Assembly: GCA_000415505.1 (NCBI GenBank)
Contig: KE354168.1
Location: 1-36,018 of the forward strand
Length of the DNA stretch: 36,018 nucleotides
Direction: 5' to 3'
DNA from: Streptomyces afghaniensis 772
GTDB lineage: Bacteria; Actinomycetota; Actinomycetes; Streptomycetales; Streptomycetaceae
Each line of letters starts with the position of its first letter. The stretch's first letter is position 1. The position numbers and the translations under genes are program-made. Below are positions 1 through 36,018 of this stretch, piece after piece. The notes under the pieces were generated by a model that saw only the letters and a list, made by a program, of their open reading frames with translations, did not search any database and was not told where the DNA came from.

Positions 1-983
1 CGAGGAACAGGCCAGGTTGCGCGCTCGATCCAGCGTACGTAGCCGATCGGGTAGTCCCGGCCCTCCAGCTCGTACTCCGGGTCGTAGCGTCCGGGGCCGT
101 AACTGCGGGAGAACCGGACGTCGAGCTCTTTCTCGTAGTACGCGTTCCACGGCAGGTCCAGGCGGCACTTGCCGATGTCGACGACCCGGCCGCGGTCCCG
201 GCTCAGCCGGGCGGCCAGCTCGACGGGCTGGTTGCTGCCGCCGCCGGCGGCCAGATACACCTGGTCCACGCCGTGACCGCCGGTGAGTTCGGCGACGGCG
301 GCTTCCACGGCCGCGGACTCGGGATCGCCGCAGGCCGCCGCGCCGAGGCGCTCGGCGAGCTCGCAGCGCACCGGGTCGGGGTCGACCCCGACGACGCGGA
401 CTCCCGAGGCGGCGAGGAGCTGCACCACCAACTGCCCGATCAGCCCGAGGCCGACGACCAGTGCCACTTCGCCGAGCTGCGGTTCGCCCTGGCGTACGCC
501 CTGCAACGCGATCGACCCGACGGTGCCGAAGGCGGCGTGCCGCGGCGCGAGGCCGTCCGGCACCCGGGCGTAGAGGTTCTTGGGCACCCAGTTCAGCTCG
601 GCGTGCAACGCGTGCTCGTTGCCGGCGCAGGCCACGAGGTCGCCGACCTTCACATCGTCGATCCCGGGGCCGACCTGCTCGACCACCCCGCACAGCGAGT
701 AGCCCAGCGGCGTGTAGGAGTCCAGCTTCCCCATCACCTTGCGGTAGGTGGCGGGCACCCCGTTGGTGGCCACGCTCTGCATGACCTTGGCCACCTGGTC
801 CGGGCGGGAGCGGGCCTTGCCCAGCATCGACATGCCGGCCTCGGACACCTTCATGAGCTCGGTCCCGGTGGATATCAGCGAGTAGGAGGTCCGTACCAGC
901 ACACCGCCCGGCTTGCACCTCGGCGCCGGCACGTCGAGCAGCGCCAGTTCGCCGCTCTTGTAGTTCTGCACAACCTGTTTCAC
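1..983 (-). CDS. Zinc-type medium-chain dehydrogenase, N-terminal part (probable bi-domain oxidoreductase of a polysaccharide cluster); runs off the window
   Basis: About 327 residues are visible and the gene continues past base 1. The GTG start at 983 is chosen because AGGAGC lies a few bases upstream. An ATG 21 bases further upstream is in frame but has no ribosome site. The product begins MKQVVQNYKSGEL and has a GroES-like alcohol dehydrogenase fold, followed by the nucleotide-binding glycine motif GLGLIGQL. In exopolysaccharide loci such N-termini usually belong to fused proteins of about 700 residues, in which a Gfo/Idh/MocA domain follows the dehydrogenase domain. That second domain would lie outside the window, so the fusion is inferred. 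It is the last visible gene of the operon, starting 25 bases after asnB. An NAD(P)-dependent oxidation or reduction of a sugar is likely. The substrate is unknown. Confidence 0.8.
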   Translation of the reverse strand, partial: MKQVVQNYKSGELALLDVPAPRCKPGGVLVRTSYSLISTGTELMKVSEAGMSMLGKARSRPDQVAKVMQSVATNGVPATYRKVMGKLDSYTPLGYSLCGVVEQVGPGIDDVKVGDLVACAGNEHALHAELNWVPKNLYARVPDGLAPRHAAFGTVGSIALQGVRQGEPQLGEVALVVGLGLIGQLVVQLLAASGVRVVGVDPDPVRCELAERLGAAACGDPESAAVEAAVAELTGGHGVDQVYLAAGGGSNQPVELAARLSRDRGRVVDIGKCRLDLPWNAYYEKELDVRFSRSYGPGRYDPEYELEGRDYPIGYVRWIERATWPVP

Positions 984-1008
984 CCGAGCTCCTCTTGTTT
1001 CCATGCCG

Positions 1009-2943
1009 TCAGGCCGCCTGGCTCCGGCCGGAGCCGGAGCCGGAGGTCGCGTCGCGATACCAGTACTCGAGGGTCAGTACGTGCCAGAGATGCTTGGAGA
1101 AGTCCCGCTGCCCGGCGGCGTCCTCGGCGACCATCCGCGCCAGCGCGTCGCGGCGCAGCAACCCGGAATTGACGAGCACACCGTCGTTCACCACCTCGCG
1201 CACCAGCGGTGCCAGGTCCCGGCTCATCCAGGCGCGCAGCGGGGCGCTGAACAGGCCCTTGGGCCGGTAGACGATCTCCCGGGGCAGGATCGAGGTGGCG
1301 GCCTCCTTGAGGACGGCCTTGCCCTGGCGTCCGACGATCTTGCGATCACCGGGCACGGCGAACGCCGCCCTGACCACCTCGACGTCCACGTACGGCACCC
1401 GCACCTCGGTCGACGCGGCCATGCTCGACCGGTCCGTGTAAGCGAGGTTCAGGCCCGGCAGGAACATCCGGGCGTCGCCCAGGCACATGCGGTTGACGAA
1501 GTCGTCGAGGTCGTTGTCCCGGTAGACGTCCGCATGCTCGGTCAGCACGTCCTCGACCGCCCCGCCCAGGTCCGGATCGACCAACGCGAGCAGCTCCGCC
1601 TGGTCGTACATGGTGTAGCTGCGCCGGAACGCGGTCTCCTCCGGCAGCTCGGCGAAGGAGAGGAACCGCTTCGCGAAGCGCACCGACCGGTACCCCCGGC
1701 GGCTCGTCGCGACCGGCAGCCGGTCCACCGCCCTGGACAGGCCGCGCCGCAGGGGCCGCGGGACGCGCTGGTAGCGCAGCGCGAGCAGGTTGGCCAGGTG
1801 CTTGCGGTACCCGGCGAACAGCTCGTCGGCGCCCATCCCGGAGAGCATCACCTTGACCCCGGCCTCGCGGGCGGCCGAGCAGATCAGGAACGTGTTGATC
1901 GCTGCGGGGTCGCCGATCGGCTCGTCCAGGTGGTACGTCATCCGCGGCAGCAGGTCGAGCACGTCCGGAGCGATCTCGATCTCCCGCAGGTCGACGCCGA
2001 ACCGCTCGGCCACCTGCCGGGCATAGCGCAGGTCGTCCGGCATCGCCTCGAACCTGGCGTCCTCGGCGCGGAACCCGATCGTGTATGCGGAGATCCCGGG
2101 CCGGTCACGGGCCGCCAGCGCGGTCAGATAGCTGGAATCCAGACCGCCGGAGAGGAAGGTCGCCACGGGTACGTCGGACAGCAGGTGGCGCCGGGTCGAC
2201 TCCTCGACGACGGCGGCGATGTCCGGCTGCTCGCCGGCCTGCGCCCGCTCCCGGCCCTCGGCGGCGACGTCCTTCAGGTGCCAGAACCGGCCGCGCTCCA
2301 CCCGGCCGTCGGGCCGGCACCTCAGCCAGCTCCCCGGCGGCAGCTTCTCCGCCTCGCGGAAAGCGCACCGTGAGTCCGGCACCCAGTAGTACAACAGTGA
2401 GGCCACCAGTGCCGCATGGTCCACCTCCAGCGTCCCGCCGGTCGCGGCGGCGAGTGCCTTCAGCTCGGAGGCGAACACCAGACCCTCGCCGCGCCGGAGC
2501 AGGAACAGCGGCTTGATGCCGAGCTGGTCGCGGGCGAGCACCAGCTCACCGGTCCGCTCGTCGAAGATCCCGAACGCGAACATGCCGCGCAGCCGGGGCA
2601 AGCAGTCCGTGCCCCAGCGGCGCCAGGCCTCGAGGAGCACCTCGGTGTCGGAGGTGCCGCGGAAGCGCACCCCGGCGGCCGCCAGCTCGACGCGCAGCTC
2701 GGGCGCGTTGTACAGCTCGCCGTTGTACGTCAGGACGAGGCCGCCCGAGACCATCGGCTGGGCGCCGGTTTCGGACAGGTCGATGATGGCCAGCCGGCGG
2801 TGCCCGAGGTGCACTTCGCCGTCACCGGCGGGGTGGCTGTACCGGCCCGCCCCGTCCGGACCGCGGTGGGCGAGGGTATCGGTGAGCCGGTCGGTCACGA
2901 CCTTCCCGTCCGGCCATCGGTAAGTGCCTGCGATGCCACACAT
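1009..2943 (-). CDS. asnB: AsnB-type glutamine-dependent amidotransferase (asparagine synthase family)
   Basis: The 644-residue product has the two domains of class B asparagine synthetases. The N-terminal class II glutaminase domain starts MCGIAG, so Cys2 becomes the nucleophile after Met removal, and YNGE lies at 73-76. The C-terminal synthetase domain carries the ATP-pyrophosphatase loop SGGLDSS at 265-271. The ATG at 2943 is fixed by the need for Cys2 and by AGGAGG upstream. An in-frame extension upstream would bury the catalytic Cys and lies over the previous gene. The start is 2 bases after the stop of the upstream Wzz-like gene, so translation is probably coupled. Its place inside a polysaccharide operon suggests amide transfer to a sugar carboxylate, as proposed for WbpS-like proteins, rather than housekeeping asparagine synthesis. 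That role is inferred. Confidence 0.92.
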   Translation of the reverse strand: MCGIAGTYRWPDGKVVTDRLTDTLAHRGPDGAGRYSHPAGDGEVHLGHRRLAIIDLSETGAQPMVSGGLVLTYNGELYNAPELRVELAAAGVRFRGTSDTEVLLEAWRRWGTDCLPRLRGMFAFGIFDERTGELVLARDQLGIKPLFLLRRGEGLVFASELKALAAATGGTLEVDHAALVASLLYYWVPDSRCAFREAEKLPPGSWLRCRPDGRVERGRFWHLKDVAAEGRERAQAGEQPDIAAVVEESTRRHLLSDVPVATFLSGGLDSSYLTALAARDRPGISAYTIGFRAEDARFEAMPDDLRYARQVAERFGVDLREIEIAPDVLDLLPRMTYHLDEPIGDPAAINTFLICSAAREAGVKVMLSGMGADELFAGYRKHLANLLALRYQRVPRPLRRGLSRAVDRLPVATSRRGYRSVRFAKRFLSFAELPEETAFRRSYTMYDQAELLALVDPDLGGAVEDVLTEHADVYRDNDLDDFVNRMCLGDARMFLPGLNLAYTDRSSMAASTEVRVPYVDVEVVRAAFAVPGDRKIVGRQGKAVLKEAATSILPREIVYRPKGLFSAPLRAWMSRDLAPLVREVVNDGVLVNSGLLRRDALARMVAEDAAGQRDFSKHLWHVLTLEYWYRDATSGSGSGRSQAA

Positions 2944-2945
2944 GT

Positions 2946-4499
2946 CTACCGCGCCTCCTGGTCGCTGCCCGGGATCCGTGCCGTCCACATCGGCAGCCGC
3001 TCCGTCCGATGCCGGCCCTCCGCCACTGTCTGAACGGCGTGGGAGGTACCCCCACCGTTCTGCCGGGCCGACCGCTCGGGCCGGCCGCGCAGCGCGGTGT
3101 GCGGCCCGTCCCACAGCGTGCCGTCGGTCCGGTCACGCGGATCGGGGTCGATCAGCACCACACCGATCACCGCGATGCGCTGGTCCGCGAGCTGCCGCGC
3201 CACGGTGTGCAGCCATGCGGCGCTGCCGTGCCCGGCACGCACGACGAGCACGGTCTGAGTGCCGAGGTACTGGAGGTCGGTCCACGCCGTGCCGGGCGCC
3301 ACCGAGCCGACGCCGATCCGGTACCCCTCAGGCGACACGGCCGCGGCGCGCTCGCCGCCGACCACGGTGGGGTCTCCTGGCTTGGGGCGGCGGCCTGCGA
3401 GCTGCGGGCCGGGCAGGCCATCGACGATGACCACCGGTCCGTCCGCCGCCAGTTCCCGGGCGAGATCCAGGGCGATCACGCTCGTGCTGCGCGCACAGCC
3501 CAGTTCCAGCAGCGACACCGGTTCCGCGGAACCGCGCACGGTGCGGGCCAGGGTTCCGGTGAGCCGTATCCGTGCCGCCCGCGTCCGCCGGCGCTGCCAC
3601 AGCCTGCCCGACCTGCGGGGCAGCTCCGCGATGACCGAGGCGCCGAGGTTCGCCGCGATGTCCCGGCGCAGCACCGGGCGGTCCGCCACCACTGTGCCGA
3701 CCGCGGCCACCGCGAGCCCGAGGACCAGCCCGAGGACGAGCCCGATCGCGGCGTTGGTGGCGGCGGTCCTGGGCAGGGAGTGCCGCACCGCGCGCGGGGC
3801 GTCCACGATCTGTGTGCCGGCGACGAGCTGGGGCGTGCCGAGGCGCGCCTCCTCGGCGCGCTGGTCGAAGTCGGCGATCCGCGAAGTGAGTTCGGCCCGG
3901 CGGGCGAAGAGGGACTCCATGCTCGCCGACGATTTCGGGCCGCTCTCCGGCGGTCCGTCTCCGATCGCCTTGTTGACCTCGGCGAGTTCCTTCCGCATGC
4001 GGTCACGCTGGTCGAGCAGGGCGTCGGCCTCGGCCTTCGCGGTCTCCCGCATCCGCTTGACATGGTCCGCGACGAACGCGTCGGCCAGCGCCTTGGCCCG
4101 GGCCACCGCTTCCGCGTCGCTGTCACCCGTCACATCGATCTGCAGCAGGTTGTTGGTCAAGCCGGTACCTCGGTAGTCCCGCATGAAGTCTTCCGGCTTC
4201 TCCGGGGACTTGAGGGACTGCAGGGCCTGGCCGGCGATCCGCGTGGTGTGCAGCAGTGCGACGTCGGTGCGGATCAGCGTCCCGGTGTCGTTCGGCTGAT
4301 CCTCCTTGTGCGCGACCAGCACCTTGGTCACCGCGGTCGGCGGCGGGGGCATCAGGACCGCCACCGTCGCGCCGACCAGCAGCCCCAGCAGGGCCAAGGA
4401 GCACCAGAGGCGGCGGCGCCTGCGCACCGCCACCACCAGCGCCTGCAGGTCGAGGAGCGGAGCGGCGGCCGACGACTCGGACGTCTTGCTCGTCGTCAC
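2946..4499 (-). CDS. Wzz/chain-length-determinant-like membrane protein with degenerate C-terminal ATPase domain
   Basis: This 517-residue protein has the layout of a polysaccharide co-polymerase. A basic N-terminal stretch (RRRRR, about 26-30) precedes a membrane segment at about 31-51. An external region rich in charged helices (about 130-225, likely coiled coil) leads to a conserved-looking proline (IVDAPRAV, about 231-238) and a second membrane segment at about 248-272. The cytoplasmic tail resembles a bacterial tyrosine-kinase/ParA-type ATPase, but the P-loop position reads GCARSTSV (334-341) with no GKS/GKT, and VVIVDG (356-361) stands where a Walker A' motif would be. Kinase activity is therefore unlikely. 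There is no C-terminal tyrosine cluster. The start overlaps the stop of the preceding Wzz-like gene by 4 bp (ATGA). It probably helps control polymer length or export in the cytoplasmic membrane. Confidence 0.8.
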   Translation of the reverse strand: MTTSKTSESSAAAPLLDLQALVVAVRRRRRLWCSLALLGLLVGATVAVLMPPPPTAVTKVLVAHKEDQPNDTGTLIRTDVALLHTTRIAGQALQSLKSPEKPEDFMRDYRGTGLTNNLLQIDVTGDSDAEAVARAKALADAFVADHVKRMRETAKAEADALLDQRDRMRKELAEVNKAIGDGPPESGPKSSASMESLFARRAELTSRIADFDQRAEEARLGTPQLVAGTQIVDAPRAVRHSLPRTAATNAAIGLVLGLVLGLAVAAVGTVVADRPVLRRDIAANLGASVIAELPRRSGRLWQRRRTRAARIRLTGTLARTVRGSAEPVSLLELGCARSTSVIALDLARELAADGPVVIVDGLPGPQLAGRRPKPGDPTVVGGERAAAVSPEGYRIGVGSVAPGTAWTDLQYLGTQTVLVVRAGHGSAAWLHTVARQLADQRIAVIGVVLIDPDPRDRTDGTLWDGPHTALRGRPERSARQNGGGTSHAVQTVAEGRHRTERLPMWTARIPGSDQEAR

Positions 4500-5896
4500 A
4501 CCGAGCCTCCCGTCGCATGGCCGCGAACGGCGAGCACCGGAGTGGCCTCGTCCGGAGGATGGCCGGCAGATCGCGCCGGGCGGGCCCGGACCGGGCCGGC
4601 GACGACGATGCCGACCACCTCATGTCCGCCGTCCGCGCAGGCCTCGGCGATGCCGGTGAGCTCCTCCGCGGTCCAGCGGCCCGGGCTGAGGACGACCAGG
4701 GCACCGGACTCGGTGTCGCGGTCCGGCACCATCGGCCGGTCCGCCGAGACCTCCACCACCCGCAGCATGGGATGTCCCCCGCTCGGAGAGCTCGGGGCAG
4801 GATCGCACTCGGCCTCGGCGACGAGCTGCCCGGCGGCCCGGCGGGCGATCTCGTCGCCGGCCGGTACGACCACCAGCAGCCGCCGTGGAGCCGGCAGCCG
4901 GTCCCGGAGTCGAGCGCACACCCGCCGGTAGCGGATCCGGCTGTCGGTCTCGTCGCCGGAGGTCTGCGGGACGGGTATGTCCCACCGGACGTCGACGCCC
5001 AGCAGCCGGCGGATCCGGGCCCGCGCGCCGGGGCCTTCCGGCCGGTGCGCGGGCCGTTCAGCAGGAACGTCGACGGTGCCCAGCAGCGTCGAGCCCAGCG
5101 CCGCGGCGATCTCCGGTTCGGTGCGCAGTCGGCGACTCACCCGTGCGGCGGCGAGATGGCCGATGACCGCGAGCAGGAAGAACAGCAGCGCCCCGGCGAC
5201 GATGAGCTGCGTCCTCGTCGGCGCCGCCGCGCCGGTCGGCCGGGACGCCGGCCCCATGACGACCATGCCGGCCTTGTCGGTCGCCGGATCGGCTTCGTCC
5301 AGCTTCTTCATGGCCTCCTGCAGCGTGGTGCGCAGCTTCTCGAGCTCGGTGCGGGCCTGCACGCTCTCCACGGTCCGACCCGGATCTGCCGCATCGGCCA
5401 GGTCGGTGATGCGGCGGTCGGTCTCCGCCACCCTCTTCCGCAGCGCCTCGGTCTCCGTGGCCGCTTCGAGGTCGGTACTGCCACCTGTGATCCGCGCGGC
5501 GAAGGTGACGAACTGCTGGGCCACCCGGTCGGAGAGCCGCTGCGCGCGCTCAGGGGTGTCGGCCGTACCGGAGACCTTGATGATGTTCCCGTCGGCGGAC
5601 TCGGCGCTCACGTCGTCCCGCAGTTCGGTGCCGTTGACGCCTTTCCAGCCGAGCGTGGCGGCCGCGCGGTCGACCACCGCCGAACTGGTCGCGATGTCCA
5701 CCTGGGTCAGCAGTTCGCGCTCCTCCCACTGCCCCGGCAGCAGTACCGATGCCGACGCCGTGTACCGCGGCGGAAGCAGCAGCACCGAGGTGCCGTAGCC
5801 GACGAGCGCCCCCACCACGGCGAGGACGGCGAGGAGCCGCCACCGCCGACGGAGAATCCGTCCGATCGTGACCAGACGGATCGTGTCATCACTCAA
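4496..5896 (-). CDS. Wzz-like polysaccharide co-polymerase (second of a tandem pair)
   Basis: The 466-residue product starts MSDDTIRLVTIGRILRRRW and has membrane segments at about 20-40 and 231-252 flanking an external domain. This domain contains the VDIATSSAVVDRAA stretch typical of Wzz proteins and a helical region at about 145-200. The cytoplasmic tail (about 255-466) again looks like a relic of a nucleotide-binding domain: LLVVVPAGDEIARRAAGQLV lies where a P-loop would be expected, but the glycine-lysine signature is missing. It overlaps both neighbours by 4 bp, so this gene, the glycosyltransferase before it and the Wzz-like gene after it form a translationally coupled run. Two divergent Wzz-like proteins side by side may act as a hetero-oligomer. 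That is an inference from context. Confidence 0.8.
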   Translation of the reverse strand: MSDDTIRLVTIGRILRRRWRLLAVLAVVGALVGYGTSVLLLPPRYTASASVLLPGQWEERELLTQVDIATSSAVVDRAAATLGWKGVNGTELRDDVSAESADGNIIKVSGTADTPERAQRLSDRVAQQFVTFAARITGGSTDLEAATETEALRKRVAETDRRITDLADAADPGRTVESVQARTELEKLRTTLQEAMKKLDEADPATDKAGMVVMGPASRPTGAAAPTRTQLIVAGALLFFLLAVIGHLAAARVSRRLRTEPEIAAALGSTLLGTVDVPAERPAHRPEGPGARARIRRLLGVDVRWDIPVPQTSGDETDSRIRYRRVCARLRDRLPAPRRLLVVVPAGDEIARRAAGQLVAEAECDPAPSSPSGGHPMLRVVEVSADRPMVPDRDTESGALVVLSPGRWTAEELTGIAEACADGGHEVVGIVVAGPVRARPARSAGHPPDEATPVLAVRGHATGGSV

Positions 5897-7200
5897 TGGC
5901 GCGGCCTCTTCCCCGTACGGACCGGCCCACCTGCCGGAAGCCGGTCCCGGCAGGCGGCGGCGTAGGCGGCGAGCAGCGACGCTTGCGAGTGCCGCCAGGC
6001 GAGCGGACCGCTGATCCGCTCCTGGCCGATCTTGCCCATCCGGGCCCGCGTCTCCGGATCGTCCAGCAGCAGCGCGATGAGCTCGGCGAACTCGGCCTCG
6101 TCGTTGGCGGGCGCGTAGACGGCGGCGTCACCGGCGGAGACTCGCGCTTCCCGAAGGTCGAACGAGACGATCGGCCGGCCCATCGCCATGTACTCCAGGA
6201 CCTTGTTCATGGTCGACACGTCGTTGAGCGGATTGCGCGGGTCGGGGGAGAGGCACACGTCCGCGGTGGACAGGTAGCGCACCAGGTCGGCGTCCGGGAT
6301 GCGCCCGGTGAACTGCACCTGGTCACAGAGCCCGAGCCGCCGGGACAGTTCCACCATCGCGTCGAAGGCGTCGCCGGCGCCGACGAACACCGCGTGCCAG
6401 TCGGTCCGCCCGACCTCGTCACGCAGTTTCGCGAGGGCGCGCAGGGCGTAGTCGACCCCGTCCTGCGGGCCCATGACGCCGAGGTAACACAGCAGATGAG
6501 GCTTGCCGCGCTTCAACTCCGGCTCGGGAGGCACCGGTTGGAACCGGTCGACGGCGGGTGCGCTGCGCACCACGAACACGTCCTCCGGCCGCCGGCCGCC
6601 ACGGCGCACCGCGACGTCCCGGTAGCTCTCGTTGGTGGCGAGCACGACGTCCGCGGCCCGGTAGGTCAGCCGTTCCAGCGCGCACACGGCGCGGTAGAGC
6701 AGGTCCTCGCCGCGGTCGAACCGGGAGAGGTACAGCTCGGGTACCAGGTCGTGCTGGTCGAAGACGAACCGCGCGCCGCGCCGCTTCAGCCACAGTGCCG
6801 GCAGGAACAGCAGGTCGGGCGGGTTGCAGGCGTGGACCACGTCGACCGGGCCGACCTTCCGGGCCAGCCGGGCCGTGTGCCACAACGCCGATCCGTACTC
6901 CCGCAGGTAGCCGGCCGGCCCCCCGGTGGCCGCGCGCAACGGGTAGCGGTGGATCCGCACCCCGTCGATCACCGCCTCCGGCTCCGTGTCGCGCTTGCTC
7001 CCCTGCGGACAGATGACGTGCACCGTCCAGCCCGCGTCGCGCAGCGTCGTGCACTCCTGCCACACCCGCCGGTCGAACGGCACCGACAGGTTCTCCACCA
7101 GGACCAGCGCGCGCCGGTTCGATCCGTCGCCGCCGGCTGTGTCATCGAACGATCTGTCACCAAGCAAGGCCCACGTACCCCGGTTCGGTCCGGCGCGCAT
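5893..7200 (-). CDS. Glycosyltransferase family 4 protein
   Basis: The product is about 435 residues. The N-terminal Rossmann domain begins RALVLVENLSVPFDRRVWQE and continues to a VHVICPQG strand, a hallmark of GT4 enzymes related to colanic-acid and capsule transferases. The C-terminal domain carries the acceptor/donor signature EYMAMGRPIVSFDLREAR, equivalent to the E-x7-E motif, followed by a typical DDPETRARMG helix. It presumably transfers a sugar from a nucleotide donor to the lipid-linked repeat unit on the inner membrane face. The ATG at 7200 lies 44 bases inside the upstream dehydrogenase gene. A TTG twelve codons in (near 7167) is an alternative start, so the N-terminus is uncertain. 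The 3' end overlaps the Wzz-like gene by 4 bp. Linkage specificity cannot be read from the sequence. Confidence 0.88.
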   Translation of the reverse strand: MRAGPNRGTWALLGDRSFDDTAGGDGSNRRALVLVENLSVPFDRRVWQECTTLRDAGWTVHVICPQGSKRDTEPEAVIDGVRIHRYPLRAATGGPAGYLREYGSALWHTARLARKVGPVDVVHACNPPDLLFLPALWLKRRGARFVFDQHDLVPELYLSRFDRGEDLLYRAVCALERLTYRAADVVLATNESYRDVAVRRGGRRPEDVFVVRSAPAVDRFQPVPPEPELKRGKPHLLCYLGVMGPQDGVDYALRALAKLRDEVGRTDWHAVFVGAGDAFDAMVELSRRLGLCDQVQFTGRIPDADLVRYLSTADVCLSPDPRNPLNDVSTMNKVLEYMAMGRPIVSFDLREARVSAGDAAVYAPANDEAEFAELIALLLDDPETRARMGKIGQERISGPLAWRHSQASLLAAYAAACRDRLPAGGPVRTGKRPRH

Positions 7201-8482
7201 CGGCGTCGGGAAGGTGGATGAGGTCGACGATCACCGGGCCGTCACCATGGGGCAGCGCCGACAGCACGGCCGGATCCCTGGTCCCGACCAGGCACACCTC
7301 GGCGTGCTCCAGCACCTCTTCCACGGAATCCGCGAGCAACTGCGCGAGGTGCGGCAGCCGGGTCTCGATGTACTCGCGGTTCGCGCCGATCAGCCGGGAG
7401 AGGCTCACGTTGGCGTCGTGGATCCGCAGGTCGTACCCCTTGCCGAAGAGCCTCTCCGCCAGCTCGACGAGCGGGCTCTCGCGCAGGTCGTCGGTGCCGG
7501 GTTTGAAGGACAGCCCGAACAGGCCCACGCGGCGCTTGCCGGTGCGCTCGACCAGCTCCACCGCGCGCTGCAGATGGTCGGCGTTGGAGGGCAGCACGTG
7601 GGCGAGGATGGGCACCGAGACGTCGGCCCGCTGCGCCGCGTGGACCAGGCTGCGCAGATCCTTGGGCAGGCAGGAGCCACCGAAGGCGAAACCGGGCCGC
7701 AGGTAGGCGGGGCTGATGTTCAGCTTGCGGTCGGCCAGGAACACGTCCATCACCTGGTGCGAGTCCACCCCGAGCGCCTGGCACACCGCGCCCAGCTCGT
7801 TCGCGAAGCCGATCTTGAGGCCGTGGAACGCGTTGTCCGCGTACTTGATCGCCTCGGCCGTCGGGACCGGCACCCGGAACACCTCGCCGGGCAAGCCGTC
7901 GTACAGCGCCGTCACCGCATCGCCGCTCGCCGGGTCGAGCTCGCCGATGACGGTCTTGGGCGGGTCGAAGAAGTCCCGCACGCTCGTGCCCTCGCGCAGG
8001 AACTCCGGGTTGACCGCGACCCCGATGTCCACCCCGGCAGTGCCGCCGACGTACTTCTCCAGGATCGGTACCAGCAGGTTCAGGCAGGTGCCGGGGAGCA
8101 TGGTGCTGCGGAACACGACGGTGTGCCGGCCCCCCTGCTCGGCCCCCTCGGCCAGCGCGGCGCCGATCTGCTCGGTGACCCGCTCCAAGTACGTGGTGCA
8201 CAGGCCGCCGTTGGGCTCCGACGGCGTGCCCACGCAGACCAGCGACACATCGCTGCCCATGATCGCCTCGCGGACGTCGCCGGTGGCGCGCAACGCTCCG
8301 GTCCGCACGACCTCGGCGATGAGCTCGCCGATCCGCTCCTCGACCACCGGGGCCTTGCCGTCGTTGACCAGGTCGACCTTCGCCTGGTTCACGTCCACCC
8401 CGATGACCTCGTGACCCATGCTGGCCAGGCACGCGGCCGACACGCAGCCCACGTAGCCGAGCCCGAAAACGCTGACTCTCAT
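7157..8482 (-). CDS. UDP-glucose/GDP-mannose 6-dehydrogenase family protein (nucleotide-sugar dehydrogenase)
   Basis: The 441-residue product oxidises the C6 alcohol of a nucleotide sugar to a carboxylate in two NAD-dependent steps, supplying UDP-glucuronate or GDP-mannuronate. The NAD-binding motif GLGYVG is at 7-12, the NPEFLREG loop with Glu160 near 158-165, the catalytic-base region KYADNAF around Lys213, and the thiol motif FGGSCLPKDLRSL with Cys271 near 267-279. The GGSCLPKD wording and overall length are closer to AlgD-type GDP-mannose dehydrogenases than to many UDP-glucose enzymes, but substrate choice needs phylogeny. The ATG at 8482 is preceded by GGGGAGG, and the glycine motif begins six residues later, as usual. 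The gene sits between the priming transferase and a glycosyltransferase, so the polymer very likely contains a uronic acid. Confidence 0.92.
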   Translation of the reverse strand: MRVSVFGLGYVGCVSAACLASMGHEVIGVDVNQAKVDLVNDGKAPVVEERIGELIAEVVRTGALRATGDVREAIMGSDVSLVCVGTPSEPNGGLCTTYLERVTEQIGAALAEGAEQGGRHTVVFRSTMLPGTCLNLLVPILEKYVGGTAGVDIGVAVNPEFLREGTSVRDFFDPPKTVIGELDPASGDAVTALYDGLPGEVFRVPVPTAEAIKYADNAFHGLKIGFANELGAVCQALGVDSHQVMDVFLADRKLNISPAYLRPGFAFGGSCLPKDLRSLVHAAQRADVSVPILAHVLPSNADHLQRAVELVERTGKRRVGLFGLSFKPGTDDLRESPLVELAERLFGKGYDLRIHDANVSLSRLIGANREYIETRLPHLAQLLADSVEEVLEHAEVCLVGTRDPAVLSALPHGDGPVIVDLIHLPDADARRTEPGYVGLAW

Positions 8483-8594
8483 GACCCGTTCCTCCCCCCA
8501 GGCAGACCCTTGTGGTCTGCGGTCCCCCGAAGCAGGCGCTCGCGGCCTGCGGTCCCCGCGCCGGCGGGACCGTCGAGTTGCGGCCCCCCGCGCA

Positions 8595-10118
8595 TCAGTA
8601 GGCGCCCTGCCCGTGGAGCACCGCACGCAGCGTCTTCCACAAGATCACTGTGTCCAGGGCGAGCGACCAGTCCTCCACGTACCGCAGGTCCAGCCGGACC
8701 GCCTCCTCCCACGACAGGTCGCTGCGTCCGCTGATCTGCCACAACCCGGTGAGTCCGGGCTTGACCAGCAGCCGCCGCCGGATGTCCGGGCCGTACTCAG
8801 CGGACTCCTCCGGCAGCGGAGGCCGCGGACCGACGAGCGACATGGCTCCGGTGAGCACGTTGAAAAGCTGCGGGAGTTCGTCGATCGAGTACCGGCGCAG
8901 CACCGCTCCCACCCGGGTCACCCGCGGATCCCGGCGGAGCTTGAACAGCGGGCCGGCGCCCTCGTTGCGGTCCGCCAGCTCGGCACGTGCCCTGTGCGCC
9001 CCGGGAACCATGGTGCGGAACTTGAGAATGGTGAACTCGCGGCCGTCCTTGCCGACCCTGCGCTGGCGGTAGAACACCCCACCCCTGCTGTCCGCCAGCA
9101 CGAGCAGCCCGACGAACACCATCAGCGGCGCGAACAGCATCAGCAGGATCGCCGCGCCCATCCGGTCGACGACCCCTTTGACCACCCGGCGGCCCCCGGT
9201 GAAGGCCGGCATGCTGACCCGCAGCAGCGGGATGCCGAGCACCGCGTCGACGTGCAGCCGCGGGCCGGCCACCTCCATCAGCACGGGGGCCACGACCATC
9301 TCGGCGTCGCTGCCTTCGAGGTTCCAGGCCAGCCGTTGCAGCCGGTCCGGTGACCAGTGCGGGTCCGGTGTGACCGCCACGACACGGTAGCCGTCGCGGC
9401 GGACGTGGCCCGCGACGTCCGCCAGCCGGCCGACGACCGGCACTCCGTCCAGCTGGTCACCGTCGAGCCCGGGACCATCCGTCGTGCACACGGCGTCCAC
9501 CCGCCAGCCGAGGTGCGGGAACTTGCGGGTCCGGGTGATCAGATCGCGCACGGTGGCCGGGCTCCCGGCAGCGAGCACCGGTCTCAGGCACCGTCCTTCC
9601 TTGCGCTGTTTGTGCAGCGAGAGGCGCAGCAGATACCGCGCGGTCATGGTGACCAGCGCGATCGCGGGGATCGCGACGAAGATCCAGAGCTTGATGTTGC
9701 GCGAGGTGAGGGCGATCCCGCCGAGCGCGAGCACGACGGTCGCCGCGAACAGTGCGCGTCCGAGCCGGCGGAATTCCTCGGCGCCCTGGCCGAGCACGGC
9801 CGGAGCCCACGACCGGCTCACCGCAAGCGCGCCCAGCACCAGCAGCTCGGTGCCGAATGCGAGAATTCCCCACTTCTCATGCCAGTTGGCCGCGTCCCGG
9901 GCCCCGAAGAAATTGCCTATCGCCGCCACCACGAAGGCGGTGGCCACGGTATCGCTGGTGATCACGGCACGGCGGTACCGCTGCTCCCAGTCGATCGCGG
10001 GCCGGCTGATCGTCCCGTTCGCCAGCTGCCCGCGCGCCGACGAAAACGGGTCGGCTAGCTCCCCCTGCTGCACAGAACCCCCCCAGGTCGCCAGTGGTTC
10101 GACGTGTTCGCCCAACAC
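8595..10118 (-). CDS. Polyprenyl glycosylphosphotransferase (priming sugar transferase, WbaP/WcaJ type)
   Basis: The product is up to 507 residues. Hydrophobic segments at about 53-75, 85-105, 122-138 and 143-162 form the N-terminal membrane part, followed by a soluble linker domain (about 175-300) and a fifth segment at about 320-342. The C-terminal bacterial sugar transferase domain contains KFRTM (366-370), DELPQL (413-418), GPRPP (430-434) and PGLTGLWQISGR (454-465). It moves a sugar-1-phosphate to undecaprenyl phosphate and so starts the repeat unit. The GTG at 10118 is the first in-frame start after a stop. A GTG at 10073 with a G-rich site just upstream would shorten the protein by 15 residues. 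It is the first gene of the operon. A 112-bp gap separates it from the dehydrogenase gene. Confidence 0.93.
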   Translation of the reverse strand: MLGEHVEPLATWGGSVQQGELADPFSSARGQLANGTISRPAIDWEQRYRRAVITSDTVATAFVVAAIGNFFGARDAANWHEKWGILAFGTELLVLGALAVSRSWAPAVLGQGAEEFRRLGRALFAATVVLALGGIALTSRNIKLWIFVAIPAIALVTMTARYLLRLSLHKQRKEGRCLRPVLAAGSPATVRDLITRTRKFPHLGWRVDAVCTTDGPGLDGDQLDGVPVVGRLADVAGHVRRDGYRVVAVTPDPHWSPDRLQRLAWNLEGSDAEMVVAPVLMEVAGPRLHVDAVLGIPLLRVSMPAFTGGRRVVKGVVDRMGAAILLMLFAPLMVFVGLLVLADSRGGVFYRQRRVGKDGREFTILKFRTMVPGAHRARAELADRNEGAGPLFKLRRDPRVTRVGAVLRRYSIDELPQLFNVLTGAMSLVGPRPPLPEESAEYGPDIRRRLLVKPGLTGLWQISGRSDLSWEEAVRLDLRYVEDWSLALDTVILWKTLRAVLHGQGAY

Positions 10119-10337
10119 TGTTCACCGCATCGGAAGGCCCCCCTCCGTGCGTGACATCCGGCTGTTTCCGCGTTACTTGAACAACCCAAATCCCGGGTGC
10201 TCCCCACACCCGAGGCCCGCTATCGGGCTCAGAGGATCGATCGCCACATCGTCTGGTGGCGGGGACGCGACTGCTGGCTTTCCGTGGTGCCGGACCTATA
10301 GATCATTAGCGGTCGCCTCGTGTCCGAACCGCCGAAG

Positions 10338-10357
10338 CATGGTCAATCTAGACCATG
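10338..10357. promoter_or_regulatory. Perfect inverted repeat CATGGTC-N6-GACCATG, candidate operator
   Basis: Two perfect 7-bp arms are separated by AATCTA. Read on the minus strand, the element contains TTGACC, which could serve as a -35 hexamer, so a bound protein could control the operon starting at 10118. The repeat lies about 220 bp upstream of that start codon. The binding protein is unknown. Confidence 0.5.
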
Positions 10358-10450
10358 GGGGGTCAGTATGTAGAGAGGATGTGTGTAATTTGTGCGCAAG
10401 ATTTGAGACGGGTTCGACCGGTCGGTGACCGATCCGCCTGCGGACGCCTT

Positions 10451-10474
10451 GTCAGGGGGAAATTCCCTGCTGAC
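10451..10474. promoter_or_regulatory. Imperfect 24-bp palindrome (GTCAG...CTGAC, AATT centre)
   Basis: Outer arms GTCAG/CTGAC are perfect and the centre AAATT is nearly symmetric. Overall 18 of 24 positions are symmetric. It lies 39 bp beyond the stop codon of the XRE gene. It could therefore be that gene's terminator or an operator for the polysaccharide operon. There is no T-tract on the minus strand. Confidence 0.35.
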
Positions 10475-10512
10475 GGACACCACTGAATCGTCATACGAGC
10501 CGGCGTCCGACG

Positions 10513-11394
10513 TCAGTTGAGGGGGGAGGAGGCCGGCAGGTCCTGGTCGGCGGCCCAGGACGCCAGGATGCGCAGCCGCTCGTGGGTGGGGGAGCCGGGG
10601 GCGGCGGTCCAGACGGTCAGGTGCTGGTCGGGGTCGGTGTTGGCGGTGAGGGTGTCCCAGTCCAGGACGAGTTCGCCGACGACCGGATGGTTGAGGGTCT
10701 TGGTGCCCACGGTGCGGGCGGCTACGTGGTGTTCACCCCACCAGCGAGCGAACTGCTCGTCGCGCAGGGAAAGTTCACCGACCAGCTCGATCAGGCGGGG
10801 GTCCTCGGGATACTTCGCGGCCTCCATGCGCAGCTGCGCCACGGAGATCTGCGCCGAGGTCTCCCAGTCGGCATACAACGTACGCATGGCCGGATCGGTG
10901 AACTGGATCCGGGGATAGTTCCGGTGCTTTTCCGGGATGCGGGAGAAGTCGGTGACCAGGGCGGCGGCCAGCGCGTTCCAGGCCAGGATGTCCCCGCGCC
11001 GTCCCTGCACGATGGCGGGGGTGGCGGTGAGGTCGTCCAGAACCCGCTGAAGCTGCGGCTGGACCTTCTGCCGGCCGCGGCGCCGGGTGCGGGTGGTGGT
11101 CTTGCCCGCGAGCTGGAAGAGGTAGCCGCGCTCGTCGTCGTCCAGGTGGAGTACGCGGGCGAGGACGTCCAGCACCGGGGCCGATGCCTGCATGCGGCCC
11201 TGCTCCAGCCGCGTGTAGTAGTCGGTGCTGATGCTGGCCAGCTGGGCGACCTCCTCGCGTCGCAGCCCCTCCACCCGGCGTGGTTTGCCGGTCTCGCGTA
11301 GTCCGACCGTGCGCGGGCTCAGCTCCGAGCGGCGCTTCTTGAGGAATTCTCCCAGCTCATTGAGGGGGGCGTTCGCGGTCATGCTTCCCAGCAT
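10513..11394 (-). CDS. Helix-turn-helix XRE regulator with MmyB-like ligand-binding domain
   Basis: The product is about 293 residues. The N-terminal DNA-binding domain (about 12-95) has the signature LREEVAQLASISTDYYTRLEQGR, in which the helix-turn-helix recognises DNA and LEQGR closes the XRE fold. The rest (about 110-280) matches the MmyB-like transcription regulator ligand-binding domain, with ILAWNALAAAL near its start and RWWGEHHV in the middle. Starts at 11394 (AGGTGGA nine bases upstream) and 11382 (closer to the homologous length) are both possible. A longer in-frame extension to 11478 would cover the operator region and is not favoured. Members of this family often repress a divergent oxidoreductase or transporter gene. 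Here that gene has been replaced or shortened (see 11590). Repeated TCCCAG boxes at the start codon suggest autoregulation. Confidence 0.88.
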   Translation of the reverse strand: MLGSMTANAPLNELGEFLKKRRSELSPRTVGLRETGKPRRVEGLRREEVAQLASISTDYYTRLEQGRMQASAPVLDVLARVLHLDDDERGYLFQLAGKTTTRTRRRGRQKVQPQLQRVLDDLTATPAIVQGRRGDILAWNALAAALVTDFSRIPEKHRNYPRIQFTDPAMRTLYADWETSAQISVAQLRMEAAKYPEDPRLIELVGELSLRDEQFARWWGEHHVAARTVGTKTLNHPVVGELVLDWDTLTANTDPDQHLTVWTAAPGSPTHERLRILASWAADQDLPASSPLN

Positions 11395-11459
11395 GACACC
11401 GATTCCACCTGGGAAAGGGGGGGAGAAATCCCTCCCAGGATGCTCCCTTCCCGGGATGA
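11384..11459. promoter_or_regulatory. Candidate XRE operator array: three direct copies of CYTCCCRGSATGM plus one inverted TCCCAGG
   Basis: Copies are CTTCCCAGCATGA (11384-11396), CCTCCCAGGATGC (11431-11443) and CTTCCCGGGATGA (11447-11459). An inverted CCTGGGA (11408-11414) forms a 7-bp inverted repeat with TCCCAGG at 11433-11439. The sites lie over and just upstream of the XRE start codon, facing the MFS/dehydrogenase genes. Recognition by the XRE protein is inferred from position. Confidence 0.55.
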
Positions 11460-11514
11460 ATTCCTCCGCTTTTCGCACCTGTCCTCGCGTGTGAGGCTCG
11501 ATATCGATTCAGCC

Positions 11515-11550
11515 GATCCCGATCCCGATCCCGATCCCGATCCCCATCCC
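11515..11550. repeat. Hexanucleotide tandem repeat (GATCCC)5 plus one CATCCC
   Basis: Five exact GATCCC units run from 11515 to 11544 and a sixth unit with one change ends at 11550. The array lies between the XRE gene and the dehydrogenase remnant. It has the form of a slippage-prone microsatellite that could change the spacing between operator and promoter. It is too short and simple to be a CRISPR. Confidence 0.85.
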
Positions 11551-11589
11551 GGCTGAGGCACACCGACCCTCGCACGAAGGAAGCACCCC

Positions 11590-11646
11590 ATGCGCGGAGC
11601 AGTCATCCACGCCGCCGGCGACGTGCGCTTCGAAGCCGCGCCCTGA
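11590..11646 (+). pseudogene. 18-codon remnant of a zinc-dependent alcohol dehydrogenase
   Basis: An ATG preceded by a good ribosome site (GAAGGAAG) opens the frame MRGAVIHAAGDVRFEAAP and then meets TGA. MRGAVIH-x-GDVRFE is the usual N-terminus of zinc-dependent alcohol dehydrogenases of the medium-chain family, in which about 320 more residues should follow. None of these are present before the MFS gene at 11718. The simplest reading is that an alcohol dehydrogenase gene divergent from the XRE regulator was deleted, leaving its ribosome site and first codons. It might still be translated as a short leader peptide. Identity rests on a short stretch. Confidence 0.6.
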
Positions 11647-11717
11647 CCCGGCCCCACCGCTCGCCCCTCAGGGGGCGCCACCGCAACGCGATGTCCACGC
11701 AAGGAGACACCACACGT

Positions 11718-12974
11718 ATGCCTTCCGCATCCGGGACCACCCCCGGCAAGCTCCCCTTCGTCGTCTGGGTGCTCGCCGCCGGCACGTTCCTGATGGGGAC
11801 CACCGAGTTCGTCGTCGCCGGTCTGCTGCCGGAGCTGGCCGGTGACCTCGGAGTCAGCGTCTCCCACGCCGGCCTGCTGATCGCTGCCTTCGCCGTCGGG
11901 ATGATCGTCGGCTCGCCGACCATGGCCATGGCGACCCTGCGGCTGCCTCAGCGCCGGACGCTGGTCCTGGCCCTGTCCGTATTCTGCCTCGGACATCTGG
12001 TCGCCGCCCTCAGCACGTCCTTCACGATCGTCCTCGCAGCCCGTGTCGTCACGGCCCTGGCCACCGGAGCGTTCTGGTCCGTCGGCTTCGTGGTCGCCAC
12101 CGCCGCCGCCGGTCCGCACCGGGCCACCCGCGCCACGGGCGTCATGATCGGCGGCCTGACCCTGGCCAACGTCGTCGGTGTGCCGATCGGCTCCTTCGCC
12201 GGTCAGTTCACCGGCTGGCGCGGCCCCTTCTGGGCCCTGGCCGCACTCTCCGGGCTCGCCGCCGTGTTCATCGGCCGCTTCATCCCGGCCGGGGAGCAGC
12301 GCGTCGAGGTGACCCTCAGGGCCGAAGTCCGGGCTCTGCGTCAGGGCCGGCTGTGGCTGGCGCTCGGCGCCGCGATGCTGATCATGGGTGGTGTCCTGGC
12401 GACGTACACCTATGTCACGCCGCTGCTGACCGACCGCGCGGGCATCCCGGCAGGCGCGGTACCGCTCGTCCTGATCGCGTTCGGCGTCGGCGCCCTGGGC
12501 GGCACCACCACCGGGGGCCGCCTGGGTGACCGCCGCCCGATGGCCACCACCATCACGGCCGCCGCGGCCACCGCCCTGGTCCTGTTCCTGATGATCCCGC
12601 TGGCCGGCAACCCGGTGACAGCCACCCTCCTCGTCTTCCTGATGGGCCTGACCGGCTTCACGGTCAACCCGGTCGTCACCGCCCTCGCCATGCGCTTCGC
12701 GGGCGATGCCCCCACCCTCACCTCGGCGCTGACCACCTCCGCCTTCAACACCGGCATCGCCGCCGGTTCGGCGATCGCCGGTACGGCCCTGGACTCCTCC
12801 CTCGGCCTGACCGGCCCGCCCCTGGTCGGCACCGTCATCGCCGCGCTCACGCTGCTGCCGCTGATCGCCCTCGCCGTCCACGGCCCGTCCCACAGGGGCC
12901 GGATCGTGGCCCGGAGCAGCGCTCCCGAGCACGGGCGACGCGACGACCCCGCGCAGGTGCCGTCGCAGCACTGA
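11718..12974 (+). CDS. MFS transporter, DHA1/chloramphenicol-efflux-like
   Basis: This is a 418-residue integral membrane protein with about twelve hydrophobic segments. It has the N-terminal motif FLMGTTEFVVAGLLPELAGDLGVS, characteristic of the AraJ/CmlR/Cmx drug-efflux branch, and a MIVGSPTMAMATLRLPQRR loop matching MFS motif A. Halves of six helices are joined by a loop near 205-225 (EQRVEVTLRAEVRALRQGR). The ATG at 11718 is chosen because AAGGAG lies 11 bases upstream. An ATG at 11691 is in frame but lacks a site. It probably exports a small amphipathic compound by proton antiport. It follows the alcohol dehydrogenase remnant and precedes a short-chain dehydrogenase 85 bp downstream. The three probably formed one unit controlled by the XRE protein. 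Confidence 0.9.
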   Translation: MPSASGTTPGKLPFVVWVLAAGTFLMGTTEFVVAGLLPELAGDLGVSVSHAGLLIAAFAVGMIVGSPTMAMATLRLPQRRTLVLALSVFCLGHLVAALSTSFTIVLAARVVTALATGAFWSVGFVVATAAAGPHRATRATGVMIGGLTLANVVGVPIGSFAGQFTGWRGPFWALAALSGLAAVFIGRFIPAGEQRVEVTLRAEVRALRQGRLWLALGAAMLIMGGVLATYTYVTPLLTDRAGIPAGAVPLVLIAFGVGALGGTTTGGRLGDRRPMATTITAAAATALVLFLMIPLAGNPVTATLLVFLMGLTGFTVNPVVTALAMRFAGDAPTLTSALTTSAFNTGIAAGSAIAGTALDSSLGLTGPPLVGTVIAALTLLPLIALAVHGPSHRGRIVARSSAPEHGRRDDPAQVPSQH

Positions 12975-13059
12975 CCCGAGCCCACCCGCCGCGGACGAGC
13001 CGGTCGGACGCCTCGGCGCACCTCTGCCCGCGAATCCGCACTCGAATGGAGACCACGAC

Positions 13060-13827
13060 GTGAACCCCACCTATGACTTCACCGGCCAGGTCGCCCTCGT
13101 CACCGGCGCCGGTGCCGGTATGGGCCTGGCGACCGCCCGCGCGTTCGCCGCGTCCGGGGCCGCCGTCGCCCTCACCGACATCGACGAAGCCGCCCTGAAC
13201 GCGGCCACGAAGGAACTCACCGACGCCGGCCACCGAGCCCTCGCCCTCACCTGCGACGTCAGCGACGAGGAGCAGGTCGCCGCCGCGGTCGACCGCACCG
13301 TGGAGACATTCGGCCGTCTCGACATGGCCTACAACAACGCCGGCATCCAGATCCCGCCCAGCGACGCCGCCGACGAAGGCGCCGAGCGGTTCGACCGCGT
13401 CAACGCCGTCAACCTCCGCGGCGTATGGGCCTGTATGAAGCACGAGCTGCGGCACATGCGCGCCCAGGGCAGCGGCGCCATCGTCAACTGCTCCTCGCTC
13501 GGCGGCCTGGTGGGCCTGCCCGGCCGTGCCTCGTACCACGCCTCCAAGCACGGCGTCATCGGCCTGACCGGCAGCGCCGCCCTCGAATACGCCCCGCGCG
13601 GGATCCGCGTCAACGCCGTCTGCCCCGGCACCATCGACACCCCCATGGTCAGCGACATGATCTCCAAGGGAGAACTCGACCGCGCCGAGGCCGAGGCCAA
13701 CCAGCCCATCAACCGCCTCGGCACCGCCGAGGAGATCGCCCAGGCGGTCCTGTGGCTGTGCAGCCCCGGAGCGAGTTTCGTCGTCGGTGTCGCCCTCCCG
13801 GTCGACGGCGGCTACGTGGCCCGCTAG
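13060..13827 (+). CDS. SDR family oxidoreductase (classical short-chain dehydrogenase)
   Basis: The 255-residue product has every classical SDR element. The cofactor loop TGAGAGMG is near 15-22, and Asp at the end of beta-2 (TDIDE) favours NAD(H). The NNAG motif is near 91-94, the catalytic Ser is in NCSSLGG, the YHASK catalytic Tyr/Lys pair is near 158-162, and the PG motif is in CPGTIDTPM. The C-terminus LPVDGGYVAR is typical. The GTG at 13060 follows TGGAGA at a normal distance. It reduces or oxidises a carbonyl/alcohol substrate that cannot be named from the sequence. Linkage to an MFS exporter and an XRE regulator suggests detoxification of a reactive carbonyl or alcohol. Confidence 0.93.
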   Translation: MNPTYDFTGQVALVTGAGAGMGLATARAFAASGAAVALTDIDEAALNAATKELTDAGHRALALTCDVSDEEQVAAAVDRTVETFGRLDMAYNNAGIQIPPSDAADEGAERFDRVNAVNLRGVWACMKHELRHMRAQGSGAIVNCSSLGGLVGLPGRASYHASKHGVIGLTGSAALEYAPRGIRVNAVCPGTIDTPMVSDMISKGELDRAEAEANQPINRLGTAEEIAQAVLWLCSPGASFVVGVALPVDGGYVAR

Positions 13828-13838
13828 GTCCCGCACCC

Positions 13839-13906
13839 CTAGGGCATGTCCGCAAAGTCCCGTCGTCCGCCCGCGGGGCAGGCGGGACTTTGCGGACACG
13901 CCCTAG
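13839..13906. terminator. Long hairpin, 24-bp arms with one mismatch; probable bidirectional terminator or dispersed palindromic element
   Basis: Arms at 13839-13862 and 13883-13906 pair at 23 of 24 positions, starting CTAGGG and containing TGTCCGCAAAGTCCCG, around a 20-nt G+C-rich loop. It begins 11 bp after the dehydrogenase stop codon, where a terminator is expected. From general knowledge, very similar palindromes are found after genes in many Streptomyces genomes, so this may be a dispersed repeat family rather than a site unique to this locus. Confidence 0.75.
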
Positions 13907-14111
13907 GCCCCGCACAGGCTCTCCTGGCGGAGCCTAAAGGGGGAGAAAAGTCTCCCTGTCACGAGCGTTGCCGGTGGTGCAAGACTCCCCGGGCGACCAG
14001 TCGCCGCTGCCGAGGCGCACGGTCGCCCCATTCCCCCCGCGGTGACGACGATCCAGTCTCCCGTCCCGCCGTTGTGTACGGCCGATCCGTCCGCGATACG
14101 AAGGCGTACGT

Positions 14112-14759
14112 ATGTCAACTGAACCTCCTGAGTCCGCCGTTCCACCCCCCACCGGCGCCGGCGAGTCCTCCCCGGCGCCCACCCGGCGCACCTTCATCGC
14201 CACCACCACCGCGGTCGGCGGTGCTGTCGTCGCGGGCGGCGTGATCGGAGGGCCCCTGCTCTCCGACCCGGAGGCGGTGGCCGCCCAGGCACCGCCCACC
14301 AGCCGGGTCTCCCTCACGGTCAACGGCACCCGCCGGACCGCGACGGTGGACAACCGCACCTCGCTGCTCGACCTGCTGCGCGAGCACTTCGGCCTGACCG
14401 GTGCCAAGAAGGGCTGCAACGCCGGTGCCTGCGGCGCGTGCACCGTCCTGGTCGACGGCCACCGGGTCAACTCCTGCCTGACACTGGCCGTCCGGCTGGA
14501 GGGCGCCGAGGTCACCACGATCGAGGGCCTGGCCGAGGGAGACCGACTGCACCCCTTGCAACAGGCGTTCATCGACCAGGACGCCTTCCAGTGCGGCTAC
14601 TGCACGCCCGGGCAGATCGTCTCCGGCGTCGGCTGCATCAAGGAAGGCCACACCGGCTCGCCGGAGGAGATCCGGGAGTGGATGAGCGGCAACATCTGCC
14701 GCTGCGGCTGCTACGTCAAGATCGTGCGCGCGGTGGAGCAGACCGCGGGCCGGAAGTGA
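14112..14759 (+). CDS. Aldehyde oxidase/xanthine dehydrogenase family 2Fe-2S subunit, Tat-exported (PaoA/YagT-like)
   Basis: The 215-residue product begins with a long polar region and a twin-arginine signal, TRRTFIATTTAVGG at 24-37, followed by a hydrophobic stretch and AAQA cleavage-like site near 57-60. The mature part has the plant-type ferredoxin cluster ligands Cys102, Cys107, Cys110 and Cys122 (GCNAGACGAC) and the helical second cluster Cys161, Cys164, Cys196 and Cys198 (CGYC; CRC). It passes electrons between the molybdenum and FAD subunits. Only this subunit has a Tat signal, so the assembled, cofactor-loaded complex is probably carried out as a whole, as known for E. coli PaoABC. 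The next gene starts 12 bp downstream. The weak ribosome site GAAGG precedes the ATG. Confidence 0.93.
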   Translation: MSTEPPESAVPPPTGAGESSPAPTRRTFIATTTAVGGAVVAGGVIGGPLLSDPEAVAAQAPPTSRVSLTVNGTRRTATVDNRTSLLDLLREHFGLTGAKKGCNAGACGACTVLVDGHRVNSCLTLAVRLEGAEVTTIEGLAEGDRLHPLQQAFIDQDAFQCGYCTPGQIVSGVGCIKEGHTGSPEEIREWMSGNICRCGCYVKIVRAVEQTAGRK

Positions 14760-14771
14760 GGAACGGCCGCC

Positions 14772-15752
14772 ATGCATCCCTTCTCCTACACCCGCGTCTC
14801 CGATACGCGTGAGGCCGTCGACGCCGGTCGCCGCGGCGGGCGTTACATCGCCGGGGGCACCACCCTGGTCGACCTCATGCGCGAGACCGTCGAACGCCCC
14901 GAGACCCTCGTCGACATCACCGGCCTGCCGCTCGGCGAGATCACCGCCACCGAGCGCGGGGGCTTGCGCATCGGCGCCCTGGTGACCATGTCCGAGGCCG
15001 CCGCCCACGCCAAGGTGCGCACCCTGTATCCCGTCGTCTCCGAGGCGCTGGAGCTGAGCGCTTCGGCGCAGCTGCGGAACATGGCGACCATCGGCGGCAA
15101 CATCATGCAGCGCACCCGGTGCACGTACTTCCGGGACGTGACAGCCGACTGCAACAAGCGTGACCCCGGCTCCGGTTGTGCCGCACTGCACGGAGTCAAC
15201 CGCACGCACGCCATCCTCGGGACCTCCGGCGCCTGCGTGGCCACCCACCCCTCCGACGTCGCCGTGGCCTTCGCGGCCCTGGAGGCCCGGGTGCACCTGC
15301 TGGGCCCGGACGGGACACGCCGAGTTCCCTTCAGCGACTTCCTGTTGCGGCCCGGCAGCACCCCGCAACGCGAACAAGCCCTGCTCAAAGGCGAGTTGAT
15401 CACTGCGGTGGAGATCCCCGCCCTGCCGCGCCCGCTCAGGTCCGGCTATCTCAAGGTGCGTGACCGGCAGTCGTACGAGTTCGCCCTGACGTCGGCGGCC
15501 GTCGCGCTGCACATACGCGGCGGGGTGATCCGCGAGGCCAGGGTCGCCGCCGGGGGAGTGGGCACCGTGCCCTGGAAGCTGCCCGCCGTCGAGCGACACC
15601 TCGTCGGTGAACGCCCCTCGGGGGCCCTCTGGTCGGCCGCTGCCGCGAAGGCGTCGGACGGCGCCCGTCCCCTTCAGCACAACCGGTTCAAGGTCGAGCT
15701 GCTCAAGCGCACGGTCGAACGCCAGCTGCGCGTCGTAGGAGGTACCAAGTGA
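14772..15752 (+). CDS. FAD-binding subunit with 4Fe-4S insertion (PaoB/YagS-like)
   Basis: This 326-residue FAD subunit belongs to the molybdenum hydroxylase family. The FAD pyrophosphate loop AGGTTLVDLM is at 27-36 and TIGGNI at 106-111. Inserted after it is a cysteine-rich loop, with Cys117 and Cys127 in TRCTYFRDVTADCNKR, then Cys136 and Cys155. This insertion is the mark of the PaoB/HcrB branch, which binds an extra 4Fe-4S cluster not found in ordinary xanthine dehydrogenases. There is no signal peptide, consistent with export by hitch-hiking on the Tat-tagged small subunit. The 3' end overlaps the molybdopterin subunit gene by 4 bp (GTGA). Confidence 0.92.
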   Translation: MHPFSYTRVSDTREAVDAGRRGGRYIAGGTTLVDLMRETVERPETLVDITGLPLGEITATERGGLRIGALVTMSEAAAHAKVRTLYPVVSEALELSASAQLRNMATIGGNIMQRTRCTYFRDVTADCNKRDPGSGCAALHGVNRTHAILGTSGACVATHPSDVAVAFAALEARVHLLGPDGTRRVPFSDFLLRPGSTPQREQALLKGELITAVEIPALPRPLRSGYLKVRDRQSYEFALTSAAVALHIRGGVIREARVAAGGVGTVPWKLPAVERHLVGERPSGALWSAAAAKASDGARPLQHNRFKVELLKRTVERQLRVVGGTK

Positions 15753-17947
15753 GCCCCCAGCCGCAAGCAGCCGTGGGTGCGCCGCTGTCCCGGGTGGACG
15801 GCCGGCTGAAGGTCACGGGCAAGGCCTTGTACGCCGCCGAGCACGACGTCGACGGAGTCGTGCACGCCGTCATCGTCGACAGCAGCATCGGCCGCGGCCG
15901 CATCACGTCGATCGACACCGGCGCCGCCGAAGCCCTTCCGGGCGTGCTGAAGGTGATCCACCACCGCAACGCGCCGAAGCTGCCGTACCGCGACAACAGC
16001 GCGTCGAACAACCCTCCGGAGGGGCGGCGACTGCGCGTCTTCCAGGACGACCGCGTCCGCTTCCACGGCCAGCCGGTCGCCGTCGTGGTGGCCACCACCC
16101 TGGAGGCCGCCCAGCACGGTGCGAGCCTGGTCGAGGTCGACTACGACGCCGAACGACCCTCGACCGACCTCACCGAGGCCGAGCCGGACGAGCCGACCCG
16201 ATACGCGCGCGGCGACGCCGAAGCGGCCCTGCGTTCTGCGGCCGTACGCCTGGACCTGACGTACCGCACGGCGCGCAACCACCACAACCCGATGGAGCCG
16301 CACGCCACCATCGCCCGCTGGAACGGCGACAAGCTGACCGTGTGGGACAAGACCCAGTGGGTGGTGGGCACACAGACCGAACTCGCGGCGGTGTTCGGCC
16401 TGGACCTGGACGCGGTGCGCGTCATCTCACCGTTCGTCGGCGGCGGCTTCGGCACGGCGCTGCGCTGCTGGCCGCACGTCGTCGTCGCCGCGCTGGCCGC
16501 CCGCGAGACGAAGCGCCCGGTCAAGCTGGTCCTCAGCCGCAAACAGATGTACCTCGGTACCGGTTTCCGGCCCTCCTACGAGTACCGCCTCCGGCTGGGC
16601 AGCGACCGGCGCGGCCGACTGGCCGCCGCGGTCCACGACCTGGACGCCGAGACCTCGTCGTACGAGAAGTTCACCGAGGCCGTCCTGGCGGCCGGGCAGA
16701 TGCTCTACAGCATGCCCCATGTGAGCCAGGCGTACCGGACGGTGCCGCTGGATCTGCCCACACCGCTGTGGATGCGCGGCCCGGGCTTCCAGACGGCCTC
16801 CTTCGTCATCGAGTCGGCCATGGACGAACTCGCCCACGAGCTCGGCGTCGACCCGATCGAGCTGCGCCGGCGCAACGAGCCGGCCGAGGACGAGTCGTCC
16901 GGACTGCCGTTCTCCACCCGCCGGTTGCGCGAGTGCTACAGCGTCGGCGCCCGCGAGTTCGGCTGGGACCGCCGCAACCCCGAACCCCGCTCGACGCGTG
17001 AGGGGGACTGGCTGATCGGCAGGGGCATGGCCGCCGGCGTCTACGACACCGCGCGCATGCCCGCCCGGGCCCGGGCCCGCCTGGACGCCGACGGCACGGC
17101 GCTGGTCGAGGCCGCCGCCACCGACATGGGCCCGGGGACGTACACCTCCCAGACCCAGGTCGCCGCCGACGCCCTCGGGCTGACCGTGCGCACGGTCACC
17201 TTCCGGCTGGGGGACTCCCTCTACCCGCCGACCCCGCCGCACGGCGGCTCGATGACCATGGCCAGCGTCGGCTCCGCCACTCTCGACGCCTGCAACAAGG
17301 TCCGCCGTCAGGCGATCGGACTGGCCGTCGGGGACCGAGAGTCGCCGCTGTACGGGGTCGCGGCCGACGACGTCGTGGTGCGGGGCGGCCGACTGCACGT
17401 GAAGAACGATCCCGCGCGCGGGGAGACGTACCGGCGGCTGCTGACCCGCAACGACCGCACCCACCTGGAAGCGGACGGCTCCTTCGCACCGCCGTCGGGC
17501 CCGCAGCGGCACTCCTTCTACGGCTACAACGCGACCTTCGCCGAAGTGGCCGTCGACGCGACCCTGGGCCTGGTGCGGGTGCGGCGGGTGCTGGGCGTGT
17601 ACGACGCGGGCCGCATCATCAGCCCCAAGCTCGCCGACAGCCAGGCCATCGGCGGCATGGTGGGCGGTATCGGCACGGCCCTGCTGGAGCACACGCTCAC
17701 CGACCACCGCGACGGCCGCATCGTCAACGCCAACCTCGCCGACTACCTCGTGCCCGTGAACGCCGACGTCCCCGACCTCAAGGCGATCTACCTGGACGGC
17801 GAGGACCGCGAGGCCGACCCGCTCGGCGTCAAGGGCCTCGGCGAGCTCGTGATGATCGGGGTGGCGCCCGCCATCGCCAACGCGGTCTTCAACGCCACCG
17901 GCCGCCGCGTCCGCGAACTGCCCATCACCGCCGAGGCGTTGCTCTGA
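15749..17947 (+). CDS. Molybdopterin-binding catalytic subunit of aldehyde oxidase family (PaoC/YagR-like)
   Basis: The 732-residue product has the two expected parts. The a/b hammerhead domain (about 10-130) opens RVDGRLKVTGKALYAAEH. The molybdopterin-binding domains contain FVGGGFGTALRCWPH and the glycine-rich GGSMTMASVGSA stretch. Near the end, GVKGLGELVMIGVAPAIANA carries the catalytic glutamate (about Glu699), the conserved base of the family. It should hydroxylate aldehydes to acids at a molybdenum centre. The GTG start overlaps the stop of the FAD subunit gene. The range of aromatic or other aldehydes accepted cannot be told from the sequence. Clustering with an XdhC-like factor supports a mono-oxo/sulfido cofactor that needs dedicated insertion. 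Confidence 0.94.
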   Translation: MSPQPQAAVGAPLSRVDGRLKVTGKALYAAEHDVDGVVHAVIVDSSIGRGRITSIDTGAAEALPGVLKVIHHRNAPKLPYRDNSASNNPPEGRRLRVFQDDRVRFHGQPVAVVVATTLEAAQHGASLVEVDYDAERPSTDLTEAEPDEPTRYARGDAEAALRSAAVRLDLTYRTARNHHNPMEPHATIARWNGDKLTVWDKTQWVVGTQTELAAVFGLDLDAVRVISPFVGGGFGTALRCWPHVVVAALAARETKRPVKLVLSRKQMYLGTGFRPSYEYRLRLGSDRRGRLAAAVHDLDAETSSYEKFTEAVLAAGQMLYSMPHVSQAYRTVPLDLPTPLWMRGPGFQTASFVIESAMDELAHELGVDPIELRRRNEPAEDESSGLPFSTRRLRECYSVGAREFGWDRRNPEPRSTREGDWLIGRGMAAGVYDTARMPARARARLDADGTALVEAAATDMGPGTYTSQTQVAADALGLTVRTVTFRLGDSLYPPTPPHGGSMTMASVGSATLDACNKVRRQAIGLAVGDRESPLYGVAADDVVVRGGRLHVKNDPARGETYRRLLTRNDRTHLEADGSFAPPSGPQRHSFYGYNATFAEVAVDATLGLVRVRRVLGVYDAGRIISPKLADSQAIGGMVGGIGTALLEHTLTDHRDGRIVNANLADYLVPVNADVPDLKAIYLDGEDREADPLGVKGLGELVMIGVAPAIANAVFNATGRRVRELPITAEALL

Positions 17948-17953
17948 CCCGCC

Positions 17954-19084
17954 ATGCTGAACATCGTGGACACACTGCACCGCTGGTGCCGCGAGGGACG
18001 CCCCTTCGCCCTGGCCACCGTCGTCGGCGTGCACGGCAGCGCCCCGCTGCCGACCGGCACGTCGGTCGCGGTGGACGAGGGCGGCGACGCCGTCGGCAGC
18101 ATCTCCGGCGGCTGCGTCGAGGGAGCGGTCTACGAGCTGTGCCGACAGGTGCTCCGGGACCGGGGCGCTCCGCAGCGGGCCTGGTTCGGCTACTCCGACG
18201 ACGACGCCTTCGCCGTCGGCCTGACCTGCGGCGGCGAACTCGACGTCTTCGTCCAGCGGATCGATCCCGCGGGCCGGCCGCACCTGTCCACGGCCCTCTC
18301 CGAGATCACTCGGGGACGACCGGTCGCCGTGGCACAGGTCGTGGACGGCCCGGAGCGCCTCCTCGGCTCCACGCTGAGCGTGCTCGGCGGTGACCGTGCC
18401 GCCCACGGGCGCGTGGACGACGGCCCGGCGAACCGGGCGGTGGCCGACCAGGCCAGGGCCCTGCTGCGGGCGGGCCGCACCGCCCGCGTCGGCATCGGCG
18501 GGGAGGGAGACGGATGCCCCGAACGGCTGTCCGTCCTCGTCCACGTCCATGCGTCCCGGCCGCGCCTGCTGGTCTTCGGCGCCGTCGACTTCGCCGCCGC
18601 CCTGAGCCGGGCCGGCCGCTTCCTCGGCTACCACGTCACCGTCTGCGACGCCCGCCCCGTCTTCGCCACGACCGCCCGCTTCCCGCAGGCGGACGAGGTG
18701 GTGGTCGACTGGCCCCACCGCTACCTGGAACGCACCGAGGTGGACGAGCGCACCGCTGTCTGCGTCCTCACGCACGACGCCAAGTTCGACATCCGCCTGC
18801 TGCGACGGGCGCTCGACCTGCCCGTCGCCTACGTGGGAGCCATGGGCTCCCGGCGCACTCACGACGAACGCCTGCGGCTCCTGCGCGAGGAGGGGGTCAC
18901 GGAGGCCCGCTTGGCCCGGCTGCGTTCCCCCATCGGCCTCGACCTCGGAGCCCGCACGCCCGAGGAGACGGCCGTCTCCATCACCGCGGAGATCATCGCC
19001 CAGTCCAACCAGGGCACGGGCCGACCGCTGACCGGGCTCACCGGCCCGATCCATCGACCGCCGAGGCTGCCGAGCCACCGGTAG
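17954..19084 (+). CDS. XdhC/CoxI family molybdenum-cofactor maturation factor (PaoD-like)
   Basis: This 376-residue protein has the two XdhC domains. The N-terminal CoxI-like domain contains GSISGGCVEGAVYE near 50-63 and a conserved GLTCGGELDVF. The C-terminal Rossmann-like XdhC_C domain contains YVGAMGSRRTHDERLRLLREEG. Family members bind the molybdenum cofactor, protect its sulfurated form and hand it to the partner hydroxylase. The gene starts 6 bp after the catalytic subunit stop and is clearly part of the same operon. It has no export signal, in keeping with cofactor loading in the cytoplasm before Tat transport. The next downstream unit is the broken HAD gene. Confidence 0.92.
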   Translation: MLNIVDTLHRWCREGRPFALATVVGVHGSAPLPTGTSVAVDEGGDAVGSISGGCVEGAVYELCRQVLRDRGAPQRAWFGYSDDDAFAVGLTCGGELDVFVQRIDPAGRPHLSTALSEITRGRPVAVAQVVDGPERLLGSTLSVLGGDRAAHGRVDDGPANRAVADQARALLRAGRTARVGIGGEGDGCPERLSVLVHVHASRPRLLVFGAVDFAAALSRAGRFLGYHVTVCDARPVFATTARFPQADEVVVDWPHRYLERTEVDERTAVCVLTHDAKFDIRLLRRALDLPVAYVGAMGSRRTHDERLRLLREEGVTEARLARLRSPIGLDLGARTPEETAVSITAEIIAQSNQGTGRPLTGLTGPIHRPPRLPSHR

Positions 19085-19108
19085 GCCGGCAGTACTGACC
19101 GGTACTCA

Positions 19109-19578
19109 TTGTTCGACCTGGACAACACTCTGGTCGACCGGCAACTCGGGTTTTCCGCATGGGCGGCTGAGTTCGTGAGGCGCGGGAACACTTCGGACTG
19201 GCGGAACCGGTCGAGGAGTTGTGGGCTGCCTACCGCGCCCGGATGCCGGGCTTGGTGCGGTGCGATCCGAAGGTGCTCGACGGCCTGTCGCAACTGCGGG
19301 CTTCGGGCTGGCGAGTGGGCATCGTCAGCAACGGGATGGCCGACAACCAGCTGTCGAAGATCGAACGGTCCGGGCTGGGCGAGCGGGTGGACGCCTGCTG
19401 TGTCTCCGGTGACGTCGGCTTCCGTAAGCCGGACGTCCGGATCTTCCAGCTGGCCGCTGACCGGTGCGGTCTGGCGCTGGCCGACGGTGGCTGGATGATC
19501 GGCGACAACCCCGAGCACGACATTGCGGACGCGTCGGCTGCGATCAGTCTTCTGCTGGACAGGGCTTGTCAGGAGTAA
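19109..19578 (+). pseudogene. Broken HAD-superfamily hydrolase (internal deletion and frameshift)
   Basis: The first fragment reads LFDLDNTLVDRQLGF from about 19109, the HAD motif I with its nucleophilic Asp. Near 19170-19180 the protein moves to another frame, REHFGLAEPVEELWAAYRARM, and goes on through IVSNGMADNQL (motif II), the GFRKPD lysine motif (III) and GDNPEHDI (motif IV) to the TAA at 19576-19578. Compared with HAD-IA phosphatases, roughly 30-40 residues of the cap domain are missing at the join, so this is a deletion with a frameshift, not a single-base reading error. There is also no good start codon: a TTG at 19109 is the only candidate. Homologues are phosphatases of small phosphorylated metabolites. 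This copy is probably inactive. Confidence 0.85.
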
Positions 19579-19690
19579 GCCTTCCGGATCACCAGCCCGG
19601 GGGCGCAGCACTCCGATAACATGTTCGATCATGTGACGATCGCCCTCATTACAACTAACAAATCGAATAAAACAATTGATACCTATCAAA

Positions 19691-20983
19691 ATGCTGTGGG
19701 CCACAGCAGGCGTGGTGGTCCTCGGGTTTCTCATCGCGCTGGAGATCGCCGCGCGCCACTACGGGCTGCCCGGGCCGATCACCTCCCAGGTGCAAGAGGT
19801 GATCGTCGCCCCCAAATCGGGCTTCCTGCTGTACGCCTGCATGGCGCTGACGATGGTGGTGCTCACCCGCCGGCAACGGTTCATCGCGCTCGGCGCCGCG
19901 CTCGGCATCGACGCCGTCTTCCTGCTGGTGCGCTGGGCGGTCGGCGCCGACCTGACCGACGGCCATCCCTTCGGCAACGGCGCGTTGTGGGTGATTCTCG
20001 GCTGCGCCGTCATCGCCGTCACGCGCCGCACCGGCCAGGAACGCATCCTGCTGCTGAAGGGCGTCGGCCTGGGCCTGCTGCTGGTGGCCGGCCGCAAGAC
20101 CGGTGACACCTGGCTGCTCATCACCTCGAAGACCCGCCCGACGGTGCTCGACCCGTACCTGGCGACCGCCGACCACGCACTGGGCAACCCGTCATGGCTG
20201 GTGGGCCGGATCGTCACGGCCACCGGCCCGGTCGGCGCCCGTATCCTCGACTACGTCTACGCCCAACTGGCGGTGGCCGCGGTCGTCGTCGCGCTCTACC
20301 AGCTGCGCAACGTGGCGGCCGAGCGCCGCTTCCCGCGCCATCACCTGGTGCGGACCTTCCTGGTCATCGGCCTCCTCGGGCCGGGCATCTACATGATCTT
20401 CCCGGTCGTCGGACCGATCTTCGCCTACGGCGCCGACGGCGGGCACTGGGCGGTGGCCAACCTGTGGCCGGATCTGCCGCCGCCGATCGACGCCGCCCCG
20501 CATGCCATACCGTTCGACGAGATCACCCCGCGCAACTGCATGCCCAGCCTGCACACGGCGTGGGCCACCGCGATCTTCATCCATTCCCGCAAGGGCCCAC
20601 GCGTGCTGCGCTACGCGGGCACGTTCTGGCTGATCGCCACGCTCACCGCGACGCTGGGATTCGGCTACCACTACGGCGTGGACCTCGTGGCCGGTGTGGT
20701 CTTCACCCTCACGATCGAGGCGGCCCTGCGCTCACTCGAACGCGGCTGGGACCGGTCCGGAATTCTCCTGGTCACCTACGGAGTGGCCGTCTTCACGGCG
20801 CTGTTGCTGTCCTATCGCTACCTGCCGATGGAGATGGCAGAGCATCCGTGGCTGTTCGGGCCGCTGCTCATCCTGGCGATGGCCTCGGTGATCTACGGCT
20901 ACGTACGGACCACGAGTCAGTGGGAGACGGAGGCCGTGCCGGCGCGGCAGTCCCAGCCCCAGCACGAACTGGTCAGCGGGTGA
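19691..20983 (+). CDS. PAP2-family membrane phosphatase, AUR1/inositol-phosphotransferase-like
   Basis: This is a protein of about 430 residues with many hydrophobic segments, starting MLWATAGVVVLGFLIALEI. The PAP2-type catalytic motifs are CMPSLHTAWA (conserved His) and, about 45 residues later, GYHYGVDLVAG (conserved His and Asp), the spacing and wording seen in AUR1-like phosphatidylinositol or ceramide phosphotransferases. It probably removes or transfers a phospho-head group of a lipid in the membrane. The ATG at 19691 has no ribosome site and sits at the end of a 50-bp stretch with only 32% G+C (19641-19690). A TTG five codons earlier is the only alternative nearby. The 3' end overlaps the convergent gene at 20973 by 11 bp. 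Confidence 0.85.
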   Translation: MLWATAGVVVLGFLIALEIAARHYGLPGPITSQVQEVIVAPKSGFLLYACMALTMVVLTRRQRFIALGAALGIDAVFLLVRWAVGADLTDGHPFGNGALWVILGCAVIAVTRRTGQERILLLKGVGLGLLLVAGRKTGDTWLLITSKTRPTVLDPYLATADHALGNPSWLVGRIVTATGPVGARILDYVYAQLAVAAVVVALYQLRNVAAERRFPRHHLVRTFLVIGLLGPGIYMIFPVVGPIFAYGADGGHWAVANLWPDLPPPIDAAPHAIPFDEITPRNCMPSLHTAWATAIFIHSRKGPRVLRYAGTFWLIATLTATLGFGYHYGVDLVAGVVFTLTIEAALRSLERGWDRSGILLVTYGVAVFTALLLSYRYLPMEMAEHPWLFGPLLILAMASVIYGYVRTTSQWETEAVPARQSQPQHELVSG

Positions 20984-21346
20984 GCAGAACCGTCAGGGCG
21001 CTCACCCCGCCCGCGCAGGCGAGGAGGGCGCAGGCGCAGGCGGCGTGACGGCGGAGCAGGGTGCGCCGGAGGTCGGCGTAGCGGCTCTCGTACTCCTGCC
21101 GCAGCTCCTCGGCCCGCCGGACCGTGCTGTGCACCAGCTGACGGGTGACGTCGAGGCGCCGGCGGACGTAGTGGCCGGTGAGTTCCTCGGCCTCGCGGTG
21201 GTCAGCCACGGCAGCCGTGCGCAGAGCTCTTCGGCCTCGCGTCGCGCCTGGTCGCGATGGGCGTGCGCGAGGAGGTAACCCTCGGCCTCGTCGGCCAGCG
21301 CGGGCCGCGGGTCGTCGTGCGGCGCCTCGTGGCTGCCGTGTCTCAC
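20973..21346 (-). pseudogene. Small helical protein downstream of ctaD, interrupted by a one-base frameshift
   Basis: Translation from the GTG at 21346, which overlaps the ctaD stop (GTGA), gives [15 protein letters not shown] and runs to PWLTTA. The next frame then continues EAEELTGHYVRRRLDV to a C-terminal hydrophobic segment (CACALLACAGGVSALTVLL) and stops at 20973. The two pieces join at base 21194 with a single missing nucleotide, so the intact product would be about 124 residues: a charged helical protein with one C-terminal membrane anchor. Helical stretches such as RRAEELRQEYESRYADLRR suggest a coiled coil. Translational coupling to ctaD points to an accessory role with the oxidase. 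The frameshift could be real or a sequencing error. Confidence 0.7.
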
Positions 21347-23055
21347 GGCCGGTCGCCCCTGTGCCCGCCGGGCTCGACGGCATCGCGCTTGCCGGTGTTC
21401 TCTGCCTCGTCCAGCTGGGCGACGTCGGGATGGTGCAGGTCGAAGGCGGGGGATTCGGAGCGGATCCGCGGCAGGGTGACGAAGTTGTGCCGCGGGGGCG
21501 GACACGAGGTCGCCCACTCCAGGGAACGCCCGTAGCCCCAGGGGTCGTTGACCTCGACCCGCTTGCCCTGCTGGGCGGTCTTCCACACGTTGTACAGGAA
21601 CGGCAGCGTGGACAGACCCAGCAGGAACGCGCCGATCGACGAGACGGTGTTCAGCCAGGTGAATCCGTCCGCGGCCAGGTAGTCGGCGTACCGGCGGGGC
21701 ATGCCCTCGGCGCCCAGCCAGTGCTGCACCAGGAACGTGGTGTGGAAGCCGACGAACAGCGTCCAGAAGTGGATCTTCTCGATGCGGGTGTCCAGCATCG
21801 TGCCGGTCATCTTCGGCCACCAGAAGCTGAAACCGCCGAACATCGCGAACACGATGGTGCCGAAGAGCACGTAGTGGAAGTGCGCGATCACGAAGTAGGA
21901 GTCGGTGACGTGCCAGTCCAGGGGCGGCGAGCCGAGGATGACGCCGGTCAGACCGCCGAAGAGGAACGTGACCAGGAAGCCGGCCGCCCACAGCATCGGC
22001 GGCTCGAACGACAGCGAGCCCTTCCACATCGTGCCGATCCAGTTGAAGAACTTCACCCCTGTCGGCACGGCGATCAGATACGTCATGAAGGAGAAGAACG
22101 GCAGCAGGACCGCGCCGGTGGCGAACATGTGGTGCGCCCATACCGTCACGGACAGCCCGGCGATGGCGATCGTGGCGCCGATCAGACCCGTGTAACCGAA
22201 GATCGGCTTACGGGCGAAGACCGGGATGATCTCGGTGATCACGCCGAAGAACGGCAGCGCCAGGATGTACACCTCGGGATGGCCGAAGAACCAGAACAGG
22301 TGCTGCCAGAGGACCGCGCCGCCGTTCTCCGCGTTGAACACCTGCGCCCCGAAGCGGCGGTCGGCCTCCAGCACCAGCAGCGCGGCGGCCAGCACCGGGA
22401 ACGCCAGCAGCACCAGCACCGAGGTGAGCAGCACGTTCCAGGTGAAGATCGGCATCCGGAACATGGTCATGCCGGGGGCGCGCATGCAGATGATCGTGGT
22501 GATGAAGTTGACGGAGCCGAGGATGGTGCCGAACCCGGACAGGGCCAGGCCCATGAGCCACAGGTCCCCGCCGACCTGGGGAGTGCGCTCCCCACCACTG
22601 AGCGGCGTGTACGCGGTCCAGCCGAAGTCGGCGGCGCCCTGCGGGGTGAGCAGGCTGCCGAGCACGATGAGGCCGCCGAAGAGGAACAGCCAGTACGACA
22701 ACATGTTCAGCCGCGGGAAGGCCACGTCCGGGGAGCCGATCTGCAACGGCATCACGGCGTTGGCGAACCCGGCGAACGTCGGCGTCGCGAACAGCAGCAG
22801 CATGATCGTGCCGTGCATGGTGAACGCCTGGTTGTACTGCTCGTGGGACAGCCACTGGATCCCCGGCCGGGCCAGCTCGGCCCGGATGGCCATCGCCAGC
22901 GCCCCGGCGATGAGGAAGAAGACGAACGAGGTGATCAGGTACAGGTGCCCGATCTTCTTGTGGTCCGTCGTCGTCGCCCACGAGACGATCACCTGGCCCG
23001 GACCGCGGCGCTCCGCCGCCGGCACCGGAGCGACCGGTTTGGTGTGTGTCGCCAT
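21343..23055 (-). CDS. ctaD: Cytochrome c oxidase subunit I (aa3 type), isolated copy
   Basis: The 570-residue protein has twelve expected helices and all metal ligands in recognisable motifs. These are the heme a histidine in FTMHGTIM, the CuB His-Tyr pair in GHPEVY, the CuB histidines in [10 protein letters not shown], and the heme a3/heme a histidines in AHFHYVL. The K-channel lysine lies in the [10 protein letters not shown] region. The ATG at 23055 gives the usual N-terminus [10 protein letters not shown]. Subunits II and III, normally in the cta operon, are absent here, so this is probably a second, isolated copy that uses subunits made elsewhere. It is followed, with overlapping codons, by the small helical protein at 20973. 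No transcriptional regulator is adjacent. Confidence 0.95.
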
Positions 23056-23095
23056 GAGCTCCCCGATCGGCAGTGCTGGTTCGACCCGGCGGAAA

Positions 23096-23692
23096 CTAGT
23101 CCAACTGATCCGGAGCAGCCGCCTGACGTGGGGCTTCTCTCGGCTGAACGGCCCAGCGATCCATGCGAACGAGTGGTGCTCCGTTCATGCCGCGCCCGGT
23201 GCCGGGAAGGCGGAGTTGGTGTGTGAGCCGGGCGAGGCAGGCGTCCAGGGCGTGCACGCGCCCCGGCAGGATCTCGTGCAGGTCCCACCAGCAGACGGCC
23301 TCGATCTCCTCGTTCGGCTGGAACGTCGCGACCTCGGCGCAACGTCCGGAGAACAGCGCGCCGTATTCGACGCGCTGGTCCGGCGCGAGTGTGAAGCGCG
23401 GGTATCCGACGAACCGGAGCGGCCCTCCGGGTGTCTGCCCGGTTTCCTCCAAGAGCTCACGAGCGGCCCCCTGGCGCGGAGACTCGCCCGGCTCGATCAG
23501 TCCGCCGGGCAGTTCCCAGCCCTGCCGGAAGCGGTCGAACACCAGCAGGACGCGATCGCCGTGCCAGAGGGCCACCAAGGCGAGCGGCAACGGCGCGTCA
23601 GTGGGCGGTTGTTCCTCCGCCCGGCGGATGAAGGCAGTCAGGGCGTTGCCGCGGTGGTCGACGGCGAGCGGTCGGGCTGTTGCGTCAGGCAT
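23096..23692 (-). CDS. Nudix hydrolase
   Basis: The product is about 198 residues and contains a complete Nudix box, [23 protein letters not shown] (G-x5-E-x7-REUxEExGU), preceded by the usual [17 protein letters not shown] strand-turn. The box coordinates the divalent metal that hydrolyses a nucleoside diphosphate linked to another moiety. WWDLHEIL near the C-terminus is typical of this subgroup. The substrate is not predictable. The ATG at 23692 puts a GGAG almost against the start codon, which is unfavourable, so the true start may be slightly downstream (conserved-looking [11 protein letters not shown] follows within eight residues). It lies 40 bp upstream of ctaD on the same strand and divergent from the acetyltransferase at 23837. 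Confidence 0.87.
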
Positions 23693-23836
23693 CTCCGCAT
23701 GATGCCCGGGCTCCGGCGCCCGGGCCGGCGGGCGACGTCGGGAGGGAACAGGTCCTGAACCCCGCCACGACGTCCTGCCCGGGGTGCTGCCGCGTACCGT
23801 CGGCCGTCGCGCCGAAGTGCCACGTACGCTCGCCTG

Positions 23837-24406
23837 ATGGACGGGATCATCACGCGGTTGACCGCCGCGGCCACGGCGTCGGCCCCTGCTCTGCTCCTGC
23901 GCCCCTGGAGGCCGGCCGACGCCGCGCACCTCGTCGACCTGTACCGGGACGAGGCCCTGCGTCGCTGGGTGAGTGCGCGCGTGAACGATCGTGCCAGTGC
24001 GGCGCAGTGGGTCGAGGATCAGCAAGGCGGCTGGGAGGCAGGGCACCGTTTCGCGTTCGCCATCTCGGAGATGCGCGCGCATGACACCGAGGGGCGGTTG
24101 GTGGGGCACGCCGTCCTCAAGGACGTCACCCCCCAGGGCTCGTCGGCGGAGGTCGGCTACTGGACGGCGGCGCATGCGCGTGGCCGGGGCGTGGCTCCCC
24201 GGGCCCTGGAGGCGCTGACTGCCTGGGCCTTCGCCACCTTCGCCGGTGAGGGCCTGACCCGTCTGGAGCTCCTGCACCAGGCGGACAACACGGCCTCGTG
24301 CCGCGTCGCGCAGAAGTGCGGCTATGAACTGTCCTCGCTACGGCCCGCGGCGCCACCCGCCTTCCCTCTCGAGGGTCACGTACACGCCCGGGTCCGCGGC
24401 CTCTGA
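23837..24406 (+). CDS. GNAT family N-acetyltransferase (RimJ/RimL-like)
   Basis: The 189-residue product begins LLLRPWRPADAAHLVDLYRD, the usual opening of RimJ/RimL-type acetyltransferases. The acetyl-CoA site is in EVGYWTAAHARGRGVAPRALEAL (motif A, R-G-x-G-x-A). It ends with LLHQADNTASCRVAQKCGYE, the common motif B region. Such enzymes acetylate a protein N-terminus, amino acid or antibiotic. The target is unknown. No Shine-Dalgarno sequence precedes the ATG, and TACGCT lies nine bases upstream, so a leaderless transcript is possible. It is convergent with the SMI1-like gene, 37 bp apart. Confidence 0.88.
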   Translation: MDGIITRLTAAATASAPALLLRPWRPADAAHLVDLYRDEALRRWVSARVNDRASAAQWVEDQQGGWEAGHRFAFAISEMRAHDTEGRLVGHAVLKDVTPQGSSAEVGYWTAAHARGRGVAPRALEALTAWAFATFAGEGLTRLELLHQADNTASCRVAQKCGYELSSLRPAAPPAFPLEGHVHARVRGL

Positions 24407-24443
24407 CCACGCCGAGAGCACGCACCGGATGCCGCCCCGGGCA

Positions 24444-26168
24444 TCACCCGCTGTCCAGGTCGGCGGCGAGTTCGTCGTGCCAGTGGAGGGAGACCCGCTG
24501 GTCGAGGATCGTCGCCGCGGCGACCGGGAGGGGGAGTCGGAGGAACTCGCGCAGCGCGCCGGCCGCCTTGTCGCGTGCGTCCCACGCGGTGAGGTCCTCG
24601 TGGGACACGGGGGCGGTGCCGCCGTCCCGTAGCAGCCGCCGGGTCGCATGGGCCTCCGCGGCCAGGGTGCGCAGGCGCGAATCCAGGGGGCCGTCCTGGT
24701 CGCAGTCGACGGGCAGGCCGCGGTGGATCCGGTCGAGGGCCTCGGCCACCTCCGGGTAGGTGTCGAGGTGCGTCTCCGCGGCCAGGCGCGACAGCTGGGA
24801 CACGAAGGCCGCGCGCAGCCGCTGCGGCGGTGTGCGCTCCACGAGCTCGGCCAGATCCAAGTGCCGTACCTGGGCGGGGATTCCGCAGTCCTCCGTGGGG
24901 AGGTCGTCCAGGAGGGGCAGCAGCAGGGCACTGGTCAGCTCCGCCGGACCCTCCTCGTCCGGGTCGTAGGCGATGCCGAAGTCCCGCCGCAGTACGGCCA
25001 GGAAGCGGGTGTAGGCGGCGGTCGACCCGGGCCACAGGTCGACGCCGAGGCGCCGTGCCTCCGGCCCGCCGGCGGCGGTGCCCTCGCGCGGTGACATGAC
25101 GCGCCGGGTGTCCTCCCGGGGACACGGCACGCCGTTCTCGGCGAAGGCGAGCACGACCTCCGGGCCGTGTCGGGTCAGCACCGCCACGCGCGTGCCGGCG
25201 GACAGGGCGCGCAGCACCTCCGGCCGGGCGAACTGCGCGGCGCCGCCCTCCAGCGTGGCGTACGCCCAGCCGCCGGCCTCGCCCGCACGGACCAGGGGCC
25301 GGTGCGCGGCCCACGCGGACTGCGCCGCCCGCTGGGCCTGTCGGCGGTCGCGCGGCCGTACGGTGGCGGGGATCGCGCCGAGCCGGCGCAGCATCTCGGC
25401 CGGGGTCAGGCCGGCGGCGAACGCGACGTCAGGCTGGTCCGGGAGCGGTGCGGGATGCGGCCGGCGGGTGCGGACGAAGAAGAGCCGCTGCGTCCCGCCC
25501 CGCTCGGGCGGCCGCGGGTCGCTCCCGGCCGCGTTCGGGAAGACCGGGCGCTGCGGCGCCGGCGGGTCGGACTCCGGCTCGGCGAGCGCGGCGGCCCGCG
25601 TCAGCGGGGAGACCGCCTCGGCGGGCACGGTCCGCTCCTCCTCCCACCCCAGCTTTCCGGCCACGGCGAGAGGGATGCGGCCGAGGAACACCAGACCGCC
25701 CTCCAGGGCGTCCGCGAGGCCGGCCAGAACATGACGCAGCGAGGGCCAATGCGCGAACGAGGGCGTGTCCTCGTCGAAGCGGCGGCCCACCTGACCGTAG
25801 CGGGGGCCGGGACGGCAGGCGATGAACAGGCCGTCCGAGGGCCGCCGGCCGATGCCCAGGGTGAGGGGCAACCCGGCCTCACCCGCCCCGAGGCTCTGGA
25901 GGAAGGCCGTGTTCCGCACGATGTCCGCGACACCGCACAGCGGTCCGTAGGACGGCAACTGAACTGCGCCGTCGTCGGGTTCCGCCCCGTCGTGGCACCG
26001 CAGCGAGGCCACCAGATCCGGGGGGAACGGCACGCCGAGCGTGCGCTGCGCGTCCTCGATGCCGGCCTGCGGAGCGGGCGGGCGCAGCGTGGCGCGGGTG
26101 AGGGGAGCGTGCCGGGCCAGCCAGGCGTCGATGCGGGCCCAGGACTCCTCGACGGCGGGGAGGCTCAT
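24444..26168 (-). CDS. SMI1/KNR4-like protein
   Basis: The 574-residue soluble protein has an N-terminal SMI1/KNR4 domain (about 1-190). IEDAQRTLGVPFPPDLVASLRCHDGAE is the first conserved helix-strand unit and the later YGQVGRRFDEDTPSFAHWPSL is typical of the fold. The rest is less familiar. A middle proline-rich linker (about 215-255) leads to a second domain with HRPLVRAGEAGGWAYATLEGG, resembling small DUF6461-type proteins, and a helical C-terminus. SMI1/KNR4 proteins are often immunity partners of polymorphic toxins, but no toxin gene is visible nearby, and many Streptomyces copies are orphans. The ATG at 26168 is chosen at the first conserved residues. A long upstream in-frame extension crosses the divergent intergenic region and is not favoured. 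Confidence 0.8.
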   Translation of the reverse strand: MSLPAVEESWARIDAWLARHAPLTRATLRPPAPQAGIEDAQRTLGVPFPPDLVASLRCHDGAEPDDGAVQLPSYGPLCGVADIVRNTAFLQSLGAGEAGLPLTLGIGRRPSDGLFIACRPGPRYGQVGRRFDEDTPSFAHWPSLRHVLAGLADALEGGLVFLGRIPLAVAGKLGWEEERTVPAEAVSPLTRAAALAEPESDPPAPQRPVFPNAAGSDPRPPERGGTQRLFFVRTRRPHPAPLPDQPDVAFAAGLTPAEMLRRLGAIPATVRPRDRRQAQRAAQSAWAAHRPLVRAGEAGGWAYATLEGGAAQFARPEVLRALSAGTRVAVLTRHGPEVVLAFAENGVPCPREDTRRVMSPREGTAAGGPEARRLGVDLWPGSTAAYTRFLAVLRRDFGIAYDPDEEGPAELTSALLLPLLDDLPTEDCGIPAQVRHLDLAELVERTPPQRLRAAFVSQLSRLAAETHLDTYPEVAEALDRIHRGLPVDCDQDGPLDSRLRTLAAEAHATRRLLRDGGTAPVSHEDLTAWDARDKAAGALREFLRLPLPVAAATILDQRVSLHWHDELAADLDSG

Positions 26169-26375
26169 GGCAGCGGACCCTACGCCGGGCCACTGACAGT
26201 GCCCCTGCCCTTCCTGCTCCGGCAGCGTCGTAATCTCGCCGAATTTGTGTGCGGGCGTACGGCGAGGTGAGCGATGAGGCAAGCGGCGGAAGAATGGTGG
26301 GTGAGGGCCTGGCGGGGTCCCGGGGCAGGTTCGGACGGAAACGAGCCGCCGGACCCGCTCCGCAACCGCGACCAC

Positions 26376-26415
26376 TGTCTTCGGACCGGCACGAGTGTCT
26401 TCGGACCGGCACGAG
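26376..26415. repeat. Perfect 20-bp tandem duplication upstream of the amidase gene
   Basis: The unit TGTCTTCGGACCGGCACGAG occurs twice without spacer (26376-26395 and 26396-26415). The second copy ends 24 bp before the amidase ATG, just ahead of its ribosome site CGGAGG. It could be a recent slippage duplication or a pair of regulatory sites. Confidence 0.9.
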
Positions 26416-26439
26416 CGCGCCGAAACGGAGGACCGACGC

Positions 26440-27501
26440 ATGGCCACACCGCTCACCGCCGCCCGGCTCGTCGCCGCGCTGAAGGCCGAGGGCTGCGCCG
26501 TTCACGAAGTCGGTGGATGGCGCACCAACAACCGCAACCACAAGGGTCCTTGGGGTCCCGTGCACGGGGTGATGATCCATCACACCGTCACCGGGCCCGG
26601 CACGGACGTCGTCGACCTGATCTACCACGGCCACAGCGCCCTGCCCGGTCCGCTCGCCACCGGGTGCATCACCAAGGACGGCGTCGTCCACCTCACCGGC
26701 AACGGCCGGGCCAACCACGCCGGCGGCGGCGACGGCGACGTGCTGAATGCCGTCATCGGCGAGTCGTACGGCACGTACCCGCCCGCGACGCACGAGCACG
26801 ACGGCTCGGCCGGCGCGGTCGACGGCAACGCCCGTTTCTACGGCTGGGAGTGCGAGAACAAGGGCGACGGCAAGGACCCGTGGCCGAGTGCCCAGTACAT
26901 CGCCATCGTCAAGGCCACCGCCGCGATCTGCCGCGCGCACGGCTGGGGCCCCAAGAGCGCGATCGGTCACCTGGAGTGGAGCGACTGGAAGGTCGATCCG
27001 CGCGGATTCGACATGGCCGACTTCCGCCGTGACGTCGCCGACGCCCTGGCCCACTCGGCCGGCTTGTGGGAAGGAGAGGACCCCATGCCCCAGTACGTCA
27101 ACCTCGGTGCCACCGGGGGCTATCGGCTCGCGCCCGGTGCCTGGGACTCGGTCGAGTTCACCACGGAATGGGCCGACGAGACCGGCCACCACGCCACCGG
27201 CGGGAGCGTCTTCGCCCGTGGCCCGGCCCGTTTCAGCGGGAGTGTCAGCCTGCACATCGACGGGCTGCCGGCGGGTGCGGTCGTCCAGGCGCGCATGTCG
27301 GAGTACGAGGGTGACCAGCACCGCGCCGACCACCCGATCCACGAGATCGTCGGGACCGGCGGCGGCACCTTCGCGGTCGTGCCCCTGACGAAGCGGCTCC
27401 CGTCCCGCCGGAGCATGCGGGTACGGCTGCTGAACCAGGCCGCCGTCCCGGTCACCGTCGCGAGCGCGGTGCTGACCGTGCTGGTGTGGAAGGAGACCTG
27501 A
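26440..27501 (+). CDS. N-acetylmuramoyl-L-alanine amidase, phage-lysin-like
   Basis: The 353-residue product has an N-terminal amidase_2/peptidoglycan-recognition domain (about 1-205). VMIHHTVTGPG places the first zinc-binding His near 47, NHAGG has His93, and GHLEWSDWKVDP supplies His177, Lys184 and Asp186. The C-terminal part (about 215-353) is predicted mostly beta-strand and resembles the C-terminal modules of actinophage endolysins. It should cleave the muramyl-alanine bond of peptidoglycan. There is no Sec, Tat or membrane signal, which is normal for a phage endolysin working with a holin but unusual for a host cell-wall enzyme. No holin or other phage gene is nearby. The ATG at 26440 follows CGGAGG at nine bases. 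Confidence 0.9.
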   Translation: MATPLTAARLVAALKAEGCAVHEVGGWRTNNRNHKGPWGPVHGVMIHHTVTGPGTDVVDLIYHGHSALPGPLATGCITKDGVVHLTGNGRANHAGGGDGDVLNAVIGESYGTYPPATHEHDGSAGAVDGNARFYGWECENKGDGKDPWPSAQYIAIVKATAAICRAHGWGPKSAIGHLEWSDWKVDPRGFDMADFRRDVADALAHSAGLWEGEDPMPQYVNLGATGGYRLAPGAWDSVEFTTEWADETGHHATGGSVFARGPARFSGSVSLHIDGLPAGAVVQARMSEYEGDQHRADHPIHEIVGTGGGTFAVVPLTKRLPSRRSMRVRLLNQAAVPVTVASAVLTVLVWKET

Positions 27502-27641
27502 GGCCGGGCGGACGACGGGGATCTTCCTTCGACGAGCACCGGCAGCCCCGGCACCCCTTCACCCTCTCCCGCTCGGAGACGATCGCCCGTCCGGACACGT
27601 ATACCCGGGCATGAACCGAAGCGAGTCACCCCCGTTACGAG

Positions 27642-27672
27642 TTGAACCGGGGCACGGCCCTGTGATTAGGGT
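27642..27672 (+). promoter_or_regulatory. Candidate promoter of the acyltransferase gene
   Basis: TTGAAC (27642-27647) and TAGGGT (27667-27672) are separated by 19 bp, close to a vegetative sigma-factor promoter. This would place the transcript start about 75 bp before the GTG at 27756. The region has several T-rich codons unlike coding sequence. Prediction only. Confidence 0.4.
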
Positions 27673-27755
27673 GCGGGCGATGTTCTGCGCAGACGCCACC
27701 CCCTTATCCCGCGTAAGACGAGGCACAGCCGCTTCGAGCTTCTTCGGGAGGGCCC

Positions 27756-28874
27756 GTGAGTGACACGGTGACGACGGCCCGCCCGGTGGCCGAAGAGACC
27801 GGGGCGTCGCGGGAAACGGAACAGGGCGCGGCGGCCCGCCCGGTGCGGCAGCGGGACGCGTTCTTCGACAACGCCAAGTACCTGGCGATCGTGCTGGTGG
27901 CCGTGGGACACGCCTGGGAGCCGCTGCGGCCGGGCAGCAGGGCCGTCACCGCGCTCTACATGGTCGTCTACGCGTTCCACATGCCGGCGTTCATCATCGT
28001 CTCCGGCTACTTCTCGCGCACCTTCGACGGGAGCCCGGGGCGCCTCAAACGCCTGGTCACCGGTGTCGCCGTGCCGTACGTGGTGTTCGAGACGGCCTAC
28101 ACCCTGTTCACCCGGTGGACCAGCCAGGACCCCGACCGCCCGGTAAGCCTGCTGGACCCGCTGTATCTGACCTGGTTCCTGGCGGCGTTGTTCGTCTGGC
28201 GGCTGACGACACCTCTCTGGCGGCATGTGCGGTGGCCGCTGCCGACGGCCCTCGTCATCGCGATGCTGGCGACGCTCTCGCCGTCCATCGGCCATGACCT
28301 CGACCTCCAGCGCACCCTGCAGTTCCTGCCGTACTTCGTGTTCGGCCTGCTGCTGCGGCCGGAGCACTTCCGGCTGGTGCGCCGGCGCAAGGCGCGGCTC
28401 CTCGCCGTGCCGGTGGGCGCCGGTGCGCTGGGTGTGGCGTACTGGGCGGTGCCGCGGATGAACTACGCCTGGTTCTTCCACGCCGACAGCGCCCGGGAAC
28501 TGGCCGCCCCGTTCTGGTACGGGCCCGTGATGACGCTGGCGTCCTTCGGCTGCTCGGCCGTCCTGGTCGCCTGCTTCCTCGCATGGGTGCCCGGGCGCCG
28601 GACGTGGTTCACCGCCCTGGGCGCGGGCACGCTGTCCGGCTACCTGCTGCACGGTTTCGTCGCGCAGGCCGCCAAGTACTGGGGCTGGTACGAGCCGGCC
28701 TGGGTCCACGGACCCGTCGGCGTGCTTGCCGCCACCCTGGTCGCGGCCGTGGTCGTCACGGCGCTGTGCACGACCTCCGTGCGGCGTGTCTTCCGCTGTG
28801 TGACGGAACCAGGGATGGCGTGGGCCTTCGGCACCGGGAACGCGGCCCCGCCGCGGGGCGATGCCCGCGGGTGA
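27756..28874 (+). CDS. Acyltransferase 3 family membrane protein
   Basis: The 372-residue product begins with a variable hydrophilic arm and then DAFFDNAKYLAIVLVAVGHAWEP, the first conserved helix and His of acyltransferase-3 proteins. The second hallmark, YAFHMPAFIIVSGYF, follows at about residues 70-85. About ten hydrophobic segments are present. These proteins O-acetylate extracellular sugars, lipids or antibiotics on the outer membrane face. The GTG at 27756 is preceded by GGGAGGG. It stands alone and ends 3 bp from the convergent small gene at 28878. It could modify a polysaccharide, perhaps including that of the operon at 1-10118, but nothing in the sequence ties the two together. Confidence 0.9.
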   Translation: MSDTVTTARPVAEETGASRETEQGAAARPVRQRDAFFDNAKYLAIVLVAVGHAWEPLRPGSRAVTALYMVVYAFHMPAFIIVSGYFSRTFDGSPGRLKRLVTGVAVPYVVFETAYTLFTRWTSQDPDRPVSLLDPLYLTWFLAALFVWRLTTPLWRHVRWPLPTALVIAMLATLSPSIGHDLDLQRTLQFLPYFVFGLLLRPEHFRLVRRRKARLLAVPVGAGALGVAYWAVPRMNYAWFFHADSARELAAPFWYGPVMTLASFGCSAVLVACFLAWVPGRRTWFTALGAGTLSGYLLHGFVAQAAKYWGWYEPAWVHGPVGVLAATLVAAVVVTALCTTSVRRVFRCVTEPGMAWAFGTGNAAPPRGDARG

Positions 28875-28877
28875 CGC

Positions 28878-29051
28878 CTACTGCTGCGGGCTGGGTTCCT
28901 GCTGCACCGGTGCGTGCCCGTTCAGGGCCTGCGTCATCTGGTGCTGCGTCTCTTCGGCGACGACGCGAGCCTCCTCGACGACGTCACCGCGTTCGCGTAT
29001 GAGGCTTTCGTAGATCGGCAGTTCTTCGTTCCTGGGCGAGTCGGGTTTCAC
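28878..29051 (-). CDS. Small 57-residue hydrophilic protein, unknown function
   Basis: This frame reads MKPDSPRNEELPIYESLIRE and continues through ERGDVVEEARVVAEETQHQ to a Gln/Pro-rich end. It has G or C in nearly every third codon position, the coding bias of the neighbours, and a GTG start with AGGA nine bases upstream. The protein is a single predicted charged helix with no cysteines and no signal. I recall similar short proteins annotated as hypothetical in Streptomyces, but no function is known to me. It is convergent with the acyltransferase gene, with 3 bp between the stops. Confidence 0.75.
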   Translation of the reverse strand: MKPDSPRNEELPIYESLIRERGDVVEEARVVAEETQHQMTQALNGHAPVQQEPSPQQ

Positions 29052-29211
29052 AGGGGTTGTCCTAACGCTTTACAGCCGGGTCTGAGGGGCCCGTGTAAGT
29101 CTGCGTCATGCCGTGCCGGGGTGTTACCCACCCCCGTCGTGTCCAGAATTCCGTCACGAGCTTCGCGAATTCCCCATCTTTGCGACCGTGGGAAAATACC
29201 CGGGCACGGCG

Positions 29212-29243
29212 AAGGGCCCCGGGAAGCACGTCCCGGGGCCCTT
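29212..29243 (-). terminator. Strong hairpin terminator, perfect 13-bp arms
   Basis: Arms AAGGGCCCCGGGA (29212-29224) and TCCCGGGGCCCTT (29231-29243) pair perfectly around the 6-nt loop AGCACG. On the minus strand the hairpin starts 13 bases after the stop codon of the GG-leader peptide gene (29257-29259). The flanking AAA/TTT adds weak A-T pairs. It probably terminates that gene. By symmetry it may also work on transcripts from the other side. Confidence 0.9.
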
Positions 29244-29256
29244 TACGCGGATGCCG

Positions 29257-29481
29257 TCAGAGCGACGTCGTGTGCACGCCCGCGCTGCCGCCGGCCGCGG
29301 CGCCCTCCGGCGACACGGCGCCCTGGAGGTCGGCGCAGACGCCCGCGGTCAGGGGCTCGACCAGGCCGCTGGAGAGGCTGCCCACGAGGCCCAGGGAGGC
29401 GCCGCCCGCCATACCGCCGGAGACGGTCTCCAGGTCGGCGTCGGACAGTTCGGCGATGTCGACCCGAGAGGTGAGGTTCAT
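29257..29481 (-). CDS. Small peptide with a double-glycine-type leader (bacteriocin/RiPP-like precursor), orphan
   Basis: The 74-residue product has a leader ending DIAELSDADLETVSGG (residues 8-23). This is the acidic L-x-D-x-D-L-x-x-V-x-GG pattern of leaders cut by C39-type peptidase transporters. The remaining 51 residues are rich in Gly, Ala, Leu and Ser (GGASLGLVGSLSSGL), with a single Cys49 and an end GSAGVHTTSL. About 95% of third codon positions are G or C, so this is a real gene. The ATG at 29481 follows GAAGGG. A single cysteine makes a multi-ring lanthipeptide unlikely. A GxxxG-type bacteriocin or another secreted peptide fits better. No maturation enzyme, C39 transporter or immunity gene is adjacent. 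The terminator at 29212 shows it is transcribed as a unit. Confidence 0.8.
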   Translation of the reverse strand: MNLTSRVDIAELSDADLETVSGGMAGGASLGLVGSLSSGLVEPLTAGVCADLQGAVSPEGAAAGGSAGVHTTSL

Positions 29482-29868
29482 TGGAGGTGTTTCCCTTCGC
29501 GTGAATATCTCGCAGTGGCGGCGAGCGTGGGGGGTCGCCGGATCCAGAACCGGGATTCCGCACCGACGGCTCCGCCGTGCGCAGGATCAAAGCACTCCAC
29601 GGGAGAAAAGATCCAGCCGCCTCCCGGCGCCGCACCGAGCTTTTCGGCGACCGTCTTCACCGCCATGACCGCGGGCACACGAAACGCACCCACTTCTTCA
29701 CACACCCTGTCGCTCTGTCGCGCGCACGTGCATTGCGCCCCGATTCCCGAAGCGGGCACTTCGGCGCCAAGTTCTCGTGCCGCGTCACGGACTTGGCGCC
29801 CGGCCCGTCGTTCCACGGTGTCCTGGCGAACGGTGTGCAGATGTGCTGGAGGTTCGGATTCCGCTTCG
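29482..29868. other. Intergenic region between the peptide gene and the CNNM operon
   Basis: This 387-bp stretch is lower in G+C than the flanking genes. A minus-strand frame of up to 112 codons (29478-29816) ends over the peptide start codon, but its third positions are mixed and I do not count it as a gene. The stem-loop at 29763-29800 lies at its CNNM side. The peptide gene promoter should lie between about 29490 and 29600, but no clear hexamer pair was seen. Confidence 0.55.
29763..29800 (-). terminator. Stem-loop with 10-bp perfect arms, probable terminator of the CNNM operon
   Basis: Arms GGCGCCAAGT (29763-29772) and ACTTGGCGCC (29791-29800) pair perfectly. Inside, CGTG and CACG form a second short stem with a CCGCGT loop. 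It starts 69 nt after the stop of the downstream CNNM gene on the minus strand. There is no T-tract, which is common for actinomycete terminators. A regulatory role is also possible. Confidence 0.55.
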
Positions 29869-30891
29869 TCAGGCCGTCGCGGCCGGCTGCATCAGCCGGG
29901 CCAGCAGATCGTCCAGGGTGACCAGGCCGGTGAGCCGGCCCGCGGTGTCACGGACCACGGCCAAAGAGGACCGGCGGCGGCGCAGCACCTCGATCGCGTC
30001 GGCGACCGTGGTGGCCTCCGTCAGCTCGGGCACCGGCCGGGCCAGTTCACGGGCGGTCGTGGCCCGCCCCCGGGCCCGGGCGACCAGGGCGTCACGGGCG
30101 TGGACCGAGCCGAGGACGGCGCCGTTCTCCCGGACGAGCAGCCGGGTGCGGTCGAGGTCGGCCGCCAGCCGCAGCAGTGCCTCGACGTCCGTGCCGCCCT
30201 CGACCCAGGTGATCTCCGCGGCCGGGATCCGCAGTGCCGCGACCGGTGTCTCCGGCTCGGTCAGCGAGCGGGTCAGCAGCTCCGAGTCGGCCGTGCTGAT
30301 CAGGCCCAGCCGCTCGGACTCCGCCACCAGGTGCGTCAGCTGCTCCCGGTTGTGCACCGAGGCCAGCTCGTCGCGCGGGGCCACCCGGCACAGCCGTACC
30401 AGCGCGTTGCTCACCGCGTTGAGCAGCCGGATCAGCGGCCGTACGGCCCGCACCACGGCCCGGAACGGCGGGGAGAGCAGCATCGCCGAACGCTCGGGGT
30501 GGGCGATCGCCCATGACTTGGGGGCCATCTCGCCCACCACCATGTGCAGGAACACCACCACGACCATCGCCACGGCGAACGCCACGCCGTAGCTCACGGC
30601 ACTGGGCAGGCCCAGTTTGTGCAGCAGCGGGTCGAGTTCGTGCGAGATCGCCGGCTTGGACACCGAGCCCAGGCCCAGCGTGCACACGGTGATGCCCAGC
30701 TGGGCGCCGGCCAGCATCAGCGACAGCTCGCGCATACCGGCCAGGGCCGCCCCGGCGCCGCGCCGACCCTCGGCCGCCGCCTTCTCCATGCGGTGCCGTT
30801 TGGCGGCGACCAGCGCGAACTCGGCCGCCACGAAGAAGCCGCTGCCGATCAGCAGCAGCACGGTCACGAAGGCCGCCATCGGGAAACTCAC
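29869..30891 (-). CDS. CNNM/CorC-type membrane protein with CBS domains (short paralogue)
   Basis: This 340-residue protein of the hemolysin-C/CNNM family has an N-terminal DUF21 membrane domain (about 1-190) with the pattern SGFFVAAEFALVAAKRHRME, LMLAGAQLGITVCTLGLGSV and FLHMVVGEMAPKSWAIAHPE, followed by a CBS pair (about 205-335). It lacks the C-terminal CorC_HlyC domain that its operon partner has. Family members move or sense Mg2+ or other divalent ions, with the CBS pair often binding ATP-Mg. The GTG start overlaps the stop of the longer paralogue by 4 bp, so both proteins are made together and may form a heteromer. This pairing is common in Streptomyces. Confidence 0.9.
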   Translation of the reverse strand: MSFPMAAFVTVLLLIGSGFFVAAEFALVAAKRHRMEKAAAEGRRGAGAALAGMRELSLMLAGAQLGITVCTLGLGSVSKPAISHELDPLLHKLGLPSAVSYGVAFAVAMVVVVFLHMVVGEMAPKSWAIAHPERSAMLLSPPFRAVVRAVRPLIRLLNAVSNALVRLCRVAPRDELASVHNREQLTHLVAESERLGLISTADSELLTRSLTEPETPVAALRIPAAEITWVEGGTDVEALLRLAADLDRTRLLVRENGAVLGSVHARDALVARARGRATTARELARPVPELTEATTVADAIEVLRRRRSSLAVVRDTAGRLTGLVTLDDLLARLMQPAATA

Positions 30892-32231
30892 GCCATCTCC
30901 TCGGCTTCCGCGGCCTGCACCACTGGGCTGATCCGGACCCGGTCGGCCACGTGCCGGTCCAGTGTGCGGACGTCGATCACGACCCGGCCGCCCCCGGGCA
31001 GCTCGACCGTGACCCGGTCGCCGACTGTCGGGAAGCGGCCGAGCCGGTCCACGACCAGGCCGGCCACGGTGTCGTAGTCGTCGTCCTCCGGCAGCCGGAC
31101 ACCGGTGGCCTCGGCCACCTCGTCCAGCCGGCGGCCGGCGTCCACCAGCCAGCCGTCGCCGTCCGCGACGGCGAGCACGGTGACCCGATCGGACTCGTCG
31201 GCGATGTCACCGACCAGCTCCTCGGCGATGTCCTCGTACGTGACGATGCCCGCCACGCCGCCGTGCTCGTCGAGGACGACCGCGAACTCGTCGTCCTGCT
31301 CCCGCATCCGCGTCACCGCGTCCGGCAGCCCGAGGGTGTCCGGCAGCAGCAGGGGCCGCCGGGCCACCTCACCGGCATTCGCACCGGCGAGGCGCGCGGC
31401 GGGCAGCGCCATCAGCTCGCGCACGCCCAGCACGCCCACGATGTCGTCCGGGTGGTCGCCGAGGACCGGGTAGTTGGAGTGGCCGTGTTCGGCGATCAGG
31501 CCGACCGCCTCGTCGGCGCCGGCGTCCTTGCGGACGAAGACGGCGTCGGCGCGCGGCACCATCACCTCGTCGAGGGTCCGCTCGGAGAACTCCAGCGCGT
31601 GGTCCAGCAGCGCGGCGGTGTCCTTGGGCAGGGCGCCCTGCTCGTGCGACTCGCCGATCAGATGGCCCAGCTCCTCCAGCGTGGCGCCGTGATGCAGCTC
31701 CTCGACCGGCTCGATGCCGGCCTTGCGCAGCAGCTTGTTCGCCGCGCTGTCGAAGACGCGTACGGCAGGGCCCACGACCTTCAGATACGCCAGCGTCGAC
31801 GGGGCCAGCGCCTTCGCCAGCCGCTCCGGTACGGCGATCGCGAGGTTCTTCGGGGCCAGTTCGCCCAGCACCATCTGCACGACCGTGGCCAGAACGAAGG
31901 CCAGCGTCACGGAGACGCCGCTCACGGCCGCGTCGGGCAGGCCGAGCCCGGACAGGGCGGGCCTGAGCAGCGCGGACACAGACGGCTCGGCGATGAAGCC
32001 GACGACCAGGCCGGTGACGGTGATGCCGAGCTGCGCGCCCGACAGCATGAACGACAGCCGCTCCAGTACTCGCAGGGCGCGGGTGGCCTTCTTGTCCCCG
32101 GCTTCGGCCTCGCGCGCGAGCGTGAGCCGGTCCGCGGAGACGTAGGCGAACTCCTGGGCGACGAAGTAGCCCGTGCCGGCGGTCAGCACGAACACGGCGA
32201 GCAGGCCCAGCAGGGCGTTCGCGGCACTCAT
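30888..32231 (-). CDS. CNNM/CorC-type membrane protein, full length with CBS and CorC_HlyC domains
   Basis: The 447-residue product has a DUF21 membrane domain (about 1-195; GTGYFVAQEFAYVSADR, LSFMLSGAQLGITVTGLVVG, MVLGELAPKNLAIAVPERL). A CBS pair follows (about 210-335), with MVPRADAVFV and FAVVLDEHGGVAGIVTYEDI. Last comes a C-terminal CorC_HlyC domain (about 350-435) containing LPEDDDYDTVAGLVVDRLGRFP. It is probably a Mg2+/divalent-cation transporter or regulator in the cytoplasmic membrane. It is the first gene of a two-gene operon. The ATG at 32231 is preceded by GGCGGGATGG, which lies in one arm of the hairpin at 32238-32281, so translation may depend on that structure. Confidence 0.92.
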   Translation of the reverse strand: MSAANALLGLLAVFVLTAGTGYFVAQEFAYVSADRLTLAREAEAGDKKATRALRVLERLSFMLSGAQLGITVTGLVVGFIAEPSVSALLRPALSGLGLPDAAVSGVSVTLAFVLATVVQMVLGELAPKNLAIAVPERLAKALAPSTLAYLKVVGPAVRVFDSAANKLLRKAGIEPVEELHHGATLEELGHLIGESHEQGALPKDTAALLDHALEFSERTLDEVMVPRADAVFVRKDAGADEAVGLIAEHGHSNYPVLGDHPDDIVGVLGVRELMALPAARLAGANAGEVARRPLLLPDTLGLPDAVTRMREQDDEFAVVLDEHGGVAGIVTYEDIAEELVGDIADESDRVTVLAVADGDGWLVDAGRRLDEVAEATGVRLPEDDDYDTVAGLVVDRLGRFPTVGDRVTVELPGGGRVVIDVRTLDRHVADRVRISPVVQAAEAEEMA

Positions 32232-32237
32232 CGAACA

Positions 32238-32281
32238 CCATCCCGCCGTGTGCCGCGATCACTGATCTCGTGGCGGGATGG
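32238..32281 (-). promoter_or_regulatory. Hairpin covering the ribosome-binding region of the CNNM operon
   Basis: CCATCCCGCC (32238-32247) and GGCGGGATGG (32272-32281) are perfect 10-bp arms, and GATC-ACT-GATC adds a smaller stem in the 24-nt loop. On the minus-strand transcript the arm next to the start codon reads GGCGGGATGG and ends 6 nt before ATG, so it contains the only purine-rich site available to the ribosome. Folding would hide it. It matches no riboswitch family I recognise. Confidence 0.6.
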
Positions 32282-32413
32282 TCGGGGACTGTGCCCCGGA
32301 GGGTCCGTCGGTCTGGCGGACAAGACGTGGCTCCTCAATGGGTGGGGTGTATCGGGGTCAACGTTCGTCGTCGCGCCCGTGTTCCCGGATTCTACGACGG
32401 TGTAGAGAAAGCC

Positions 32414-32929
32414 TCAGTCTGTGCGGGACTCCGTGCGGGAGTCCTCGGCGAGGTCCGGCACCAGTGCGCGCAGCGCTTCCTGCTGGTCCGGGCCCATGAA
32501 GCGGGCGAGGGACTGCGTCACCGTCTCGGCGAGCGGGCCGGAGGCCTCGGTCAGGAGGCGGCGGGCCTTGTCGGTGAGGGTGACCTCGACGCCGCGCTTG
32601 TCGCCGCACACCGACCTGCGGGTGACGAGGCCGGCGTGCTGGAGGCAGGCGATCTGGTAGGTGAGGCGGGTCTTCGGGCGGCCCAGGAGCTCCGCGACGC
32701 GCGTCATGCGCAGCCCTCCCTCGGGCTGTTCCGCGAGCAGGCACAGGATCAGGAACTCGTCGTGCGAGACGTCCAGCTTCTCCTTCACGACCGAGCGCAG
32801 CCGCTGCTCCACCGCCCCCGTCGCGGCGAGCACCAGCATCCAGGCGCGCAGCTCGGCCGGCAGCAGCCCGCTGCCCTCGGCGAACGGGCATTCAGGCAGG
32901 TCGGCGGGGTGCTCCTGGGGGTCGGCCAT
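32414..32929 (-). CDS. MarR family transcriptional regulator
   Basis: This 171-residue winged-helix protein has SHDEFLILCLLAEQPEGGLRMTRVAELL as helix 2 and the first helix of the HTH (about 55-82), then GRPKTRLTYQIACLQHAGLV as the recognition helix. The wing is RRSVCGDKRGVEV (105-117), with the D-x-R of the family. Four cysteines (14, 63, 95, 108) could allow redox or electrophile sensing, but this is speculation. The ATG at 32929 lies 19 bp from the first of three TCCAAATTTGGA-like operators in the divergent region, so it very likely represses itself and the YceI gene at 33057. Confidence 0.92.
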   Translation of the reverse strand: MADPQEHPADLPECPFAEGSGLLPAELRAWMLVLAATGAVEQRLRSVVKEKLDVSHDEFLILCLLAEQPEGGLRMTRVAELLGRPKTRLTYQIACLQHAGLVTRRSVCGDKRGVEVTLTDKARRLLTEASGPLAETVTQSLARFMGPDQQEALRALVPDLAEDSRTESRTD

Positions 32930-32948
32930 GCTCCCAGCCTACCTGTTG

Positions 32949-33016
32949 TCCAAATTTGGAACAGGGGGTTGTTCAATTTTGGACGAGCCGCTAGCGTGCA
33001 GTCATCCAAATTTGGA
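32949..33016. promoter_or_regulatory. Three MarR-type operators: TCCAAATTTGGA, TTCAATTTTGGA, TCCAAATTTGGA
   Basis: Perfect 12-bp palindromes lie at 32949-32960 and 33005-33016, with a degenerate copy at 32972-32983. Centres are 23 and 33 bp apart. Such A/T-centred palindromes between a marR gene and a divergent target are the normal binding sites of the family. The middle copy lies between the -35 and -10 of the YceI promoter and the third lies just downstream. Confidence 0.9.
32969..32997 (+). promoter_or_regulatory. Promoter of the YceI gene, overlapped by operator
   Basis: TTGTTC (32969-32974) and TAGCGT (32992-32997) are separated by exactly 17 bp, matching the actinomycete vegetative consensus TTGACN/TANNNT well. 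The degenerate operator at 32972-32983 overlaps the -35, so a bound MarR protein would block polymerase. Confidence 0.6.
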
Positions 33017-33056
33017 CGAGATGAGCTCGGACAAGACGATACGAGTGGAGAAGACC

Positions 33057-33572
33057 ATGACCGTCGCCGTGGAAACCGGACTGTGGCAGCTCGACACGAC
33101 CGCCTCGACCGTCGGCATCCGGCACAAGACCATGTGGGGCCTGGTCACCGTGAAGGGCACCTTCGGCGCGATCGGCGGCTCGGGCGAGGTCCGGCCCGAC
33201 GGGTCCGCCGTCGGCACCCTGACCTTCGACGTCGCCTCCCTCGACACCAAGAACGCCAAGCGCGACACCCACCTGAGGTCCGCCGACTTCTTCGACGCCG
33301 ACCACCACCCCGAGATCACCTTCGTGGCCCGCAGTGCCGAGCTGCGCGACGGCGACCAGGTGCACATCGTCGGCCAGCTCACCGTGCGCGGCGTCAGCAG
33401 GCCGCTGTCCCTCACCGCCCGCCTGAAGGACGGCAATGCCACGGGACTCACCCTGGAGACCGAGTTCAGCGTCGACCGGGAGCAGTTCGGCATGGGCTGG
33501 AACCAGCTGGGCATGATCCGCGGCCGGACCACGGTCACCGCCGGCCTGCGCTTCGTCCGGACCAGCGGCTGA
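33057..33572 (+). CDS. YceI family lipocalin-like protein
   Basis: The 171-residue protein of the YceI fold begins TGLWQLDTTASTVGIRHKTMWG. The conserved HLRSADFFDADHHPEITF segment lies near 70-88 and the end is GMIRGRTTVTAGLRFVRTSG. The family forms a beta-barrel that binds isoprenoid or other amphiphilic ligands. Homologues with a signal peptide are periplasmic, but this one has none and should be cytoplasmic. The ATG at 33057 is chosen for its GGAG at eight bases. An ATG at 33021 is in frame but lies against an operator. It is divergent from, and very probably repressed by, the MarR regulator. Confidence 0.92.
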   Translation: MTVAVETGLWQLDTTASTVGIRHKTMWGLVTVKGTFGAIGGSGEVRPDGSAVGTLTFDVASLDTKNAKRDTHLRSADFFDADHHPEITFVARSAELRDGDQVHIVGQLTVRGVSRPLSLTARLKDGNATGLTLETEFSVDREQFGMGWNQLGMIRGRTTVTAGLRFVRTSG

Positions 33573-33590
33573 CGCGGCCCCGGCGCGGTG

Positions 33591-35320
33591 TCAGCCCGTC
33601 CGGCGCACCGCCTGCTGCACATCCGTGCTCGACAGGGTCTGCGGCGACGCCGTGAACGCGCGCAGACGGATCCGGGCCCCCGGCCGGGGCACGGTGAACC
33701 GGCCCGAGGGCGGCCGGAGTTCGTAGCGGGCGGTGGCATGCGCGGGCAGGCTGCGCGGGCCCCGGACGATCCGCCAGTACGGGTCCATGCCCTGGCCCAT
33801 GGTCAGGGTGAAGTGCGGGGCGAGGGCCGTGTCGTCCGTGTTGGTGACCTGGAGGGTGAGGCGGGAGACGGTCGCCGCGGTGGGATGGCGGGCCGCGACG
33901 ACCCGCATGTGCAGGGGCGGCGTGCCCGTCGCCGCCACGGCCGCGCCGCTCAGCGCGGGCAGGAGCAGCAGCGCCGCCAGGACGATCCGGGCCGGGCGGC
34001 GCCGCGGCCCGGACAGCAGGCGCACCCGGGGCTGCCACGCCCCGGCGAACGCCGTCGCGGGCGCGGTCACGGCCGCCGCCAGCCACAGCGGCGTCATCAA
34101 CAGGTAGTAGCCGTCCTGGGAGCGGGTCGCCAGATAGAAGGCGCACCAGGGCAGGACGGTCGCGGCCGGCCCCAGGCGCCGTACGAAGAGCACGAACAGC
34201 ACGAGCAGGCCGGCGAGCAGCAGCAGGCTCGCGGAGGAGTACCAGTCGAGCCGGTCGCTGCCGTCGGTCAGGTACAGCGAGATGTCCACCACACCCTGCC
34301 CGTGCAGCACGGCGCCCTGCGTCAGCGGCAGGGCGATCCCCGTCAGCCAGGGGCCCGGCTCGCTGACGACGAAGTAGGTGTTGACCAGCAGCCACACGGT
34401 CGCCGCTACGCCCCGGCGAACTGGCAGCACCACCACCGCCGCGGCCCGACGCCAGCTCACCGCGCCGCACGGCAGACGCCCCGCAGCAGGAACGGCGCCA
34501 GGAACCAGGGGAGTTGCTGTGCCGCGCACGCCGCCCCCAGACACGCGGCCCGCGCCAGACCGGCCGCCCCGAGCCGCCCGCCCGCACCGATGCGCGGCCA
34601 GCGCACCACCACCGGCACCAGCAGGGCCAGGGCCACGATCGCCGGATAGCCGAGCCGCCCGTACGACGGCAGCATCCCGAAGCCCAGACACACCATGGTC
34701 GCCGCCGACCGCCACGGCGCCGGCAGCATCCGCCACAGCACGACCGTGCCGGCGACCAGCGCGCCCGTGCTCACCGCGGTCGCCGGGGTACCGCCGTGGC
34801 CCAGCCACAGCAGCGGCACGGCCAGCAGCGGGGCCAGCGGCGGATAGCCGTAGGTGAGGTCGTAGCCCCCGGTCACCGTCGGGGTGAGGGCCACGCCGTG
34901 GCCGAAGAGCCAGGGCCACGGCTGCCCGTACACCGGGTGTCCGGCGGCCACTTCCCGTGCCGCCTGGGTGGTGAGCAGCGCCTCGTCGGAGCCGTGGTGG
35001 AGCATGATCCACGCGCACAGGGTGAGCGTCACGCCCGTCACCAGCACGCACAGGTCCACCCGCGCCAGTGAACGTTCCCTGCGGACGGCCAGGGCCAGCA
35101 CCCCGCACGCAAGGATCGAGGCGTAGCAGACCGAGATCACCGCGGCCACGGCCGGCCGGTGACCGGCCGCCGTCGCCCACACCGCACGGGTGCCGATCAG
35201 CAGGCTGATGTCGGCGAGCAGGGTCAGGACGCGGTGCCACTGGGCCGGGGACGGCGGCCAGGCCGCAGCCGACTGCGTGCGCGGGCCGGGCACCACCAGC
35301 GTGGTTTCTGCCGAGTACAC
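33591..35320 (-). pseudogene. GT-C-like multi-pass membrane protein (DUF2029/GT87-type) interrupted by a frameshift
   Basis: From the GTG at 35320 the frame encodes about 287 residues with several membrane helices and the motif GYDLTYGYPPLAPLLAVPLLW, typical of GT-C or GT87-like polyprenyl-phosphate mannosyltransferases, then stops at 34457 after WFLAPFLLRGVC. A second frame, beginning around AAAVVVLPVRRGVAATVWLL, goes on with more helices and a C-terminal beta-rich domain (LTLQVTNTDDTALAPHFTL) to the stop at 33591. Membrane topology and sequence character continue across the join, so one base has been lost or gained near 34440-34475. The intact protein would be about 575 residues. It may be a real inactivation or a base-calling error in a G+C-rich run. 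Confidence 0.75.
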
Positions 35321-35407
35321 GCCGCAGGACGCTAATCGCCGCCGGTGAGCGCGGCCCGGACGGCGGTGAAGAGGCGGGTGTGAGGCGAGTAAGGACCCGA
35401 CGCCCGC

Positions 35408-36018
35408 TCAGTACACGTCCCGTACGTACCGCTTGTCCGCCGCGAGTTGCTTCACGTACGCGCCGGCCTCCGCCTCGCTCAGCCCGCCGTGTGCCACCGC
35501 GATGTCCCGCAGGGCCCGGTCCACGTCCTTGGCCATGCGGGAGGCGTCGCCGCAGACGTAGAAGCGGGCGCCCTCGCACAGCCAGTGCCACAGCTCCGGC
35601 CCGTGCTCGCGCATCCGGTCCTGCACGTACACCTTGTTGCGCTGGTCGCGGGAGAAGGCGGTGTCCAGACGGGTGAGGGTGCCCTCGTCGAGCAGAGCCG
35701 TCAGCTCGTCCTCGTAGTAGAAGTCCGTCGCGCGGTGCTGCTCGCCGAAGAACAGCCAGTTGGGGGCCCGGTGCCCGAGGGCCCGCCGCTCCTGCAGGAA
35801 ACCGACGAACGGCGCGACGCCCGTGCCGGGGCCGACCATGACCATCGGCGTCGACGCGTCGGCCGGGGGCCGGAAGTGCGGCGAGCGCTGCACGAACACC
35901 GGCACCTCGGTGTCCGACCCGGCGTCGGCGAGGAACGGCGAGCACACCCCGCCGCGCGGACGCCCCTGCAGGTTCTCGTACCGCACCACGGACACCGTCA
36001 GCGACACCGTGGTGCGGA
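35408..36018 (-). CDS. CysJ-type NADPH:flavoprotein reductase module, C-terminal part; runs off the window
   Basis: About 203 C-terminal residues are visible and the gene continues upstream of the window edge. The ferredoxin-reductase fold is clear: RGGVCSPFLA (FAD loop), VMVGPGTGVAPFVGFLQERR (NADPH pyrophosphate motif), LFFGEQHRATDFYYEDEL, VYVQDRMREHGPELWHWL, ARFYVCGDASRMAKDVDRAL, and the terminal KRYVRDVY with the aromatic residue that stacks on FAD. This order matches sulfite reductase flavoprotein (CysJ) and the reductase half of Streptomyces proteins in which a nitrate reductase is fused to a flavodoxin and reductase. Which of these it is cannot be decided here. A GTG at 36007 is internal, not the start. 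Confidence 0.9.
   Translation of the reverse strand, partial: RTTVSLTVSVVRYENLQGRPRGGVCSPFLADAGSDTEVPVFVQRSPHFRPPADASTPMVMVGPGTGVAPFVGFLQERRALGHRAPNWLFFGEQHRATDFYYEDELTALLDEGTLTRLDTAFSRDQRNKVYVQDRMREHGPELWHWLCEGARFYVCGDASRMAKDVDRALRDIAVAHGGLSEAEAGAYVKQLAADKRYVRDVY

Follow-up and report, generated by a model that had tools for sequence, protein, structure and literature searches.

Class II two-peptide bacteriocins are hydrophobic, Gly-rich peptides with a short double-glycine (GG) leader and C39 export, and class IIb members are marked by a cationic core and a dedicated immunity gene beside the peptide. Prochlorosins presumably represent a multi-substrate PCAT system like the peptide family described here, with one C39 transporter, a conserved leader and diverse cores. 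The same combination is found in LahT150 and its nine LahA precursors (PMC6363468). In the NHLM systems represented by TIGR03794, TIGR03796 and TIGR03797 (Haft 2010, PMC2887384), variable cores follow a conserved leader and the distribution of the precursors tracks that of the exporter, as is also the case here. In Streptomyces coelicolor, SCO0753-SCO0756 encode a 77-aa peptide, a HlyD-like protein and two ABC proteins; in a two-component-system mutant, SCO0753 is reported to show the strongest overexpression of all genes, and that study proposes the adjacent system as exporter of the hydrophobic peptide (PMC6629963). Raised expression of SCO0753 or SCO0756 is reported for two mutants (PMC5733086, PMC5882110).

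Here we analyze a 74-aa GG precursor gene located in a 36,018-nt stretch of Streptomyces afghaniensis 772 DNA, the whole of which is referred to as the window (Table 1). We find it very probable that the precursor is cut after the GG and exported by a remote NHLM transporter, that the two are co-expressed via a shared upstream element, and that the peptide probably stays unmodified.

The 74-aa gene and its surroundings

An ATG-to-stop frame of 74 codons occupies exactly the position listed in Table 1, with GC contents of 0.72, 0.59 and 0.95 at the three codon positions. Scanning named genomes returned 36 loci, all in Streptomyces, of which the 20 best (L095-L114) are treated as orthologues while the weaker L115-L130 are omitted from the orthologue count. 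All 21 peptides (the window peptide and the 20 named orthologues) contain the GG and exactly one Cys, and the C-terminus reads TTSL in 20 of them and TTAL in one. The frame, its composition and this conservation bear out the first-pass annotation of a 74-aa coding gene, and the GG-ending leader and the Gly/Ala/Ser-rich 51-aa core with a single Cys are present in the sequence as it had described them. Homologues without GG, named there as evidence against its reading, were not seen: the GG is invariant in family alignments of 31 and 21 rows, both built from leader-including searches with extraction patterns that required GG.

Table 1. Features of the window at and around the 74-aa gene (positions of the forward strand of the window).
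Feature	Position	Strand	Basis or remark
74-aa double-glycine precursor peptide gene	29257..29481	-	coordinates include stop codon; GG and one Cys kept in window and 20 orthologues
Leader, 23 aa, MNLTSRVDIAELSDADLETVSGG, ends VSGG; L-12, L-7, V-4, G-2, G-1	29413..29481	-	sequence
Core, 51 aa, Gly/Ala/Ser-rich, acidic, one Cys	29260..29412	-	sequence
GC-rich hairpin 3' of gene	29212..29243	-	13-bp stem; 61-nt fold -39.9 kcal/mol, z -3.8
Shine-Dalgarno block GAAGGG	29493..29498	-	within conserved 5' UTR stretch
5' UTR stretch GAGATATTCACGCGAAGGGAA	~29482-29515	-	near-invariant in 21 orthologues; similar before exporter-linked peptide
Motif GTGCTTTGATCCTGCGCAC	29577..29595	-	begins 114 bp upstream of start codon; one of three genome sites
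TTTGAT in motif, proposed -10 preceded by TG	29586..29591	-	conserved upstream of 21 orthologues and of 11 exporter-linked genes
CTGGAT with conserved TGG, proposed -35-like element (inference)	29611..29616	-	T in 36/44 at -20, G in 44/44 at -18, undemanded
Upstream TGTGAAGA block, a possible activator site	29695..29702	-	~-106 to -100, partly conserved
57-aa charged protein gene	28881-29054	-	directly downstream of peptide gene
Gene for 670-aa protein	24444-26456	-	weak SMI1/KNR4 (SUKH) match below cut-off

Simple counting gives pN/pS values of 0.64 for the leader and 0.81 for the core, which are uncalibrated and biased by the very GC-rich third positions. The calculated average mass of the core is 4553.0 Da if unmodified. 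The AlphaFold model of the window peptide is uninformative (pLDDT 52), and no match was obtained with the peptide in Pfam and PDB sequence searches, nor in a plasmid search. NCBIfam matches are sub-threshold only, with 17.9 bits for TIGR04497 (cut-off 32) and 9.8 bits for TIGR03949 (cut-off 21.5, E 0.67). Unlike that of class IIb bacteriocins, the window core is not cationic (computed charge of -3.4 at pH 7), and the TIGR03949 match lies far below its cut-off.

The gene's surroundings are stable. At E up to 1e-15, 18 of the 21 loci compared contain the peptide, and in 17 of these 18 a gene for a CNNM-domain membrane protein starts ~1.4-1.6 kb upstream of it. On the 3' side, the gene is followed by a GC-rich hairpin. 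A terminator scan requiring a T-run gave no hit after the 74-aa gene, so that the "own strong terminator" originally assigned to it stands as a strong hairpin (z -3.8) and not as a canonical intrinsic terminator. Promoter and terminator scans based on E. coli-type consensus found nothing.

The 57-aa gene downstream of the hairpin could be an immunity or partner gene forming a two-gene unit with the peptide, as it is present at all 20 named orthologous loci; it is also the sole candidate at the window locus, where no specific immunity gene was seen. However, the gene is not peptide-specific, since 104 of 229 genus genomes contain relatives, and no family peptide lies within 1.5 kb on either side of four of the better matches found elsewhere (L214, L216-L218). 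This spread and the peptide-free loci make an immunity gene unlikely and, with the hairpin lying between the two genes, a two-gene unit appears improbable.

A remote NHLM-type exporter and a shared leader

At E up to 0.01, only one C39 match is present in the S. afghaniensis genome, on contig C372, where genes for a 71-aa peptide, a HlyD-like protein, a C39-ABC protein (ABC1), a second ABC protein (ABC2) and a Ppx/GppA phosphatase follow one another on one strand. ABC1, with its C39 peptidase, meets TIGR03796 (1029.7 bits for a cut-off of 853.3) and ABC2 meets TIGR03797 (897.1 bits for a cut-off of 709.4), and the HlyD-like protein scores 156.1 bits against TIGR03794, 0.1 bit short of the cut-off of 156.2. 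SCO0753-SCO0757 display the same gene order, including the following exopolyphosphatase gene, in a match based on gene order and annotation. The window gene differs in lying outside that operon and in having a core unrelated to the exporter-linked peptide. With the C372 C39 domain and HlyD-like protein as queries (tblastn, E up to 1e-3), no match was found at any of 38 places, namely the window, contig C476 and the 36 named loci, each with up to 10 kb of flanking sequence, and the C372 locus itself, serving as positive control, was detected. The earlier observation that no transport genes adjoin the peptide gene holds for C39 and HlyD at all these places, and the label "orphan" fits the gene by position only.

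Looking for further genes with the same leader in this genome, as the first-pass annotation had advised, brought the family to three genes on three contigs, one of them beside the sole C39 match. This second member is the 71-aa peptide encoded directly upstream of the exporter operon on C372. The third (L094, contig C476, 3569-3796, plus strand) encodes 75 aa without Cys, and its contig has no exporter match. The three cores are acidic and hydrophobic. Compared with 21 exporter-linked peptides, the window peptide has a similar leader (mean identity 0.48, mean z 9.3) and a dissimilar core (mean z 0.6). At the level of sequence, one leader precedes unrelated cores throughout the genus. Relatives were found in 68 of 295 genus genomes with a single-sequence search and in 209 of 291 with the 31-row profile; the profile search scored the 20 best candidates per genome, so the counts of family members are lower bounds. 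Across the class, the linked-peptide profile matched 22 of 296 genomes, every one of them from one genus of 114.

The nearest solved structure of the C372 C39 domain is 6MPZ (LahT150, E 6.5e-43), and the alignment includes the Cys, His and Asp that we take to be the catalytic residues. LahT150 recognizes hydrophobic residues at positions -4, -7 and -12 of the leader (PMC6363468), and V-4, L-7 and L-12 of the window leader, together with the GG, match these recognition positions. Within the 291 genus genomes, TIGR03797 is found in 217, with 213 above the cut-off. The exporter is present in all 209 genomes that have the family, 74 genomes have neither and 8 have the exporter only (Fisher p 1.5e-60 for co-occurrence, from counts that ignore kinship). 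Among these eight, a divergent GG peptide lies upstream of the exporter in five, one involves a short contig, and two have none near the exporter. Using a broader C39 model, 208 genomes have both, one (79% complete) has the family only, 19 have C39 only and 63 have neither. A protein acting uncut in the cytosol, with an incidental GG, would explain why no exporter genes adjoin the window gene; given that its leader matches the C39 recognition positions and that no family genome lacks the exporter, we regard such a protein as extremely improbable.

A family peptide is encoded upstream of the exporter in 29 of the 30 best-scoring C39 loci, the 30th locus (L078) being incomplete, and in all 21 hand-picked exporter loci. 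In these 21 loci, neighbor families other than ABC and HlyD recur in at most 11 (home-made gene finder, genes of at least 70 aa). The neighbors scanned at C372 and L131 comprise a SpoIIE phosphatase, MFS, AHSA1, thioesterase, HTH regulator, Ppx/GppA and trypsin-like proteins and a PF14518 redox enzyme; no modification enzyme of the cyclodehydratase or LanM type is found among this scanned part of the neighbors. At L093, the C372 locus, the exporter operon is preceded by an 812-aa GAF/SpoIIE-type phosphatase gene (13038-15476, minus strand), whose cluster recurs in 11 of the 21 exporter loci. A gene for a PF14518 iron-containing, haem-oxygenase-like redox enzyme (2052-3065, minus strand) follows the exporter and phosphatase genes on their downstream side. 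The PF14518 cluster is absent from those common to at least four of the 21 loci.

These neighborhoods bear on whether an enzyme encoded elsewhere could turn the peptide into a modified RiPP, for instance a lanthipeptide, before its export. One Cys is conserved in the window peptide and its 20 orthologues, the PF14518 gene close downstream of the C372 exporter encodes a possible modifier, and NHLM exporters elsewhere are described as serving modified peptides (PMC2887384). In addition, a Streptomyces gene in a Peptidase_C39 cluster is listed as 100% similar to a "type A2 lantipeptide" record (PMC13047742), the correspondence with the present family being one of description only; if placed on this SCO0753-type family, that label looks wrong. 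However, none of the 21 exporter-linked cores tested contains a Cys, nor do the remaining 5 of the 26 linked peptides, which makes thioether rings impossible in those 21 cores. Compared with a class II lanthipeptide, there are too few Cys for several such rings, with one in the window core and none in the linked ones. The lack of Cys in the linked cores and the lack of any neighbor family besides ABC and HlyD that recurs beyond 11 of 21 loci make an unmodified peptide likely, and a modified RiPP is unlikely. The system differs from the NHLM systems described in PMC2887384 in its 23-aa leader, in that the three precursors of this genome have no match to the NHLP (TIGR03793) and N11P (TIGR03798) leader models (NCBIfam, E up to 1 / 0.1), and in that no recurring nearby modification enzyme was seen at the exporter loci.

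An upstream motif shared by dispersed family genes

Nine genomes, the own one included, contain close orthologues of the window gene (at least 71% identity), and each has three or four family members. The orthologue is never found upstream of the exporter, but on another contig (six genomes) or 1.6-6.1 Mb away (three genomes), the distances in the three single-contig genomes being ~1.6, 1.6 and 6.1 Mb. This differs from the LahA precursors, which are all encoded within the lah lanthipeptide cluster (PMC6363468), and from the NHLM systems of PMC2887384, as the substrate genes here lie scattered and are linked by a motif in their upstream regions.

Comparison of the upstream regions shows that GTGCTTTGATC-N3-CGCAC precedes all three family genes of the genome. 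Allowing up to two mismatches, GTGCTTTGATCNNNCGCAC has three sites in the 9.85 Mb genome, all exact and each upstream of and co-directed with a family gene, and the reversed control pattern has none. In the C476 member, the exact motif begins 60 bp before the start codon. Genus-wide, sites with at most one mismatch occur in 142 of 291 genomes, 141 of which have the family, compared to three control sites in all; such a site is missing from 68 of the 209 family genomes. A family peptide lies beside the site in 31 of 32 motif loci examined. The remaining one, L186 (G032:C2), has a one-mismatch site that may be a chance occurrence, and G284 is the motif genome with no family match. Among 117 distinct family genes, the best site has zero, one or two mismatches in 43, 31 and 9 cases, respectively, and the opposite-strand control never has fewer than five. 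The other 34 have the motif only with three or more mismatches (at least five in 20 of them), which suggests that the promoter of some members, for example the MNVAPH group, is a different one or has drifted.

For a wider comparison, 100 of 137 family genes fitted an anchoring pattern, and 44 non-redundant upstream regions were compared; since the pattern requires most of the motif, invariance of the motif in these regions is by construction. Conserved parts that the pattern did not demand are, on the upstream side, a TGG at ~20 bp and a TGTGAAGA-like block at ~100 bp and, immediately downstream, a CGG-like stretch. TG-n-TTTGAT may represent the -10 element, which would place the transcription start near the CA of CGCAC, at ~29578. 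The conservation of the 5' UTR stretch listed in Table 1 seems to exceed what a ribosome site would apparently need.

At most one mismatch to the motif is observed in 23 of 24 distinct orthologous upstream regions, L111 having three. This retention argues against a leader that is a fossil or mimic, in which the orphan gene would have arisen by leader duplication with loss of export. Such an origin would be in line with the window core being unrelated to the linked peptide, and with the peptide diverging faster than its CNNM neighbor (best-segment identity of 61-86% vs 91-97%, 18 loci each). It is nevertheless very improbable, as the window gene and its 20 orthologues are intact and keep the GG, the Cys and the C-terminus.

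Returning to export by the remote transporter, the sharpest link between peptide and exporter is the regulatory motif. The window gene would be transcribed together with the remote exporter operon through this shared and highly specific element, for which we infer a promoter or operator role. The C39 domain of the C372 peptidase-ABC protein would recognize L-12, L-7 and V-4 of the leader and cleave the precursor after the GG, and the complex of ABC1, ABC2 and the HlyD-like protein would export the 51-residue acidic, hydrophobic and probably unmodified core. The same exporter would also serve at least two other cores of this genome, namely the one whose gene adjoins it and one from a separate contig. 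The first-pass suggestion that the gene encodes the substrate of a C39 transporter located elsewhere is strongly supported by the shared leader, the complete co-occurrence at the genome level and the nearly exclusive shared motif.

Possible roles and further core types

The same annotation had considered the gene as a possible founder of an undescribed family. It is instead a branch of the genus-wide leader family, whose exporter-linked member corresponds to the published SCO0753 by gene order. Both the exporter type and the exporter-linked peptide are already published; in a literature search of incomplete coverage, we found no description of unlinked substrates tied to an NHLM-type exporter by leader and promoter.

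As for the activity of the peptide, bacteriocin-like antagonism and signaling between relatives, taken together, are reasonably probable, a role at the hyphal surface is rather doubtful and any other role is quite unlikely. The cores of this genome, being acidic and hydrophobic, do not fit typical cationic bacteriocins, nor do they clearly fit a surface protein. We tentatively consider a dispersed secretion regulon across the genus, in which one exporter and one promoter code would serve species-specific, unrelated cores on a common leader, their mixture forming a multi-component extracellular system. If true, it is the mixture that would act, as a combination bacteriocin, in kin recognition or in hyphal-surface assembly, and not single peptides.

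Genes next to transporters or enzymes are a frequent starting point in the search for precursors. In this genome the motif alone, at up to two mismatches, retrieves the three known substrates in 9.85 Mb and nothing else. This yields a set of secreted peptides, open to testing, for a transporter present in 217 of 291 sampled genus genomes, and the motif DNA could serve as bait for the putative regulator. In relatives, the motif search also led to a new core type, L204, which lies outside the profiles used. This peptide (G033) reads MNSAPQVEA..SGGLSPHAG.., and other core types on the same leader are seen in L121, L123-L125 and L127 (MNSAPQVQT..SGGLAPQIT.. and similar). The motif has one mismatch in L204, L121, L124, L125 and L127 and three in L123. 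The linked peptides of divergent genomes (L148, L149, L159-L163) have very different cores and keep the leader pattern E-[IL]-x-D-x-x-L-D-x-[IV]-x-GG.
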